Made by a program: the position numbers and the translations under genes | Shown: positions 1 through 64,000 of the stretch, piece after piece | Position numbering within the stretch: position 1 is the first letter of the stretch | Layout of the letters: the number at the start of each line of letters is the position of its first letter | Assembly (NCBI GenBank): GCA_016790075.1 | Contig: JAEUPP010000069.1 | Coordinates: 141,036-205,035 of the forward strand | Direction of reading: 5' to 3' | DNA: 64,000 nucleotides | Origin: Rhodanobacteraceae bacterium | Lineage (GTDB): Bacteria; Pseudomonadota; Gammaproteobacteria; Xanthomonadales; Rhodanobacteraceae | The notes under the pieces: generated by a model | Seen by the model: only the letters and a program-made list of their open reading frames with translations | Databases searched by the model: none | Told to the model about the DNA's origin: nothing

Positions 1-2409
1 TTCGCCGATACACGCTTGCTGGCCGTAGTCGGTAGTTCCGGGTCCGGCAAGTCGTCGCTGGTCAATTGCGGGTTGATACCCGCGTTGTATCGCGGCCTGC
101 TGGCGAGCGCTGGCAGCGCCTGGCGCGTGGCAGTGCTGCGGCCCGGCAACCGTCCGATCGCGGCGCTCGCAGCCACCCTCGCTGCAGCGTTGGCTGACCC
201 GTCCATGCCGTCAGCTGCTCCGGCGGACGCCTTAGCAAACGACGTACCGGGTGCCGCGGCAACCGCCAATGGTGGTGACGAGTCGTTCTTCACCCCCGCC
301 GAGCTGACCGAAGCGACGCTGCGCATGAGCAAGCTCGGTGTGCTCGACGCGTACGAGATGGCGCAAACGCGGCAGAACTTGCTGCTGGTCGTCGATCAGT
401 TCGAGGAACTGTTCCGTTACCGCGCATTGACCGATACCGCCGATGACGCGGCGCGCACCGCGGTCGCAGCGCGCGCGGACAGCGACCGCACCGCGTTCGT
501 GAATTTGCTGCTCGAAGCCGCCGCGCAGCGGGAATTGCCGGTGTACGTGGTGCTGACCATGCGCTCTGACTTCCTCGGCGAGTGCGCACAGTTCTTCGGC
601 CTGCCGGAAGCAGTCAGCCGCGGCCAATACCTGGTGCCGCGCATGACGCGCGACGAGCGGCGGGACGCCATCTCCGGGCCGGCTGGTGTGGCCGGCGCTG
701 GGATCGAGCCGGTGCTGCTGACGCGCCTGATCAACGATGTCGGTGACGACCCGGACCAGCTGTCGATCTTGCAGCACGCATTGAACCGCACCTGGGCCGA
801 GTGGCAGCGCGACGGTGCCTCCGGCCCGGTGGCCATGCGCCACTACGATCGCGTTGGCACCATGGCGAACGCCCTCGACACGCACGCCGACGATGCGTTC
901 GCCTCGCTGGCGGATGATGCGCAACGCAGGCTCTGCGAAACGCTGTTTCGTGCAATCACGGACAAGGGCACCGATGCACGCGGCACGCGGCGACCGACCC
1001 GCGTCGACACATTGCTTGCGATCAGCGGCGCCACGCTTGCCGAACTGACAGCGATAGTCGAGGTGTTTCGCGAACCGTCGCGTTCATTCCTGATGCCGCC
1101 CGCTGGCCGCGCACTCGGCCCGGACACGCCCATCGACATCTCGCACGAGAGCTTGATGCGCGTATGGCAACGCCTGCGCATGTGGGTCGACCTCGAAGCG
1201 CAATCCGCGCAGACCTACCGGCGCCTCGCTGAAACGACAGAGCTGCACACCGCGGGCAAAGCCGGCTTGCTGCGCCCTCCGGACTTGCAGTTCACGGCCG
1301 CCTGGCGTGAGCGCGAAAAACCGAACGAGACCTGGGCGGTGCGCTATCGCAGCGGCTTTGCGGATGCGCTGAGGTTTCTCGAGCGCAGCGAACGCGCCTA
1401 CCGCGAGGAACTGAGCAGCGAAGCGCGCGAACGTGCCGAGCAGGCAAAACAGATGGAGCAGCAACGCCGCACGCACCGGTTGCTGGTGTGGGGCGTACCA
1501 CTGGTTGCATTCCTGTCCTTTGCGGTGGGCACCGTGCTGTGGATGTATCTCGAAGCGGAGCGGCAGTCGCAGCGGGCTGAAATTGAGGCGGGCAAAGCAC
1601 GCGCCAGTCAGGAGCGCGCCGAGAACGCGCTTGCCGCGGAGCGCCGCGCCAAAGATGCCCAGGAGACCTACGAACGCGCGTACGAAGACGCGACCAGGAA
1701 CACGCCGCAAGTGCGCGCAGCAGTGGCCAATGCTGTGCAGGAAAAGTCGCTGATCTATCTGCAGGTCGCCGATGCCAACCAGCGCAGCGCAGCCGAACGC
1801 CTGCGCGCGCAGTTGCAGGCAGCGGGCTATTTCGCGCCCGGTGTTGAGCAGGTGAAAGCAGCGCCAGCGGCGGCGGAATTGCGCTACTTCCGCGAGTCCG
1901 ACGCCGCGGAGGCCTTGACCATCGTTCGCCAACTCGAACGCTGGGGACTCGGCAAGGTGCGTGCGCGCTTGATCGCTGGCTACGCAGCGGAGACCAAACT
2001 CAAGCAGTTCGAGCTTTGGCTGCCAGTCGAAAATGCAAGCTCGATCAGGGCGCTGGTAGCGCAACTGGACGACGGCTCCGTGGATACGCGCAAAGCCGCC
2101 GGGCAAGCTTTGCAAGACCGTTACACAGCTTCGCCGCGTGCCATTGAAGAGGTGCTCGAAATGCTGGAGTCGCAGCCTGGCCCGTCGGTTAGCGGCCGCA
2201 TCAACGCGCTGTATTTCCTGTCGCGCACCGCGCCGCTCGCCTGGGACGACAAACTCGCCACGCGCGGGCGCTTCCTGATAGCGGGGGCGCGGAAAGGCGG
2301 CGATCTGGGCCCGCAGGCGAAGGCCGAATTGATGCGCCTGGAGAGCGTGCTGGACGCTGTGCACGCCAGGTCGGCAGAGCCCGTCGGCGAGTTCAGCAAA
2401 CCCGAGTGA
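1..2409 (+). CDS. nSTAND1-type P-loop NTPase, 5' end outside window
   Basis: The frame is open from base 1, so the start and any N-terminal effector domain lie outside the window. A Walker A loop (GSSGSGKSS) appears within the first 20 visible residues, and the Walker B region reads VVDQFEELF, the signature of the nSTAND1 class of STAND NTPases. A winged-helix-like part follows. A single membrane segment lies near residues 495-515, encoded around 1480-1545, and a charged Ala/Glu/Arg coiled coil follows it. The C-terminal 200 residues contain a small alpha/beta module and a helical, HEAT-like tail. STAND proteins usually sense a ligand and oligomerise to activate a fused or neighbouring effector; here the membrane helix separates the NTPase from the C-terminal module. 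The gene converges on the protease gene at 2690. The family call is firm; function in defence or signalling is inference. Confidence 0.85.
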   Translation, partial: FADTRLLAVVGSSGSGKSSLVNCGLIPALYRGLLASAGSAWRVAVLRPGNRPIAALAATLAAALADPSMPSAAPADALANDVPGAAATANGGDESFFTPAELTEATLRMSKLGVLDAYEMAQTRQNLLLVVDQFEELFRYRALTDTADDAARTAVAARADSDRTAFVNLLLEAAAQRELPVYVVLTMRSDFLGECAQFFGLPEAVSRGQYLVPRMTRDERRDAISGPAGVAGAGIEPVLLTRLINDVGDDPDQLSILQHALNRTWAEWQRDGASGPVAMRHYDRVGTMANALDTHADDAFASLADDAQRRLCETLFRAITDKGTDARGTRRPTRVDTLLAISGATLAELTAIVEVFREPSRSFLMPPAGRALGPDTPIDISHESLMRVWQRLRMWVDLEAQSAQTYRRLAETTELHTAGKAGLLRPPDLQFTAAWREREKPNETWAVRYRSGFADALRFLERSERAYREELSSEARERAEQAKQMEQQRRTHRLLVWGVPLVAFLSFAVGTVLWMYLEAERQSQRAEIEAGKARASQERAENALAAERRAKDAQETYERAYEDATRNTPQVRAAVANAVQEKSLIYLQVADANQRSAAERLRAQLQAAGYFAPGVEQVKAAPAAAELRYFRESDAAEALTIVRQLERWGLGKVRARLIAGYAAETKLKQFELWLPVENASSIRALVAQLDDGSVDTRKAAGQALQDRYTASPRAIEEVLEMLESQPGPSVSGRINALYFLSRTAPLAWDDKLATRGRFLIAGARKGGDLGPQAKAELMRLESVLDAVHARSAEPVGEFSKPE

Positions 2410-2689
2410 GTGCCCAAAGCTCCAGTTGGCGTAGCGCGGCAGTTACTCGGGCCAGTACTGGCGCTTAACTCCAGACGGACAGCCCTTGGGACTTGACCCA
2501 CGGTTGAGGCGTGTTCGGATCAACCTGGGAGTTCCCCGGTAACCGCAGTGAGCGATCGGCATAGCTGGTTCGTGCAAAGAACTCGTGGAACGCCCGAAGT
2601 GTGCGCCCTGCGCATGATCTCGTTCCCGCGTCTATCACCACGCGCATAGTTGGACGTTGCACGAACAGCGGACCAGCCCGTCCACCGCC

Positions 2690-4348
2690 TCAGCTGCGCA
2701 ACCTGCGCCGGATAGCGCTCATCGACACCCCCTCGTTGGCTTCATAAGTTCCCTCGCCATTGAGCCGCGGCGCTTCTGCCAACCCCGCGTGATGCAGGGC
2801 CATGACTTCCCAATCCGCATTGAACACAGGACTGCCCGAACTGCCGGGATCCGTGGGTGTCCGGTAGTGCACAAGGCGCTCCTGGTCGTCAATGTCCAGC
2901 AGCAAGCTGTCGTGAAGGGCGATCTGCAGGCCCGCGCCGCGCGGATGTCCGGCGACGAACGCCCTGGCCTTAGGACCAAGAAGGGGAAGATCGCGTGTGG
3001 CTTGTAGCACCGGCGCATCGCCCGGTAGGTCTCGGAGGCGGACGATTGTGCAATCGAGCATCTTCAACTCGTCGTTGCGTGCGCCGACCGGGCCGGGTTC
3101 CGACGTGAACAGAACTTCGCTCACGGCGTAGCGCGTCAGGTTGCCGGCAACCGGCGTATCGAGCTCGAACGTCACGCGGGCTTTGCCTGTGGGGATGGCA
3201 TTGGTGACCGTATCGCTGATCACGTGCGCGTTGGTGAGAAACACCGGACCAGCGCCATACACGGGCTTGAGCCAGGCGCCACTGAGCAAGAACCCGGTGC
3301 CCAGGCGTTCTCCGATGTCGTTCATGACGCAGCCCACCGACCTGAAGGCCGACAGCAGTGATCGGATCGAGTCCACGCTGAAGCTCGACTCGCCTAGGAA
3401 GTTTTTCTCCAGGCCTCGTTCGTCGTTCGCGAGCGCCGCCTGGATCGCCGGTACTTGCGAAGGAACCAACGTGATGCGCGCCTGCCGTTGGGCGCAGAAG
3501 TTGGCAATGATGCTCAGCAGGCGACCGGCGCAGACCACCGGCGACGTTGGATCCCCGCGCCAGATCTCACGCAGCTGCCGCGAGTAGCTGTCCAACTGGA
3601 ATCTCGTGGTGTCCTTCGACGACAACATCCGATACAGCCATAGCTCCGCGTCGTCGCAACGTCCCAAGGCCAGGCAGGCCTCGGAAGCAGTGGCGTAGGC
3701 CCAGGGGTCCGGTTTCGAGCGACAGCTTTCGACGACAGTCTCGAGGATCTTCCTGGCGAGATCATTGAAGTCGGGCAACGCCGGTCGCGGGATTCCGCCG
3801 CTCTGATGGAGCTCGAGATTGAGGCAGGCCAGCGCATTGATGCCATGCCAGTAGCTTTCAGGGGCACTGAGGTACTGGGCCAAATAGCGGTTGGTGGCGT
3901 CGACCAGGCTGTCAAGGTCATCGGTGTTATTTACGTAACGCTGTTTGGCGATCCGCCCCAACAGACCACGGAACTCTAGCAACTCCCGACGGTAGACAAT
4001 ATCGCCTGGGTGTTTCTCGCACACAGCGATAGCCTCGGTCGCCATGCTCTGCGCTTCGTCCAGCAGCGTCGTGTTGATCAGCGCCTGTACACGCCGCTTC
4101 TGCAGCACAGGATCGAAGCCCTTGCGCCCGTACCACGCCTTGGCAATGGCACGGGTCAGCTCGAAGTAGCAATTGTCGTTAAGTCGGGCGGCGGCATTGC
4201 GAGCCTGTTGGACACCGAGCGCGACAGCGCCCTGCTGGATCTCATCGACGATGAGCTGCGCACCTTTGGCCAGCAGCCAGTCACTGACGACCGGAAACCG
4301 GCCAGCCTTCAGATCGTGCGCTACCGCCTGTGCCGTGGTGGGTGTCAT
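2690..4348 (-). CDS. TPR/TRAFs-binding-like protein with C-terminal trypsin-like serine protease
   Basis: The protein is 552 aa. The first 300 residues are helical and TPR-like. The segments LLGRIAKQ and YWHGINALACL resemble the TRAFs-binding (DUF4071) repeats of the gene at 5540. The C-terminal 220 residues form a trypsin-fold domain: GTGFLLSG, His in FLTNAHVISD (about residue 369), Asp in LDCTIVRL (about 433) and the nucleophile in PGSSGSPVF (about 503), so the catalytic triad looks complete. No signal peptide is visible, so it is probably cytoplasmic. The start lies 3 bp after the stop of the hydrolase gene, so the two are co-transcribed. Such proteases in STAND/TIR loci are thought to cleave host or partner proteins on activation. 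The substrate is unknown. Confidence 0.85.
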   Translation of the reverse strand: MTPTTAQAVAHDLKAGRFPVVSDWLLAKGAQLIVDEIQQGAVALGVQQARNAAARLNDNCYFELTRAIAKAWYGRKGFDPVLQKRRVQALINTTLLDEAQSMATEAIAVCEKHPGDIVYRRELLEFRGLLGRIAKQRYVNNTDDLDSLVDATNRYLAQYLSAPESYWHGINALACLNLELHQSGGIPRPALPDFNDLARKILETVVESCRSKPDPWAYATASEACLALGRCDDAELWLYRMLSSKDTTRFQLDSYSRQLREIWRGDPTSPVVCAGRLLSIIANFCAQRQARITLVPSQVPAIQAALANDERGLEKNFLGESSFSVDSIRSLLSAFRSVGCVMNDIGERLGTGFLLSGAWLKPVYGAGPVFLTNAHVISDTVTNAIPTGKARVTFELDTPVAGNLTRYAVSEVLFTSEPGPVGARNDELKMLDCTIVRLRDLPGDAPVLQATRDLPLLGPKARAFVAGHPRGAGLQIALHDSLLLDIDDQERLVHYRTPTDPGSSGSPVFNADWEVMALHHAGLAEAPRLNGEGTYEANEGVSMSAIRRRLRS

Positions 4349-4351
4349 GCT

Positions 4352-5347
4352 TCAGAGGTCTAGCGCTTCCGTGAGCTTCGCCCGGAACTGGAGCCCCGCA
4401 AAGTAGTGCGTGATCGTGTGTCGCCACTTGCTCCAGTTCGACTCCTTAATGTCCTCGACGCTCTTGCCGTCGACCGGCTCAAAGTCGTTGGCGAATTTTG
4501 GGTCGGCGCCACAGATGGGATCCAGCGGGTCGTAGATGTTGATCCAGCGTGAAGTAGTGGCTGCCGGGAAGTCGTTCTTCTGCAGTCCTGGAGCGCGCAA
4601 CTCGACCTGTACTTCCTTGATGCCTAGCGGCGAACCCAACGTGATCAGGGTTTCCACTTTTGGACAATCCGCGCAATTGCGCAGCACATCATAGGCGACC
4701 ATGGTGCCCATGCTGTGCGAGACCACCACGAGTTTCTCGCCTTTCTCCGCTGCGGCCTTGAGCTTGTCGACCAGGCGCCTGCGCAGTTCGGATCGCACCT
4801 GGAAGTTGACGCCATCCTTGCGCGTGTACTCTTTGTCGAAGAGGAAGTAGTACGCCTCCATGGCTGCTTTCTTGATGATGGCCTCGCGCCAGGCTGCGGG
4901 CAGCAGTCCGGCGATTTCCGCTCCCGCGAGCGCCGCCGGGTTGATCCCCGGGGCTACTGGCGGCTCGGTGATCAGCTGGGAACTGAGCTCCGCCTCGAAC
5001 CTTGCCAGGAATGCCTGCTCCTCGGGGGTTACGGGAATGGGCGCTACTGGTGCCGGCTCATCGAGCTTGTCGGCCAGGATCTCGGCATCAGCACCGCGGC
5101 CCTCCGCTTCGAAGTACGAGGAGAAGTCGGTCTCGTAGTCGTCCGCGTAAAAGACGTCGGCGTAATAGTTGAGCTCGTGTGGCACGCCCTTGGTATAGAG
5201 ATTGATGCCCTTGTTGGGCGGGGCGAACACGTCAGGACGCGGGTTGTCACGGCTGATTCCCATGAGCCACAGCTCAAGCAGCTTGTCGGGAGGTGGCTTC
5301 TTCGCCAGGCCATGCACAAATACGACCGCGCTGCGTCTCTTTGGCAT
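4352..5347 (-). CDS. alpha/beta hydrolase (lipase/esterase-like), putative effector
   Basis: This 331-aa protein opens with a beta-strand and HG motif (AVVFVHGLAK). It carries a GxSxG-type elbow in VVVSHSMGT (Ser near residue 210), a GSPLG strand, an Asp-rich NIYDPLDPICG loop and a His in WRHTITHYF, so a Ser-Asp-His triad is plausible. The ATG at 5347 is preferred over an upstream in-frame start at 5377 because GGAGG lies 5 nt before it. There is no signal peptide. It is the first gene of a two-gene operon with the protease at 2690 and is divergent from the TRAFs-binding/TIR operon, with a 192-bp shared intergenic region. Family is clear; substrate is not. A phospholipase or esterase effector of the neighbouring system is inference. 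Confidence 0.8.
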   Translation of the reverse strand: MPKRRSAVVFVHGLAKKPPPDKLLELWLMGISRDNPRPDVFAPPNKGINLYTKGVPHELNYYADVFYADDYETDFSSYFEAEGRGADAEILADKLDEPAPVAPIPVTPEEQAFLARFEAELSSQLITEPPVAPGINPAALAGAEIAGLLPAAWREAIIKKAAMEAYYFLFDKEYTRKDGVNFQVRSELRRRLVDKLKAAAEKGEKLVVVSHSMGTMVAYDVLRNCADCPKVETLITLGSPLGIKEVQVELRAPGLQKNDFPAATTSRWINIYDPLDPICGADPKFANDFEPVDGKSVEDIKESNWSKWRHTITHYFAGLQFRAKLTEALDL

Positions 5348-5539
5348 GACAACCTCCAGTTTGTCAATTGTTTGCAATCAAGACATCGTTGAAACACGGA
5401 TCGTTTTTTATCACAACAAGACCGGAGAGAAACTGCGGGCGGCGTCGAACCACCCCGGTCATTTGAGCAATGATGTACTTTTTGCATCGCAACATACATT
5501 GCGGCGCACCGGTGAGTGGCCTCGTGTATGCTCTGGCGA

Positions 5540-6904
5540 ATGGCCAGTCCGCTGTGTTTCGTGCTCATGCCTTTCGGTGACAAGCCCGACCCCCTGGGTG
5601 GCCCACCGATCAACTTTGATCGCGTCTACGAAACGGGAATTCGCCCCGCCATAGAGCAAGCAGGCCTCGACCCGATCCGCGCGGACGAGGAGCGGACCGG
5701 CGGGATTATCCACAAGGCCATGTTCGAGCGATTGCTGCTATGTGAATTCGCTGTCGCCGATCTGACCTGCGCCAACGCAAACGTTTTCTACGAGCTTGGC
5801 GTGCGCCATGCCGTACGGCCTTCGACCACGGTGGTGATCTTCGGCAAGGGGCACATGCCGCCGTTCGATGTGAACTACGTGCGGGGCATGCCCTACGACC
5901 TGGGAGCGGGCAACGCCTTCACCAACGCGGTGGCGCAGGGCGTGCGTGATGCGCTGGCACAGCGATTGACCGAAATGCGTGAGCTGGCCGTGGGTACCGC
6001 AGTCACCGACAGCCCGCTGTTCCAGTTGCTGAGCGACTACGCCCCCCCCGACATAGCAAGGCTCAAGACCGACACGTTCCGCGATCGCATCCAGTACGCG
6101 GCCAGCGCCAAAGTCGCGTTGGCCGCAGCCCGGGAGAAGCGGGATACAGACGAACTCGCACGCGTCGAACGGAGTCTCGGCGCGCTGGACGGCGTGGAGG
6201 CCGGCGTTCTTGTCGACCTCTATCTATCGTATCGGGCTGTCTCCGCCTGGCAGCGAATGGTCGACCTGTATGCACGCATGCCCAAGTCTCTGCAATCCGT
6301 GGTGCTGGTGCGCGAGCAACTAGGCTTTGCTCTCAACCGCCTGGCACATCGCCCGGACGCGTTACGCGTGCTCGGCGAGGTCGAGGCACAGCACGGCGCG
6401 AGCTCGGAGACCTGCGGCCTCATCGGCCGTGTATACAAAGACCTTTGGGGAGATGCGAAGAATGCAGGCGACGAGGCATTGGCACTGGACAACCTGAGCA
6501 AGGCCATCGAGGCGTACTCGCGTGGCTTCGAGGCGGATTCGCGTGACGCATTTCCGGGTATCAATGCGGTAACGCTGCTCGACATCCGGGGAACAAGCGC
6601 CGCTCAGGAGAAGAAGGCGGAGCTGCTGCCAGTGGTGCGATTCGCGGTGCTGAAGCGAGTGCGTTCAGGCAAGTCGGACTACTGGGATCGCGCTACGCTG
6701 CTCGAACTTGCCGTACTTGAACGCGACGCAGACGCCGCCTGCGAACACCTGGCTGACGCCCGCGCCAACATGCGGGAGGCCTGGGAAGGCGAAACCACGG
6801 CCAATAACCTGATGCTGATCCGCGAGGCGCGCCAGACGCGTGGCGAGCACGAACCCTGGTTGGATGACATCATCCGCGCGCTTGATCCCAAGCGGCTCAT
6901 CTGA
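5540..6904 (+). CDS. Rossmann (deoxyribosyltransferase-like) plus TRAFs-binding/TPR protein (DUF4071)
   Basis: The protein is about 454 aa. The N-terminal 150 residues start with CFVLMPFG and contain an ADLT...NVFYELGVRHA motif. This pattern is typical of the nucleoside 2-deoxyribosyltransferase/TIR-like (DRHyd) fold and includes the conserved Glu. From about residue 180 onward it is helical, with TPR-like repeats (GLIGRVYKDLW, DAFPGINAVTLL) matching the MAP3K TRAFs-binding family PF13281, also found in animal ASK kinases. In-frame ATGs at 5528 and 5540 are both possible; 5540 gives the conserved MASPLCFVLMPFG start. The TIR gene follows 7 bp downstream. Likely role: sensor or scaffold with a nucleotide-binding or hydrolysing head. 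Enzyme activity is not proven by sequence. Confidence 0.82.
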   Translation: MASPLCFVLMPFGDKPDPLGGPPINFDRVYETGIRPAIEQAGLDPIRADEERTGGIIHKAMFERLLLCEFAVADLTCANANVFYELGVRHAVRPSTTVVIFGKGHMPPFDVNYVRGMPYDLGAGNAFTNAVAQGVRDALAQRLTEMRELAVGTAVTDSPLFQLLSDYAPPDIARLKTDTFRDRIQYAASAKVALAAAREKRDTDELARVERSLGALDGVEAGVLVDLYLSYRAVSAWQRMVDLYARMPKSLQSVVLVREQLGFALNRLAHRPDALRVLGEVEAQHGASSETCGLIGRVYKDLWGDAKNAGDEALALDNLSKAIEAYSRGFEADSRDAFPGINAVTLLDIRGTSAAQEKKAELLPVVRFAVLKRVRSGKSDYWDRATLLELAVLERDADAACEHLADARANMREAWEGETTANNLMLIREARQTRGEHEPWLDDIIRALDPKRLI

Positions 6905-6911
6905 GGCACGC

Positions 6912-8363
6912 ATGACTTTGCCGACGTTCAAGGTCTTCCTGAGTCACCGCTACAGGTCGCCCGACGTCAACCGCTTTTTCTTCGAGTTGTTCGCGCGACA
7001 GGCTCTGTTGCAGTTCGAGGTCGACGATGGCGTGACGTATCTGCCAAAGAGCGCCGGCGGCGCCGTGCAGGGCATTCCCACCAACGTGACACGGCTCGAA
7101 CGCATTGTGCGCGCCGCGGATGCGTTCATCGGCATCTATCCGATCTCCGTGAACGCGACCGATTCGCCGAATCCGGATCAACTGAAACTGGAGTCGCGCT
7201 ACTTCCGCCTCGAGCTCGATCTGGCGCTGCGCGCCCGCAAGCCAGCGCTTGTGTTCTTCGACCAACGCTACAAGGCGCAACTGGCTTGCCCCTCTGGCGT
7301 GTTGTCGCACAGCTTCGACGCGCAGGAGGCCGTACCAGGCCAGCAGACGCCTAGTTCCGCGGCGTTCGACAAGGTATTCGCAGACTTCTGCACGCGCGTC
7401 AGCGCCTCGATGTCCTACCGTACGCTGAGCAGCGCGTCCGCTCGCAGCGGACGCGTCGGCGTCCTCTTGCCGCAAGCCGAGAGTCCCGGCGGATATACCG
7501 ACGAACATATCCGCTCGATCGAGGAGGCGCTGAGCGACAGCGACTACATGCCGGTGCGGATGCGCTGGCCGCCCGTGCTGGGCCGTGAACTGCTGACGGA
7601 ATGCGCGGAGCTCGATTTCCTCGTGGTGGACGTCGGTGATGATCCGATTTCCGCCGCCACGGTGTCGTTCCTGCATGGTCGCTTCATTCCGGCGCTGAGG
7701 CTGCGACGCCTGGACGCAGACGCGCCTCAAGTCTCGCAGCTCGAACACATCCTGTTTGGCTCGGTGACCGCCGGCTATCTCAAGGACGTGGTCCGCTGGT
7801 CGAGGAAGGAAGAACTCGACGCCGGCATCCGCGCTCGCATCCAGGTGATCGACCTGCCGCCCAGACGCATCTCCACGGCCGCGCAGGCCAACGAGTACTT
7901 CGTACGCAGCAGCAAGCGACCGGTAAACATCTTCCTCAGCTACTGCGGCCGCGACAGCAACGTCGCCGCCCGCATCAGCGAGTCATTGGTAAAGCGGTTC
8001 CAGAAGGTATTCAACTACAAGGACGGCACGTCGATCGAGCCCGGCAGCCCATGGCTGGCGCAGATTTTCGATCAACTGGCGACATCCTCGGTGGCGATCC
8101 CGCTGATATCGGATGACTACTTCAAGAGTGGCAATTGCGAGCACGAAGCGCGCGAAATTATCGCGCGACGCGACAACCAGAGCTTGCATGTCATTCCCGT
8201 AAAACTGAAACCCCAGGTGACCGTTCCCAACTGGTTCGCCGACATTCAAAGCGAGCGGCTGTTCGCCACCAACCAGGATGCCGAGGCACTGGCCGAGTCC
8301 ATCGTTGCGCTGGTCGACAAGCGTCGCACGGAGGCCGCGCCCACCGCCGGCATTTCGACCTGA
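6912..8363 (+). CDS. TIR-domain protein with two additional TIR/DRHyd-like folds
   Basis: The protein is 483 aa; the ATG at 6912 is the second gene of the operon, 7 bp after the previous stop. The C-terminal domain (about residues 336-460) is a clear TIR: it begins VNIFLSYCGRD and carries the Glu of SGNCEHEAREI, in the place of the TIR NADase catalytic Glu (near residue 405). The N-terminal 140 residues also begin in TIR style (KVFLSHRY) and include ESRYFRLELDLAL followed by a hydrophobic strand. Residues about 180-270 form a third alternating strand/helix unit (GRVGVLLPQ, LDFLVVDVGDD). Bacterial TIR proteins commonly consume NAD+ or make cyclic ADP-ribose signals during antiphage responses. 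That role here is inference from the family and the neighbours. Confidence 0.85.
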   Translation: MTLPTFKVFLSHRYRSPDVNRFFFELFARQALLQFEVDDGVTYLPKSAGGAVQGIPTNVTRLERIVRAADAFIGIYPISVNATDSPNPDQLKLESRYFRLELDLALRARKPALVFFDQRYKAQLACPSGVLSHSFDAQEAVPGQQTPSSAAFDKVFADFCTRVSASMSYRTLSSASARSGRVGVLLPQAESPGGYTDEHIRSIEEALSDSDYMPVRMRWPPVLGRELLTECAELDFLVVDVGDDPISAATVSFLHGRFIPALRLRRLDADAPQVSQLEHILFGSVTAGYLKDVVRWSRKEELDAGIRARIQVIDLPPRRISTAAQANEYFVRSSKRPVNIFLSYCGRDSNVAARISESLVKRFQKVFNYKDGTSIEPGSPWLAQIFDQLATSSVAIPLISDDYFKSGNCEHEAREIIARRDNQSLHVIPVKLKPQVTVPNWFADIQSERLFATNQDAEALAESIVALVDKRRTEAAPTAGIST

Positions 8364-8768
8364 GTGCAGCCCACGGCACCTGGCGTCGGCGGCACGTAGT
8401 CATGGCTGGGTGAAATGGATCGGGCGAGGGGTGACTGCTGGTGATTTTTCCTGGCGGAGAACCGTTCGGATGGGGACGTAGACCCCGCCAGATCAGTCGC
8501 CTCACGTGTGCGCAGAGATCGGTTCGCCGCTCGCACCTGGTCCTGCGTCGATGGAGGAACGTTGCGCTCGCTCGCGCGATGACTCAAAAAAATCCACAGC
8601 TCCGGGCGCGCTTGTCGACGTCGGGTGGCGCTTGATCCTCGTCAGCGCCTGCGCCGCATCGGAAGCACCAGACGCCGACGAAAACGGCAATGTGGCAACT
8701 GTCACCGTATCGCCCGGAAAGCAACGGTGCGGCGCCTGCACGGCGCCGCACCAGCCTGATCCTTCGCG
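8364..8768. other. intergenic region without a recognised gene
   Basis: This 405-bp stretch separates the TIR operon from the convergent amidohydrolase gene. Frames on both strands are open for 60-100 codons, but none shows a start with a ribosome binding site or a recognisable protein. The only clear structure is the terminator hairpin at 8726-8752. Confidence 0.5.
8726..8752 (-). terminator. hairpin terminator of the amidohydrolase gene
   Basis: A perfect 11-bp GC-rich stem (GGTGCGGCGCC, loop TGCAC, GGCGCCGCACC) lies 16 bp downstream of the minus-strand stop at 8769. The downstream minus-strand sequence is only moderately T-rich, so efficiency is uncertain. Confidence 0.6.
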
Positions 8769-10781
8769 TTACGGTGCGGGCGTAATGCCGATGGCGCTGA
8801 ACAGCTTGGCGCTGTCATAGCGGCGGTCGCCGCGGATCACTGTGCGCACCTTGCGGATGTCCGCCATGTTCAGGGTCGGGTCGCCGTCGACCAGGATCAG
8901 GTCGGCGACGTAACCGGGCGCCAAGCGGCCGTATTCCTTGTCGCGCTTCATGACCAACGCCGAATCGTAGGTCGCCGTGCGCAGCGCGTCCTTGGGCGAA
9001 ATGCCGGCAGCGACATAGAGCTCAAGCTCGCGCGGAATCTGCAGACCGCCGGAACCGTCGGTGCCAGCAACGATGCGCACGCCGCTGCGATGCAGCAGGC
9101 CTACGAAATCGATCATGCGCTGATAGCCGTCGCGATAGGCCGCTTCCTGGCCAGGTTTGATCGGCAGGCCGCCGCCGCCGGAACGGATGCCACGCTGCCA
9201 GGTCAGCGGCAGGCGCGTCATGATCGCGGCAAAACCCGGGCCGGGCAGGCCGGGCCGGCCCAGGAACATGTCCTCGAACGTGCTCAGGGTTGGATCGATC
9301 ACGATGTTGCGCTGCTTGAGCAGGGTCACAAAGTCGCGTACCGCCGGCGTGCCCAGATCAATACCCGCGCCGTACTCGCCGATAGCGGTGAAGCGCGCCG
9401 GTGTGCGCGTGTCCTGCACCTTGTCGTAAAGGAAGTTCAGCATCAGCATGTTGGCATGCTGTATCTCTTCGGCGCCGTTCTCGACGAACTGGCGCGCGGT
9501 CATGTAGGCGGGCACATGACCGCTGACGCGCAAGCCCTTTGCATGCGCCATGCGCGCGATCACCGGCATCAGCTCGGGCTTTATGGAACTGTAAATTTTA
9601 ATTTGTTCATGACCGCTCGCGGCGTATTCGTCGACGATGCGTTGGGCATCGGCTTCATTGTCGGCCAGCGCCTTGGTCGGCCCGGCAAACGGCCCCGGGC
9701 CATCGATGATGCCGGCCTTGATGATGCGCGGTCCTATATCGCGCCCGGCTTCAATCGCTGCAATGCGCTCGGCCAGCACCGGCGGATTGTTGGCGAGGTC
9801 GCGTACTGTCGTAACACCTCCGGCGATGTCGAGCACACCGTCGGCCTGGCCGAAGAAATGCGCGTGCATGTCCCAGAGACCGGGCATCAGGAACTTGCCA
9901 CCACCATCGAGTATTTCTGCATCGGCCGGTGTAGCCACCTCCGCCGCTTTGCCGCTCGCCGCGATACGGCCCTTGTCGACCAGCACGGCGGCGTCCTCCA
10001 GCACGACGCCCGTAGCGGGATCGAAGGCACGTACATTGCGAATCAGCAGTGGACGCTTGAGTGTTTCGGTCAGCGCCTTGGCACGCTGCTGCGCCTGCTG
10101 TTGCTGCTGCGCGTCCTGGGTCTTGCCCAACAGCGGCAGCACATCGGCATAACCTTCGCGGATCAGCGACGACCAGCTCGAATAATCCGCAAAAAAGCGC
10201 TGCTGCTCATCAAGCCAAAGATAGCCTGGCGTCAGATCAAGACCGTGAATCGCATACAGCGCGACCTTCTTCTTGCCGGGCTTGCCCTTGACCTGCAGCT
10301 CGGTGAGTTTCTCAATACGCGCTTCGCCGGCCGGCAATATGGCCAGCCTCTGCTGCGGCGATTTGAGCAGGGCGCGAGCCAGCAGCACGCTTTCTTCGGG
10401 TGTGCCGTTGAGGCTCAGGTAGAACGCCGGCTGCTCGACACTACGCGTTTCGCTTTCCGATGCGTTCTTCCAGCTGACGCTATTCCCTTCACGGGTCAGC
10501 GTCTCGTCGACCGGGCCCTTGAAGTAGTCATTGCCCTTGTTCGTGGCCGCGCTCACCAGACCGTCGGCGGCGACATGGTATTCGGAATCAAGCTTGGGGC
10601 CACGACCCCGGTCGTTGAATTCGTAGTGCACACGAATGCTGCCGTCGTCGGCATAGCGCGCCTCGTGAAAACCCGCCTTGGCACCCATGGTTATGACGTC
10701 ACTGCGTTCGACCTGTTCGGCCGCCGCGACGGCTGCACCGATGCCAAACAGCAGTGCGCCCAGCAAGAATCTGAGTCTCAT
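8769..10781 (-). CDS. secreted amidohydrolase-family protein
   Basis: The protein is 670 aa from the ATG at 10781, which has GGGAGGATGCG just upstream and begins a signal peptide (FLLGALLFGIGAAVAAA). The first 270 residues are a lipoprotein-like or beta-rich segment without an obvious family. The C-terminal 400 residues form an amidohydrolase TIM barrel: the first metal-binding strand carries HxH in LWDMHAHFFG, further histidines lie in SGHVPAY and EEIQHANML, and the late metal Asp is in RIVAGTDGSG. The C-terminal composite strand ends in GYVADLILVDGDP, as in imidazolonepropionase-like enzymes. The location is probably periplasmic. Substrate is unknown; a peptide or amide hydrolase such as a prolidase-like enzyme is possible. 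Confidence 0.85.
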   Translation of the reverse strand: MRLRFLLGALLFGIGAAVAAAEQVERSDVITMGAKAGFHEARYADDGSIRVHYEFNDRGRGPKLDSEYHVAADGLVSAATNKGNDYFKGPVDETLTREGNSVSWKNASESETRSVEQPAFYLSLNGTPEESVLLARALLKSPQQRLAILPAGEARIEKLTELQVKGKPGKKKVALYAIHGLDLTPGYLWLDEQQRFFADYSSWSSLIREGYADVLPLLGKTQDAQQQQQAQQRAKALTETLKRPLLIRNVRAFDPATGVVLEDAAVLVDKGRIAASGKAAEVATPADAEILDGGGKFLMPGLWDMHAHFFGQADGVLDIAGGVTTVRDLANNPPVLAERIAAIEAGRDIGPRIIKAGIIDGPGPFAGPTKALADNEADAQRIVDEYAASGHEQIKIYSSIKPELMPVIARMAHAKGLRVSGHVPAYMTARQFVENGAEEIQHANMLMLNFLYDKVQDTRTPARFTAIGEYGAGIDLGTPAVRDFVTLLKQRNIVIDPTLSTFEDMFLGRPGLPGPGFAAIMTRLPLTWQRGIRSGGGGLPIKPGQEAAYRDGYQRMIDFVGLLHRSGVRIVAGTDGSGGLQIPRELELYVAAGISPKDALRTATYDSALVMKRDKEYGRLAPGYVADLILVDGDPTLNMADIRKVRTVIRGDRRYDSAKLFSAIGITPAP

Positions 10782-10909
10782 CGCATCCTCCCGGTCAATT
10801 CCTTCAGTCTGAACCGGACAATCCTGCGCCAGCGCGTGCCGTAAGCTGGGTGGCCATGCGCCAGAAGGGCCGCCAGTTGCGGCGAACTGCGGCAAGCGGG
10901 TGGCATGCC

Positions 10910-11962
10910 TCAGCGCTCCGAATGGCCGGCCTCGTCGTATTCGCCGCGGGCAAACAGGCCTGGCCGTATCAGGTCGACGAAGGCACGCGCCTGTGTCGAC
11001 AGGTATTTCCCTTTGCGCATGACAACGCCGTAGCTGCGTTGTGGAAAATACTGGCGCAGATTGCGCACGTGCAGCCGGGTCTTGTCATGCTCGGTCAGGC
11101 AGATGCCGGTCACGATGGAGATACCCAGCCCCATGGCGACATATTCCTTGATGACTTCCCAGCCGCCAACCTCGATCGCAACCCGATACGGCACGCGACG
11201 CTGCTGGAACACGAGATCGACCAGGCGATACGTGGTCAGGCGCTGCGGCGGCAGGATCAGGCCATAGGGAGACAGATCCTCGAGCCGGATATCGGGCTTG
11301 TCGGCCAGAACATGGTCACGGGGCAGGATCAGCATGGGGTCGAACCATTGCACCGGCTCATACGACAGGTCGTGGGGCACATCGAGCATGGAACCAAAGG
11401 CGAAATCGACCTGATCCTGACGCAGCAAGGCAAGCCCGTCCTTGCCGGTGACGTTGTAGAGCTGCAGGCGCACGCCCGGATGTTCCTCGCGGAACGCGCG
11501 GACCAACGGCGGCAGCAGGTATTGAATCGTTGACGAACCCGCCGCGATAAGCACTTCCCCGGCATCGAGGCCCTGGAGCTTGCTGCGGAACTGCTGATCC
11601 AGCCCTTCCAGCCCTTCCACCAGCGGCCGGGCGAGCTCGTAGAGCATTTGCCCCTCGCGGGTCAGTACAAAACGTGGCCGAGCCCGCTCCAGCAGGCGCA
11701 CGCCGAGCTCGGTTTCCAGCGCCGACAGCTGCAAGCTGATGGAGGCCTGGGACAGAAACAGCGCTTCACCGGCGCGTGCCAGCGTGCCGAACTTGACGAC
11801 ATGGCAGAACGCACGCAACTGCTTGACTCGGTTGCCTTTGTAGTAGAACCGGGGGGTGCTTTCCGGCACGTCACGCGGCTTGTTCTTGCGCCGGCCGTCC
11901 GGCCTGGCTGCAGCATTGCCACGCGATCGTTTCGAGTTCAAACGTTCGTTTGATGTCGTCAT
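10910..11962 (-). CDS. LysR-family transcriptional regulator
   Basis: The protein is 350 aa from the ATG at 11962. After a basic N-terminal tail of about 55 residues comes the LysR winged helix-turn-helix (RAFCHVVKFGTLARAGEAL, then SQASISLQLSALE), followed by the two-lobed inducer-binding domain (VLIAAGSSTIQYLLPP). The binding domain resembles the CysB/Cbl group. The gene is divergent from aceB, with a 123-bp intergenic region holding a palindrome at 11985-11999, so it most likely senses a metabolite and controls the glyoxylate shunt genes and itself. The long basic extension before the DNA-binding domain is unusual compared with the ordinary 300-residue LysR length. Confidence 0.9.
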   Translation of the reverse strand: MTTSNERLNSKRSRGNAAARPDGRRKNKPRDVPESTPRFYYKGNRVKQLRAFCHVVKFGTLARAGEALFLSQASISLQLSALETELGVRLLERARPRFVLTREGQMLYELARPLVEGLEGLDQQFRSKLQGLDAGEVLIAAGSSTIQYLLPPLVRAFREEHPGVRLQLYNVTGKDGLALLRQDQVDFAFGSMLDVPHDLSYEPVQWFDPMLILPRDHVLADKPDIRLEDLSPYGLILPPQRLTTYRLVDLVFQQRRVPYRVAIEVGGWEVIKEYVAMGLGISIVTGICLTEHDKTRLHVRNLRQYFPQRSYGVVMRKGKYLSTQARAFVDLIRPGLFARGEYDEAGHSER

Positions 11963-11963
11963 G

Positions 11964-12014
11964 ATTTCAATCACTTGGACGTTATTTAACAGTGTTAAAG
12001 AAATGAATTGAAAT
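11964..12014. promoter_or_regulatory. nested inverted repeats, candidate LysR operator for aceBA
   Basis: TTTAACA-G-TGTTAAA at 11985-11999 is a perfect 15-bp palindrome and contains the T-N11-A core typical of LysR sites. It is flanked by an outer 8-bp inverted repeat, ATTTCAAT at 11964-11971 and ATTGAAAT at 12007-12014, with nearly the same centre. It lies next to the LysR start and 71 bp before the aceB start. Direct observation; the assignment to this regulator is inference. Confidence 0.6.
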
Positions 12015-12085
12015 GTTTGGTTTGTCAAATGCTGCACTGCACGCATAGGCTCAGGGCCCATGTAACGGGTCGGACGGAGAGGGCG

Positions 12086-13684
12086 ATGGCAGTGGCGGCA
12101 GATCAGTTCCATGCGGCGCCGGTCGAAATCCGGGCGGCGCTCAAACCCGGTTACGAGCAGATACTGACGCCGTCCGCATTGAGCTTTCTCGCTGCACTGC
12201 AGCGTCGTTTTAACGCGCGCCGTTGTGAGCTGCTGGGCGCGCGCCAGGCGCGCCAGGCGCGATTCGATTCGGGAGAACTGCCGGACTTCCTGCCGGAGAC
12301 CCGCGGGATCCGCGAATCGGACTGGACCGTTGCCCCGATTCCCGCCGCGCTACGTGACCGCCGGGTCGAAATCACCGGGCCGGTCGAACGCAAGATGATC
12401 ATCAATGCGCTCAACTCCGGCGCAAAAGTGTTCATGGCTGACTTCGAGGACTCTTCGGCCCCCACCTGGGAGGCGATGCTCGATGGCCAGATCAATCTGC
12501 GCGACGCGGTCTCCGGGTCTATCGACTATCGCGCAGCGGATGGCCGGGAATATCGTCTCAAGCCTGAAACCGCCGTCCTCATCGTGCGTCCGCGCGGCTG
12601 GCATCTGCCTGAAAAACATGTGCGTGTCGACGGCGAAGACATGTCCGGCGCGTTGTTCGACTTCGGCCTCTACGCGTTCCACAACGCGCGCGCCCTGCAG
12701 GGCCGCGACCGTGGCCCCTATTTCTATCTGCCCAAGTTGGAAAGCCATCGCGAGGCTGCACTCTGGGACGAGGTCATGGCGTTCACGGAGGCCGAGCTGC
12801 ACTTGCCGGCCGGCTGCATGAAAGCAACCGTGCTGATCGAAACGCTGCCAGCCGTGTTCGAGATGCATGAGATCCTGCACGCGCTCAGAAGCCGCGTTGT
12901 CGGCCTGAATTGCGGTCGCTGGGATTATATTTTTTCCTATATCAAGACCTTCCGTGCGCACCGCAGCCATATCCTGCCGGAACGCAGCCAGGTCAGCATG
13001 AGCGTGCCTTTTCTGAAGGCCTATTCGGAACTTCTGATTCAGACCTGCCATCGCCGTGGCGCTTTCGCGATGGGCGGCATGGCGGCGCAGATTCCGATTT
13101 CCGGCGATGCACAAGCCAACGAAAACGCGCTGGCGCGTGTTCGCGCCGACAAGCAACGCGAAGCGCGCGCTGGCCATGATGGCACCTGGGTAGCCCATCC
13201 GGGGCTGATTCCTGTCGCACTGGCAGAATTCGATGCGGCCATGCCGGCACCTAACCAGCTGGACCGGCTACGCGACGACGTCAGGGTGAGTCGGGACGAC
13301 CTGATCCTTGCGCCACCAGGCACGATAAGCCGCGCTGGCTTCCTCAACAATATCGATGTCTGCGTGCGCTATCTCGCCGCCTGGCTGGACGGCCTGGGCT
13401 GCGTGCCCATCCACCATCTGATGGAAGACGCCGCGACAGCCGAGATTTCACGCGCACAGCTCTGGCATTGGCTACACCATGAAGGCCTGAAACTCGATGA
13501 CGGCACGCCGCTGGACTTCGCGCTGTTTGATGGCGCTATCCAGACCATTGCCGAGCGCCTGCCGAAATCCGGCCTGCCAGGACAGGACCGCGTGCCACAG
13601 GCCGCCTGGATGCTGGCCGAACTGACTCACGCACGGCAGCTCGCCGACTTTCTGACGCTGCCAGCCTATGCGCTGCTGCCCTGA
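12086..13684 (+). CDS. aceB: malate synthase A
   Basis: The protein is 532 aa from the ATG at 12086, which is preceded by GGAGAGG; an upstream in-frame start at 12008 falls in the regulatory region. It condenses glyoxylate with acetyl-CoA to give malate, the second step of the glyoxylate shunt. Hallmarks of the A isoform are the length, the acidic Mg-binding segment in VFMADFEDSSAPTW, the substrate-binding RPRGWHLPEKH, and the conserved LNCGRWDYIFSYIKTFR block. It precedes aceA by 48 bp on the same strand and is divergent from the LysR gene. The protein should be cytoplasmic. Confidence 0.97.
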   Translation: MAVAADQFHAAPVEIRAALKPGYEQILTPSALSFLAALQRRFNARRCELLGARQARQARFDSGELPDFLPETRGIRESDWTVAPIPAALRDRRVEITGPVERKMIINALNSGAKVFMADFEDSSAPTWEAMLDGQINLRDAVSGSIDYRAADGREYRLKPETAVLIVRPRGWHLPEKHVRVDGEDMSGALFDFGLYAFHNARALQGRDRGPYFYLPKLESHREAALWDEVMAFTEAELHLPAGCMKATVLIETLPAVFEMHEILHALRSRVVGLNCGRWDYIFSYIKTFRAHRSHILPERSQVSMSVPFLKAYSELLIQTCHRRGAFAMGGMAAQIPISGDAQANENALARVRADKQREARAGHDGTWVAHPGLIPVALAEFDAAMPAPNQLDRLRDDVRVSRDDLILAPPGTISRAGFLNNIDVCVRYLAAWLDGLGCVPIHHLMEDAATAEISRAQLWHWLHHEGLKLDDGTPLDFALFDGAIQTIAERLPKSGLPGQDRVPQAAWMLAELTHARQLADFLTLPAYALLP

Positions 13685-13732
13685 TCTCGAATTTGTACCT
13701 CCCTCGCAACACCAACAGCAAGGTTGATGACC

Positions 13733-15031
13733 ATGAAGAGCACTTTTGCGACCGCCGAGCAGCTGCAGCAGGACTGGCAGAACAATCCACGCTGGGCCGG
13801 CGTCACGCGCAACTATGGCGCTGCCGATGTGGTGCGCCTGCGCGGCTCGGTACCCATCGAGCATTCACTCGCTCGCCTCGGCGCGGAAAAGCTCTGGAGC
13901 CACCTGCACCGGGAGCCTTTCGTCAATGCGCTAGGTGCACTGACCGGCAACCAGGCCATGCAGCAGGTCAAGGCCGGACTCAAGGCGATTTATCTGTCCG
14001 GTTGGCAGGTGGCGGCAGACGCCAACCTCGCCGGTGAGATGTATCCGGATCAGTCGCTGTATCCCGCAAACTCCGTACCGCAGGTCGTCAAGCGCATCAA
14101 CAGCACCTTGTTGCGCGCCGACCAGCTGCATCACGCCGAAGGCAAGAACGAGATCGACTGGCTGCAGCCTATCGTGGCTGACGCCGAAGCCGGCTTCGGC
14201 GGCGTGCTCAACGCCTTCGAGCTCATGAAGGCGATGATCGAAGCCGGGGCCGCCGGAGTGCACTTCGAAGACCAGCTGGCCAGCGTCAAAAAATGCGGCC
14301 ACATGGGTGGCAAGGTACTCGTGCCGACACGCGAGGCGATCGAGAAACTCAGCGCAGCGCGCCTTGCGGCCGATGTCATGGGTGTGCCAACTATCCTCGT
14401 CGCTCGCACCGATGCAGAAGCCGCCGACCTTCTCACTTCCGACATCGACGACAACGACAAGCCATTTTGCACCGGTGAGCGCACCGTGGAGGGCTTTTTC
14501 AAGACGCGCCCGGGCATCGATCAGGCCATCAGCCGCGGCTTGGCCTACGCACCCTATGCGGACCTGGTCTGGTGCGAAACCGGCAAGCCCGACCTGGCTT
14601 TCGCGAAGAAATTTGCGCAAGCCATCCATGCGAAATACCCGGGCAAACTGCTGGCCTACAACTGCAGCCCCAGCTTCAACTGGAAAAAGAATCTCGACGA
14701 CGCGACGATTGCCAAGTTCCAAAAAGAAATTGCGAGCTATGGATACAAGTTCCAATTCATCACTTTGGCCGGTTTCCACTCACTGAACTACTCGATGTTC
14801 AATCTGGCCTACGGCTATGCACGCCACCAGATGAGTGCCTTCGTGGAACTGCAGGAAGCCGAGTTTGCCGCAGCCGATCGCGGCTTCACCGCGGTCAAGC
14901 ACCAACGCGAAGTCGGCACCGGTTACTTCGATGCGGTCACGCAGACTATCCAGAATGGCCAGTCATCGACCACGGCGCTCAAGGGCTCCACCGAGGAAGA
15001 GCAGTTTCACGGTAACCGCCACGCCGCCTGA
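13733..15031 (+). CDS. aceA: isocitrate lyase
   Basis: The protein is 432 aa and splits isocitrate into glyoxylate and succinate. The catalytic Cys is in the signature KKCGHMGGK, with the metal-binding region [15 protein letters not shown] and the conserved YNCSPSFNW loop. The ATG at 13733 is chosen because AAGG lies 9 nt upstream; ATG 13727 in the same frame is possible but its spacing is too short. It follows aceB and is probably co-transcribed under the same LysR operator. The length matches the short, proteobacterial form. Confidence 0.97.
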
Positions 15032-15039
15032 ACGGGCGC

Positions 15040-15062
15040 AGGGCGCTGAACACTGGCGCCCT
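15040..15062 (+). terminator. weak hairpin after aceA
   Basis: AGGGCGC and GCGCCCT form a 7-bp stem with a 9-nt loop 8 bp after the aceA stop. There is no T tract, so it may be an RNA-stabilising hairpin rather than an intrinsic terminator. Confidence 0.35.
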
Positions 15063-15271
15063 AGGCTGAAATCTGCACCGCAGTATGTAGACGCAGACCA
15101 GGCTCGCATTGCCCGCTCCCATGCGGATCTCCTGGGGAGGAGATAAGTGCGCCGGATCCGGCCGCTGCGCCGGGTCCGGCCGTACTTGGCGGTACGGTTT
15201 TTGGCAGTGGCATGACCCCAGATAACACGCCGTAAACCCGGCCCTGCACCGGGTCGGCTACAATCGGCCCC

Positions 15272-15886
15272 ATGACCAATATCGTGAAATTCAAGGTGCG
15301 TGGCCCGCGCGCCTACCTGCGGGAAGCCCAGGAGCAGCGTATCCCCGTACGGGTCAAGCGCGAAGGCATAGACCCAAGTTGGGTTCACGGCATGATCGTG
15401 GATGTTTCCGCCGAATTCGTGCTGATTGCGGAGATTTCCGATTCCATGCGCTACGACGGTTTTCTTGTCATTGCGCTGGGCGACGTCAGCCACGCCGAAG
15501 AAGACCCCTCGCGCGAATTCGTCGAAAAGGCGCTGGTGCTCAACCAGGAAACCCTGAATGCACCGGGCTGCTTTCCGCTGGACAACTGGGCCAGCATCGC
15601 TCGCGCCGCAGCCGGGCTCGCTCCGGTCATCTCCATCAACATGCTGGACGAAGAATCCGGCGAAGCCAGCTACATCGGCAAACTCGAAAGTGCAGGCCCT
15701 GAGGTGCTGACCCTGCGCGAGATCGACCCCAACGCGCGCTGGTATCCGGACGCGGGCGATTACGAGTACAGCGACATCGGTTCCATCGGGTTTGGCACGT
15801 CCTACATGCATACGCTGTATCGCGTAGCCGGCGAACCCAGCGGCCCGCCGCAGGAGCCGCGCCTGCACAGCACCGATCCACGCTGA
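15272..15886 (+). CDS. conserved hypothetical protein, possibly Sm-like beta barrel at N-terminus
   Basis: The protein is 204 aa, acidic, with no signal peptide or membrane segment. The first 80 residues alternate short strands with a HGMIVDVSAEFVLIAEISD pattern and then YDGFLVIALGDV. That spacing resembles small Sm-like or bacterial RNA-binding-type barrels, but the match is by eye only. The ATG at 15272 has no Shine-Dalgarno sequence; a TACAAT hexamer lies 7 nt before it, which would fit a leaderless mRNA. It is 9 bp upstream of the DUF971 gene. Function unknown. Confidence 0.7.
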   Translation: MTNIVKFKVRGPRAYLREAQEQRIPVRVKREGIDPSWVHGMIVDVSAEFVLIAEISDSMRYDGFLVIALGDVSHAEEDPSREFVEKALVLNQETLNAPGCFPLDNWASIARAAAGLAPVISINMLDEESGEASYIGKLESAGPEVLTLREIDPNARWYPDAGDYEYSDIGSIGFGTSYMHTLYRVAGEPSGPPQEPRLHSTDPR

Positions 15887-15895
15887 GGCAAGTAC

Positions 15896-16252
15896 ATGAG
15901 CGCCGCGCCGCGCCCTACCGGCATCACCTTGCATCGTGCCTCACATCTGCTTGAGGTCGGTTTCGATTCGGGCGAGGTGTTCCGGCTGCCCTGCGAATAC
16001 CTGCGTACGCATTCGCCCAGCGCCGAAGTGCAAGGCCATGGTCCGGGACAGCGCGTGCTGGTGCCGGGTAAACGCCATGTCAATATCGACGCGATTGAGC
16101 CCGTGGGCCACTACGCCGTACTGCTGCGCTTCGACGACGGCCACCAGACCGGCATTTTTTCCTGGAGCGTGCTGCATGAGCTGGGCCGCAACCAGGAAGC
16201 AAACTGGGCAGCTTATCTCGCTGCGCTGGAGCAGGCCGGCCTGCAGCGTTAG
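15896..16252 (+). CDS. DUF971 domain protein
   Basis: The protein is 118 aa and consists of one DUF971 (gamma-butyrobetaine hydroxylase N-terminal-like) domain. The marks are the TGITLHRASHLLEVGFDSG start, the LPCEYLRTHSPSAEVQGHG block and the DGHQTGIFSWSVLHEL end, where DGH-SGIYSW-type residues are usual. Members are often linked to iron-sulfur or ubiquinone-related loci, and here the next gene is ubiE, 87 bp away. It follows the hypothetical gene by 9 bp. The biochemical role is not established. Confidence 0.9.
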   Translation: MSAAPRPTGITLHRASHLLEVGFDSGEVFRLPCEYLRTHSPSAEVQGHGPGQRVLVPGKRHVNIDAIEPVGHYAVLLRFDDGHQTGIFSWSVLHELGRNQEANWAAYLAALEQAGLQR

Positions 16253-16339
16253 CCCAGCCAGACCTACAGAGGCGGTGACGCGCGACATCCCGCCGCATGC
16301 GTGATACTTGCGGTCCGCCTGCGCTAGCATCAGCGCCCT

Positions 16340-17089
16340 ATGAGCGATCAGCCCACCACGCATTTTGGCTACCGCGACGTGCCTGTCGCGGAGAAGCAGA
16401 AACTCGTCGGCCACGTGTTTACGTCCGTGGCCGAGAATTACGACCTCATGAACGACCTCATGTCGTTCGGCATCCACCGGCTCTGGAAACGGCATTTTGT
16501 CGCCAGCAGCGGACTGCGCCGCGGTGATCGCGTGCTCGATCTCGCCGGTGGCACCGGTGATATCGCCGCGCTGATGCGGCCGGAGGTCGGCGACGAAGGT
16601 GAAATCGTCATCGGCGACATCAACAACGCGATGTTGCGCGTGGGCCGCGACCGCCTGACCGATCGCGGCTTCGTGCAGGGCCTGCGGTATGCGCAGCTCA
16701 ACGCCGAAGCACTGCCGTTCCCCGACCGCAGTTTCGACGCCGTCACCATAGCGTTCGGCTTGCGCAACGTCACCGACAAGCAGCGCGCGCTGGAGGAAAT
16801 GCATCGCGTGCTCAGGATCGGCGGCCGCGCGCTGATCCTGGAGTTCTCAGTTGTGCGCCAGGACTGGTTAAAGCCGCTGTATGACTTTCACTCCTTCCAG
16901 GTCTTGCCAAGACTCGGCCGGCTGTTCGCGCAGGATTCCGACAGCTATCGCTATCTTGCTGAATCGATCCGCAAGCATCCCAACCAGGAAACACTGCGCG
17001 GCATGCTGCAACAAGCTGGTTTTGCCAACGTGACTGTACGAAATCTGAGTGCGGGCATCGTCGCCATCCATCGCGGCTACCGGGTATAG
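16340..17089 (+). CDS. ubiE: ubiquinone/menaquinone biosynthesis C-methyltransferase UbiE
   Basis: The protein is 249 aa. It uses S-adenosylmethionine to methylate the ring of demethylmenaquinol or the benzoquinol precursor of ubiquinone. The family signature [17 protein letters not shown] is present, the SAM-binding glycine loop is [12 protein letters not shown], and [17 protein letters not shown] matches the second UbiE signature. The C-terminus, [11 protein letters not shown], is typical. The start is ATG 16340 with a TAGCAT hexamer at 16325-16330 and no clear ribosome binding site. Confidence 0.96.
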
Positions 17090-17187
17090 CCGCGACGCAC
17101 AACACGCCGCCACTGCCTGACTTCTGCAACTGGCAGTCCGCGCCGGCGATGGCATACTCGGGCTTTCTGCCTATCGCTTGGTCCGTC

Positions 17188-19053
17188 ATGCCTTCCATCC
17201 CTGCCCTGTTGCCCGCGCTCGCCCTGTTCGCCGTCACCGCACAGGCGGCGAACGACCCCAATTCCTACGCCGAAACCGACAAGGTCCGCGTTACGAATCT
17301 CGCGCTGGACCTCCATGTCGGCTTCAAGTCGCGCCAGATCCTCGGCAAGGCCGAACTCAGCCTCGACTGGCGCGACAAGAATGCACGCGAACTCAAGCTC
17401 GATACCCGCAGCCTTTCGATTGCGACGGTGGAAATTCTCGACGCCTCCGGCAAAGCCTCGCCCGCTTCGTTCTCACTGGGCGCTGCCGACAAGATTCTCG
17501 GCGCGCCGCTGATCGTGAAGTTCGATGCACAGGCACCAAAAATACGCGTCTCCTATGCCACCCATCCGGAAGCATCAGGGCTGCAGTGGCTCAGCGAAAC
17601 GCAGACCGCTGGCAAGAAACACCCGTTCCTGTTTTCCCAGTCCCAGGCGATACATGCGCGCTCCTGGGTGCCGCTGCAGGACACACCCGCAGTGCGCTTC
17701 ACCTACAGCGCCGACATCCATGTGCCCAAGCCGCTGCGGGCGGTCATGAGTGCCAACAATAGTCCGGACGCCTCGCTCGAAACGGGCCTATTCCGTTTTG
17801 AGATGGATAAACCCATTCCTTCCTATCTGCTCGCCATTGCAGTGGGCGATATCGCGGTGAAATCGACCGGCCCGCGCACGGCGGTCTATGCCGAGCCAAG
17901 CATGGTCGAAAAAGCCGCCAAGGAGTTTGAAGACACGGAAAAGATGATCGTCGCGACCGAGAAACTTTATGGCGACTATCGCTGGGGCCGCTATGACATC
18001 CTCGTATTACCGCCAAGTTTTCCGTTTGGCGGCATGGAAAATCCACGCATGACGTTCGCGACCCCGACGGTCATCGTCGGTGACAAGAGCCTGACCTCGC
18101 TCGTCGCGCACGAGCTGGCGCATTCCTGGTCGGGCAATCTGGTCACGAACTCAAGCTGGAAGGACATCTGGCTCAACGAGGGTTTCACCAGCTATGTCGA
18201 AACCCGCATCATCGAAGCCGTCTACGGCCGCGAACAGGCTGATATGGAAGACGTGATCAGCCAGTTCGGGCTGAGGCAGGAAATGGCGGAGCTGGCAGCA
18301 AACGATCAGCTGCTGATGCTTGCTCCGCTGACCGGCCGTGATCCGGATGAGGCACTGACCGACGTAGCCTATATCAAGGGCGCCTGGTTCCTGAGCTTCC
18401 TCGAAAAACGCTACGGTAGGGCGGTGTTCGACAAATTCCTGCGCGGCTGGTTTGACCAGCACGCCTTCCAGAGCGTCGACAGCGACACGTTCGTCGCCTA
18501 TCTGCAGAAGAATCTGATCGACAAGCACCCTGGCAAGGTCAAGCCGGCCGAAATCGAAGCCTGGCTAAAGCAGCCTGGCCTGCCCGATACGGCCGAACCG
18601 GCCAAGTCCGCGCGGTTCGACAAGGTCGTAGCGGCCCGCTCGGACTGGCAAGCCGGCAAGCGCGACGCGGCTTCGCTGGCCGCAGCCAAATGGGGCACGC
18701 AGGAAACGGTGCACTTCCTTGAGGGCCTGCCGGAAAAACTCGAAGCAAAGCAGCTGGACGAACTCGATGCTGCCTTCCACTTCAACGGAACCGCAAATGG
18801 GGAGATCGCCCAGCGCTGGTATCCGCTGACCGTGCGCAGCGCCTATACGAAGGCGCGCCCCGCGATAGAAGCCTTCCTGATCGGTATAGGTCGGCGCAAA
18901 CTCGTCATGCCGACCTGGGAAGCGCTGATGGCGACACCGGAAGGCCTGGCCTTTGCGGAAGGGGTGTTTGCAAAAGCGCGCCCAGGCTATCACCCGATCA
19001 CGACGGCATCTGTCCAATCAAAATTGGACGGTGCAAAAAAGAAGAACCCGTAA
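17188..19053 (+). CDS. M1-family metallopeptidase (exported aminopeptidase)
   Basis: The protein is 621 aa from ATG 17188, whose N-terminus (IPALLPALALFAVTAQA) is a signal peptide; an in-frame start at 17149 would mask it. The gluzincin motif is HELAHSW with the downstream Glu in WLNEGFTSYVE, giving the HExxH-18-E zinc site, and the exopeptidase block reads GGMENPRMTF. The C-terminal helical domain is like leukotriene A4 hydrolase, so it is an aminopeptidase of the LTA4H/ColAP group acting in the periplasm. It stands alone and converges on gpsA. Confidence 0.93.
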   Translation: MPSIPALLPALALFAVTAQAANDPNSYAETDKVRVTNLALDLHVGFKSRQILGKAELSLDWRDKNARELKLDTRSLSIATVEILDASGKASPASFSLGAADKILGAPLIVKFDAQAPKIRVSYATHPEASGLQWLSETQTAGKKHPFLFSQSQAIHARSWVPLQDTPAVRFTYSADIHVPKPLRAVMSANNSPDASLETGLFRFEMDKPIPSYLLAIAVGDIAVKSTGPRTAVYAEPSMVEKAAKEFEDTEKMIVATEKLYGDYRWGRYDILVLPPSFPFGGMENPRMTFATPTVIVGDKSLTSLVAHELAHSWSGNLVTNSSWKDIWLNEGFTSYVETRIIEAVYGREQADMEDVISQFGLRQEMAELAANDQLLMLAPLTGRDPDEALTDVAYIKGAWFLSFLEKRYGRAVFDKFLRGWFDQHAFQSVDSDTFVAYLQKNLIDKHPGKVKPAEIEAWLKQPGLPDTAEPAKSARFDKVVAARSDWQAGKRDAASLAAAKWGTQETVHFLEGLPEKLEAKQLDELDAAFHFNGTANGEIAQRWYPLTVRSAYTKARPAIEAFLIGIGRRKLVMPTWEALMATPEGLAFAEGVFAKARPGYHPITTASVQSKLDGAKKKNP

Positions 19054-19088
19054 CAAACACTCGACAGCAAGACTTCTGATGACGCAAT

Positions 19089-19113
19089 GCCTTGCTCCAG
19101 AAGGGAGCAAGGC
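19089..19113 (+). terminator. hairpin after the M1 peptidase gene
   Basis: GCCTTGCTCC and GGAGCAAGGC form a perfect 10-bp stem with a 5-nt loop, 36 bp after the M1 peptidase stop, in the convergent gap before gpsA. The sequence after it (TGTCGTTC) is only weakly T-rich. Confidence 0.5.
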
Positions 19114-19217
19114 TGTCGTTCGGAATCGCCGATTCTGCCAGCCGTGACTACTCAACCGGCTGGATCGGCCGGGTGCAATCGGCTTTTCTGTCGTACATCC
19201 AACGATGCCGGGCCGGA

Positions 19218-20234
19218 CTAGGCCAGCGGCCCAGGGTACTCTGGCTTCTGTTCACGCGACAGCAGCAGACGCAAGCCTTCGGCTGGCGTGATCTGTTCGT
19301 GCAACACCCGCTGCACGCAATGTGCAATCGGCAGCTCAATGCCGTGCCGCGCGGCGAGGCGGATCACTTCGTCGGCCGTTTGCACGCTTTCGACAACCTG
19401 GCCGATCTCGGCCACGGCCTGACGCAGCGGCGTGCCGCGCCCCAGGGCGAGCCCCAGACGGCGATTGCGCGAGAGATCGCCGGTGCAGGTCAGCACCAGA
19501 TCGCCAAGGCCGGCAAGCCCCATCAGCGTCTCCGCACGCGCGCCCAGCGCAACGCCCAGGCGCAGCATCTCGTTGAGGCCACGCGTGATCAGGCCGGCAC
19601 GTGCGTTGAGACCCAGCTGCATGCCGTCGGCGACACCAGTCGCAACGGCGAGAACATTCTTCATCGCGCCGCCAAGTTCAGCGCCAAGCATGTCGGTACC
19701 GGTGTACGCGCGAAACGTAGGACCGTGCAGCTGTGCGGCGACTGTTTGCGCGAATCCGGCGTCGTCCGAGTGCACGGTAACCGCGGTTGGCAGGCCATCG
19801 ACGACTTCGCGCGCGAACGATGGGCCGGTCACTATGGCGGCCGGCTGCTGCGGCAGGACTTCCGCAACGAGTTCGTGCAGGAATCGCCCGGTTCCCGGCT
19901 CGAAACCCTTGGTCGCCCAGGCCAGTCCACGGAAACGCGATGGCTGCCGCGCCAGCGCTTCAATGAGTTCACGGAACGCATGGCTGGGCGTAACGACCAG
20001 CACCCAGTCCGCGTCGACCACGCTCGCGGCCAGGTCGGCACTGTAGTTCAGCGTCGGCGGCAACACACTCTGCGGCAGGTAGCGTGTGTTGCGGCCGGTC
20101 GCGGCCATGTCACGCATGGCCGCAGCGTCACGCCCCCACAAGGTAGTGTGGACGCCATGCCGCGCCAGCAAGCTGGCCAGCGCCGTGCCCCAGGAGCCGG
20201 CACCCAGGACGGCAACCCGGGGTTGTGCACTCAT
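19218..20234 (-). CDS. gpsA: NAD(P)-dependent glycerol-3-phosphate dehydrogenase
   Basis: The protein is 338 aa. It reduces dihydroxyacetone phosphate to sn-glycerol 3-phosphate for phospholipid synthesis. The N-terminal Rossmann motif is [14 protein letters not shown], the catalytic-Lys block is [13 protein letters not shown], and [20 protein letters not shown] is the substrate-binding loop. The gene starts 4 bp after the secB stop, the same order as in many proteobacteria, so they form an operon. It is cytoplasmic or membrane-peripheral. Confidence 0.97.
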
Positions 20235-20238
20235 GCGA

Positions 20239-20721
20239 TCAGGCGTTCAGCGTGGGTGCCGCAGTGCCTTCCGCACGGCGTGCAACGGCTTCGGCATAAA
20301 GTGCGTCGAAATTGATCGGCTGCAGGAAGAACGGCGGGAAGCCGCCACCCTGGACCATGTCCGACACCGCCTGCCGGGCATACGGGAACAGCACGTTGGG
20401 GCAGTAGCTGCCGAGCACCGCGTCGCGGTTGGCATCGTCGAAGCCGGCAACGCCGAAGATACCTGCCTGCTGCACTTCACACAGATAAGCCGTCTTTTCG
20501 CCCAGCTTGCAGGTCACGGTGACGCTGAGCAGGACTTCAAATACATCCGGTGCCAGTGCATTGACCTGCTGGCCAAGCTGCAGCTGGATCTGCGGCTGAC
20601 CCTGCTCCTGGAAGATATGCGGAGCAGCCGGCGCTTCAAACGAGGAATCCTTGATGTAGATCTTCTGGACGGACAGCTGCGCCTGCGCGGCGGCCTGACC
20701 GTTGGCGGTGTTATCGGACAT
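20239..20721 (-). CDS. secB: protein-export chaperone SecB
   Basis: The protein is 160 aa and forms the tetrameric chaperone that keeps preproteins unfolded and hands them to SecA. Typical segments are [13 protein letters not shown], the ELTVTVT-like strand [20 protein letters not shown], and the [21 protein letters not shown] motif, followed by the PINFDALY end. CCGGAG lies just before the ATG at 20721. The gene is the first of the secB-gpsA operon and is divergent from rpmB with a 309-bp gap. Confidence 0.97.
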
Positions 20722-21030
20722 GTCGACTCCGGATGCGTAAGGTATGGATCAAAAGGAGCGGGAGTATCCCATAACTCGCTATCGGCCGGTCAGCACCAGA
20801 GGCAGGCCGCTGCAGCCGCGGTCGCTTGCCGCAGGCAGCCCGCCCTGCTATAAAGCGCGGCTCGCTTTGCGGCGCCCGACCATAAGGGCCAGGAAATCCG
20901 GCACGCGTTCCGGATCTTTCGCGCAGTCTTCGCTGACGCAGGCGGCTTCCAGCTACGCGTGGCACAGCAACGTGCCGCTGGCCGATACCGCCCTGGCCAA
21001 GGGCGGCACCAACATCATGATGAGGTACGT
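20722..21030. other. secB-rpmB divergent intergenic region
   Basis: This 309-bp region holds the rpmB promoter at 20826-20854 and the roughly 170-nt rpmB leader. No credible protein or known RNA is visible. A short inverted pair, GCCCTGG-CCAAGGGC, occurs late in the leader. Confidence 0.45.
20826..20854 (+). promoter_or_regulatory. sigma-70-type promoter for rpmB-rpmG
   Basis: TTGCCG at 20826-20831 and TATAAA at 20849-20854 are separated by exactly 17 nt. Transcription would start near 20861, giving a leader of about 170 nt before rpmB. Confidence 0.6.
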
Positions 21031-21267
21031 ATGGCCCGTAAATGCCAAGTTACCGGCAAAGGTGCGCTGAGCGGCAACAACGTCTCGCACGCCAACAACA
21101 AGACCCGCCGCCGCTGGCTGCCCAACCTGCACGAGCGCCGCTTCTGGGTGCCGAGCGAGAACCGCTGGATCAAGCTGCGCCTTTCCAACCACGCCCTGCG
21201 TACCATCGACAAGAAAGGTATCGAGGTCGTCGTCGCCGAGCTCCGCGCTCGTGGCGAGAAGATCTGA
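21031..21267 (+). CDS. rpmB: 50S ribosomal protein L28
   Basis: The protein is 78 aa and begins [17 protein letters not shown], with the conserved [15 protein letters not shown] stretch and the [16 protein letters not shown] end. GAGG lies 5 nt before ATG 21031. It binds 23S rRNA in the large subunit. It is 13 bp upstream of rpmG and shares its promoter. Confidence 0.97.
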
Positions 21268-21280
21268 GGAGAACTAAACC

Positions 21281-21445
21281 ATGGCATCCAAGCGTGACAA
21301 GATCCGCCTGATCTCCACCGCCGGCACCGGCCACTTCTATACCACCGACAAGAACAAGAAGAACACGCCCGACAAGATGGAGATCAAGAAATATGATCCC
21401 GTCGTGCGCAAGCACGTGGCGTACAAAGAAGCGAAGATCAAGTAA
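21281..21445 (+). CDS. rpmG: 50S ribosomal protein L33
   Basis: The protein is 54 aa, beginning [20 protein letters not shown] and continuing through [18 protein letters not shown] to KEAKIK. GAGGAGAAC precedes the start. The cysteine-free form matches the usual proteobacterial L33. It is the second gene of the operon with L28 and is followed at once by a strong terminator. Confidence 0.97.
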
Positions 21446-21460
21446 TCCCGCCGCCTCTGA

Positions 21461-21491
21461 AGAACCCGCCCTACGGCGGGTTCTTTTTTTT
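21461..21491 (+). terminator. rho-independent terminator of rpmB-rpmG
   Basis: AGAACCCGCC, loop CTAC and GGCGGGTTCT form a perfect 10-bp stem followed by a run of T residues. It begins 16 bp after the rpmG stop. Confidence 0.93.
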
Positions 21492-21502
21492 CCAGCCTGC
21501 TT

Positions 21503-22855
21503 TCAGGGTTTAGCCGGAGCCAGATCCTGCTGATAGGGCGGTGAGAACCAGAACGGAATGCGGAATTCGGCCGGCCGGCCACTTGCTGCGTTCCAGCGCA
21601 CCTGCAATACGTGCTCACCCGGCGCCAGACCGGCCAGATTCAGATAACCCTGCAGGCCGCGCTGCTCCAGGTCACGCCGCTCGGCCTGCATGAAGGTGGC
21701 GAGGTCGGCTGGCCGCGCATCAAGGCTGACTTCCCACAGCCGCACCAGGCAGGCGCGGCGTTGCGCCGGTTCGCCAACCTGCGGACACAACCCGCGCAGG
21801 ACCGCGTTGTCCCGCTCGGGCACATAGGGCAGAAACAGGCGCAAATGGCCGTCCGCAATCATATCGGCCGGAATCAGCGGGACGCGGGCCAGCACATCGC
21901 GCGTGCCACGCAGATTCTCGTAGTGCGCACTACGCAGCCCTCGATCCGCATCGGCATCACCGAAATATGCATAGCTGGACACCAGCGCAAATTCCCGCAC
22001 AGCGCGTTCCTGCAGATCGCCGAATACCACGGTGGACGTGATCAGCAGCAGGAACAGCATCGTGAAAGAGCGGCTCGGCAGATTACTTTCCAGCGAAAGC
22101 TGCACCGGCATGATGAGACGCTGCGGAAAGAGAATGCTCTGCACCCGCACGAGCTTCTCTACCAGCCGGCGCCGCCACTCGGACGTGGGCGATGGGGCGG
22201 GCTGCCAGCGGGCCAGCCAGGCACTGTCAAGCAGCAGCACGGGAAGCAATATGCCGAGCATCAAGCCGGCAAACAGCAGCATGCCTACACTGCCTCCTGG
22301 CTCCAGGTCGCGCCCCAGCAACAACCCGACCCCCATCACAAGCAGAATCAGTACGACCAGCAGAGCACCAATCCAGAGCACGGAAAGAGCGACGAGGCTA
22401 ACCAGGGCAAAAACGATCGACGCCACTCGGTCAGCTGCATCAATGGCCGTATCGAGATCGACCAGGGTGCGCCTATGGTAATCACGTGTCAGCGGGCCAA
22501 TGCTGCGAATGGCGTCCCAGCGGATCCCCGCCGGAAACGCAGCCTTAAGTCCGATCAGACCAACCCAGTAGGCGCGTACGGCAAGGTGCAGCAGAAAGGC
22601 GCCGGCAAGCGTCATGCTCAAGCCGCTGGCCAGCTGAAAAGCCAGCGTCAGCAATTGATGGCGCTGGCCTTCTGCATGCAGCTCGACCTGCACCCAGCGT
22701 TCAAACAACCAACCCGGCAGGGCGAGCAACGCGAGCAAGCTTATGCCGGAGATGATGAGCTCGAGTTCGTCAGTGCGCTCGCGCAGACTCTCGAACCCAA
22801 CCCGCTGCTCTCTAGCTGCTTGTGCTTCGGCCGATTCGGCAGGCTCAGAGTTCAC
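21503..22855 (-). CDS. uncharacterised multi-pass membrane protein
   Basis: The protein is 450 aa. After an acidic cytoplasmic start come at least six hydrophobic segments: ISGISLLALLALPGWLF, then one near residues 75-95, a pair around 150-200 with VLWIGALLVVLILLVMGVG, one ending LLPVLLLD, and FTMLFLLLITSTVVF. The last 150 residues look extracytoplasmic and end in a beta-rich domain (LNLAGLAPGEHVLQVRW). I recognise no family. It converges on rpmG across the terminator. Function unknown. Confidence 0.75.
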   Translation of the reverse strand: MNSEPAESAEAQAAREQRVGFESLRERTDELELIISGISLLALLALPGWLFERWVQVELHAEGQRHQLLTLAFQLASGLSMTLAGAFLLHLAVRAYWVGLIGLKAAFPAGIRWDAIRSIGPLTRDYHRRTLVDLDTAIDAADRVASIVFALVSLVALSVLWIGALLVVLILLVMGVGLLLGRDLEPGGSVGMLLFAGLMLGILLPVLLLDSAWLARWQPAPSPTSEWRRRLVEKLVRVQSILFPQRLIMPVQLSLESNLPSRSFTMLFLLLITSTVVFGDLQERAVREFALVSSYAYFGDADADRGLRSAHYENLRGTRDVLARVPLIPADMIADGHLRLFLPYVPERDNAVLRGLCPQVGEPAQRRACLVRLWEVSLDARPADLATFMQAERRDLEQRGLQGYLNLAGLAPGEHVLQVRWNAASGRPAEFRIPFWFSPPYQQDLAPAKP

Positions 22856-22917
22856 ACCACACCCTCACTGGCAAACGCCGGAGTGTAGCGGCGATAGCCC
22901 CGGCAGCCGTGACAGCA

Positions 22918-22950
22918 AGGTATCGGCACCGTTTCACAGTGCCGATACCT
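22918..22950 (-). terminator. hairpin after the 22955 gene
   Basis: A 12-bp perfect stem (AGGTATCGGCAC / GTGCCGATACCT, 9-nt loop) starts 4 bp downstream of the minus-strand stop at 22955. It lacks a T tract, so it is either a weak terminator or a 3' stabilising hairpin. Confidence 0.5.
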
Positions 22951-22954
22951 GGCC

Positions 22955-23323
22955 TCATTCGCCTTGGGTAAGAACCTGGCAACCGACAAGATCTTCGTTG
23001 TCGATGACCCAGGTGTTGTCGCTAGCGCAGATACCGACGTCCTCCACTATGCACTCATCGCCGTCTTCATCGACGAGGCGCACATCGTAGGCACGGCAAG
23101 GCACACCGGTCAGGGTGAAGCTGTCGCCGGTATTCACCGTGTGCTGGCCAAGCTGGTCCTCACCCCATTCACGCTCGTCGGTAGGTGACAGGAACAGCTG
23201 ATGGATAGCCCAGGCAGACTTGTTCTTGATGACGATCTTGGAATCCGACGATTCCGCCGAAGCTAGGCCGGTTACGGCGAAGGCAGCAACAAACACCAGC
23301 AGCAAACTGGAAAGCTTGTTCAC
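22955..23323 (-). CDS. small secreted conserved hypothetical protein
   Basis: The protein is 122 aa with a signal peptide (LLLVFVAAFAVTGLASA, cut after ASA). The mature part opens IVIKNKSAWAIHQLFLSP and WGEDQLG, a motif arrangement seen in many small exported proteins of unknown role. It is acidic and carries several Cys residues, which suggests disulfides in the periplasm. It is a single gene with its own downstream hairpin. Confidence 0.75.
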   Translation of the reverse strand: MNKLSSLLLVFVAAFAVTGLASAESSDSKIVIKNKSAWAIHQLFLSPTDEREWGEDQLGQHTVNTGDSFTLTGVPCRAYDVRLVDEDGDECIVEDVGICASDNTWVIDNEDLVGCQVLTQGE

Positions 23324-23424
23324 GTGATTCCCCTTGTGGCGCGGTATGCGCCCGGCGATTGTCCAGCCGATTTCGCCGGCTGCGCAATGGGCTTACACCT
23401 CGAGGCAGCGGCCCTGGAACAACA

Positions 23425-23445
23425 AAGGCGCCACCGGGGCGCCTT
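23425..23445 (-). terminator. hairpin terminator of the desaturase gene
   Basis: AAGGCGC and GCGCCTT form a 7-bp stem, and on the minus strand it is followed by TTGTTGTTCC. It lies 31 bp after the desaturase stop. Confidence 0.5.
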
Positions 23446-23476
23446 CGTCGCTAATTGAACAATGTCCGCCAGCTAT

Positions 23477-24673
23477 TCAATGTGCGTTCGCAAGTGAATA
23501 GCCTTTGAGCCTTGCGGCGAACTCCTGCAACGCGCGAATGCCACTGGCTTCGGCCTCACGGCACCACTGCTTGAGGCCTTCCAGCATCGCCTCACCGTTG
23601 CGGTCTTCCATGAGCTCGTGCAGGCGGCTGCGATACTCCATCACCGTGGCAATGGCTGGACGCTGGCTGACCCATAGGCTGAGGCGCTCACGCGCTTCGC
23701 TATCGAGCCAGCGCCCGCCACTGGCCAGGGACTTGCGCAGGCGACGCGGCAATTCCTTGAGGTTGTTTCCGGCCTGCGCCGCCTCCTCGCGCAGGGTAGG
23801 CAGGATGACGCCGCCGAAGTAATCGGTCATGACCTGGAACTTGTGCGCGATCAGCGCCTTGATCGTATCGGTGTCGGGCAGGTTCATGTTCGGGCGCACG
23901 TCGAGCGTAGGCGCAACCCGGAGCACCTTGGCCAGGCGCACGAACTCAAACGCCTTGATCGCGACCCAGCCGATATCAAGCTCCCATTTGCGCAGCGCGA
24001 ACTTCGACGAGCTGGGGAACGCGTGGTGATTGTTGTGCAGTTCCTCGCCGCCGATGATCAGCCCCCAGGGACTCAGGTTCGTCGCGGTGTCGTTGCTCTC
24101 GAAGTTCCGATAGCCCCACCAGTGACCAAGGCCGTTGACGACGCCCGCAGCCCAGAACGGAATCCAGATCATCTGGCAAGCCCAGATCACGACGCCCCAG
24201 AGACCGAACAGGGCAAAGTTGAGGAACAGCATCAGGGTCGGGCCGACCTCGGGCATGGGCGTGTAGACGCGCCGCTCCAGCCAGTCGTTCGGCGTGCCCA
24301 GGCCGTACTTGTCCATGGTCTCGCGGTTGCGCCGCGCCTGACGGTACAGGTCAACACCGTCCCAAAGTACTTTGCGGATGCCGTAGATGACCGGACTGTG
24401 CGGATCTTCGTCGGTCTCGCATTTGGCGTGGTGCTTGCGATGAATCGCGACCCATTCCTTGGTAACCATGGCGGTGGAGAACCAGGTCCAGAATCGGAAG
24501 AAGTGATTCAGCACCGGATGAAAGTCGACGCCGCGATGAGCCTGGCTGCGATGCAGATAGAGCGTCACGGAGAAGATTGTCAGTTGTGTGACAAGCACGA
24601 AGTAGGCGATTAGCCAAGGCCAGTTCGCCTGGGTCAATCCTCCGGTCAGAAATTCGATCGCAGCGTTAAACAT
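23477..24673 (-). CDS. acyl-CoA/fatty acid desaturase (delta-9 type)
   Basis: The protein is 398 aa, an integral membrane di-iron desaturase that introduces a double bond into saturated acyl chains. The three histidine boxes are present: HRSQAHR, HRKHH and HNNHHAFPSSSKF, with membrane segments WLIAYFVLVTQLTIFSVTLYL and LMLFLNFALFGLWGVVIW. The C-terminal 130 residues form a soluble helical tail, longer than in the smallest homologues. The ATG is at 24673. The gene is divergent from the ABC exporter operon, so membrane fluidity control is the likely role. Confidence 0.93.
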   Translation of the reverse strand: MFNAAIEFLTGGLTQANWPWLIAYFVLVTQLTIFSVTLYLHRSQAHRGVDFHPVLNHFFRFWTWFSTAMVTKEWVAIHRKHHAKCETDEDPHSPVIYGIRKVLWDGVDLYRQARRNRETMDKYGLGTPNDWLERRVYTPMPEVGPTLMLFLNFALFGLWGVVIWACQMIWIPFWAAGVVNGLGHWWGYRNFESNDTATNLSPWGLIIGGEELHNNHHAFPSSSKFALRKWELDIGWVAIKAFEFVRLAKVLRVAPTLDVRPNMNLPDTDTIKALIAHKFQVMTDYFGGVILPTLREEAAQAGNNLKELPRRLRKSLASGGRWLDSEARERLSLWVSQRPAIATVMEYRSRLHELMEDRNGEAMLEGLKQWCREAEASGIRALQEFAARLKGYSLANAH

Positions 24674-24817
24674 AGGTTAAGTGGCCGGCAAATTGTAAAG
24701 ACAAGGCGGGGACTATACGCGACGCCGTTATTGGGGACTACGTGAAGCAATCCAAGTGCCACCTGCGCAAACGTTCGTTTTTCCACCGCTTCTGAACGCC
24801 GCCGCTTGTGGCGCCGC

Positions 24818-24847
24818 TTGTGGCATACGCAAGGACTTGGCCACAAT
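24818..24847 (+). promoter_or_regulatory. candidate promoter of the ABC exporter operon
   Basis: TTGTGG at 24818-24823 and CACAAT at 24842-24847 are 18 nt apart, and the GTG start at 24857 lies only 9 nt further. That would give a leaderless or nearly leaderless mRNA. The -35 lies in a tandem 12-mer duplication (24801-24824). Confidence 0.4.
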
Positions 24848-24856
24848 CCCCGGTCT

Positions 24857-25603
24857 GTGACTTCCGCCGACACCATCCCCACGCTACGCATCGACCGCAT
24901 CTCGCGCACGCTCGCGGGCCGCGCCGTGGTGAACGCGCTAAGCCTTGAGGTTGCGTGCGGTGAGGTGTTGGGCCTGCTTGGTGTCAACGGCGCCGGCAAG
25001 TCCACCACGCTGCGCATGATCGCCGGCGTGCTCTCGCCCGACAGCGGTCAGGTGCTGCTTGGCGGCGCCGACCTCTACGAAAACCCGGAACTGGCCCGAC
25101 GCGGCATAGGTTATCTGCCGGAGCGCGCACCGCTACACGCGGAACTCGACGTTAGCGAATTCCTGCTGTTCTGCGCCCGCCTGCACGGCCTGTCGCGGGG
25201 CGAAGCACGCGTGGCGGTACGCCGTGAAATCGAACGCTGCGATCTCGGCGAGGTACAGCACCGCCTGATTGGCCATCTGTCCAAGGGGTTCCAGCAACGC
25301 GTCGGCATTGCCCAGGCATTGGTGCATAAGCCAACGCTGGTTGTACTGGACGAGCCGGCCTCGGGTCTCGACCCGGTGCAGTCGCTGCGCATGCGTGAAC
25401 TCATCACCGAGCTGCGCGCCAATCACGCCGTGCTGCTGTCGACTCACCTGCTGGCCGAAGCGGAAGCCTGCTGTGACCATATAGCCATCCTGCATCGCGG
25501 CGTGTTGCGCCACAGCTGCCGCGTGAGTCAAGGGGAAACTGCGCGACTGGAACAGCAGTTCCTGCGCATTGCGGCAGATCTGGAACCCGGGACTGACCTA
25601 TGA
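24857..25603 (+). CDS. ABC transporter ATP-binding protein (Gld/ABC-2 type)
   Basis: The protein is about 248 aa from the proposed GTG at 24857. Walker A is GVNGAGKSTT, the ABC signature region is LSKGFQQRVGIAQAL, and Walker B is PTLVVLDEPASGLDP, followed by the H-loop LLSTHLLAEAEACC. It powers an exporter whose membrane subunit is the next gene (4-bp overlap). The set of ATPase, permease, GldG-like and DUF4340 proteins matches the Gld-type ABC systems. The start is uncertain because no ribosome binding site is seen and 24806 is also open. Confidence 0.9.
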   Translation: MTSADTIPTLRIDRISRTLAGRAVVNALSLEVACGEVLGLLGVNGAGKSTTLRMIAGVLSPDSGQVLLGGADLYENPELARRGIGYLPERAPLHAELDVSEFLLFCARLHGLSRGEARVAVRREIERCDLGEVQHRLIGHLSKGFQQRVGIAQALVHKPTLVVLDEPASGLDPVQSLRMRELITELRANHAVLLSTHLLAEAEACCDHIAILHRGVLRHSCRVSQGETARLEQQFLRIAADLEPGTDL

Positions 25604-26355
25604 AGACGAGTCTGGTCATCGCCGGCCACGAGTGGCGCCGCCTGCGCGTACAGGCCTGGCCCTGGCTGCTGCTCGCCGCTGTGCTTGCCCTGCTGGCCTG
25701 GTTGTTTCTCGATCGGCTCGACACCTACCTGCGCCTGCAGGAAAGCACGGGCAATGCAGCGCATGTGGGCGCGACGGCCCAAGTCGCGGCACCGGTACTG
25801 GGCTGGCTCGCGATCCTGCTGATCGTGCTGGTGCCGCTGCTGGGCTCTCGCGCGATCGCCGGCGAGCGCCGCGTGCATTCTCTGAACCTGCTGCTCGCGG
25901 CCGGCATCAGCGATGTGGCCATCGTCAGCGGGAAATGGCTGGGTCTGTGTCTATGGCTGTTGCTGCTGATTGCCTTGACTGCGCTGATGCCCCTGAGCCT
26001 GTTCGGTACCACCGAGCTCGATCTGGGCCGGCTCGCCGCCAATCTGCTCGCCCTGGTATTGCAGGCAGCAATGCTGGCCGCTATCGCGCTGTACGCCTCC
26101 AGCCTCACGGCGCAGCCCGTATTGGCTGCCGCTGTCGCGCTGCTCATCAACCTGCTGCTCTGTGTTGTGGATCTGGGCGCACGCGAAGCCGGCGTCAGCA
26201 ACAGCCTTATCAACTGGCTCGCCTTGCCTTCGCATTTCGGCCCGCTCAGTGACGGGGTCGTCGCCAGCGTGGACCTGGTCTGGTTCGCGCTGATCAGCGG
26301 AATCTTCCTTGCACTCGCCACACGCCAGCTCGCCGCACTACGGGGTGCCGACTGA
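25600..26355 (+). CDS. ABC-2 type permease
   Basis: The protein is 251 aa with six membrane segments, for example WPWLLLAAVLALLAWLF, VLGWLAILLIVLVPLLG, WLLLLIALTALMPLSLF and VLAAAVALLINLLLCVV. The conserved ABC-2 loop GSRAIAGERRVHSLNLLLAA follows the second helix. The ATG overlaps the stop of the ATPase gene by 4 bp, and its own stop overlaps the next gene's start, so the operon is translationally coupled. The transported substrate is unknown. Confidence 0.9.
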   Translation: MKTSLVIAGHEWRRLRVQAWPWLLLAAVLALLAWLFLDRLDTYLRLQESTGNAAHVGATAQVAAPVLGWLAILLIVLVPLLGSRAIAGERRVHSLNLLLAAGISDVAIVSGKWLGLCLWLLLLIALTALMPLSLFGTTELDLGRLAANLLALVLQAAMLAAIALYASSLTAQPVLAAAVALLINLLLCVVDLGAREAGVSNSLINWLALPSHFGPLSDGVVASVDLVWFALISGIFLALATRQLAALRGAD

Positions 26356-27707
26356 TGCGCGGCAGCCTGGGCCGACTACTGCACACGCTGCTCGTCTTCG
26401 CCATCGCCGGGCTGCTCGGCTTTCTGAGCACACGCTTTGGTTTTCGCCACGACTGGAGCGAGGCGCAGCACACATCCCTCGCGCCGCAAAGTGTGGCATT
26501 GCTCGCCCGCCTGGACGCACCGGTCGAAGTCGTTTCCTATGCCAGCAGCAGCGGCAGCTTGCGTCGGGGCATCGCGGCGTTTGTCGCGCGCTACCAGGCA
26601 TACAAGGCCGATATCGCGCTCACTTTCGTCGATCCGGCAGCGGATCCCGCCGCCATGCGCCGTCTGGGCGTTACCATCGACGGCGAAATCGAACTGCGCT
26701 ATCGCGGCCGCAGCGAGCGCTTGCAGCGGCTCAACGAGCGCGAGCTGTCCACGGCGCTGCTGCGTCTTTCGCGCAGTCAGGAGCGCATGGTCGCGTTCCT
26801 GTCCGGCGACGGCGAACGCAAGCCCGACGGCGCAGCCAATGCCGATCTCGGCCAGTTCACGGCCTTGCTGCTCGCGCAGGGCGTGCGCTGTGTGCCGCTG
26901 GTGCTCGGCAGCGGTGCACGCATTCCGGACAACACTGACTTGCTGGTAATTGCCGATCCTCGCACTCCAATCGCCGCGCCCGTAGCGGCGGAAATCGTCG
27001 ACTGGGTCGAGCGTGGCGGTGCGCTGCTGTGGCTGCTCGAACCCGGTGAGAACGCAGATCTGGCCGGGCTCGCCAATGCCTTGTCCGTGCGTGTATTGCC
27101 CGGACTGCTGGTCGACGGCAGCGGAGCCAGCGTCGGTCTGGGTGACCCCAGTTTTGTCGTACTGAGCCAGTACCCCGATCACGCGATCGCTCGTGGTTTT
27201 GCCTTGACTACGTTGTTTCCACAAGCCGCCGCGCTGGCGCAGTTGACCACACCACGCTGGCAGGTCCAGCCGCTGCTGCGCAGCAGCGCACAGAGCTGGA
27301 GCGAAACTGGCGCCATACCCCGGGCGGGCGAGTCCGCCGCGACCATTCGCTTCGACCCGAACACCGAGGAGATGCGCGGCCCGCTGGACCTCGCCTTTGC
27401 GCTCTCGCGTCTGTCGCCACGCCCGGACCGGCGCGAGCAGCGCGCACTGGTCGTCGGTGACGCCGACTTCCTGTCGAACCAGTTTCTCGGCAATGGTGGC
27501 AATCGCGAACTCGGCCAGCGCCTCTTCAACTGGCTGCTTGCCGACGACGCGCTGATCGAGATCGCCGAGCGTGGCGCACCGGACCGTCTGATCACGCTGA
27601 CCCAGACCCGATTGAGCCTGACGGGTCTTGGTTTTCTTGTCGGTCTGCCGCTGGCGCTCGTGCTGTATGGCAGTCTGATGGCCTGGCGCCGCCGGCGGCG
27701 GCATTGA
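26355..27707 (+). CDS. GldG-like ABC transporter substrate-binding/auxiliary protein
   Basis: The protein is 450 aa with an N-terminal membrane anchor (TLLVFAIAGLLGFLS) and a C-terminal anchor (FLVGLPLALVLYGSLMAW) ending in RRRRRH. Between them is a large periplasmic domain of the GldG/DUF4350 type, with a GATase-like core (DLLVIADPRTPI, VERGGALLWLLEPG). The start ATG shares its first base with the TGA of the permease gene. In gliding bacteria, GldG works with GldA and GldF; there is no evidence of gliding here, so the role is only a family inference. Confidence 0.88.
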   Translation: MRGSLGRLLHTLLVFAIAGLLGFLSTRFGFRHDWSEAQHTSLAPQSVALLARLDAPVEVVSYASSSGSLRRGIAAFVARYQAYKADIALTFVDPAADPAAMRRLGVTIDGEIELRYRGRSERLQRLNERELSTALLRLSRSQERMVAFLSGDGERKPDGAANADLGQFTALLLAQGVRCVPLVLGSGARIPDNTDLLVIADPRTPIAAPVAAEIVDWVERGGALLWLLEPGENADLAGLANALSVRVLPGLLVDGSGASVGLGDPSFVVLSQYPDHAIARGFALTTLFPQAAALAQLTTPRWQVQPLLRSSAQSWSETGAIPRAGESAATIRFDPNTEEMRGPLDLAFALSRLSPRPDRREQRALVVGDADFLSNQFLGNGGNRELGQRLFNWLLADDALIEIAERGAPDRLITLTQTRLSLTGLGFLVGLPLALVLYGSLMAWRRRRRH

Positions 27708-27709
27708 TC

Positions 27710-28516
27710 ATGCGCCGTCACCGGCGCCAGAACCTGCTGCTCGCCGCTGCACTGGGCGTGCTTGTGGTAATCACGTGGCTGGTAGTCGCCAGGGAGCAGG
27801 CGGGACTTGCCCGGCTGACCACGCTCGACCCTGCACAGATCACCTCACTGCGTGTCAGCGCCGGCGCCACGGCAGCACGCCGTTTCGAGCGCCGCGACGG
27901 ACGCTGGTGGATGAGCGAGCCCTATTCCCTGCCGGCGCATGCGGACGCCGTAGCGCGCCTTGTCGCCATTGCATCCGCACCGACCCGCTCGCGCCACGCA
28001 CGCGACCGGTTCGATCCGGCACGGATAGGCCTCTCGCCGCCCCAGGCCTTACTTGAACTTGATGCGCTGCGACTGGAATTCGGCACGACCGAAGCCATCC
28101 ACGGCGACCGGTATGTACGCACAGCGGACGACATCGCGCTGATGCCGGACCGGTTCAGCAGTTGGCTGCTTGCTCCCGCCGAATCGGAAGTGGATCACCG
28201 CCTCGCCGAACCGCTGCAAAAGCTCGCGCAGGTTCTTGTCGCCGGGGTAGCGCGGCCTGAACTCGCCACCGCCTGGGAGCGCGTGACCACCAGCCAGGTG
28301 ATCGCAGCGGAGGCAATCCAGGGGGCCGGCAGCGCGGCTATCGCCGTCGAACTGGTCGATGTCGCCGGCAAGCGTATCGGCTATACCATCCGCCGCCGTG
28401 ACGACGGCCGCTACCTCGCAATCCGTTCGGAACCAGCGCTTGCCTATCCGCTGGAAGAGCACCAGATGCAGTTGCTGCTGCCGGCCTCCACTGACACCGT
28501 GAACCCGCCCCGCTGA
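27710..28516 (+). CDS. DUF4340 domain protein, Gld-type exporter partner
   Basis: The protein is 268 aa from ATG 27710, 2 bp after the previous stop. An N-terminal membrane helix ([19 protein letters not shown]) is followed by a DUF4340 domain with the pattern [26 protein letters not shown] and [13 protein letters not shown]. Family members usually sit beside a GldG-like gene, as here. The stop overlaps the mutM start by one base. Probable periplasmic-facing subunit of the exporter. Confidence 0.85.
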
Positions 28517-29328
28517 TGCCTGAGCTGCCTGAAGTAGAAACCACGCGCCGCGGCCTTGCACCACATCTGCTCGGCCGGCGCGTGCAAAGACTGACCATAC
28601 GCCAGCTCCAACTGCGCTGGCCGATCGCGGCCGGACTGCGCGAGCACCTTCCAGGCCAGCAGCTGGAACAGATAGAACGGCGCGCAAAATACCTGCTTGT
28701 GCATACCCGGGCGGGTAGCGCGCTGCTGCACTTGGGCATGTCCGGTTCATTGCGTGTACTGCCCGAAGCAACCCCGGCCGGCGCACACGATCATGTCGAC
28801 TGGCATCTCGATTCTGGCCAGGTGCTGCGTTATACCGACCCGCGGCGCTTTGGTTGCCAGCTTTGGCAGAATCCGGGGCAAGTGCATGCGCTGCTGGCCG
28901 GGCTTGGACCCGAGCCGCTGTCGGACGCCTTCGACGGCGACTACCTCTGGCAGCGCTCGCGCGGACGCCGTAGCGGCGTCAAGCTGTTCCTCATGGATCA
29001 GAAGATCGTTGTCGGCGTCGGCAATATCTATGCGGCCGAAGCCCTGTTCGCCGCCGGCATCCATCCCGCACGCGCGGCGGGCAAGGTGTCGCTGGCGCGC
29101 TATCGCGCACTCGCCGATGCCGTGCGTCAGATCCTGAACTATGCAATAGACCGCGGCGGCACGACCTTGCGCGACTTCATCAGCCCCGATGGGCTGCCGG
29201 GCTATTTCGAGCAGGAGCTATTCGTCTACGGCAGGGCTGGCGAAGCGTGCAAACGTTGCGCGACACCAGTCCGTTCCATAGCCCTGGGCCAGCGTAGTAC
29301 TTTCTTCTGCCCGCGCTGCCAGCGCTGA
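28516..29328 (+). CDS. mutM: formamidopyrimidine-DNA glycosylase
   Basis: The protein is 270 aa. It excises 8-oxoguanine and formamidopyrimidines and nicks the strand. The N-terminus [13 protein letters not shown] carries the catalytic Pro2 and Glu3. The helix-two-turn-helix residues lie in [16 protein letters not shown]. The C-terminal zinc finger is complete: Cys in ACKRC and FCPRC. The ATG overlaps the stop of the DUF4340 gene, so its expression is coupled to the exporter operon. This arrangement is common by chance of gene order and need not imply shared function. Confidence 0.97.
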
Positions 29329-29415
29329 TGCGCGCGCATTTCAGGTTTTGACGCCGTATCGCGTGTTGATCCATCTAGAGGCCACGCCGGGTGGTCGCCA
29401 CATTCGAGGTGCCAC

Positions 29416-30492
29416 ATGTTCCTGCATCGCGTTTTCGTAACCGCGCTGAGCCTGAGTACATCCATTGCCTACGCAGATGCCACCGTGCCCAGCGCTGATA
29501 TGAGCGGTTCGGCTGATCCCGCCGGCCTGGGCCGTTACGAAGGCGCGCTTATCGTCGAACAACAGGCCAAGGCCTACGACGAAATTACCTTGCCGCTGTC
29601 CGCACTGACCCCCGACCCCGACCCAGACAAGCATGACGGCATGAACAATCGCCTGATGCGCAGCGAGTCGTCACTCACCCTTGAAGGCAAGCTCACGCGC
29701 ACGGTCTACCTCTTGCCGCAAGGACGCAGCCCGCTCGAAGTACTGCGCAACTATCAGCAACTGATACAGGAAAGAGGCGGCCAGTCGTTATACGAATGCA
29801 AGGGCGACACCTGCGGTGGCGATGTGACTTCCGGGGCAACCCACGGCGGCGGCCAGCAGGGCGTGATGAACTATGTGTTCCCGAAAAGCGCCGTCAGCGA
29901 AAAGAGCTTCAGCAATGCAGCCTGCGCGGTGGACATGCGCCTGGCCGACCTTCGCTACGGCGTTGCGAAGTTCAGCACCAACCAAACCGACACCCATGTC
30001 GCCGTACTGGCCTATACCGCCAAGGACGATCTCTATTGCAAAGCGCTGAATGAGCGCACGATCGCGATCGTCGTCACGCTCGAAGCCAAGGCACGCGAAC
30101 AGAAGATGGTCACGCTCAAGGCCGATGAGCTGGCGCGCACCATAGCCAACAGTGGAAAGATCGCGCTCTACGGCATTTTCTTTGATTTCGACAAGGCGGA
30201 ACTGAAGCCAGAATCGAAAGCACAACTCGACGAAATCGGCGCACTGCTGCGTGCCGACGGAGGGCTGAAACTCATCGTCGCCGGACACACCGACAACCAG
30301 GGCGGAGCAGCCTACAATCTGGAATTGTCCAATAAGCGCGCAAACGCCGTCGTTGCGGCGCTGGTATCCAACTACGGCATCGACGCGGAACGGCTAGTCG
30401 CACAGGGCATGGGTAGCGCCGCACCGATAGCGGGCAACGCCGATGAAGCAGGGCGCGCGAAGAACCGGCGCGTCGAGCTCATCAAGCAGTAA
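29416..30492 (+). CDS. OmpA-family outer membrane/periplasmic protein with DUF4892-like domain
   Basis: The protein is 358 aa with a signal peptide ending near SIAYA. Residues about 40-215 form a DUF4892-type domain: the SSLTLEGKLTRTVYLLP strand, then SPLEVLRNYQQLIQERGG and the Cys pair in ECKGDTCGG. The C-terminal 120 residues are an OmpA/MotB peptidoglycan-binding domain: FDFDKAELKPES, IVAGHTDNQGG, NLELSNKRANAV and AKNRRVELIKQ. It probably anchors the envelope to peptidoglycan. It ends 3 bp from the convergent tdk stop. Confidence 0.9.
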   Translation: MFLHRVFVTALSLSTSIAYADATVPSADMSGSADPAGLGRYEGALIVEQQAKAYDEITLPLSALTPDPDPDKHDGMNNRLMRSESSLTLEGKLTRTVYLLPQGRSPLEVLRNYQQLIQERGGQSLYECKGDTCGGDVTSGATHGGGQQGVMNYVFPKSAVSEKSFSNAACAVDMRLADLRYGVAKFSTNQTDTHVAVLAYTAKDDLYCKALNERTIAIVVTLEAKAREQKMVTLKADELARTIANSGKIALYGIFFDFDKAELKPESKAQLDEIGALLRADGGLKLIVAGHTDNQGGAAYNLELSNKRANAVVAALVSNYGIDAERLVAQGMGSAAPIAGNADEAGRAKNRRVELIKQ

Positions 30493-30495
30493 CAC

Positions 30496-31116
30496 CTACA
30501 GCGGCAACTCCGCCTGCTTGAGTTCAATGCGGCCTTCGCCGTTGGTGATCTTCTTGAACTCGGCACGGCTGACCGATACATAGCGGTCGTTGCCGCCGAT
30601 CTCGACCTGCGGGCCTTGTGTCACCGCACGGCCGTGGTCGTCGACGCGCACGACCATGGTGGCCTTGCGGCCGGTGTGACAAATCGTCTTGATCTCGGAA
30701 AACGAATCCGCCCAGGCGAGCAGGTATTGGCTGCCTTCAAACAGTTCGCCGCGGAAATCGGTACGCAAGCCATAGGCAAGCACCGGAACATTGAGCGCGT
30801 CGACGATTTCCGTGAGCTGCCAGACCTGCGCCTTGGTCAGGAACTGCGCTTCGTCGACGAGCACACAATGCAGCGCGCCCTGAGCCGCGGTGTCCGCACG
30901 TGTCATTGCAAGCAGATCGTCGTCGCGCTCGAAGATGCGGCCGTCGGCCTTCAGACCTATGCGCGAGGCCACCACACCTGCGCCGAAACGGTTATCGAGC
31001 CGCGGCGTATAGATCAGCGTACGCATGCCACGTTCGTGGTAGTTATGCGCGCTCTGCAACAGGGTCGTGGTCTTCCCGGCATTCATGGCCGAGTAGTAGA
31101 AGTAGAGCTTGGCCAT
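30496..31116 (-). CDS. tdk: thymidine kinase
   Basis: The protein is 206 aa and phosphorylates thymidine with ATP in nucleotide salvage. The P-loop is [11 protein letters not shown], the catalytic Glu is in VLVDEAQFL, and the lasso region is RKATMVVR. Type II TKs normally bind zinc through four Cys; here ICHTG keeps one, and the YVSVSRAEF position has Ser instead of Cys. The gene ends 3 bp from the OmpA-family gene, facing it. Confidence 0.95.
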
Positions 31117-31408
31117 GATCGGATGGGCGCGGGCGGGTGGGCATCATAGCCGCTGGCGCGGGACTGTGAATGCACACTCGGGGGCTTCCGCCATAGGCGC
31201 TGGCTCGCGCGCGACACCAGCCTTGCCACATAGGGCAATCCAGACAACCGGCAAAGACCGTGGTCACCACGCCGACCACAGCCCGCAGCACACCTCCACC
31301 GGCGGCAACAAACGCTACATCTGACCGCGGCCACCATCTGATCGCCTAGGACTGCACCACAGGCCGCCAGTACCTGCACACCAGTGCATTAGCGGGTGAC
31401 GCCTGGCC

Positions 31409-34400
31409 TCAGTTCATCGCCCGCCTATGCCGCAAAGCCTGCTGCCACAACGCGCTGACTTCTTCCTGCAATGCCTTGGCCTCGCGTGTGCTGACTATGC
31501 CGACTGGGCCGTAGTGTCCTGGCCGAATCTCGACACGGCTTACCTGGACACGCGCCAGCAGCAGCCGCATGAATTCGGTACCAAGGCCGAGTTTGCGCAG
31601 ATGGTCCTGCACTCGCAGCGCCCGCAGCACGCCGCCTTCGACGAGGGCGATGCCCAGCGTGCTGTCGCTGATCCGTTCGGCCGTGCGTGACAGCACGGGT
31701 TTCCAGTTGAGCCGCAGTACGAACAGTTGTGGCGCTGCCGCCTCTGCGACGGCGCCCAGAGGGTCGGACAGCAATATGCCCTGTTCGACATGGTTGATCG
31801 TGCCGCTGCGTGCGAGTGCAGTTACATGTTCGCGCCAGTGCATTTCCGCTGGCGGCGGACATTCGTCGACCCGCACCGCATCGTTGATACGCGGCAGATC
31901 CAGACGCATCTCGCAGAATGTGACGAAGCGCGCGCCATAGGTCGGTGCACTCGCGGCCCAGGCAATGCGGAACATCGGTGCCCAGCTCCAGTGGCGAAAC
32001 GTGTTCATCCAGCCGCGGTTGTCGGGATGTTCCCAGGTCCGCTCCAGATCGAGGTCGTGATAGACCGATTCCATCAGTTGCATGAGTTCCTGACAGAAAT
32101 AGAAGCAGGCGCGGAAATCCCCACCGGTAGGCAAACGTGAGCGGCGCTGGTGTGGAGTGCTTGCTTCGGGAGCGACGCCCGTATCGGCGGCGACCAGATC
32201 AGTCCACACGGGGTAGATCTGTGCATCCAGCACCGCCAGGGCGGGCGTGCAGCGCAAGGTGTCAAACAGCGCAGCCATGGCTTTGCCGTGCTCGGCAAAG
32301 CGCTGCGGCAGTCCGCTGATGGGCGCTACCCACTGGTGCCGCAGCTCGACCAGGATGCGTTCCTTGAGCCCGGAATCGCGCACGCTGAGCCCATCCGCCG
32401 AAGCGCCAGCGAGGTCTGCGCCGGCGCGTTCGAGTGCAGGGGCGATTGCCGAGCTTGCGACGAAATCACCGAGACGGCGGTAACTTTCAAACTGCGCTTC
32501 GTCGAAGAACTGATCCGCCGTGGATTCGTGCGGGAAGCTCGGGTGTGCCGTTGCGTAGTGCGCAACGTCGGTGGGTTCGGTGCCCGTCAACGTCGGTTTC
32601 AGATACAACAGTGTGCCGGTGCTGCCATCGGCGTAGACAATGCTGCCTACCGCACAGCTGCGCGCACTGTAGCCGTCGTTGCCACGGCGCAGCGCACTGA
32701 CATCGATGCGGATATCAGCGCCGAAGTCGACCCGGCACTTGTGCACCGCATTGCCGAGGTCGGCAAAGGTGTGTTGTGGATCAGCGCCGGCATCGACGCA
32801 AAGCACGAAACGGCAGCGGCGACGCACCAGTTCGTAGAGCGCGAGATTCTCGAAATGGCCGCCGTCGGACAGATAGACGTAACGGCCGCCACCACGGGTG
32901 AGGCCCAACATCTCCGCGAGCAGCCAACCCGCCGAGTACGGCGCGCTGTCGGCACGCGGCCTGGTCGAATGACTGGGATTGGCTATCCACCAGCCCAGCC
33001 TTGCATCGAACAAGGTCAGCAGAAAAGTCACCACCGGCGAGCTGTGATAGCCCATGTTGGGGCTGACCGCCGCACCGGAGATCGAAACCGCGCTTCCCAG
33101 CGTCAGCGCTGCGGCGAGTGGATCAGGAGCCGACCCTGGCAGCGCGGTAGCCCCTGCGTGCACGTTCGGATCGCCAATGGCGGCTGCACCTGACCGCGAC
33201 GGCGGTGGTATGTAGCCGCAGTAGCCCGGGGTCAGACAGAACGAGGCGGCTTTGCGGTCTTGCCAGTCGAGCTGCTTGGCTGCGACCAGGTTCAGTGCCG
33301 TGCCTATGATGGGATAAAGCGGCCGGCAACCCGCATCGCGCTCGACTTCGACCACATCGGCCAGCACGAGATCGTCATACGGATCAAAATTTGTAATCGG
33401 CTCGGGCTGGCGCTGCGTGTTGCTGGCCCCGAGATAACAGCGTACGAGCCGGTTGCGATAGAACGCGTTCATGCTGAACTCGTTCACATTGACGGTAAGG
33501 CCGAACAGCAGCCAGATACCGAGCGCGGCCGCAGCGACAACGGTTACCGTGAGGACATGGGCGTCGGCGCCCTTGGCCAGATAGTCGAGATACGCGTCCA
33601 GGCTGATCAATGCTTCGACGGGCCGCGATTCCCAGCCGCCCAGTACCAGCAAGGCCTGCGCTCCGAGGCTGATGCCTACCAGCAGCCCCAGCACGAAGAC
33701 TATCGGCGCCAGACGCACCAGGTGTTCAACCAGGTTCGAGCGCTGCTTGTGGCCACCGCTATGCTGGCTGTACGCCAGCATGACGCCGGATCCCGAGGTG
33801 AACAGCCAGGCGCTGATACCGGCCCAGCCCGACATGGCGCGCCATTCGTCGCCGATGAGATAGGAGAGCCTCAGCAGCAGCCAGGGGCCGTAGATGGCGA
33901 GCGAGAGCGCCAGCACCAGGCCGACCAGTACCAGTCCCGCCGTCTTGCCGCCGACCCGCGCCCAGACTTCGCGCTGCAGGTCGCTGAGCGCCGTGCCGGC
34001 GAGCCCGACATGGACCACACCGGTCAGCGTCACGGCCGCCAGAGTGACCGCGGGGCCGAGAATCATGCGGTGCCACAGGGCGGCTTCACTCACACTCCAG
34101 GGGGCGAGCACGCGCAATGCAACGAAGATTGCCAAGCCGCTGAACGCCGCGGCACCTAGGCTGGCGGCGAGGAAACGCAACCGGTGCCGCTGCAGCGGCG
34201 AGCGCCACTCATCATTGCGGCGTAATGCCGACAGCAGCGAATCGAAGCCCACCCAGACCAGCCAGATCACCAGGTACAGCGCTGCCGTCATCACCGCAAG
34301 CCGGGCCGGAAGCGCAGCGCTTGGCAGCAGCGCGAGTGAAACGGCCTCCCAGGGTTCCGGCAGCTGCGCGAGCTTGCCCAGACCTATTGCGCCAAGAAAC

Positions 34401-35170
34401 GAGCCTGTCGTGAGTGACACGACCACGGCCAGCGCGGCCAGCGTGACGCCGGTACGCGGGCGCTCATCCGCGCCGTCCTGCAGAGGCCGATGGGTCTGCG
34501 TACCGATCCAGCCCAGCAGCGCTGCCGCCGACACGCAGAGCAGGCCGGCTATCGACAGCGATACGCCAGGCACGGCGCCGGCCCAGCGGTTCACGATGTG
34601 GAACAACAGCAAAGGCAGCAGGCTTAGCGCGAGCAGCAACGCACACAGTTGCACCTGCACGAGCAGCACGTTGCGGACAAAGGTGCCGATCATGCCCAGC
34701 GTGTCGCCGGACAATGCGGACTTTCGCGGACTCAGGTAGTTGCTGTATTCGCGCAGATGCTGGATCGGCTGTTGCGGGTCGTCTGCTGCGGCCGGGTCCG
34801 GCCTGCACGCCCGCGCGCGCAAGGTCGAACGCAGGGCCGCGAAGGTGGCATCGAAACCGCGGCGGCGGATCAGACCTTGCAGAAAGCCGCCGATATAACC
34901 GCCGCCCGAAATGGTGGACTGGTAATGAAAACAGCGCAGCAGGTTGTGCCGGGCAAGTGCCTGCAGCACGCCCAGCGCAAACGTTGCGCTGCGGATGCCG
35001 CCGCCGGACAAGGCCAGGCCCCAGGGTGCCGGCTCATCGTCGCGGGTTTCACCAGCGCGCCGTCCAAGGATGAAGTCGAGTTCGGCACGGCGCAGCGATT
35101 CGCCGTCGACCCGCTGTTCGGGCGCGGTTCCGCGCGCTGAGTGAGCCGCCTGCGCTCCGGTAGAGACCAT
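31409..35170 (-). CDS. large membrane-spanning patatin-like phospholipase
   Basis: The protein is 1253 aa from ATG 35170, which has GAGG about 10 nt upstream. Residues 45-95 hold the first half of a patatin domain: the oxyanion loop SGGGIRSA and the nucleophile in STISGGGYIGG. About 10 hydrophobic segments between residues 160 and 600 interrupt it, for example LLLALSLLPLLLFHIV and VLTVTVVAAAALGIWLLFG. The catalytic Asp motif is SDGGHFENL (about residue 765), so the patatin core is split by a membrane domain. The C-terminal 350 residues are not recognised. Possible lipid-cleaving effector, or a membrane-remodelling enzyme. Confidence 0.85.
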   Translation of the reverse strand: MVSTGAQAAHSARGTAPEQRVDGESLRRAELDFILGRRAGETRDDEPAPWGLALSGGGIRSATFALGVLQALARHNLLRCFHYQSTISGGGYIGGFLQGLIRRRGFDATFAALRSTLRARACRPDPAAADDPQQPIQHLREYSNYLSPRKSALSGDTLGMIGTFVRNVLLVQVQLCALLLALSLLPLLLFHIVNRWAGAVPGVSLSIAGLLCVSAAALLGWIGTQTHRPLQDGADERPRTGVTLAALAVVVSLTTGSFLGAIGLGKLAQLPEPWEAVSLALLPSAALPARLAVMTAALYLVIWLVWVGFDSLLSALRRNDEWRSPLQRHRLRFLAASLGAAAFSGLAIFVALRVLAPWSVSEAALWHRMILGPAVTLAAVTLTGVVHVGLAGTALSDLQREVWARVGGKTAGLVLVGLVLALSLAIYGPWLLLRLSYLIGDEWRAMSGWAGISAWLFTSGSGVMLAYSQHSGGHKQRSNLVEHLVRLAPIVFVLGLLVGISLGAQALLVLGGWESRPVEALISLDAYLDYLAKGADAHVLTVTVVAAAALGIWLLFGLTVNVNEFSMNAFYRNRLVRCYLGASNTQRQPEPITNFDPYDDLVLADVVEVERDAGCRPLYPIIGTALNLVAAKQLDWQDRKAASFCLTPGYCGYIPPPSRSGAAAIGDPNVHAGATALPGSAPDPLAAALTLGSAVSISGAAVSPNMGYHSSPVVTFLLTLFDARLGWWIANPSHSTRPRADSAPYSAGWLLAEMLGLTRGGGRYVYLSDGGHFENLALYELVRRRCRFVLCVDAGADPQHTFADLGNAVHKCRVDFGADIRIDVSALRRGNDGYSARSCAVGSIVYADGSTGTLLYLKPTLTGTEPTDVAHYATAHPSFPHESTADQFFDEAQFESYRRLGDFVASSAIAPALERAGADLAGASADGLSVRDSGLKERILVELRHQWVAPISGLPQRFAEHGKAMAALFDTLRCTPALAVLDAQIYPVWTDLVAADTGVAPEASTPHQRRSRLPTGGDFRACFYFCQELMQLMESVYHDLDLERTWEHPDNRGWMNTFRHWSWAPMFRIAWAASAPTYGARFVTFCEMRLDLPRINDAVRVDECPPPAEMHWREHVTALARSGTINHVEQGILLSDPLGAVAEAAAPQLFVLRLNWKPVLSRTAERISDSTLGIALVEGGVLRALRVQDHLRKLGLGTEFMRLLLARVQVSRVEIRPGHYGPVGIVSTREAKALQEEVSALWQQALRHRRAMN

Positions 35171-35383
35171 GGTCCATTCCCTCGCCTGCACCGCCGCCGG
35201 CAGCCTACACCGGAAATGGCGAATTTGCAGCGAACGGATCAATGTGAACGAGCGTGCGCGGCGCGGAACGCGCACACTGCAAGGCGACACTGCTGAGAGA
35301 AAACGCGCCCACACACCACAAGGAAACCATGTGAACACGTGGTTGGCGCAAATTTTCCTGTTTACATCATTACGGAGGTCAGC

Positions 35384-36202
35384 ATGGCAATTTCCGGCTC
35401 TAATAATTTCGATCAGCTGCCACGCTTTGACAAAGCCGTCAACGCCAACCCGGGTGCCCCCCGGGCGTTATGCTTTGGCGACTCGTGGTTCCAGTATCCG
35501 TTCCAGGCGGTAGATCTCAACAAACAACTCGCACGTCATTTCAAGCGCACGCTGTTTCTTAACCAGAGCGTCGCCGGTCGCGACAGCGCGAGCTGGAAGA
35601 TTGGCCTGCCTCAGGTACAACGTGCGATTGCAGACTATCGGTTTGACGCGATTCTTCTGTCCGGTGGCGGCAACGACGTCGTCGGCGACGAACTCACGGA
35701 ATTCCTGAAGACACCGGACCAGCCCCAGTCGCTCGGATCCACCGACTGGGGCTGGCTGCCTCCAGTGGTGCGCGACTACGTCCGGCTCGAAACATTCGAG
35801 CACGCGCTGCGCTACGCGATGAAGGATCTGGGTCAGGTGGTGCAATGCCGCGACCTGTTTTCCGCGCAGAGCATCGTCTATGTGCACACCTACGACTACA
35901 TCTACCCCGATGGACGCGGCTTCAAAGGCAAACTGAAAGGACCTTGGGTGCGACCCGCGCTGCTTGCAGTCGGGCTGACCGACGCGGCCGAACAGCGCAA
36001 TCTGACCAACTGGCTGCTGCAGCAATTCCGGCGTGTGTTGAGAGAGTTCGTCTCACAGCATCGCAATCTGCGTCTGGTTGATTCGCTGGACGTGCTCAAG
36101 AGCAAGGCCCAGTGGGACAACGAAATCCACCCGACACCAGCCGGATTCCGTGCGCTAGCCGAGCAAGCCTGGGTACCGGCGTTGACCGGCGTGTTGCGCT
36201 AG
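35384..36202 (+). CDS. SGNH/GDSL-type hydrolase
   Basis: The protein is 272 aa from ATG 35384, with GGAGG 5 nt before it. The SGNH blocks are all visible: ALCFGDSWFQYP (block I, Ser), the Gly block in NQSVAGRDS, the Asn block in SGGGNDVV, and the catalytic DNEIHPTPAGF (Asp-x-x-His). There is no clear signal peptide. The gene is divergent from the patatin with a 213-bp gap, which suggests shared regulation and a lipid- or ester-related role. The substrate is unknown. Confidence 0.88.
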   Translation: MAISGSNNFDQLPRFDKAVNANPGAPRALCFGDSWFQYPFQAVDLNKQLARHFKRTLFLNQSVAGRDSASWKIGLPQVQRAIADYRFDAILLSGGGNDVVGDELTEFLKTPDQPQSLGSTDWGWLPPVVRDYVRLETFEHALRYAMKDLGQVVQCRDLFSAQSIVYVHTYDYIYPDGRGFKGKLKGPWVRPALLAVGLTDAAEQRNLTNWLLQQFRRVLREFVSQHRNLRLVDSLDVLKSKAQWDNEIHPTPAGFRALAEQAWVPALTGVLR

Positions 36203-36208
36203 CCTGCA

Positions 36209-36258
36209 TTTCTCACACCCGTTCGTATCGGCCGCCGCAGTAGAAGGGGTGTGAGAAA
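36209..36258 (+). terminator. stem-loop after the SGNH hydrolase gene
   Basis: TTTCTCACACCC and GGGTGTGAGAAA form a perfect 12-bp stem with a 26-nt loop, starting 7 bp after the stop. No T tract follows. It may be a weak terminator or a protein-binding inverted repeat. Confidence 0.4.
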
Positions 36259-36353
36259 GGCGGGCTAGGCAAGGCCTCGTCGTCAGCGCCGGCGTACCCG
36301 CACGGTCCTCGCCGACTACACTGTGCCGTCGAATCGTTAGCTGACGGCCAGTC

Positions 36354-37091
36354 ATGAGTGCATCGCGTGTTGTTCGCCTGCTGCAGACGCTGCGTCCGCT
36401 TGAGCTCGGACTCGCACGCGAACACTGCGCAGCCTGTGGCTTTGGCTGGTTACTGCGCCTTGCGCGCAACGAACTCGGCGTGCGCTGTCTGCGCTGCGGG
36501 GCGAGTGCAGTGACGCAATCACTGGCTGCGGTCATTCACGCGGAAATGCCGGCACTGGCAGCGGCCAGTGTCTACGAGATGTCAGCGCAGGGTCCGCTGG
36601 TTGCCTTTCTGCGCCGACAGGGCACTGCGCTGACGACCAGCGAGCTGCTCGACGGTGTTGATCCAGGCGCTTTTCACAACGGCGTGTTGTGCCAGAACGT
36701 GGAGCAGCTCACCTTTGCGGACGCGAGCTTCGATCTGTGCACCTCAAGCGAAGTGTTCGAGCATGTGGAGGACGATGCCGCCGGGTTTCGCGAACTGCAT
36801 CGTGTGCTGCGGCCGGGCGGACGCCTGATTTTCACCGTGCCCCTGCACGACAGTGCGTATACCCAGGAACGCTTCGCGCTACGTGACGGAGTCCGTGTCG
36901 CGGTGTTGCCGCCGGCATATCACGCCGACCGCTATCGCGGCGCGACCGTACTCGTGCAGCGCGACTATGGTCGCGATATCGTGGACCGGCTGCGCGCCGC
37001 AGGCTTTACCCAAGCATGCATCGTTGCCCCGCCGCGGGCGTCGCTGTTTGGTCATGCGCGACCCGTAGTCGTCGCCAGGCGCACCGGCTAG
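36354..37091 (+). CDS. class I SAM-dependent methyltransferase with N-terminal Cys ribbon
   Basis: The protein is 245 aa. The N-terminal 45 residues have two Cys pairs (CAAC and CLRC), a likely zinc ribbon. The methyltransferase part ends in VEQLTFADASFDLCTSSEVFEHVEDD, the usual motif IV and VI pattern, then FRELHRVLRPGGRLIFTVPL. Motif I is not obvious and the fold is shorter than typical. The substrate is unknown; a glycan or small-molecule methyltransferase is possible. Convergence or operon linkage with the following gene is not clear. Confidence 0.78.
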   Translation: MSASRVVRLLQTLRPLELGLAREHCAACGFGWLLRLARNELGVRCLRCGASAVTQSLAAVIHAEMPALAAASVYEMSAQGPLVAFLRRQGTALTTSELLDGVDPGAFHNGVLCQNVEQLTFADASFDLCTSSEVFEHVEDDAAGFRELHRVLRPGGRLIFTVPLHDSAYTQERFALRDGVRVAVLPPAYHADRYRGATVLVQRDYGRDIVDRLRAAGFTQACIVAPPRASLFGHARPVVVARRTG

Positions 37092-37186
37092 CTGCTGCGC
37101 CGTAGTGACCTGACGACCCGCCGAACCGCGCGCCGCGACGGTCGCGGCTACGTAGAATGGCAGCCGCTCTGCAACAGTTCACGACC

Positions 37187-38143
37187 ATGCCCGACAGTTC
37201 TGTTCTTATCGGTGATGAAGGTGGTCTTCGCGCCATCCTGGGCGCATTGCGAGCACCACTGGCAACTGGATGCACACTCGCCGTCGTCGTCGCCACGGCC
37301 GGCTCGACCTATCGCAAGACCGGCGCGTTGATATTGCTGCCACAGCAAGGTGCGCGCATTGGCTGGCTCTCGGGGGGATGCCTGGAAGCCGAACTCGAAC
37401 AGGCTGCGGCCGACGTCGCGGCCGAGGGCAGGGCGCGCCATCTGCGGTTTGATACACGCGGCGACGATGACCTGATTTTTGGCTCGGCCTCGGGCTGCCG
37501 TGGCGTTGCCGAATTGCTGCTGCTGCCGCTGGCGGAAGCGGCGCCATTGCTCGCCGCGCTGCGCAGCCTCGACCAGGGCGGGGGATTGCAACTCAGTATG
37601 CGCGCCGACGGTAGCGGAGAAGCAACCAATGGCGCACTGCAGTGGCGCTGGGCTGCAACTGCGCCGCCATCTGCGACGAGCTGGTCGCTATACCTGGCCG
37701 CACCGCGCCGGCTGCTGCTGCTCGGTGCGGGTCCGGAAACGCGGCCATTGCTGCAGCTGACGCGTTTGCTGGGCTGGCGCACCGATGTTGTGGAAACTCG
37801 CGCACGCTGGTTCGCCACACTCGTCGCAGCCGACACCCACCATACGGACCTCGATGCGCTAACCCGGCAACCGCGGTTCGATGCCGCTGTCGTCATGAGC
37901 CACCACTATTCGCGCGATCGCGACTTCCTTGGCTACTGCGCTGCCAGCACGATCCCCTGGATAGGCCTGCTCGGCCCTATCGCGCGGCGAGATGCATTGC
38001 TGGCCGAGCTCGACGCATCGGCGCGCGAGCGCTTGCTGCCGCGCCTGCAGGCACCGGTTGGCCTGCGCCTTGGCGGCGATGGGCCCGAGGCGATTGCGCT
38101 GGCTATCATCGCCGCGCTGCAAAGCCAGGGCCTGAGCGCGTGA
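37187..38143 (+). CDS. XdhC/CoxI-family molybdoenzyme accessory protein
   Basis: The protein is 318 aa. The N-terminal XdhC/CoxI domain carries the diagnostic ATAGSTYRKTGALILLP and WLSGGCLEAEL blocks. A C-terminal Rossmann-like domain follows (RLLLLGAGPETRPLLQLTRL, then VVMSHHYSRDRDFLGY). In known systems XdhC matures and inserts the molybdenum cofactor of xanthine dehydrogenase-type enzymes. No xdhA/B genes lie in the window. The ATG at 37187 is preferred over 37157. Its TGA overlaps the GTG of the next gene by four bases. Confidence 0.9.
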   Translation: MPDSSVLIGDEGGLRAILGALRAPLATGCTLAVVVATAGSTYRKTGALILLPQQGARIGWLSGGCLEAELEQAAADVAAEGRARHLRFDTRGDDDLIFGSASGCRGVAELLLLPLAEAAPLLAALRSLDQGGGLQLSMRADGSGEATNGALQWRWAATAPPSATSWSLYLAAPRRLLLLGAGPETRPLLQLTRLLGWRTDVVETRARWFATLVAADTHHTDLDALTRQPRFDAAVVMSHHYSRDRDFLGYCAASTIPWIGLLGPIARRDALLAELDASARERLLPRLQAPVGLRLGGDGPEAIALAIIAALQSQGLSA

Positions 38144-38730
38144 TCGCGCGGCACGGGGTCATCGTCCTTGCGGCGGGCGCCTCGCGGCGCCTCGGCCAAC
38201 CCAAACAGCTGCTACAGATCGAGGGTGAAACCCTGTTGCATCGCACAGTGCGCCTCGCAATGGCGACGCAACCGCTGGACCTCGTTGCTGTACTCGGTCA
38301 TGCCGCAACAGGCTCTGTCTCCGCCATTGCCGATCTCGCCACGCGCTGTGTTGAAGCGCCGGCGACGGGCGGCGGCATGGGAGCTTCACTGGCTTGCGGC
38401 CTCAAGGCCCTGAGTGCGTCCTGCGAAGGCGTCCTGGTGCTGGTTTGTGACCAGCCGGCGCTGGATGCGACGCATCTGCGAGCCATGCTCACACGCTGGC
38501 AGAAGCAACCAGGTAGTGCGGTCGCAAGCGGTTACGCGGATACCTGGGGGGTGCCGGCGCTGTTGCCGCGTCCATGGCTGAGCACGCTGACATTGGACGG
38601 CGATCACGGCGCGCGCGATCTACTGCGCAGACGCAAGAGCGAGGTCCAGATCGTCGTCAATGAAGCGCTGGCGCAGGATGTCGACCACCCCTCCGACTTG
38701 GTGCTTCACCTCAAGGAACGGCCGCACTGA
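38140..38730 (+). CDS. MocA-like molybdenum cofactor nucleotidyltransferase
   Basis: The protein is 196 aa from GTG 38140, which overlaps the stop of the XdhC-like gene (GTGA). The N-terminal NTP-binding block is VIVLAAGASRRLGQPKQLL, the middle carries GGGMGASLACGL and VLVLVCDQPALD, typical of MobA/MocA-like transferases, and GDHGARDLL lies near the end. MocA transfers CMP to molybdopterin. The link with XdhC supports a shared role in loading a xanthine dehydrogenase-type enzyme encoded elsewhere. The downstream 1.5 kb lacks genes. Confidence 0.88.
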   Translation: MIARHGVIVLAAGASRRLGQPKQLLQIEGETLLHRTVRLAMATQPLDLVAVLGHAATGSVSAIADLATRCVEAPATGGGMGASLACGLKALSASCEGVLVLVCDQPALDATHLRAMLTRWQKQPGSAVASGYADTWGVPALLPRPWLSTLTLDGDHGARDLLRRRKSEVQIVVNEALAQDVDHPSDLVLHLKERPH

Positions 38731-39171
38731 ATTCCGACTGCCTGCTGCGGCGTATGTTCCTCGTAGCCAGCGCAGGGAGCGATTTCAGCCTTCGCAAAAT
38801 TTGTCACTTCCGGCGGAACAAGCAGGTGTTCCGCACAAAATGAGGCGACTATGTCCAAAGTACTACGACTATCGTCCTATTCTTTGGTCGCATCGCGACC
38901 ACAATAATCACAGTTCATCGGTCAATCCAGGTACGGCGGCAATGGCTTGACTTGCTGCAGTACAGCATAAAAGTGTGCAACTGGCGGTTGACCGGCAATG
39001 CGGCAAGGGATGGCCGCTGTAGAATCCCCTGGCCCGGCTGTCCGTGCTCCTCCCTGCCCTCCGTTGCCTGGTGGACGGGTCAGGGAAACTCGCAACAGGC
39101 ATTGTTGGTGCCCTGACTTTGACTTGAAGTCGTGCAGTATGCACCCTATGTCCCGCACTGCCCGGGTTCCT

Positions 39172-39234
39172 TGCCTGCCCGGTACCGGCCGACTCCCTCC
39201 TCCCCCCCCCCGATCGCCGGTACCGGGCCAGGCA
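39172..39234. repeat. poly-C palindromic repeat, copy A
   Basis: The arms TGCCTGCCCGGTACCGG and CCGGTACCGGGCCAGGCA form an inverted repeat with one bulged base. The loop contains a run of 10 C. The inner CCGGTACCGG is itself palindromic. A second copy lies at 40080-40135. Confidence 0.75.
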
Positions 39235-40079
39235 TCTTGCCCTGACGGCCAGACTGAACACAGAAAGTCAAAAGTACACTTCTGACAACGGCGCTATCCG
39301 TCGCCCGCCTCGCCGAAGCGATGGCAGTTGCTCAGAGTAGGCCGCAACGCCACAGAATCCTTCGCCACCCTCCCTGTTGCCGCTATTGCCGGATCAGGTC
39401 GGCAGCGTCTGTCCGTACGCCAGCGGCTGCGTATGGAAAGTATCCCTGGGCATCCGGTGTTTTCCTGCCAGGCCTGGCCGTAGTGGCATAAAGCGGGAAC
39501 CGGATGATCCTGGCGGAGTCTTTCGTTGCTTCGGGTAATACTTGATGCGCTAGATGATCAGGCTTGTAGTCGAAACCGTCCCAAACATCCGTACGTTGGG
39601 GTTCGGGGGCGCTGAGTATCTGCTGTCACCCGGTGTCCGGCGTAGTTGAGCAACTCGAGAACCCTGTAAACGGGCCTGCCATATTGACGAAATGATTGCT
39701 CATTTCATTGAATTCTCTCGTTCCTTGTCGGGTTTCGGCTTTGCTGGAACAGGAAATACGGTCACAGACAACTTTCTTTACAGCTAGCCACTGTTTGCTG
39801 TGGTACTAAATACGCCGAAGCAATAGCTTGTCGCGAAAAATCAGCACACCAATTCAACAGCAGAGGTGTCAAGCCAAATATCCTTCGACACCTACTGCGC
39901 AAGAGCGGGCTGATACCGCAGGGCGTTTTCGTACGAGCCTAGCGATTCGCCCACTTTCGTGATTTCGTCTGACCGATAAACAAACTTGCAGCAGACAAGG
40001 ACGTATCAAATATCGGATGTATCTGGGTTATGGGGCATACGGCACGTGCCTCTTGTCCAGCGGCATCCAGTTTCCCCCA

Positions 40080-40135
40080 GCCTGCCCGGTACCGGTCCCT
40101 CCCCCCCCCCCCGAGCACCGGTACCGGGTCAGGCA
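40080..40135. repeat. poly-C palindromic repeat, copy B
   Basis: GCCTGCCCGGTACCGG and CCGGTACCGGGTCAGGCA match the arms of copy A with one C/T difference. The loop carries 12 C in a row. Copies lie about 900 bp apart in the same orientation, within non-coding DNA next to trmL. Confidence 0.75.
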
Positions 40136-40243
40136 CCTCTGCAGACAGCAAGAACGCGCTCCGCGCTTCTTGCGCGGGATTGATCAAACAGCGCAAAGCC
40201 GGCACGCCGGGATTGCGCGAGCGATCCGATCGTCAATTGAAAG

Positions 40244-40708
40244 TCAGAGTGATCCTTCAAAACCAAACTGACGCCAGGCCTCGTAGACCACCACGGCCAC
40301 CGCGTTGGACAGATTGAGGCTGCGATTACCCGGCCGCATCGGCAGGCGCAAGCACTGCGGCGGCGGCAGTGCATCGAGAAACGCCTGTGGCAAACCACGC
40401 GTTTCGGAACCGAAAACAACGGCGTCACCCCGCACGAAGCCCACGTCATGCGGCCGCACGGTTCCGCGCGTCGACAAGGCGAACACGCGCGCCGGCTTGA
40501 CCCGCGCAAGAAACGAGGGGAAATCGTCGTATACGTTCAGATCGGCGTATTCGTGATAGTCCAGGCCGGCGCGACGCAGTCGTGCGTCGTCGATGTCAAA
40601 ACCCAGCGGCCGGATCAGATGCAGGCGCGCACCGCTGTTGGCGCAAAGCCTGATCACGTTACCGGTATTCGGCGGGATTTCTGGCTGATAGAGGACGACA
40701 TGGAGCAT
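40244..40708 (-). CDS. trmL: tRNA (cytidine(34)-2'-O)-methyltransferase TrmL
   Basis: The protein is 154 aa from ATG 40708. It 2'-O-methylates the wobble cytidine or uridine of tRNA-Leu. SPOUT features are visible: [17 protein letters not shown] at the start, [10 protein letters not shown] in the middle and [23 protein letters not shown] at the end, which forms the trefoil knot. An in-frame extension upstream is not conserved in character and overlaps the gap before the SDR gene. Confidence 0.95.
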
Positions 40709-40805
40709 CGGGGAATTATCACCATCCGTTGGCCCGATGGCATCAGGCTGCTGCGCTTTGTTTTTTCGGGCACCGTTCAGCGCTGCCGTTGCACCGGGAG
40801 TCGCC

Positions 40806-41504
40806 TCACCAGGGCAGCAGGGCTCCTTCGTCGCTCGCAATAAAGCGGCCGCTGTCGTCCAGCCCCAGTGTGACGGCACGATCCAGCAGCGCCGTGGCGG
40901 CTGCTTCCACGCTCAGCGGCGCGGCGGTTCCGCCCATGTCGGTCTGCACCCAGCCTGGGTGGACGCTCGCCACGCAGATACCCTGCGGCCCGAGTTCGGC
41001 CGCAAGCAAGCGCGTCGCCATGTTGAGCGCGGCTTTGCTCATGGCGTAGCTCGGTGTGCGGAAGGTCTCGGTTCTGGCCATGGAGGCCATGACCGTGGAT
41101 ACGTTCACGACGCGCGCGGCCTGAGCCTGCCGCAGCAAACCCGTGCAAGCCTGAGTCAACAGCAAAGCACCGGCCGCATTGACAGTGAAGCTCTCGACCA
41201 GCGTTTTTGCCACGAGCTGGCCGTAGCGCTCGCCGGAATGAAGTACGCCTGCGTTGTTGATCAGCAGATCGACATGATCAGTCACGATGCTGGCTTCGCC
41301 GGCGAAGGCGGCAATCGAGCGCTCGCTGGCTACGTCCAACGGCATCACGTGCAAGCGCCCGGGGCGGGCTCCGGCAAGCTCGGTCAGGCGTAGCACTTGG
41401 GTCTTGCGGCAACCGGCAATCACACGCCAGCGGCGTGCAAGTAACTGGGCGACCAGTTCCAGTCCCAGGCCGCGGCTGGCGCCGCTGACGATCGCGATGG
41501 ACAT
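40806..41504 (-). CDS. short-chain dehydrogenase/reductase
   Basis: The protein is 232 aa. The Rossmann motif is [13 protein letters not shown], the NNAG motif is [10 protein letters not shown], and the active-site pair is in [10 protein letters not shown], with a Ser in [10 protein letters not shown]. It is a classical NAD(P)-dependent SDR of unknown substrate, cytoplasmic. It lies 97 bp upstream of trmL on the same strand and is divergent from the M16 peptidase gene. Confidence 0.92.
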
Positions 41505-41679
41505 GCGGGCTCCCGGCTCAAGCGGTTCGTCGGCGCATGCTGCTTCAGCCTTGCCGTGCAGCGCAACTCAATGCTGCACGATGACTTCACGCACGTGCTG
41601 TGGCTGGCGTGCCGTTGCACGCTGCAGCGGCCGTCCGCTAACGTGGCTGGATCGACGCCCTATTCTGCTGGAACACTCC

Positions 41680-44418
41680 ATGCGCAAAATGCTCGCCCTG
41701 ACTGTCGGTCTGCTGCTGGTCGCCGGCCGCGCCCTAGCCGGAGCCGCCGACACCATCGATATTCCGTTCGAGAAGTTCCAGCTGGCCAACGGCCTTACCG
41801 TAGTCGTGCACGAAGACCGCAAGGCGCCAGTCGTCGCCGTCGGCATCTGGTATCACGTCGGTTCCAAGGATGAACGTCCCGGCAAGACGGGCTTCGCGCA
41901 CCTGTTTGAGCACCTGATGTTCCAGGGTTCGGAGAACTTTCACGGCGAGTTCTTCCTGCCGCTGGAGCAGATCGGCGCAACGGACACCAACGGCACGACA
42001 AACGCCGACCGCACGAACTATTTCGAGACCGTACCAACCACGGCGCTGGACATGACGCTGTGGCTGGAGTCCGACCGCATGGGGCATCTGCTGGGCGCGA
42101 TCGACCAGAAGCGGCTCGACGAACAACGCGGCGTCGTGCAGAACGAAAAACGCCAGGGCGACAACGAACCCTATGGACTGGCTTACGAACGCATTCTGCG
42201 GGCGAGTTTTCCCGAAGGGCATCCGTACCGCTGGGACACCATAGGCTCGATGGATGACCTCAACGCGGCGAGCCTTGATGACGTCAAGCAGTGGTTCCGC
42301 GACTACTACGGAGCGGCCAACACCACCATCGTGCTCGCCGGCGATATCGATGTGGCGACAGCCAAGGAAAAAGTACAAAAGTACTTCGGCGCGATCGGCG
42401 CCGGCCCGCCGCTCGCACGGCGTGAAGTCTGGATTGCACCGCGTACCGAGTCGACGCGCGACGTGGCGCAGGACCGTGTTGCGCAAGTACGTATTTACCG
42501 TAGCTGGAACGTACCGCCGCGCCAGAGTACGGAACTCACGCGGCTGCAGCTCGCCGCTGCGGTGCTTGGCGGCGGCAAGACTTCGCGCCTGTACGAGCGG
42601 TTGATCTATCGCGAACAGCTTGCAGACTCGGTCAGCGTGAGCGTCGACGCCATGGAGCTCGCAAGCCTGTTCACGCTTGAGATCGACGTGAAGTCAGGCG
42701 TCGATCCGGCACGCGTCGAGCAGATCGTCGCCGAGGAGTGGCAGCGCTTTCTCCAGCATGGGCCGACGGCGGAAGAGCTGGCACGCGTAAAGACCTCGAT
42801 CCTGGCCGGACTGGTGCGCAGCATCGAGAAAGTCGGCGGCTCCGGCAAGGCGCGCACGCTCGCCGAAGGCCAGGTTTTCGCGGGTGATCCGGGCGCCTAC
42901 AAGAAGGCGCTGGCACGCATGGACGCCGCTACAGTCGCCGACATCAAGCAGGCGGCAGTGGACTGGATCGGACGTGGTGATTTCACCCTGGTCGTTGAAC
43001 CATTCCCGGACTACGCCGCAACCGCGGAGGTGGTCGACCGCAGCAAGGGATTACCTGGTGTCGAGAGTTTTCCCGACTTGAGTTTTCCGGCTATCGAACG
43101 CGGCAAGCTGCGCAACGGCATCGAAGTCGTACTGGCACGGCGCAGTTCCCTGCCTGTCGTGCAGTTAAGCCTGCTGTTCGCAGGTGGCTATGCCTCCGAC
43201 CAGGGGCGCAAGCTCGGCACGGCTTCGTTCACCATGGCCCTGCTCGACGAAGGCACTCGGTCGCTGGATGCGCTGGCGATTGCCAAACGGCAGGAGGAAC
43301 TTGGCGTAGGCATCAGTTCAGGTGCTGATCTGGACGCCAATCATGTGTCAATGAATGCGCTCAAGGCACAGCTCAAGCCCTCGCTGGCACTGTTCGCCGA
43401 TATCGTGCGCAATCCGGCTTTCGCCTCGGCCGATATCGAGCGCGTACGCGGCCTTTGGCTCTCCAGCATTGCCCAGGAGCGCACGCAGCCGGTGTCGATC
43501 GCATTGCGCCTGCTGCCTCCGCTGGTCTATGGCGAAGGACACCCTTATGCGATTCCGTTCACAGGCACCGGTACCGTTGCGTCGATTGGCACGCTGACGC
43601 CGCAGGATCTGCGCGAATATCACCGCAGCTATTTCCGCCCTGACAACGTGCGCATCATGGTTGCAGGCGATACCACACTCGAAGAAATCACGCGCGAACT
43701 CGATGCAGTATTCGGCGACTGGAAGGCTCCGTCCATCGAACTGAAGAAACCCGTGGTCGGCAGTGTTGCGCAACCGCTCAAGCCTCGCGTATTCCTGATG
43801 GACAGACCCGGCGCGCAGCAGTCGCTGATTCTCGCCGGTGAAACTGCGCCGTCGTCGCGGGCGAAGAACTATCTCGAAATTGGCACGATGAATTCCGTGC
43901 TTGGCGGCAACTTTACGTCGCGGCTCAATATGAACCTGCGCGAGGACAAGCACTGGTCCTACGGTGTGTACAGCCTGCTGCAACGTGCCGAAGGACCAGG
44001 GTTATTCCTGCTCTACGCTCCGGTACAGACGGACAGGACCGCCGAGTCCGTCAAGGAGTTGCTGAAGGAAACGCAGGCGATCAACGCTGAGCGCCCGATC
44101 ACGCTTGAAGAGATTGCCAAGGTGCGCAACAACGACGTGCGCGAGCTGCCGGGCCGCTTTGAAACCACCGGTGCCGTGCTGGCCGCGGTTATCGACATCG
44201 TGCGCAACGATCGCCCTGACGACTATGTGCAGACCTTCAAGCAGCGTGTGGAGGGGCAGCAGGAAAGTGCGATCCACGCCGCCGCGAAGGAAGTCGTGCG
44301 CCCCGACGCCCTGACCTGGCTCGTAGTTGGGGACTTGTCCAAGATCGAGGCCGGCCTGCGGGCGCTGAATATCGGCGAGGTCAAGATCCTCGACGCGGAC
44401 GGAAAGACTGTGCGCTAG
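41680..44418 (+). CDS. M16-family zinc metallopeptidase, two-domain
   Basis: The protein is 912 aa from ATG 41680, which starts a signal peptide (LALTVGLLLVAGRALAGA); an in-frame extension upstream runs through the divergent SDR gene. The first M16 domain has the inverted zinc site: His74-Leu-Phe-Glu77-His78 in AHLFEHLMF, and the distal Glu in VVQNEKRQ near residue 155. The second M16 domain (from about residue 475) lacks HxxEH, as is usual for the inactive half. It probably degrades peptides in the periplasm, like insulinase-type PqqL homologues. Confidence 0.95.
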   Translation: MRKMLALTVGLLLVAGRALAGAADTIDIPFEKFQLANGLTVVVHEDRKAPVVAVGIWYHVGSKDERPGKTGFAHLFEHLMFQGSENFHGEFFLPLEQIGATDTNGTTNADRTNYFETVPTTALDMTLWLESDRMGHLLGAIDQKRLDEQRGVVQNEKRQGDNEPYGLAYERILRASFPEGHPYRWDTIGSMDDLNAASLDDVKQWFRDYYGAANTTIVLAGDIDVATAKEKVQKYFGAIGAGPPLARREVWIAPRTESTRDVAQDRVAQVRIYRSWNVPPRQSTELTRLQLAAAVLGGGKTSRLYERLIYREQLADSVSVSVDAMELASLFTLEIDVKSGVDPARVEQIVAEEWQRFLQHGPTAEELARVKTSILAGLVRSIEKVGGSGKARTLAEGQVFAGDPGAYKKALARMDAATVADIKQAAVDWIGRGDFTLVVEPFPDYAATAEVVDRSKGLPGVESFPDLSFPAIERGKLRNGIEVVLARRSSLPVVQLSLLFAGGYASDQGRKLGTASFTMALLDEGTRSLDALAIAKRQEELGVGISSGADLDANHVSMNALKAQLKPSLALFADIVRNPAFASADIERVRGLWLSSIAQERTQPVSIALRLLPPLVYGEGHPYAIPFTGTGTVASIGTLTPQDLREYHRSYFRPDNVRIMVAGDTTLEEITRELDAVFGDWKAPSIELKKPVVGSVAQPLKPRVFLMDRPGAQQSLILAGETAPSSRAKNYLEIGTMNSVLGGNFTSRLNMNLREDKHWSYGVYSLLQRAEGPGLFLLYAPVQTDRTAESVKELLKETQAINAERPITLEEIAKVRNNDVRELPGRFETTGAVLAAVIDIVRNDRPDDYVQTFKQRVEGQQESAIHAAAKEVVRPDALTWLVVGDLSKIEAGLRALNIGEVKILDADGKTVR

Positions 44419-44489
44419 CGCCACGGCTGGGCCGGGATCCAGGAATTGTCCGGCGTTAACCCAGGCGCGCCGATTTTTTGCCTGCAGTC

Positions 44490-44527
44490 AAAAGCCGTCG
44501 CCCAGTACTACAGGACAGGGCGACGGC
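44490..44527 (-). terminator. rho-independent terminator of the DUF4156 gene
   Basis: GCCGTCGCCC and GGGCGACGGC form a 10-bp stem (14-nt loop), and TTTT follows on the minus strand. It lies 6 bp after the stop at 44534. Confidence 0.7.
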
Positions 44528-44533
44528 GTTGGG

Positions 44534-44935
44534 TTAGCGCACTGGAAATGTTTGCGCTTCTGCCTTGTTGTTGCGTGCATCGTTGCGGGCAGGCGCCGCG
44601 TCGCGTGTTGCCGCAGCGCGACGGCCGCAGCGATAAGCATCGAAAACCTGTTCGCCGTTGTGAGGAGCTGCGCGGGCGACAAGGGTGTCGGCGGGCAGGC
44701 TGACGGCTTGATTGCGCGCCAGCGTTTCAAGTTCGTCCTTGACCTTGAGGTCGTTGCGTTCGTAAAAACCGACACGATCCTTGACCGATACGCTGATTTC
44801 GCCGGCCTTGTCGCAGCCGTCGGCGCGGCCGTCATAGGCGACGCGCACGTCAGCGCCGGCAGCGTCAAGCTTGACCCAAGTGCAACCATTCAGCAGGACG
44901 AGTGCGGCGGTGATCGCAAGTGTTACGGTTCTCAT
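44534..44935 (-). CDS. DUF4156-family lipoprotein
   Basis: The protein is 133 aa with a lipobox at LLNGC (Cys18), so it is a lipoprotein. The mature part, TWVKLDAAGADVRVAY and a conserved Cys in GCDKAGEISVSV, fits DUF4156. The C-terminal 40 residues are low-complexity (Ala, Asn, Arg). It is likely anchored in the outer membrane; function unknown. Confidence 0.8.
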   Translation of the reverse strand: MRTVTLAITAALVLLNGCTWVKLDAAGADVRVAYDGRADGCDKAGEISVSVKDRVGFYERNDLKVKDELETLARNQAVSLPADTLVARAAPHNGEQVFDAYRCGRRAAATRDAAPARNDARNNKAEAQTFPVR

Positions 44936-44993
44936 GGCTGATTGACCGACCTCAAATTATTGGGCTGTGGAGACAGGCAAAGGCCGACTGCAA

Positions 44994-47057
44994 TCAGTTG
45001 GACTTGCAGGCAGCAATGCCATTGGGAATGGTGAGGCGCTGTAAATTCAGCGCAACGGGTGTGCCACCGGCTTGAGTCAGGGTAGCCGTGCCGCTGACGC
45101 AGCCTAGCCGGATCTGCAGACTCAGCGCGCCCGGATGATTGACCACGGCGGCCGGATCGAATGCGTCACCGAAAACCGGCCCGGTTACCGTCGCCAGATC
45201 GAGGTTGACGCCCGCTGCAAGATCGCCAGTCGCAACGCCGCTGGCCCAGCCAACGAAATCGCTGCTGCCGGGTGCGCCGTAGTACATGACGAGAAAACGA
45301 TTGCCGTCGAGTTGCTCGACGTGGAAACCCGAGCCGCCACGGCCAGGGTCGAACCAGGAGCCGCTGGCTTGGGCAGGTGCGCTGCCGTTGCCGTCGCAGC
45401 CCAGGCCCTTGAGTGCGGTCAGCCGTGTGATCGGCACGGTCTTGCGGCCCCAGCCCGGTGCGCCTTCCCAGCGCAGCTCGCCGCGGTTGCAGTCGGAAAA
45501 GCCGATAAACAGACGGCCCCAGTCAGTTGGATTGGGCGATACCGCGCCACCACCAGGCAAGCTAGGGCGGTGATAGACCGTGTCGAATGCGATACCACCG
45601 GGGACGACCTTGCCGTCACCGAGCAGCCAGGCCTGCGGTGTTGCACCGCCAGCCGGAGAGTAAGTGAAAAAGTAGACAATGGCGCGTCCGCCGTTCAGCA
45701 CTTCCAGCGCTATGCCTTCGCCGCTGCGCGCTGGATCGAACCAGCTGCCGTTGAAACGTCCGTCGACCTGCAACGGCGGCGTGCGTGGCGGCACGATCGA
45801 GTCAAACGTCGCTGGTACATAGCTGTCGTCGAAACGGCAGTCGGCAGCTGCTGCGACGCCCAGACAGTTCTGCTGCAGTTGCGCCACTGTCGGTTTTGCG
45901 CCGCCGTTTTTCCAGCGCCGCAGCGCCTCCCAGGCGGCGAGCCCCTCGGCCTCGGAAAAGCCACAGTGGCTGGGAGCCGTCTCGCGTACCACGGCGCTGA
46001 CAAGCTGCGTCGCCGGTGTTTTCTGCCTCAGCACGTACTGATGCTGGGGAATCACGAGCTCGTCGCCACTGGTATGCAGCGACAGTATCTTTGCCGCGCC
46101 GATATCGCCGCGGTAGTCCGAATGCCAATTGAATTCGACGCCGGCCGCAGGTTGCCCGGCGGCGCGGCGGATCCGGCTGTCGAGATCCGAGTCGGCATAG
46201 CGGGCGCCCAGATTGCCGAAGGGATTGCGCCCGCCCATCTTGTCCGGCGCACGCAGCACATCGCTGAGCACGAACGTGGAATAGGCGATATTGGTCAGCA
46301 GGAAGCGTTCGTCCTGGATACCGGTGATACGTTGCAGGCGGGCAAGCCGTTCCCGCATGCCGTTGGTGCGAATGTTCTGCGGCAAGGTAATGCCGGTACA
46401 GACCGTTACGCTGAGCAGGGCACTGCGCACGTCGGGATCGAATTGCAGATCGTCCAGATCGGCGGGAATGTCGTCGAGGTTGTAGGCCCAGGGGTAGGGT
46501 TCGGCACCGGTCTTGAGCTGGCCGCGGTTGATATCGGCACAGACCACATCATAGGCGAGGCGCACATCCAGGCCGCGGTCCCAGGCGCGCGAAGCCGCGA
46601 CCGGCGGACACAGGGCCAGTGCACTTTTCACAAGGGGATTCAGTTCCCGGTCTTCGGCGATCTTGAGGGCGATCAGGCCCCCCATGGAACCGCCGAACGG
46701 CACCAGTTCCCCCGGGTTGCCGACGTCGCGGCGGAAGATATCGAGCAGTTCCTTGTTCTCGTCGACCGCACGCAGCAGCGCCCAACCGCGTGAGCTGAAA
46801 CCGGAGGCGGCGATTGCATAGCCCTGCTCAAGCGCGATGTCGCGCAGCGGACCGAGGCCCGGATCGGAATCGGGCGAGAAATTAAGACCATGTTGATACA
46901 GCACCAGGCTGCCGCCCGGCGTCCAGCCATCGGGAACGGCAATGCGGTAGTACGCCCCCGAAGGCCCTTGTCCGCGCAGCTCGCGGACTGCCTGTACTGG
47001 CGTGGTCAGACCCAGTGCCAGCAGGCACGCGACAGCGAATTCCTTGACGGCTTCCAT
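44994..47057 (-). CDS. secreted alpha/beta hydrolase with C-terminal repeated domain
   Basis: The protein is 687 aa from ATG 47057, which has GGAGGGG upstream and begins a signal peptide (CLLALGLTTPVQA). Residues about 20-420 are an alpha/beta hydrolase: SLVLYQHGLNF, the nucleophile elbow PFGGSMGGL, and a late His in TAPSHCGF. The last 230 residues hold two similar beta-rich units starting GSWFDPARSGEGI and GSWFDPGRGGSGF. Such GSWFDP units are common in secreted proteins of this order. Substrate unknown. Confidence 0.8.
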   Translation of the reverse strand: MEAVKEFAVACLLALGLTTPVQAVRELRGQGPSGAYYRIAVPDGWTPGGSLVLYQHGLNFSPDSDPGLGPLRDIALEQGYAIAASGFSSRGWALLRAVDENKELLDIFRRDVGNPGELVPFGGSMGGLIALKIAEDRELNPLVKSALALCPPVAASRAWDRGLDVRLAYDVVCADINRGQLKTGAEPYPWAYNLDDIPADLDDLQFDPDVRSALLSVTVCTGITLPQNIRTNGMRERLARLQRITGIQDERFLLTNIAYSTFVLSDVLRAPDKMGGRNPFGNLGARYADSDLDSRIRRAAGQPAAGVEFNWHSDYRGDIGAAKILSLHTSGDELVIPQHQYVLRQKTPATQLVSAVVRETAPSHCGFSEAEGLAAWEALRRWKNGGAKPTVAQLQQNCLGVAAAADCRFDDSYVPATFDSIVPPRTPPLQVDGRFNGSWFDPARSGEGIALEVLNGGRAIVYFFTYSPAGGATPQAWLLGDGKVVPGGIAFDTVYHRPSLPGGGAVSPNPTDWGRLFIGFSDCNRGELRWEGAPGWGRKTVPITRLTALKGLGCDGNGSAPAQASGSWFDPGRGGSGFHVEQLDGNRFLVMYYGAPGSSDFVGWASGVATGDLAAGVNLDLATVTGPVFGDAFDPAAVVNHPGALSLQIRLGCVSGTATLTQAGGTPVALNLQRLTIPNGIAACKSN

Positions 47058-47367
47058 GGCTTCCCCTCCCCTCCGACGGCAACGCCGAACCATAACCAGC
47101 ACACTCTGAACACAGGGTTTCGCCGCCAAGGCTGCCCGGACCGGGCCGGCGCCCAGCCTCCACCGATGTGTTCGCCATACCCAGGACTGAGGCTGCAAGC
47201 TATTGTGCCTGCTTGATTTTCTACGGCGGTTGCGGGGCGTTCGGGACGCGGCCCCGGGTATGCTGCGCTGCTCGCGGGGAGGCTGGTCCGCGCTACGGAT
47301 TTTGCCTTGGTTGCGGGTTCCAGACTAAGCCTATAGCCTTCGCGGCCACCCCATTGCGGCACCTCCC

Positions 47368-48384
47368 ATGCTCTTCAAGCACGTCGCCATCGCCAGCGTT
47401 GCTCATATCGACGCGCCTGTTAGCCTGACTTCGGCGGAACTCAATGAGCGCCTGCGGCCCACGATCCAGCGGCTGGGCATCCGTGACAACGTGCTGGAAG
47501 ATATCGCCGGCATCCGTGCCCGGCGCATCTGGGACCGGGAAATGCATCCGTCCGAAGCCGCGACCGCTGCGGCTCAGAAAGCCCTGGCCGAATCCGGCGT
47601 ACCGCACGAAAAGATCGGCATCCTGATCAACACCTCGGTCTGCCGCGACTACCTTGAACCGTCGACGGCCAGCATCATCCACGGCAATCTCGGCCTGGCG
47701 GATACCTGCCAGAACTTCGATGTGGGCAACGCCTGCCTTGGGTTCCTCAACGGCATGGACATCGCCGCCCGCATGATCGAGCGCGGCGATATCGAGTACG
47801 CACTGATCGTCGACGGCGAAACCTCCAACCTGATTACCGAGCGCACGATAGAACGCATGCTCGCCGCGGACATCGACGAGCGCGAGTTCCGCAACGAGTT
47901 CGCATCGCTGACGCTGGGCTCTGGTGCGGCAGCCATGGTCATGGGGCGTTCCGAACTGCTGCCGGACGGACACCAGTTCCTCGGCTCGGTCACGCGGGCA
48001 GCCACCGAGTTCTCGCACCTGTGCCGCGGCAATCTCGATCGCATGATCACCGATACCCGCAGCCTGCTCATTGAAGGGCTGAAGCTTGCCGGCAAGACCT
48101 TCCAGGCCGCACGTGCGGCACTGGGTTGGGTCATCGACGAACTCGATGAGTTCGTGATCCACCAGATCAGCCGCGTGCATACGGAAGAATTCTGCCGCCT
48201 GCTCGGTATCGACCCCAAGAAGGTGCACGCGATCTTTCCCGAGCACGGCAACATCGGTCCGGCTTCGGTGCCTATCGTGCTGTCCAAGCTCAAGGAAATG
48301 GGCCGTCTGCAGAAGGGCAAGCGCGTGGCGCTGCTGGGTATCGGCTCGGGCCTCAATTGTTCCATGGCCGAAGTCGTCTGGTAG
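47368..48384 (+). CDS. oleA: OleA-type beta-keto acid-forming thiolase for long-chain olefins
   Basis: The protein is 338 aa. It condenses two fatty acyl-CoAs head-to-head to a beta-keto acid. The thiolase-fold Cys is in DVGNACLGFLNG (about residue 123), the His is in DEFVIHQISRVHTEEF, and the Asn in FPEHGNIGPASVPIVL. The start MLFKHVAIASVAH and IRARRIWDREMHPSEAA are typical of OleA rather than FabH. It heads a cluster with oleB, an M50 protease and oleC. Confidence 0.94.
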   Translation: MLFKHVAIASVAHIDAPVSLTSAELNERLRPTIQRLGIRDNVLEDIAGIRARRIWDREMHPSEAATAAAQKALAESGVPHEKIGILINTSVCRDYLEPSTASIIHGNLGLADTCQNFDVGNACLGFLNGMDIAARMIERGDIEYALIVDGETSNLITERTIERMLAADIDEREFRNEFASLTLGSGAAAMVMGRSELLPDGHQFLGSVTRAATEFSHLCRGNLDRMITDTRSLLIEGLKLAGKTFQAARAALGWVIDELDEFVIHQISRVHTEEFCRLLGIDPKKVHAIFPEHGNIGPASVPIVLSKLKEMGRLQKGKRVALLGIGSGLNCSMAEVVW

Positions 48385-48472
48385 GTCCGTATCGGTGCCG
48401 GCTCCTGCGGGAAACCGTTCCGAGCTCGGCTATGATCCAGCCGCCGCGGCGTCTGCCGCGTAACGAACGCCG

Positions 48473-49384
48473 ATGCTGCGCATGCCCGTGCTACCCGACT
48501 ATCCATTCCGCGGACTGCGTTTCACCCAGGCCAGCGGCCTGAGTCAGCATTACCTGGACGAAGGTGCGCGCAATGCGCCACCCGTGCTGATGCTGCATGG
48601 CAATCCGTCCTGGTCGTACTACTGGCGCCGGCTGGTGCTCGGTTTGCGCGACACTCATCGCTGCATCGTGCCGGACCATATCGGCATGGGTTTGTCCGAC
48701 AAACCCGACGACAGCCGTTACGCCTATACCTTGCAGTCGCGCGTCGATGACCTTGATGCGCTGGTCGAGCACCTGATTCGTAACGAGGGCGCGCCGGAGC
48801 ACGGCTGGACCGTCGCTGTGCACGACTGGGGCGGCATGATAGGCATGGCCTGGGCCTGCCGCCGGCCCGAACGCGTCTCGCGGCTGGTCATCACCAACAC
48901 AGCGGCATTTCCCAATCCGAAGGGGCAACGTTTGCCGGCCACACTGCGGCTGGGGCGCGATTCCCGACTTGGCGAGTGGCTGATCCTGCAGCACAACGCG
49001 TTTGCGCGGGGTGCCGCTCGCTGGGGCGTCAAACGGCCCCTGCTGCCGGAGGTGCGGGACGCCTTCCTGCATCCTTACGATTCCCCTGCGCACCGCCTGG
49101 CGACTCTGCGTTTCGTACAGGACATACCACTGGGCGCTACGGATCGTGCCTGGGATCTGGTGCAACGCACCGGCCGAGAACTCCGGCAGTTTGGTGACCG
49201 TCCCATGCTGATTGCCTGGGGCCTGCGCGACTTCGTCTTTGACAAGTCGTTTCTCGACGAATGGCGCCGCCGCTTTCCGGGCGCCGAGGCGCATGAATAC
49301 GCACAAGCCGGGCATTACCTGCTGGAGGATGCGCACGAAGCCTTGATCCCGGCGGTGCGGGCATTCCTGCAGCGCACGGGCTGA
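48473..49384 (+). CDS. oleB: OleB-type alpha/beta hydrolase (beta-lactone decarboxylase)
   Basis: The protein is 303 aa. It belongs to the haloalkane dehalogenase-like fold; in ole clusters OleB decarboxylates the beta-lactone to the alkene. The nucleophile is Asp118 in VAVHDWGGMIG, the oxyanion residues are in HGNPSWSYYW, the GMGLSDKP loop is conserved, and the His is in AQAGHYLLED. ATG 48473 or 48482 are both possible. It follows oleA by 88 bp. Confidence 0.92.
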   Translation: MLRMPVLPDYPFRGLRFTQASGLSQHYLDEGARNAPPVLMLHGNPSWSYYWRRLVLGLRDTHRCIVPDHIGMGLSDKPDDSRYAYTLQSRVDDLDALVEHLIRNEGAPEHGWTVAVHDWGGMIGMAWACRRPERVSRLVITNTAAFPNPKGQRLPATLRLGRDSRLGEWLILQHNAFARGAARWGVKRPLLPEVRDAFLHPYDSPAHRLATLRFVQDIPLGATDRAWDLVQRTGRELRQFGDRPMLIAWGLRDFVFDKSFLDEWRRRFPGAEAHEYAQAGHYLLEDAHEALIPAVRAFLQRTG

Positions 49385-49406
49385 AGTCTCACTCGGAGGG
49401 GTTGCG

Positions 49407-50123
49407 ATGAGCGGATTCTCGGATGGATGGCGCTGGAGCGAACTCGCGGGCCTTGCCGCGCTGACCCTGGCCCTGCTGGTGCTCTGGCAAATTCCCGGTG
49501 TAGGCCTTGTGGTCTATCCGTTTCGCCTGTTCGGCACGTTCGTGCACGAGATCAGTCATGGACTCGCTGCACTGGCCACGGGTGGTGATTTCCAGCGCTT
49601 TACGGTAAGCCCGGACCTGTCGGGGCTGGCCTGGTCGGCCGGCGGCTGGCGCTGGGCCATTTCAAGTGCGGGCTATATCGGCAGCGCCGTGTTCGGCGGC
49701 GTCCTGATACTGCTGGCGGCTCGCGGCGTCGCCTCGCGCATACTGCTGATGGTGCTGGGACTGGCGCTGGGCCTGCTGTGCCTGTTGTTCGTGCGCAATC
49801 TGTTTGGCATTTCGACCGGACTGGCGCTGGCGGCCGCCATGTTCCTGGCCGGCTATCGCCTGCGCCCACCCTGGAGTGACGGCGTGCTGCTGGTTCTTGC
49901 CCTGCAGCTCGTACTGGACGGATTCAACAGCTTGTTCACCTTGCTGCGCCTGTCGGCGGGAAGCAACGTGCAGACTGATGCCTTGAGCATGGCACAGGCG
50001 ACCGGCGTTCCCGCCGTGGTCTGGACCGTGGTCTGGGCCACAATTTCGCTGGTGATGCTGGCGCTCACGCTGCGGCTGGCCTATCGGCGGCCGGCCGCAG
50101 CGGCAAGCGCACCCGGCCGCTGA
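49407..50123 (+). CDS. M50-type membrane metalloprotease homologue in ole cluster
   Basis: The protein is 238 aa with about six membrane segments. The zinc motif HEISH is in TFVHEISHGLAALATGG. GGAGGGG precedes ATG 49407. The single conserved downstream Asp is in ALQLVLDGFNSLF. The TGA shares a base with the ATG of oleC, so it is translated together with the ligase. It may process or regulate a membrane protein of the olefin pathway; such genes occur in some ole loci, but a role there is inference. Confidence 0.85.
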   Translation: MSGFSDGWRWSELAGLAALTLALLVLWQIPGVGLVVYPFRLFGTFVHEISHGLAALATGGDFQRFTVSPDLSGLAWSAGGWRWAISSAGYIGSAVFGGVLILLAARGVASRILLMVLGLALGLLCLLFVRNLFGISTGLALAAAMFLAGYRLRPPWSDGVLLVLALQLVLDGFNSLFTLLRLSAGSNVQTDALSMAQATGVPAVVWTVVWATISLVMLALTLRLAYRRPAAAASAPGR

Positions 50124-51787
50124 TGAGTGACGTTGCCAACATCGCCAGTGCGCTGCGCGCGATGGCGCAGTTGCGTCCCGAGGCGGTAGCGCTGCGTGTG
50201 CCGCAGCAGGCGTCGCGCAGCAGCGAGCTGCCGCCCTACCACGATATCGGTTATGCCGAACTGGATGCGGCCAGCGACCACAGCGCCGCTGCCCTGGCCG
50301 CAGCGGGCATCACGCGCGGCATGAAGACGGCGCTGATGGTGCGGCCGGGCCGTGAGCTGTTCGTGCTGATGTTCGCCCTGTTCAAGCTCGGTGCGGTGCC
50401 GGTGCTGATTGATCCCGGCATAGCCAAACGTGCGTTGCGGCAGTGTCTGGACGAGGCGGCGCCGGAGGCCTTCGTCGGCATCCCGCTCGCCCAGGTGGCG
50501 CGCATCGTGCTGGGCTGGGCGCGCCGGTCGGTGCGTATCGTGGTTACGGTCGGCGGTCCGTTCCGCTGGGGCGGGCAGCGGCTGCAGCAGCTGCGCGAGC
50601 GCGTGCCGAAGCAACCGTTCGCACCAGTGCCGACGCGCCCGGACGAGCTGGCCGCGATCCTGTTCACCTCCGGCTCCACCGGTGTGCCCAAGGGTGTGGA
50701 ATATCTGCACCGGCATTTCCTGGCCCAGGTGGAGCTGCTGCGCGAGGCGTTTGCGCTGCAGCCTGGGCACGTGAACATGCCCACTTTTCCACCTTTTGCC
50801 TTGTTTGACCCTGCGTTGGGCTCGACCTCGGTGATCCCGGACATGGACCCCACGCGCCCGGCCAGCGCCGATCCGCGCAAGCTCGTCGCTGCGATCGAGC
50901 GTTATGGCGTTGATATGTTGTTCGGCTCACCGGCGCTGCTCGATACGCTGTCGAGGCACTGCGAGCGGTACGGTGTACGTCTGGGCAGCTTGCGGCGCGT
51001 GATTTCTGCGGGTGCTCCAGTGGCTCCGGCCATCCTCGCGCGCCTGCGGCCCTGGCTTGATCCCGCGGCCGAGATCTATACCCCTTACGGGGCGACGGAA
51101 TGCCTGCCGCTGGCGGTTATCGAGAGCGCCGAGCTGCTGCAGCACACAAGGGCGGCGACCGAGCGCGGCGCTGGTACTTGTGTTGGCCGTCCGCTGGCCG
51201 CCAACACGGTGCGCATCATTGCCATTGGCGACGAGCCTATCGTTGACTGGGGCAGCGTGCGCGAGTTGCCGGTCGGCGAGATCGGCGAAATCACGGTGGC
51301 TGGTCCGACGACGACGGAGGCTTATCACGCGCGGCCCGCCGCGACGGCGCTGGCGAAAATCCGCGACGGCGCACGCATCGTCCACCGCATGGGCGACCTC
51401 GGCTATTTCGATGCCCAGGGTCGTCTCTGGTTCTGCGGCCGCAAGTCACAGCGTGTGCGCACGGCCCAGGGCGATCTTTATACCGAACAGGCCGAGCCGA
51501 TCTTCAACGCAATCGCCGGCGTGCGCCGCAGCGCCCTGGTCGGGGTCGGTACACCGGGTGCGCAGCAGCCGGTAATCGTACTGGAGCTTGAAGCCGATGC
51601 CGCCGACGCGGCCGAGCGCATAGAGGCCGAAGCGCGCAATCTCGCTGCGGCCTTTGCCCATCTGCGCACCATCACGCAGGTGCTGTTCCATCCGCGCTTT
51701 CCGGTCGATATCCGCCATAACGCGAAGATTGGGCGCGAGACACTGGCGCGCTGGGCTGCCGGACGGCTCGGTTCCGCACCGGCCTGA
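50123..51787 (+). CDS. oleC: OleC-type AMP-forming ligase (beta-lactone synthetase)
   Basis: The protein is 554 aa. It is an ANL-family AMP-forming enzyme that in ole pathways closes beta-hydroxy acids to beta-lactones. The P-loop is FTSGSTGVPKGVEYLH, the middle block reads PPFALFDPALGSTSV, which is distinctive of OleC, and EIYTPYGATECLPLA is the adenylate motif. The ATG overlaps the stop of the M50 gene. The C-terminal Lys region is RHNAKIGRETLARWA. Confidence 0.94.
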   Translation: MSDVANIASALRAMAQLRPEAVALRVPQQASRSSELPPYHDIGYAELDAASDHSAAALAAAGITRGMKTALMVRPGRELFVLMFALFKLGAVPVLIDPGIAKRALRQCLDEAAPEAFVGIPLAQVARIVLGWARRSVRIVVTVGGPFRWGGQRLQQLRERVPKQPFAPVPTRPDELAAILFTSGSTGVPKGVEYLHRHFLAQVELLREAFALQPGHVNMPTFPPFALFDPALGSTSVIPDMDPTRPASADPRKLVAAIERYGVDMLFGSPALLDTLSRHCERYGVRLGSLRRVISAGAPVAPAILARLRPWLDPAAEIYTPYGATECLPLAVIESAELLQHTRAATERGAGTCVGRPLAANTVRIIAIGDEPIVDWGSVRELPVGEIGEITVAGPTTTEAYHARPAATALAKIRDGARIVHRMGDLGYFDAQGRLWFCGRKSQRVRTAQGDLYTEQAEPIFNAIAGVRRSALVGVGTPGAQQPVIVLELEADAADAAERIEAEARNLAAAFAHLRTITQVLFHPRFPVDIRHNAKIGRETLARWAAGRLGSAPA

Positions 51788-51883
51788 ATCCGCCGCGACC
51801 CTGCGCCGCAGCGGTGGACCTTGCAGCGGAGCTGCTGCCTGCGCTTTGTTAATATCCCCCGCCCCGTTCTGCAGCGAATTCCT

Positions 51884-52753
51884 ATGCAAACTATCCGTGC
51901 CGGCTTTGTCGGCCTCGGCGCCATGGGCTGGTTCATGGCCGCACATCTGCATCAGCGCGGCCTGCTCGCCGCCGTCGCCAACCGCAGCGCCGAGAAGGCG
52001 CAGCGCTTCGCCGGCGAACACGCAGGCGTCACCGCCGCGACCGTGGATACAATTGCACAATATTGCAACGTCATCGTGCTTTGTGTCAGTGCCGACGCCG
52101 ACGTGCTCGACCTCAGCCGTCGGCTGGCAGCGAGCGCTGCCGCTGGCAGCGTGGTCATCGATCACTCGACCGTGTCGTCCACCACTGCCGTCACGGCCGC
52201 GGCACTGTTGCAGGCTGCCGGCAGCGACTTCGTCGATGCACCGGTTTCCGGCGGCGTGGAAGGCGCGAAGAACGGCAAGCTCTCTATCATGGCCGGTGGC
52301 GCTGCAGAAACGCTGGCACGGGTACAACCCGTACTTGAAGCTTATGCAGCGCGCATCACACACATGGGCCCGGTCGGGGCGGGACAGAACACCAAGGCGG
52401 TAAATCAGGTGCTGATCGCTGGTATCGCCCAGGCCGTGACCGAGGGGCTGGCGCTGGGCGAGGCGCTGGGACTGGAACCGGCGGCACTGCTGCCTACCCT
52501 TGCGGCCGGCGCGGCCGGCAACTGGTTCCTCGACAAGCGCGGGGCGAGCATGCTGGCCAACCAGTTCAGCGTCGGCTTCAAGCTGGGCCTGCTGCACAAG
52601 GATCTCGGTATCGTGCGAGAGCTCGCGCTGGCCGCCGGCACCGACCGCAGCGTCATCGACAAGTCATTGGCCGACTATGCGGAACTGATGGCGCGCGGCC
52701 ACTCCGACGACGATATTTCCGCGTTGATCCGTCTGAAGCGGCCGCAGGCCTGA
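51884..52753 (+). CDS. NAD(P)-dependent beta-hydroxyacid dehydrogenase
   Basis: The protein is 289 aa from ATG 51884. It belongs to the 3-hydroxyisobutyrate/6-phosphogluconate dehydrogenase-type family. The Rossmann motif is AGFVGLGAMGWFMAAHL, the substrate loop is DFVDAPVSGGVEGAKNG, and the catalytic Lys is in GAGQNTKAVNQVLIAG. It follows oleC by 96 bp on the same strand and may be in the same operon, but it is not an SDR-type OleD. Substrate unknown. Confidence 0.88.
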   Translation: MQTIRAGFVGLGAMGWFMAAHLHQRGLLAAVANRSAEKAQRFAGEHAGVTAATVDTIAQYCNVIVLCVSADADVLDLSRRLAASAAAGSVVIDHSTVSSTTAVTAAALLQAAGSDFVDAPVSGGVEGAKNGKLSIMAGGAAETLARVQPVLEAYAARITHMGPVGAGQNTKAVNQVLIAGIAQAVTEGLALGEALGLEPAALLPTLAAGAAGNWFLDKRGASMLANQFSVGFKLGLLHKDLGIVRELALAAGTDRSVIDKSLADYAELMARGHSDDDISALIRLKRPQA

Positions 52754-52849
52754 CCTGGGTGTGCGCGGCGTCACGGCCGCGCGAGTCCGGGCTGGCATCG
52801 TTTCAGCCTACGGCGTAAAACAGGCAGTCTGTTCTGGGAGGAGATTTAC

Positions 52850-54169
52850 ATGCGCCTTGCTTCTGTCCTCGCGGCCGCGCTGCTGACCGCCGTGACACTT
52901 CCGGCCGCCGCTGCGCCACCGGCCGGTCTGTTTCTCACCCGTGTACCGAACGCCAGCACAACATTCTCGACCCCGGTCGCGTTGCGCGCGCCCAACGATG
53001 GCAGTGGCCGCCTGTTCGTGGTCGAGAAAGGCGGCAATATCCGGGTGATCAAGAATGGTGCGCTGCTGGGAACGCCGTTCCTCACCGTCAGCGTTACTAC
53101 CGCCAGCGAGAGCGGCCTGCTGGGCCTCGCCTTCCATCCGAACTTCGGCAAGGTCGGCCTTCCGCGCAACGACGAGTTCTACATTTTCTATACCCGGCCC
53201 AGCGGCGATCCGCGCCTGGGCACCACGCCGGACCAGGTCGTTGCGCGCTATACCGTGCCCAGCCTGGGCTCCGATGTCGCCAACGCTACCGGCACCATCG
53301 TATTGCGCCTGCCCGATCTTGCGGGCAACCACAATGGCGGTGACATTCATTTCGGCCGCGACGGTTACCTCTACATTTCGTCGGGTGACAGCGGCGACCA
53401 GGGCAACCCGCATGGCTTTGCCGAATGCCTGTGGAAAAAGCCGGCCGACAGCAATCCCAATTCCTGTGGTACGAATCCGTCAGGCACCCAGTACTTCATG
53501 CTCGGCCATATGCTGCGTATTGATGTCGACAATCGCGGCGGCACCGCGTCCAGCGACATGTGCGGTTCCGCAGGTATTTCGCCGGCTCAGTACTCGATTC
53601 CGGGTACCAACCCGCATGTGGGCACGAGCAATACCTGTGACGAGATCTGGGCCAAAGGTTTCCGCAACCCCTGGCGCTTCAGCTTCGACCGGCAGGACGG
53701 CCGCCTCATCATTGGCGATGTAGGCCAGGGGGCCTACGAGGAAATCACGGTCAGTGGCGACGGTGTTGGCGGTCTGGATCATGGCTGGAGCCGTTGCGAG
53801 GGCCGCCATTACTACTCGACCTCCGGCAGCGGTACCAACTGCCCGGCGGTCACCTCGACCGTCGCACCGGCAATCGAATATGGCCACGCCTCGGCCTGTG
53901 CCGTAACCGGCGGCTTCGTCTATCGCGGCCCCTATGTGCCCATGCGCGGCACCTATTTCTACGGCGACTCCTGCAGCAGCGACCTGTGGTGGTCGGAATC
54001 GACCGGCAGCACCTGGGACTCCGGTGGCGTCAATCGTCTCACCGGGCTGGGTACCGGCTCTATCTATGGTTTCGGCGAAGACGTAGACGGCAATATCTAC
54101 ATCACGCGATCAAACGGCCAGGTCCAGCGGATTACGACGGATCAGATCTTCGCGGACAACTTCAACTAA
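52850..54169 (+). CDS. PQQ-type sugar dehydrogenase (glucose/sorbosone dehydrogenase family)
   Basis: The protein is 439 aa with signal peptide VLAAALLTAVTLPAAAA. Family motifs are RLFVVEKGGNIRVI, SGLLGLAFHPNF, NHNGGDIHFGRDGYLYIS, GFRNPWRFSFDRQDG and GDVGQGAYEEI, with PQQ-binding positions in a six-bladed beta propeller. GGAGG lies upstream. The C-terminus ends TTDQIFADNFN, like the IFANDFE end of the gene at 62055. Periplasmic or outer-membrane location is likely. Confidence 0.9.
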   Translation: MRLASVLAAALLTAVTLPAAAAPPAGLFLTRVPNASTTFSTPVALRAPNDGSGRLFVVEKGGNIRVIKNGALLGTPFLTVSVTTASESGLLGLAFHPNFGKVGLPRNDEFYIFYTRPSGDPRLGTTPDQVVARYTVPSLGSDVANATGTIVLRLPDLAGNHNGGDIHFGRDGYLYISSGDSGDQGNPHGFAECLWKKPADSNPNSCGTNPSGTQYFMLGHMLRIDVDNRGGTASSDMCGSAGISPAQYSIPGTNPHVGTSNTCDEIWAKGFRNPWRFSFDRQDGRLIIGDVGQGAYEEITVSGDGVGGLDHGWSRCEGRHYYSTSGSGTNCPAVTSTVAPAIEYGHASACAVTGGFVYRGPYVPMRGTYFYGDSCSSDLWWSESTGSTWDSGGVNRLTGLGTGSIYGFGEDVDGNIYITRSNGQVQRITTDQIFADNFN

Positions 54170-54182
54170 CAGACATTTGGAG

Positions 54183-54209
54183 GCAGGAACCCGCCGGGCG
54201 GGTTCCTGC
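54183..54209. terminator. bidirectional terminator between convergent genes
   Basis: GCAGGAACCCGC and GCGGGTTCCTGC form a perfect 12-bp stem with a 3-nt loop. It sits between the stops of the sugar dehydrogenase and the convergent redoxin gene. No long T tract. Confidence 0.6.
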
Positions 54210-54219
54210 TGGCCAGTGC

Positions 54220-54834
54220 TCAGCTCTTGGCCGCGTATTTGATCGAGCAACCGTAAGGCTGGGATACCGGTACGCTGACCGGCTTGCCGCCGGCGAGTTC
54301 CGCCAGCGCCTGCCGGACATACTGCGTCGCCTTGGGGATATCGGCCTGGTCGGCACTCAGTATCGAATCTATGCCACCTCGATAGCGCAGGACTCCCTCG
54401 CCGTCGATGATGTACATATGCGGCGTCACCGAGGCGCCGTAAGCACGGCCGGTCTCACCCTCCGGATCGAGCAGATAGGCAGTCTGCGCACTGCCGTTGT
54501 CCCGGATCAGTTCGTTGGCAGCCTCGCCGTCGATGTCGCCCTGCTTGCCGCGAGCACCGGAATTGATCGACAGCCAGACCACGCCGGCCTTGGTCGCTTC
54601 CTTCTGCTGCGCCTGCATGTTGCCGCTTTCGTAATGCTTCCTTACGAACGGACACTCGGCGTTGGTCCATTCCAGGACTACCGTCTTGCCCTTGAACTCA
54701 TCGAGTGTGCGCGTCTTGCCATTGCTGTCACTCAGGCGGAATGCGGGGGCCGGTTGGCCGATTTCGACCTTGGCCAGCAATGGAGCAGCGGTCAACGACA
54801 GGGCTGCGGCGAGCAGTGCGGACATCAGTTTCAT
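54220..54834 (-). CDS. exported redoxin/thioredoxin-fold protein
   Basis: The protein is 204 aa with a signal peptide (LLAAALSLTAAPLLA). The AhpC/TSA fold shows APAFRLSDSNGKTRTL and VVLEWTNAECPFVRKHY with a single Cys61 in place of CxxC. A second Cys196 occurs at the end in PYGCSIKY. This fits periplasmic redoxins of the same group. The ATG overlaps the stop of the DsbD-like gene by 4 bp, so it is the second gene of that operon and probably receives electrons from it. Confidence 0.85.
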   Translation of the reverse strand: MKLMSALLAAALSLTAAPLLAKVEIGQPAPAFRLSDSNGKTRTLDEFKGKTVVLEWTNAECPFVRKHYESGNMQAQQKEATKAGVVWLSINSGARGKQGDIDGEAANELIRDNGSAQTAYLLDPEGETGRAYGASVTPHMYIIDGEGVLRYRGGIDSILSADQADIPKATQYVRQALAELAGGKPVSVPVSQPYGCSIKYAAKS

Positions 54835-56960
54835 GGAGAACTCCGGGTTGCGGGGAAGGTTGGAGTCGACGCTGCCCTTGCGAGTGCAGCGTCGACCAGG
54901 CCAGGGGTCAGCAATTGCGGCAATACTTCAGGTGCGCCACTTCCGCGCGGATAAACCACGTATAGCGGTACGCCGCTGCGCTCGAAGCTGGCCAGATAGG
55001 TGCTGATCGAAGCGTCCTGCCGGGTCCAGTCGCCTTTGAGGTAATGGATGCCGCTGCTGCGCAGGCGTGCGGCAAAATTCTCCGAGGACAATGCGACACG
55101 CTCGTTCGCGAGGCAGGTGATGCACCAGGCCGCCGTCATGTTGACGAACACCGGCTCACCGTTACGGCGCAGCTCGGCAAGACGCTGCGGCGTCCAGGCC
55201 TGCCAAAGCCCATTGTCGGTAGCAACCGGGGCCGCCGAAAGCGAGCTCACCGTCGGCAGCGGCGCCAGAGCGAGCAACAGCAGCAGGCCGAACGCGAGCT
55301 GCTGAGGCCAAGCCGGCACAGGGCGCAATTGATGGCTGCCGAATACCAACAGGGCAGCAACCAGAGCCAGGATGCCCAGCAAGGTGAGCGCGGCTGCATC
55401 GGCGCCCGCCTGACGCATCAGCACCCAGACCAGCCAGACCGCCGTCACGTAGAGCGGCCAGGCCAGAATCTGCTTGAACGTATTCATCCAGGCACCGGGC
55501 CGCGGCAACCAGCGGGCGAGCGCCGGCACCAGGCCAAGCACGGCGATAGGCAAGGCCAGACCGATGCCGAGCGTGGCGAATACCGCCAGCGCCATCCCGG
55601 CAGGTTGCGTCAATGCATAGCCCAGCGCCGGCCCCATGAAAGGCGCCGTGCAGGGACTGGCCACGACACAGGCGAGCAGACCAGTGAAGAAAGCAGCGCG
55701 TGGACCAGCACCCGCGGCGAGGGGCTGGCCCACGCCGGCCAGCCTTGCCCCGATGACGAAAACGCCCGACAAACTCAGCCCCATCGCGACCATCAGATAA
55801 GCCAGCAGTGCGACCAGCAGCGGTGACTGCAGCTGGAAACCCCAGCCCAGCCCCTGCCCGGCCGCACGCAAGGCCAGCAGTACGGCGGCGAGCACCACGA
55901 AGCCCGTGACGGCGCCAGCCAGATAAGCGAAACCGTCACGCCGCGCGCGCTGCGGCGAGTGCGCCGATTCAACCAGGCCCAGCGCTTTCAGCGACAGCAC
56001 CGGAAAGACGCAGGGCATCAGATTCAGCGCGAGACCACCCAGCAGGGCGAACAGCAGCGCAATGCCGGCACCACTAACGGTGCCGCTGACTGTCACGATC
56101 TGTGCGTGACCGCCAGTACCAGCCGCCGCCGAGCCCGGCCACGCTGCGCTGGTTCGCCACGCGCGCACCGCGCCCTCGTGGCGCTGCACCAGAACAAGTT
56201 CGAGTGCCGCCGGCACGGTCGTAAAGTAGTCGCTGCGCGTCGCCGACAGCTTCAGTACGGAGCCCTCGCGGACAAGCCGCGGTGGCGCATTCGACAGAAT
56301 CTGCGGCTGCAAGGCAAACGCATCGAGCCCAGCAGTGTCGGGCAACGAACTCCCCCGCAGCTGGACTTCGATCATGTCGCCGTTTTCGCTTAACGCGGCA
56401 TCCCAATCAGTAGAGACCGGGCGCTGGGCCAGTGCAGCGCGCAGCGCGGGCGCTGCGCTGGTGAGGGCCGGCTCGGCACCGGCAGCGGCAATGGGCAACG
56501 TGAGCTCAAGTGAGGCCTTGCCCGGAACGCACTCTTCCCGGCAGACCAGCCAGCTGGCCTGCAGTCTCAGCTGCGCGGTTGCAGCATCGGCCGCGCCGGC
56601 CGGCAGCGTGATCGCGACCGGCAGGACCGTAGTGCCGGAGTAGCCGAAGTTGAACAACTCGCCCACCCGCAGCCGTTCCGGCGCGGGCCAGTCCACCGGC
56701 GCTGCGCTCCATCCCGGCGGCAGGATCCACTCAAGCCGCGTCGGCAAACCGCTGTCACCGGCATTGGCCCAATACGTATGCCAGTGCGGCTCGTGTTCGA
56801 GGCGCAACCCCACCCAGTTGGCGCTGCCCGCTACCAGGGCCTGTCTCTCGGTGACGAGCTCTACCTTCAGATGCTCAGTCTCGACCTCAGCGGCCGATGC
56901 CGCAGCGGCGAGCAGGAAGGCGAGCATGGCCAGCAGACGGTGTAACGAACGAGACAACAT
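54831..56960 (-). CDS. DsbD/ScsB-like thiol-disulfide interchange protein
   Basis: The protein is 709 aa from ATG 56960. A signal peptide (LLAMLAFLLAAAASAA) leads an N-terminal DsbD-alpha-like domain (PHWHTYWANAGDSGLP). About eight membrane helices follow, with redox Cys in LNLMPCVFPVLSLKALG and VVASPCTAPFMG. The C-terminal thioredoxin domain has WCITC. It moves reducing power from cytoplasmic thioredoxin to the periplasm, probably to the redoxin coupled at its 3' end. It is divergent from the Tet-type exporter. Confidence 0.92.
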   Translation of the reverse strand: MLSRSLHRLLAMLAFLLAAAASAAEVETEHLKVELVTERQALVAGSANWVGLRLEHEPHWHTYWANAGDSGLPTRLEWILPPGWSAAPVDWPAPERLRVGELFNFGYSGTTVLPVAITLPAGAADAATAQLRLQASWLVCREECVPGKASLELTLPIAAAGAEPALTSAAPALRAALAQRPVSTDWDAALSENGDMIEVQLRGSSLPDTAGLDAFALQPQILSNAPPRLVREGSVLKLSATRSDYFTTVPAALELVLVQRHEGAVRAWRTSAAWPGSAAAGTGGHAQIVTVSGTVSGAGIALLFALLGGLALNLMPCVFPVLSLKALGLVESAHSPQRARRDGFAYLAGAVTGFVVLAAVLLALRAAGQGLGWGFQLQSPLLVALLAYLMVAMGLSLSGVFVIGARLAGVGQPLAAGAGPRAAFFTGLLACVVASPCTAPFMGPALGYALTQPAGMALAVFATLGIGLALPIAVLGLVPALARWLPRPGAWMNTFKQILAWPLYVTAVWLVWVLMRQAGADAAALTLLGILALVAALLVFGSHQLRPVPAWPQQLAFGLLLLLALAPLPTVSSLSAAPVATDNGLWQAWTPQRLAELRRNGEPVFVNMTAAWCITCLANERVALSSENFAARLRSSGIHYLKGDWTRQDASISTYLASFERSGVPLYVVYPRGSGAPEVLPQLLTPGLVDAALARAASTPTFPATRSSP

Positions 56961-57142
56961 CGGAACTCCGCTGCTTGCCGGGGATGAGACGCGGTAGAGA
57001 AGGACCGCAACCGCGTGTGCAAGATTGCACCCGCACGGCGCGCGGCGCGCCGAAGCGAGCTCCTGCAGCGCCAGGATGTGTACAAACGGCAGGCTGCCGT
57101 CGCCTGCTAGACTGCGCGCCGCCGAAATCCGCAGGAACTTCC

Positions 57143-58405
57143 GTGCCAAGCCCCGCTTCCGCTGCCCCCGCGCGCCAGGCCGCGCTGGCTTTTGTCTTTG
57201 TAACGGTCCTGCTCGACATTCTTGCGTTCGGCATCATCATTCCTGTGCTGCCGCGTCTGATCAAACAGATGGCGGGGGGCGACATGGTCGCCGCTGCGGA
57301 CTGGGTTGGCATTATCGGTACCGTGTTCGCGATCGTGCAGTTCGTCTGCACGCCGATCCAGGGCGCACTGTCTGACCGCTACGGGCGCCGTCCAGTGATC
57401 CTGTTGTCGAATCTGGGGCTGGGCCTCGATTTCATCCTGATGGCCGTGGTGCAGACCCTGCCCTGGCTGGTCGTGGCACGCGTGATTTCGGGCATGACCT
57501 CAGCCAGCTTCAGTACGGCCAACGCCTATATTGCCGACGTGGTGCCGGCGGAAAAGCGCGCCGGCGCGTTTGGAGCCCTCGGTGCCGCGTTTGGCATCGG
57601 TTTCGTGCTGGGGCCGGCGCTCGGCGGCACGCTGGGCGCCATCGACCTGCGTTTTCCGTTCTGGCTTGCCGCTGGACTCGCGCTCGCGAATTTTTGCTAC
57701 GGCTATTTCGTGTTGCCGGAGTCGCTGCCGCCGCAGCGGCGCACCGCCTGTTTCGACTGGCGGCGCGCCAACCCTGTCGGCGCCCTGCTGCTGTTGCGCC
57801 GTTATCCTCAAGTGTATTTATTGGCTTTTGTTGTATTCCTGTCGCAGCTCGCCCACTACGTCCTGAACACGACGTTCGTGCTGTACGCGGACTACCGCTA
57901 TGGCTGGGGTCCCCAGGAAGTCGGCTATACGCTGGGTTTCGTCGGCGTCTGCAACGGCATAGTGCAGGCCCTGCTGGTCGCGCAGGTGGTGCGCCGCTTC
58001 GGCGAGCGCCGCGCCATCTTTGCCGGGCTTGCGTTCGGCATGCTCGGTTTCGCCTGGCAGGGATTCGCCGCTACGGGCTGGGTTTCGCTTGCCGCGATAC
58101 CCTTGCTGGCGCTCTGGGGGTTCGCCGGACCGTCAACGCAGGCGCTGGTCACGCGCCAGGTCGACCCCAGCGAACAAGGCCGTCTGCAAGGTGCACTCGC
58201 TGGCCTCACCAGTCTCGCCGGCATCATCGGCCCTGGGCTCTATTCCCAGATCTTCGGCTGGAGCATTGCGCCGGATTCGCCGCTGCATCTGCCGGGTGCA
58301 GCATTTCTCGTCGCCGCCCTGATGCTCGCCGCTGCGTTCGGGCTCGCCTGGAGGGCGACGCATGCGCGCATGAGCACCACCACGGCTGGCGCTGTGCGGC
58401 CATGA
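57143..58405 (+). CDS. Tet-type MFS transporter
   Basis: The protein is 420 aa from GTG 57143 (AGGA lies 9 nt before it). The MFS class A motif is GALSDRYGRRPVILLS, with 12 membrane segments, FGIIIPVLPRLI at the first, and GALGAAFGIGFVLGPALGG in the fifth as in TetA. It belongs to the TCR/Tet family of drug-proton antiporters. Its own substrate is unknown; it need not confer resistance. It overlaps the next gene by 4 bp. Confidence 0.9.
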   Translation: MPSPASAAPARQAALAFVFVTVLLDILAFGIIIPVLPRLIKQMAGGDMVAAADWVGIIGTVFAIVQFVCTPIQGALSDRYGRRPVILLSNLGLGLDFILMAVVQTLPWLVVARVISGMTSASFSTANAYIADVVPAEKRAGAFGALGAAFGIGFVLGPALGGTLGAIDLRFPFWLAAGLALANFCYGYFVLPESLPPQRRTACFDWRRANPVGALLLLRRYPQVYLLAFVVFLSQLAHYVLNTTFVLYADYRYGWGPQEVGYTLGFVGVCNGIVQALLVAQVVRRFGERRAIFAGLAFGMLGFAWQGFAATGWVSLAAIPLLALWGFAGPSTQALVTRQVDPSEQGRLQGALAGLTSLAGIIGPGLYSQIFGWSIAPDSPLHLPGAAFLVAALMLAAAFGLAWRATHARMSTTTAGAVRP

Positions 58406-58758
58406 AGCGGCGCGGAATCCGCTGGCTCTGCGCGACACTGACAATGGCAGCCACGCCAGTGCTGGCCCAGTTCGCGACGACGACCCAGGATTACCTCGCC
58501 GAGTTCGACCGCAACGGCGATGGCCGGGTAAGTCTGAGTGAATACCAGGACAAGCTCAGCGACGTATTCCAGCAGATGGACACGAATCGCAACGGCGTGG
58601 TCGATCTCGATGAATTCGATCCAGCTGTGATCGGGCCGAATACGCGCCCGATTTCCCTGGCGCGCCACCGCGCACGGCTGGGCGAGGTGTTCCGGCGCCA
58701 GGACACCAATCGCAACGGCTTTCTCGACGCACGCGAGCTGGGTGCGCCGCCCCGCTGA
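58402..58758 (+). CDS. EF-hand calcium-binding secreted protein
   Basis: The protein is 118 aa. It starts at ATG 58402, overlapping the TGA of the MFS gene by 4 bp. A signal peptide (LCATLTMAATPVLAQ) leads three EF-hand loops: DRNGDGRVSLSEY, DTNRNGVVDLDEF and DTNRNGFLDAREL, with the usual Asp at positions 1 and 3 and Glu at 12 in most. It should bind calcium in the periplasm. Function unknown. Confidence 0.85.
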   Translation: MKRRGIRWLCATLTMAATPVLAQFATTTQDYLAEFDRNGDGRVSLSEYQDKLSDVFQQMDTNRNGVVDLDEFDPAVIGPNTRPISLARHRARLGEVFRRQDTNRNGFLDARELGAPPR

Positions 58759-58917
58759 AGCGGCGGCGGGTCGCTGTAGCAGCGGACCGTGTCGGTGAGG
58801 TGCCCAGCCGGCACCCGCTGCCGGCGACCGAAGCGCGGGGCCTGCGACTTCTGGCACACGCAGGCGCCTGCGTACGCAGCGATCCTGAGCGTGACTTACC
58901 CGGAGTCGCTGCCTGTC

Positions 58918-59115
58918 ATGCTGAAGTTTCTGCTCTGGTTATTGTTGCTCGCCGTGTGCTGGCCGCTGGCACTGCTTGCGCTTGTGGCCTATCCGCTGGT
59001 CTGGCTACTGAGCCTGCCGTTCCGGCTCATTGGCATCACGCTGTCGGCGGTGTTCGAGTTCCTGCGCGCGCTGCTATTCCTGCCGGCCCGGCTGCTCGGT
59101 GCCCGCCCGGCTTGA
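58918..59115 (+). CDS. small membrane protein
   Basis: The protein is 65 aa from ATG 58918. It is almost wholly hydrophobic: FLLWLLLLAVCWPLALLALV and a second helix ending in FLPARLLGARPA. Similar tiny hydrophobic proteins occur in this order. An upstream in-frame extension to 58789 lacks a hydrophobic pattern. Function unknown. Confidence 0.6.
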   Translation: MLKFLLWLLLLAVCWPLALLALVAYPLVWLLSLPFRLIGITLSAVFEFLRALLFLPARLLGARPA

Positions 59116-59180
59116 GATTGCCTTTGTGAAGTGGCTGCGATTGCGGCGAGAATGCGCGCCGCATTCGCCTAAACCCCTCA

Positions 59181-59573
59181 ATGAACGCGCTCGCCGACTG
59201 CCCCTGCGGTTCTGACCTGGCCTACGACAGCTGCTGCGGCCCGCTGCACGCGGGCGAACCGGCACCGACTGCCGAAGCCCTGATGCGTTCACGCTATAGC
59301 GCTTATGTCCTCGGGCTTGAGGACTACCTGCTGCGAAGCTGGCATCGCTCCACACGGCCGGCCGAGCTGAACCTTGCCCGCGAAAAACCCGCGCCGCGCT
59401 GGCACGGCCTCAAGATCCTGCGCTACCAGCCGGTAGACGCGGACAACGCTTTTGTAGAATTTGTAGCAAAATATAAAGTCGGTGGCGGCAGCATGCAGCG
59501 GCTGCGTGAACTCAGCCGCTTCCGCCGCGAAGGCGGCCACTGGTTCTATGTATCCGGCGAATGGAGCAGCTGA
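59181..59573 (+). CDS. YchJ-family SEC-C motif protein
   Basis: The protein is 130 aa. It begins with the SEC-C zinc motif CPCGSDLAYDSCCGPLH, and the core has ALMRSRYSAYVLG, LRSWHRSTRP and FVEFVAKY, the pattern of the YchJ family (NTF2-like fold). The cytoplasmic function is unknown. It is 65 bp downstream of the small membrane gene. Confidence 0.9.
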   Translation: MNALADCPCGSDLAYDSCCGPLHAGEPAPTAEALMRSRYSAYVLGLEDYLLRSWHRSTRPAELNLAREKPAPRWHGLKILRYQPVDADNAFVEFVAKYKVGGGSMQRLRELSRFRREGGHWFYVSGEWSS

Positions 59574-59641
59574 CAGACTGGGGTTAGCCTGCAGCCACCC
59601 CCAGCCTGACACCGGCCTAGCTTGTGCCACCACGCCGGCGG

Positions 59642-60574
59642 CTACAGCGATCCCGGCGCATCGCAGCCCGCAACATTTGCCGAGAAATAACCGTTGGCAC
59701 GCACGCGGAAGCCCGGCCCCATCACGACGCGCGTCTGTGCCTGCAGTGCTTCGCCGGCACCACTGAGGATCTCGTGATTCGGCCCGGTGGTAATGACGTT
59801 GGCCTGCAGATGCCGAACATTGCCTGCGCCCAGCACGATACCCGGCGCGCTCGCTGGATCGCAGTCGGCCGGACAGTTTGCGGCGACTATGCCCTCGGTG
59901 CCGTCCAGCCATATGCCGTTGGTGCCGCCAAGACAGAACGCCGGTATGCGGTTTTGCCGGTTGTAGTCATCTGTGGTCGCATCGCCGTCGTCGACGAGAA
60001 ACCCATTGCCGTCTATCGAGTCGATGCCGTTATGCGGCCTCGCCACCTCGAAATGCAGGTGATTGCCGCCGGCGAATCCGATCCGGCCCTCCTGGCCAAG
60101 CACGGTTCCGCCCTGGATGAAATCGCCGACCTGGTGGCCGCGGCCGGTAACGCTGTTGGCCGGAAAGTGGGTGTACTTGGTCCACTCGCCATTGGGATGT
60201 TCCATCCAGACGTAGTTGTTGCGGCAGCTGCCGCTGCAGGCTGGATTGTCCCGGCCGCAACAGACCGTGGTCGGCAGTACGCCACAGCTGCTGCTGGCGG
60301 AGGGACACCACAGCGTGTTGTCGTCCTCGATGATACGAATCCAGCCGTCGGCCGCGGCGACGATGTTGTAGGGTCCGCCGCCGCGGCCGCCGAGGTCGAT
60401 GCGGTTGAGCGAACTGGGATGTGTGGTGTGGTCGTTGTTAGCGCCCACCGTCGTGCCGTTCTGGTACGGCACCCGGTAGCGGCCCTTGGAGACCGGTAGC
60501 GTGCCGGCCGGCGCACACACAGCGTCGGCGGCGGTGAGAACGGCAAGGAGGATCACCAGCACGCGCAGGATCAT
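59642..60574 (-). CDS. M23-family metallopeptidase, secreted
   Basis: The protein is 310 aa with a signal peptide (VLVILLAVLTAADAV). The LytM zinc site is complete: HTTHPSSLNRIDLGG supplies His and Asp, and the last His is in GNHLHFEVARPH. The catalytic core is interrupted by a Cys-rich insert (PSASSSCGVLP and a CRNNYVW turn), probably disulfide-bonded. The C-terminal 90 residues are a beta-rich tail (NVRHLQANVITTG). It should cleave peptidoglycan or a related peptide. It is the last gene of the minus-strand operon from 62300 and overlaps the previous stop by 4 bp. Confidence 0.9.
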   Translation of the reverse strand: MILRVLVILLAVLTAADAVCAPAGTLPVSKGRYRVPYQNGTTVGANNDHTTHPSSLNRIDLGGRGGGPYNIVAAADGWIRIIEDDNTLWCPSASSSCGVLPTTVCCGRDNPACSGSCRNNYVWMEHPNGEWTKYTHFPANSVTGRGHQVGDFIQGGTVLGQEGRIGFAGGNHLHFEVARPHNGIDSIDGNGFLVDDGDATTDDYNRQNRIPAFCLGGTNGIWLDGTEGIVAANCPADCDPASAPGIVLGAGNVRHLQANVITTGPNHEILSGAGEALQAQTRVVMGPGFRVRANGYFSANVAGCDAPGSL

Positions 60575-62034
60575 GGCTGCGTCTCCGCCCCTGTGAGGCG
60601 TGCACGCAGCCCGGCATTGTCCTCCCGCAGGCGGGCCAGATCACGATCCATCGCAATCATGTGCAGGGTCAGCTCCTCAATCTTCTGCAGCAGGCGGGTC
60701 TGCATCTCGCCCAGGGGCACGCCGGATTGGGCGACTTGCGCCGCCGAAGGTACGTCCGGCAGGTGGCCGTTGAGTTCGATGAACTGCGCGACTTCGGGCA
60801 GCGGCGCGAGGCGGTAGTCGTCGGCAAAGACGAAATCGGCCCAGCCCGACTCGACCACGATTTCCTTGGCACGGATGCTGCCGTTGACACTGAGCGCATA
60901 GCTGTTGTCCAGCGTCGTGGTCGCAATGCCCACGCTCTGCGAGGCGCGGTCCAGCGTCAGCAGGTTGGTCGCCACGCCGTTTGACAGCGTGCCGATATTG
61001 AGGCGATTGAGATCGCCGTCCCAGCGCAGGAAGGCGCCGCCATCGAATGCACCGCCGCTGCGTTCCAGCAATTGGATGCGCGCCGCATTGGCTGAGTTGT
61101 CGGTGGTGTCGTCGCGGACCTGCAGCACCGGGTCGTTGGCCTGTACCACCAGGGCGGCATTGGGTGTCAGCGTACCCACACCCAGCCGCTGCGCCACGCC
61201 GACGTCACCGGTGGCGTCCACGTTCAGGTAGTTGGTGAAGGTGCTGGTTGCGGTGTTGTAGGCGCCGATCTGCATCACCTCGCCCTGAACCACGGCGATG
61301 TCGCCTTCACTCGCGGTGGCGTTCTGCAGCAGCAAAGCCGGCCCGGTCGAACCCGTGTCGTTGACGTGCAGCGTGGCCTCAGGCGCGGTGATGTTGAGAC
61401 CGACCCGGTCGCGCGCGGTATAGGTATCGGTCGCGTTTGGCGTGACCCAGACCAGTGGACCGTGGGCTGCAGGATTTGCTGCATGCGCGGCCAGTTCGGC
61501 CGCGCCGTCGTCGTCGGCTTCGCAGGTGACCAGACCGGTGGGCCCGATCACGCGTATCGATGTGCCAGCCGCGCAGCTGGCGCTGATGCGGCGCTGCACG
61601 CTGGCGCTGTCGATCTCGGTCGCCGAAATGCTGCCCGCGGGCACACCCTGGGCATGCAGCGCGAACGGCGTGGCGGTGATCGCCTGGCGTGGATCGAGCA
61701 TGGTATACGGATCGACGCTTGCGCCCGGTCGCAGTGCAATCTGCAGCCAGCGCGCCTGTCCGGCAAAGGCTGGCGCGCCGAAGTCCAGCGGCACGGTGAA
61801 CACGCCATTGGCAATGACCAGGTCGTCGACGGTCTGGGTCACGCCGATCTGGTTGCCGCCGGCGGCGGCGTCATAGAGACGGAACTCGAGGTCGTAGGGA
61901 CCGTTCGCGGCGGCTCCGCCGTTTTCGAGCACGCCCTGATAAGTGAACGCGGTACCCAATGGTGCAGCGGTGACCGAGTGAGTGGCCGACAGCGCGCCCA
62001 GCAGCAGCGCGGCGAGAACAAGCGTAGTGCGCAT
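60571..62034 (-). CDS. secreted beta-rich protein with tail-fibre-like C-terminal coiled coil
   Basis: The protein is 487 aa from ATG 62034 (GGGAG lies 6 nt before). A signal peptide (VLAALLLGALSATHSVTA) leads a strand-rich N-terminal domain (FTYQGVLENGGAAANGPY). Later come repeats reminiscent of phage tail-fibre stalks. The last 130 residues carry YALSVNGSIRAKEIVVE, HLPDVPSAAQV and LGEMQTRLLQKIEELT, a pattern shared with endosialidase (S74)-associated tail regions, but the catalytic Ser-Lys dyad was not identified. It may be a surface or adhesion fibre. It is the middle gene of the operon. Confidence 0.8.
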   Translation of the reverse strand: MRTTLVLAALLLGALSATHSVTAAPLGTAFTYQGVLENGGAAANGPYDLEFRLYDAAAGGNQIGVTQTVDDLVIANGVFTVPLDFGAPAFAGQARWLQIALRPGASVDPYTMLDPRQAITATPFALHAQGVPAGSISATEIDSASVQRRISASCAAGTSIRVIGPTGLVTCEADDDGAAELAAHAANPAAHGPLVWVTPNATDTYTARDRVGLNITAPEATLHVNDTGSTGPALLLQNATASEGDIAVVQGEVMQIGAYNTATSTFTNYLNVDATGDVGVAQRLGVGTLTPNAALVVQANDPVLQVRDDTTDNSANAARIQLLERSGGAFDGGAFLRWDGDLNRLNIGTLSNGVATNLLTLDRASQSVGIATTTLDNSYALSVNGSIRAKEIVVESGWADFVFADDYRLAPLPEVAQFIELNGHLPDVPSAAQVAQSGVPLGEMQTRLLQKIEELTLHMIAMDRDLARLREDNAGLRARLTGAETQP

Positions 62035-62054
62035 GAGCATCTCCCAAAAATGAT

Positions 62055-62300
62055 TCATTCAAAGTCGTTCGCGAAAATCACGTCGGCCCCGGCCACGCCG
62101 GGCCAGAAGCCGCCACGCAGTACAAAACCCGCGGCACTCAGGGTTCCGGCATCGGGCTGGGCCACGCTGCCACGCAGCACCAGCCCCCCGGCCGCACTGC
62201 GGCCGCCGCCCCCGTCGATGGTGTAGTTCTTGATCTGCTGCGCCGCCGTCGGCGTGCCGGCAGCCAGAGCGAGCGAAATGACAAGCAGTCTTCGGTGCAT
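62055..62300 (-). CDS. small secreted protein with IFANDFE C-terminal motif
   Basis: The protein is 81 aa from ATG 62300 (GGAGG lies 5 nt before). A signal peptide (LLVISLALAAGTPTAA) is followed by a short, Gly-rich part (NYTIDGGGGRSAAGG, then RGSVAQPDAG) and ends DVIFANDFE. The same kind of ending is on the sugar dehydrogenase at 52850. It heads the operon with the tail-fibre-like and M23 genes. It resembles short repeat-type cell-surface proteins of this order; role unknown. Confidence 0.7.
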   Translation of the reverse strand: MHRRLLVISLALAAGTPTAAQQIKNYTIDGGGGRSAAGGLVLRGSVAQPDAGTLSAAGFVLRGGFWPGVAGADVIFANDFE

Positions 62301-62477
62301 ATGCGCCTCCCGTAGTGTTGCGACTTCACGTACGGAGGCAGGTACAGGCACAGCTCAGCGGCATGCAGTCCATTTCTTGATGGGGCTATTACGGGGAGGA
62401 ATAGGGGCAACAGCACGGACGGTGACTGCCCACACGGCGCCGTTGGCAAGTGGCGTCTCCTGCATGGCTCCCAGAAT

Positions 62478-62502
62478 GAAAAAGCCCCGCGGTGCGGGGC
62501 TT
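62478..62502 (-). terminator. rho-independent terminator, orphan
   Basis: AAGCCCCGC and GCGGGGCTT form a 9-bp stem (3-nt loop), followed on the minus strand by TTTTT. No gene ends in front of it within 460 bp, apart from the REP units and the immunity-like gene. Confidence 0.7.
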
Positions 62503-62556
62503 CGGCAGTTTTCCAGGATCTGTCTACGCGCCATCGCCAGAAATATCCGGCATTGC

Positions 62557-62685
62557 GTAGGGTGGGCTTCAGCCCACCGTCGTACCGCATCCGGCGCCGC
62601 GGACAACGATGGGTGCGTAAGACGCGCAACGGCCATCACCGCAGCAGATCAACCCTCATGACGGTGGGCCAAGGCCCACCCTACG
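62557..62685. repeat. REP-type unit 1 (inverted pair)
   Basis: GGTGGGCTTCAGCCCACC at 62561-62578 and GGTGGGCCAAGGCCCACC at 62663-62680 form two hairpins in inverted order, bounded by GTAG and CTAC. It is the first of three similar tandem units. Confidence 0.85.
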
Positions 62686-62696
62686 GTTCTGATTTT

Positions 62697-62825
62697 GTAG
62701 GGTGGGCTTCAGCCCACCGTCGCACCACATCCGACACCGCGGTCGATGATCGATACGTAACACACGCACCGACCACCACCGCGACAGTCCAACCTTTATG
62801 ACGGCGGGCCAAGGCCCACCCTACG
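62697..62825. repeat. REP-type unit 2
   Basis: Same layout as unit 1, starting 140 bp further on, with scattered base changes (for example GGCGGGCC on the right hairpin). The spacer to unit 3 is 13 bp. Confidence 0.85.
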
Positions 62826-62838
62826 GTCCGCTGATTTT

Positions 62839-62967
62839 GCAGGGTGGGCTTCAGCCCACCATCGCACCGCATCCGACATGCCGGACGATGATCGATACGC
62901 AACACGCGCAACGACCATCACCGCAGCAGCCCAACCTTCATGACGGTGGGCCAAGGCCCACCCTACG
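62839..62967. repeat. REP-type unit 3
   Basis: The third unit, 142 bp after unit 2 started. Its last CTAC covers the stop codon (TAG on the minus strand) of the gene at 62963. Confidence 0.85.
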
Positions 62968-63382
62968 CCCCCCTTTCGACAAGGGTAAAAACAACAGGAT
63001 CTGAATTGCAGTATAAATCACAATTCCCATTGTCTGAAATTACCGCAAGCAACTCCTCAAAGTTATTAGAAAAGTATACCTTCCTAGCCAAATTCGAGAG
63101 GCCAATTTCGTCATCAATTCCATAGACCATGGCAATTCCATTCCATACTATCTTGGATTCTGTCGGGAAGAAAACACGGATCATGGAAATAACTTCAACG
63201 AAGCTAACAACATACGCATCCAGATGACTCTGTTCGCTCAAAGTATTGGCGCTCTCATATGAGAAAACTATCTTTCTCTTCAATAGCACTAGTGATACCT
63301 CATTGGCATCCCAGACATGAACCAGTCTGCCCACGTAAAATTTGATTGCCCGAAACTCGGGTTCATCGGTCCAAAATGCCAT
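62963..63382 (-). CDS. candidate immunity protein for the RHS toxin
   Basis: The protein is 139 aa with no signal peptide. It is markedly lower in GC than the rest of the window, with many AAA, TTT and ATA codons. It lies directly downstream of the RHS toxin end, overlapping it by 94 bp in another frame, the usual position of an immunity gene. Its sequence (ESKIVWNGIAMVYGIDDEIG, EELLAVISDNGN) matches no family I recognise. ATG 63382 is the first start; a later start is not obvious. Its TAG stop falls in the last repeat hairpin. Confidence 0.6.
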   Translation of the reverse strand: MAFWTDEPEFRAIKFYVGRLVHVWDANEVSLVLLKRKIVFSYESANTLSEQSHLDAYVVSFVEVISMIRVFFPTESKIVWNGIAMVYGIDDEIGLSNLARKVYFSNNFEELLAVISDNGNCDLYCNSDPVVFTLVERGA

Positions 63383-64000
63383 TTTGGATGGAGCGATCCC
63401 GGGTAGACAGGGCCGTAGTGAAAGTGGGGCCCCATTCCCTTGTGCGCACGATCAATAGCGATGCCCCATTTTTCGAGAAATACTATGCTTCTTGACCTTG
63501 ACGAAAAGCTAAGTACCGAGCATAGCCTAGCCGCCGAGATCTCAGTAGCTGCAACCTCCCATAGTGCAATCTGCCCTACGATGGACGCAGCTTCGAAGTA
63601 CGCATCAGACACGCGATTCGCCGCATCGCATACCTGGCACCCCATAGGATTTTCGACCGGCATTCCTGCAGCTCGCGCTCTCTGGTAATAAGGCCCATAC
63701 GCATTTATCCACTGTGCTTGCTCCGGAGTAATTCTCACAGGGGTCGGTCCTGGCAAGACTATTGCCTGGCCATACAGCCCCTGTGGATCTGCGAGAGAAA
63801 GCGAGTTGCCGAAAACGTAGCCGTACGTACTAACCCCACCCCGCAACCCAATCGGATCACTCTGCGAGTACCGCCCAGTAAACGCCTCATAGTCACGGAA
63901 GTAGTTGTAGTTCAGCCCACTTGGCGCGTCATACCGCTGCCCCGGGAACCGCATATCCAACACAAACCAGTTGCCGTCACCATCCGGATCCTGATTCGGT
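63289..64000 (-). CDS. RHS-family toxin, C-terminal end (5' end outside window)
   Basis: The frame runs off the window at base 64000; only the last 237 residues are seen. The RHS core ending is classic: MRFPGQRYDAPSGLNYNYFR, then GRYSQSDPIGLRGG and NSLSLADPQGLYG. After that comes a different, less GC-rich variable region of about 150 aa, as expected for a polymorphic toxin tip, with clustered His and Cys residues (MGCQVCDAA, GPHFHYGPVYPGSLHPKWHFGP). The toxin's activity is unknown. Contact-dependent delivery or type VI secretion is a family inference. Confidence 0.85.
   Translation of the reverse strand, partial: PNQDPDGDGNWFVLDMRFPGQRYDAPSGLNYNYFRDYEAFTGRYSQSDPIGLRGGVSTYGYVFGNSLSLADPQGLYGQAIVLPGPTPVRITPEQAQWINAYGPYYQRARAAGMPVENPMGCQVCDAANRVSDAYFEAASIVGQIALWEVAATEISAARLCSVLSFSSRSRSIVFLEKWGIAIDRAHKGMGPHFHYGPVYPGSLHPKWHFGPMNPSFGQSNFTWADWFMSGMPMRYH

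Follow-up and report, generated by a model that had tools for sequence, protein, structure and literature searches.

The closest described counterparts of the locus analyzed here are the TPR-S conflict systems (PF20308, 'Tetratricopeptide Repeats-Sensor'), reportedly predicted by Burroughs and Aravind in 2020 (J Bacteriol 202:e00365-20), which like the present block combine TPR-S with TIR- or DRHyd-type parts and with TPR-S-fused effectors. The reading of an NAD-derived signal by TPR-S is a published prediction, and both STAND and TIR domains oligomerize in known systems. In the nuclease-protease pairs of Hachiman, AVAST and other systems, as described in the consulted part of PMC12799240, a repeatedly acquired trypsin-like protease is fused to a defense domain and activates a proenzyme nuclease, with the gene of this putative effector usually directly upstream. 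In the case of the VMAP ternary systems, the accessible text of Kaur et al. 2020 (PMC7159879) describes a hydrolase occurring with a caspase and a trypsin occurring with Trypco, the two combinations being mutually exclusive.

The block lies near the start of the window (the whole stretch of 64,000 nucleotides that was analyzed) and consists of two divergent operons (Table 1). The open reading frames bear out the four genes of the initial annotation with their coordinates and spacings (3 bp between P0001 and the directly upstream P0002, 7 bp between P0003 and P0004, and 192 bp between the operons). The nSTAND1 neighbor that it named is also present (P0005, Pfam nSTAND1 4e-78), in a gene that crosses the window edge and whose likely ATG, a start codon inferred from the ORF reading, overlaps the stop codon of P0006. 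A scan of 5200-5700, spanning the divergent gap, gave no sigma-70-like or terminator-like match, and in GC content the block does not stand out against the first 16 kb.

Table 1. Features of the block and of the adjoining TIR-nSTAND1 pair (window positions, except where a contig is named)
Feature	Position	Strand	Length	Basis
P0001: TPR-S (79-176) + trypsin-like protease (350-518)	2690..4348	-	552 aa	Pfam
P0002: alpha/beta hydrolase, PGAP1/LCAT-like	4352..5347	-	331 aa	Pfam
Intergenic region separating the divergent operons	5348..5539	.	192 bp	gene coordinates
P0003: N-terminal Rossmann-like domain + TPR-S / MAP3K TRAFs-binding domain	5540..6904	+	454 aa	Pfam
P0004: TIR protein; canonical TIR 340-460, divergent TIR-like stretch 4-111	6912..8363	+	483 aa	Pfam
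P0005: nSTAND1 NTPase, 5' end beyond the window edge	1..2409	+		Pfam
P0006: TIR gene upstream of P0005, outside the window	contig C70:139369-140922			Pfam

Of the description of P0003 as a Rossmann plus TRAFs-binding protein, the TRAFs-binding part is confirmed by Pfam (MAP3K_TRAF_bd, 5.5e-38), and the same region scores as TPR-S (2e-23, 83.4 bits, with a cut-off of 27.6). No Pfam family covers residues 1-81, and when a profile of the N-terminal part was compared by hhalign with our TIR profile no match was obtained; residues 28-119 match the PADLOC TIR-effector model (3.1e-7). By its motif we take the N-terminal domain to be DRHyd/NDT-like, and Glu85 is found in 79 of 81 aligned rows. The AlphaFold2 model, folded with an alignment (A2) of 66 of the 80 relatives described below, has a pLDDT of 90.5 and shows an N-terminal domain of alpha/beta secondary structure. 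Its best PDB fold match in Foldseek is human ASK1 (8qgy; 505 columns on the 454-residue query, E 3.7e-9, rmsd 15.6, in a whole-protein comparison), while the ASK1 TPRs (5ulm) are matched with a phmmer E of 3.2e-6 and a Foldseek TM of 0.55-0.56 by target length. P0003 resembles the regulatory head of human ASK1 (MAP3K5) in its TPR-S region, and its domain order, with an alpha/beta N-terminal domain before TPR-S, would suit a possible counterpart of the ASK1 thioredoxin-binding domain; unlike ASK1, it shows no Pfam match to a PH or a Ser/Thr kinase domain, and its bacterial neighbors are protease, lipase-like and TIR enzymes. Within the order, 12 of 150 other genomes match P0003 at E <= 0.001 (the best with 39% identity over residues 6-175), and none of the 150 holds a close relative.

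The opposite operon encodes, as annotated, an alpha/beta hydrolase (P0002, PGAP1-like, 3e-6) and a TPR-trypsin protein (P0001, Trypsin_2 2e-15 and TPR-S 3e-9). The two TPR-type scaffolds of the initial annotation are indeed present in P0001 and P0003, but it had missed that both belong to one family, TPR-S (PF20308), the P0001 domain scoring 37.9 bits against the Pfam cut-off of 27.6. The putative catalytic residues of P0001, His375, Asp432 and Ser506, are kept in all nine aligned rows (P0001 itself being one), and in P0002 Ser212 (SHSMG), Asp273, Asp276 and His310 are invariant in eight of eight rows. The predicted structure of P0002 is too poor to interpret, be it for the fold or for a lid or gate over the active site (pLDDT 56, with low confidence over residues 64-183). 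In a 398-genome sample of the phylum the P0002 profile has three strong matches, the window included, and a TPR-S-trypsin gene follows directly in 3/3; this profile (A4) was built mostly on paired loci (6 of 8 rows), so that paired matches are favored. The layout matches that of the nuclease-protease pairs, with P0002 directly upstream of P0001 and the same arrangement in all three strong matches of the sample; the difference lies in the putative effector, an alpha/beta hydrolase and not an MBL-fold nuclease as in the consulted part of PMC12799240.

P0004 had been described as a multi-TIR protein, which holds in part. It carries one canonical TIR (TIR_2, 1.2e-16) with the conserved catalytic Glu412, as aligned with a TIR set chosen by an HMM from our own seeds, P0004 among them. 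The N-terminal stretch is TIR-like by hhalign (E 1.4e-4, probability 52%, with 0.1-0.3% for three control segments), but the middle part gives no TIR signal. P0004 as a conserved family was rejected, no plasmid match being found at 1e-5; in 340 genomes of the class, its own included, only short matches to the C-terminal TIR were found, in six other genomes.

The distribution of the block was followed around P0003-type genes, in the loci of the best 80 of 168 relatives from one scan, with 48-62% identity to P0003. The co-occurrence of homologues in other genomes, proposed earlier as a check, was found: Billgrantia montanilacus (L090) has the same divergent four-gene layout as the window, and in another gammaproteobacterium (L091) all four gene kinds lie inside about 10 kb. 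This recurrence supports the earlier view of an immune or conflict module that brings together TIR, TRAFs-binding, protease and hydrolase genes. That the observation is more than chance is confirmed by the identity of the P0003 relatives and by the conservation of the catalytic residues. A fixed four-gene system, on the other hand, is rejected and the two halves are separable, with a TPR-S-trypsin gene within 10 kb at 3 of these best 80 of 168 loci and a P0002-type hydrolase at 2. In L076 the TPR-S-trypsin gene lies 4.3 kb from the P0003-type gene, and no P0002-type hydrolase was found at that locus. The hydrolase/TPR-S-trypsin pair is also found where there is no P0003-type gene, namely in both of the other genomes with strong P0002 matches in the 398-genome sample (G607 and G882) and at the plasmid locus L058; L059-L061 have hydrolase-trypsin pairs, with TPR-S unrecognized or marginal, and likewise no P0003-type gene. 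The overall reading of the initial annotation is supported in part, as a conflict module and not as a fixed set, and it had missed the shared TPR-S and a TIR-nSTAND1 counterpart elsewhere (L129, below).

These separations are what would be expected if two or three independent modules (TIR-nSTAND1, hydrolase/TPR-S-trypsin and DRHyd-TPR-S/TIR) were piled in one island, each working alone and with TPR-S common to them by descent only, which we regard as possible but rather unlikely. Such piling is favored by G607 and G882, by the plasmids L055-L057, where a distant P0003 relative is followed by a TIR gene and no P0001 or P0002 homologue was found, and by P0002-type hydrolases not being enriched near P0003-type genes (a single gene inside 5 kb and another farther out). 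It would also suit the comparison with a congener, in which synteny ends at window position 8769 and the compared stretch upstream of it has almost no match, the pattern that an accessory island should show. It is opposed by the recurrence of the divergent four-gene layout in L090 and by the strong P0001 relatives of the class sample, G275 and G344, whose genomes also hold a P0003-type gene (on a different contig from the TPR-S-trypsin gene in G344; G275 and L091 appear to be one genome, having an identical ORF). Second TPR-S genes are also concentrated beside P0003-type genes, with their effectors swapped. In the best 80 of 168 loci, a second TPR-S gene was found by HMM within 10 kb at 22; at 19 of these the distance is at most 5 kb, and at 14 it is at most 600 bp. 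The density per 100 kb is 2.9 up to a distance of 5 kb and 0.6 farther away. The HMM finds no second TPR-S in 58 of these best 80, where many contigs end early; as it misses the BLAST-cluster members L100, L113, L131 and L144, 54/80 lack one when the four are added.

The second TPR-S genes of the best 80 of 168 loci fall into clusters with an alpha/beta-hydrolase (11 loci), patatin (6), CHAT (4) or trypsin (3) effector. The first three counts refer to single-linkage BLAST clusters, with Pfam checks on representatives (hydrolase L071, L075, L129 and L085; patatin L110; CHAT L131, its TPR-S being below the cut-off). On the tree of P0003-type proteins no fewer than 9 changes are required to account for these four effector kinds over 23 labeled rows (the minimum possible being 3), counted without a shuffled control and leaving out L108, which has two kinds, and L080, L105 and L114, whose effector is unassigned. 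The bootstrap of this tree is unsettled, and long outgroup rows are included. The four trypsin-linked rows (three loci found by P0003 anchoring and the window) are rejected as a single clade by the AU test (p 1.9e-4), the group having been named after the loci were seen. Together with the number of changes, this rejection suggests that separate P0003 lineages acquired the trypsin partner on more than one occasion.

TIR genes are also more frequent near P0003-type genes. In the best 80 of 168 loci, a TIR gene is found within 5 kb at 27, with 6.2 genes per 100 kb near (5 kb) versus 1.8 far. A P0005-like gene accompanies 5 of the same best 80 of 168 by BLAST, and 6 within 10 kb by HMM. These P0005-like matches were used in place of a 12-locus STAND NTPase cluster, which may be chained by FGE-sulfatase domains (two members were checked, with FGE in both). 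In L129 (Chlorobiaceae) an adjacent P0006-like/P0005-like pair lies beside the P0003-type gene.

The block has the features of a TPR-S system: TPR-S above the cut-off, a TIR in the operon, and a fused trypsin with an adjoining hydrolase. Compared with the set reportedly predicted in 2020, it appears to differ in having TPR-S-trypsin and a separate hydrolase, divergent from DRHyd-TPR-S/TIR and beside TIR-nSTAND1. In agreement with the initial annotation, the literature searched yielded no named system made up of precisely these parts, the TPR-S class itself having reportedly been predicted in 2020. In respect to VMAP systems, a hydrolase is again paired with a protease, but here with a trypsin, unlike the pairing in the accessible text of PMC7159879; membership was rejected, as P0001-P0006 have no match to a MoxR ATPase or a vWA domain. 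The TIR protein weakly matches ThsB (PADLOC, 9.5e-7), and Thoeris was rejected because no ThsA (SIR2-SLOG or macro) match was found in P0001-P0006, the NCBIfam scan covering P0001-P0005. AVAST and CBASS were dropped for want of a convincing PADLOC match to P0001-P0006.

We tentatively propose that the block may be a TPR-S-centered immune module, gated by an NAD-derived signal, which kills or arrests the infected cell; this seems to us the most plausible of the readings, though at somewhat less than even odds. An infection cue would be perceived most likely via the TIR-nSTAND1 pair and/or P0004, and the TIR, possibly with the DRHyd-like domain of P0003, would make a soluble signal from NAD or a nucleotide. 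The TPR-S domains may bind that signal or one another, so that P0003 and P0001 assemble and the TPR-S-fused protease of P0001, with its triad intact, is switched on. By cleavage, the protease could then unleash the P0002 hydrolase, with membrane lipids as the presumed target. The fullest form of this scheme, a bacterial equivalent of the ASK1 signalosome acting as a lipase cascade driven by proteolysis, in which an NAD-derived TIR/DRHyd messenger acts through TPR-S and trypsin on an alpha/beta-hydrolase zymogen and the membrane is broken, is speculative and appears doubtful.

The ligand of TPR-S may instead be a protein. It is conceivable, though on the unlikely side, that TPR-S is a protein-protein adaptor and that an oligomerized TIR/STAND platform recruits P0001 with no small-molecule signal, the TIR serving as scaffold or executioner NADase; the protease-hydrolase step would be compatible with this. 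The oligomerization of STAND and TIR domains in known systems fits such recruitment. The ASK1 TPRs are an interdomain docking platform in the part of PMC10972558 consulted, which makes a protein ligand as possible as an NAD-derived one. A pure scaffold, however, would need neither the TIR catalytic Glu nor Glu85 of P0003, and both are conserved. It seems improbable to us that the block is a system for stress response or regulation that is not aimed at phages. Many of the 80 loci (best 80 of 168) are named as environmental bacteria, the ASK1 parallel is with a general stress sensor, and in the literature searched we found no report of such a system being assayed against phages; against this, the mosaic make-up from TIR, STAND, protease and phospholipase parts, the swapped effectors, and the location on plasmids and accessory DNA are typical of conflict systems.

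With the NAD-gated module as the working reading, the block offers a compact locus for testing whether ASK1 regulation arose in bacteria, as predicted, by asking whether TPR-S binds an NAD-derived molecule. It also suggests that activation by a protease may not be confined to nucleases and may include lipase-like enzymes, the effector being exchanged around a DRHyd-TPR-S partner. If so, hydrolase-trypsin would form, besides the nuclease pairs, a second class of effector pairs activated by a protease, and would depart from the hydrolase-caspase and trypsin-Trypco rule of VMAP systems, as given in the text of PMC7159879 at hand. Candidate membrane-directed partners recur around P0003-type genes, namely the patatin effectors and, in L050, a SLATT 2TM protein beside the P0003 homologue.

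The four open reading frames that the initial annotation had proposed as two divergent operons were borne out, with gaps of 3, 192 and 7 bp between consecutive genes. Their Pfam domains are listed in the table. The TPR-S sensor family is common to P0001 and P0003 (Pfam), which the initial annotation had overlooked; it is named Tetratricopeptide Repeats-Sensor in Pfam (PF20308) and reportedly stems from Burroughs and Aravind in 2020. The description of P0004 as a multi-TIR protein holds in part: a canonical TIR domain (residues 340-460) is accompanied by a divergent TIR-like stretch (residues 4-111; E 1.4e-4, probability 52%), with no TIR signal between them. A TIR gene (P0006, 517 aa) lies ahead of the nSTAND1 gene, immediately beyond the window edge, and the P0006 stop codon is likely overlapped by the nSTAND1 ATG, judging from the ORFs. 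Residues 218-298 of P0006 show a weak DUF4062 match (2.6e-4, below the cut-off), a domain that, according to a 2026 preprint, is a TIR-like NADase taking part in defence against phages (PMC13174449). By eye, a protein of 1617 aa encoded upstream of this TIR-nSTAND1 operon looks RHS-repeat-like, and its tail ParB-like.

Coordinates and domains of the features (window positions, or positions in contig C70, which holds the window, or in fetched loci, L; L002 is the window's own contig region)
Feature	Position	Strand	Content
P0001	2690-4348	-	Trypsin_2 + TPR-S (Pfam)
P0002	4352-5347	-	alpha/beta hydrolase (PGAP1, LCAT-like; Pfam)
P0003	5540-6904	+	MAP3K_TRAF_bd + TPR-S (Pfam)
P0004	6912-8363	+	single TIR_2 (Pfam)
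P0005	1-2409 (5' end at window edge)	+	nSTAND1 (Pfam)
P0006	L002:11370-12923		TIR
RHS-repeat-like protein	L002:2586-7439		ParB-like tail
Amidohydrolase gene	8769-10895		borders the block
175-bp piece	C70:129074-129248		resembles the amidohydrolase gene
TIR-TGT neighbour set	L050:5463-9874		near a P0003-type gene
TIR-nSTAND1 fusion	L058:9485-13753		rhizobial plasmid (Pfam)
TPR and trypsin ORFs	L063:7581-9244		Sinorhizobium C101
Single-ORF fusion	L153:11117-16783		DUF7379-LCAT-CHAT-TPR-S

The trypsin residues His375, Asp432 and Ser506 of P0001 are kept in 9/9 aligned rows, and Ser212, Asp273, Asp276 and His310 of P0002 are invariant (8 rows). Glu85 of P0003, which we take to be the NDT/DRHyd-type catalytic residue, is found in 79/81 rows, the two exceptions being an Ala and a gap, and Asp74 and Arg47 in 80/81. 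The column of Glu412 of P0004, presumably the TIR catalytic residue, holds Glu in 63/64 rows of the HMM-selected TIR set and a gap in the other.

By sequence, the sole convincing PDB relatives of P0003 are human ASK1 chains (5ulm, 3.2e-6; 8qgy, 4.9e-6). The AlphaFold2 model, built from a 67-row alignment, has a mean pLDDT of 90.5, and its top four Foldseek PDB matches are ASK1 (8qgy: 3.7e-9 over 505 columns including gaps, rmsd 15.6; 5ulm: TM 0.55-0.56 by target length). From these sequence and fold matches, P0003 therefore shares its domain order with the ASK1 head, in which a thioredoxin-binding domain is followed by TPRs (PMC10972558); the N-terminal domain of P0003 may be homologous to the former, and P0003 carries no PH or kinase domain. 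No Pfam family matches residues 1-81; apart from the motif, the best clue to the N-terminal domain comes from PADLOC, whose TIR-effector model matches residues 28-119 (3.1e-7).

A profile of five rows run against genome contigs gave 168 P0003 relatives, of which the best 80 (48-62% identity, many phyla) were kept as loci; a P0003-type ORF is present in 80/80. A second TPR-S gene was found by the TPR-S HMM within 10 kb flanks in 22 of these 80 loci (19 within 5 kb, 14 within 600 bp). Within 5 kb of the P0003-type genes, densities per 100 kb are 2.9 for TPR-S (0.6 beyond), 6.2 for TIR (1.8 beyond; 27/80 loci have one within 5 kb), 0.9 for nSTAND (0.4 beyond) and 0.5 for trypsin (0.2 beyond, small numbers of 3 vs 1 genes); P0002-type hydrolases are not enriched across the 80 loci (0.2 vs 0.2, likewise small numbers of 1 vs 1 gene). 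Neighbours within 5 kb, counted by effector as BLAST clusters with Pfam run on representatives, include alpha/beta-hydrolase-TPR-S (11 loci), TPR-S-patatin (6), CHAT-TPR-S (4) and mixed STAND/FGE (12). Among the same best 80 of 168, trypsin-TPR-S occurs in three loci (L076, L090, L091) and the P0002-type hydrolase in two (L090, L091).

In L090 (Billgrantia montanilacus) the hydrolase and TPR-S-trypsin genes share one strand and are divergent from the genes of a 940-aa TIR-TPR protein and of DRHyd-TPR-S on the other, the latter two in the opposite order to the window. In the gammaproteobacterial MAG of L091, the genes for hydrolase, TPR-S-trypsin and TIR are consecutive and DRHyd-TPR-S follows ~4 kb on. 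One array of a Chlorobiaceae locus (L129) holds a P0006-like TIR (2.5e-25), a P0005-like nSTAND1 (3.5e-100), hydrolase-TPR-S and DRHyd-TPR-S, which suggests that the TIR-nSTAND1 operon of the window belongs to the module; L129 is the only one of the best 80 of 168 loci with a P0006 match.

Among 340 genomes of the class, strong P0001 relatives outside the window occur only in G275 and G344, each with a full-length P0003-type gene (same locus in G275, different contig in G344). The P0002 profile, biased toward paired matches as 6/8 rows come from paired loci, matched 18 of 398 phylum genomes at E <= 1e-8. Three (window, G607, G882) lie at E < 1e-90, with TPR-S-trypsin directly after the hydrolase in 3/3; the 15 weaker ones show 0/15 such pairs, one having a trypsin-like gene 2.7 kb off. 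Searches of G607 and G882 found no P0003-type gene, the G882 match falling within its TPR-S-trypsin gene. Three rhizobial plasmid loci (L059-L061) carry the hydrolase-trypsin pair, with no TIR or P0003-type gene detected nearby and with no or marginal TPR-S by HMM; on another (L058) the hydrolase/TPR-S-trypsin pair directly precedes a TIR-nSTAND1 fusion. The P0002 relative of L062 has no adjoining trypsin gene (one is annotated 7.7 kb away), and that of L064 adjoins an annotated CHAT gene. On sequence grounds, the halves of the gene set are separable modules. TPR and trypsin are two overlapping ORFs in Sinorhizobium C101 and one ORF in K101 (L058).

Synteny between the window and a congener (G012) extends down to position 8769, directly after the block, and upstream of it the compared stretch has no match above 150 bp except one piece of 175 bp; the block therefore probably belongs to the accessory DNA, at a site that has been rearranged. 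This piece, which lies ~20 kb farther up the window's contig, resembles the amidohydrolase gene bordering the block, and the two may represent the boundaries of an island that was inserted. The congener has a TPR-S-trypsin gene elsewhere (L162), and no P0003-type gene was found in it.

In the P0003-type tree (90 rows, bootstrap not settled), trypsin-linked rows fall in four places, and their union as one group, named after the loci were seen, was rejected (AU p 1.9e-4). Four effector kinds require at least nine changes among 23 labelled rows. In gene geometry, the hydrolase/TPR-S-trypsin pair is like the nuclease-protease pairs, in which the gene for a fusion of trypsin and defence domain comes directly after an effector gene and proteolytic activation was shown (PMC12799240). 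In VMAP systems, the reported partners are caspases for hydrolases and Trypco for trypsins (PMC7159879), whereas here a hydrolase is paired with a trypsin. The 1888-aa ORF of L153, whose single chain combines hydrolase and caspase-like domains with a sensor domain, supports hydrolase, protease and TPR-S being one working unit. Direct fusion of hydrolase to TPR-S in 11 loci suggests that the hydrolase would be the final output and the trypsin a relay inserted before it; the fused hydrolases may be of another family than P0002. The hydrolase would act on the membrane, since patatin and SLATT partners occur.

Near the P0003-type gene of L050, Pfam identified a TIR-TGT fusion, an OGG-type glycosylase, QueC, a ThsB-like TIR and a PfkB kinase. 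Similar sets occur at L051, L053, L103, L108 and L144 (TIR-TGT confirmed in L103, the rest by annotation or BLAST cluster; PfkB not everywhere). We take this set to resemble the accessory genes of type IV CBASS, apart from the fusion of TIR to TGT. The annotation of the L050, L051 and L053 stretches, where hypothetical genes were scanned in part, shows no CD-NTase.

Among the matches listed in full-text literature, subscription papers being outside this scope, there was no report of a comparable defence system in bacteria and no paper on the gene set of the window. DUF4071 is mentioned once in an article on Arcobacter cryaerophilus from New Zealand mussels (PMC6690266), and the plasmid of L052 is from the same species and source.
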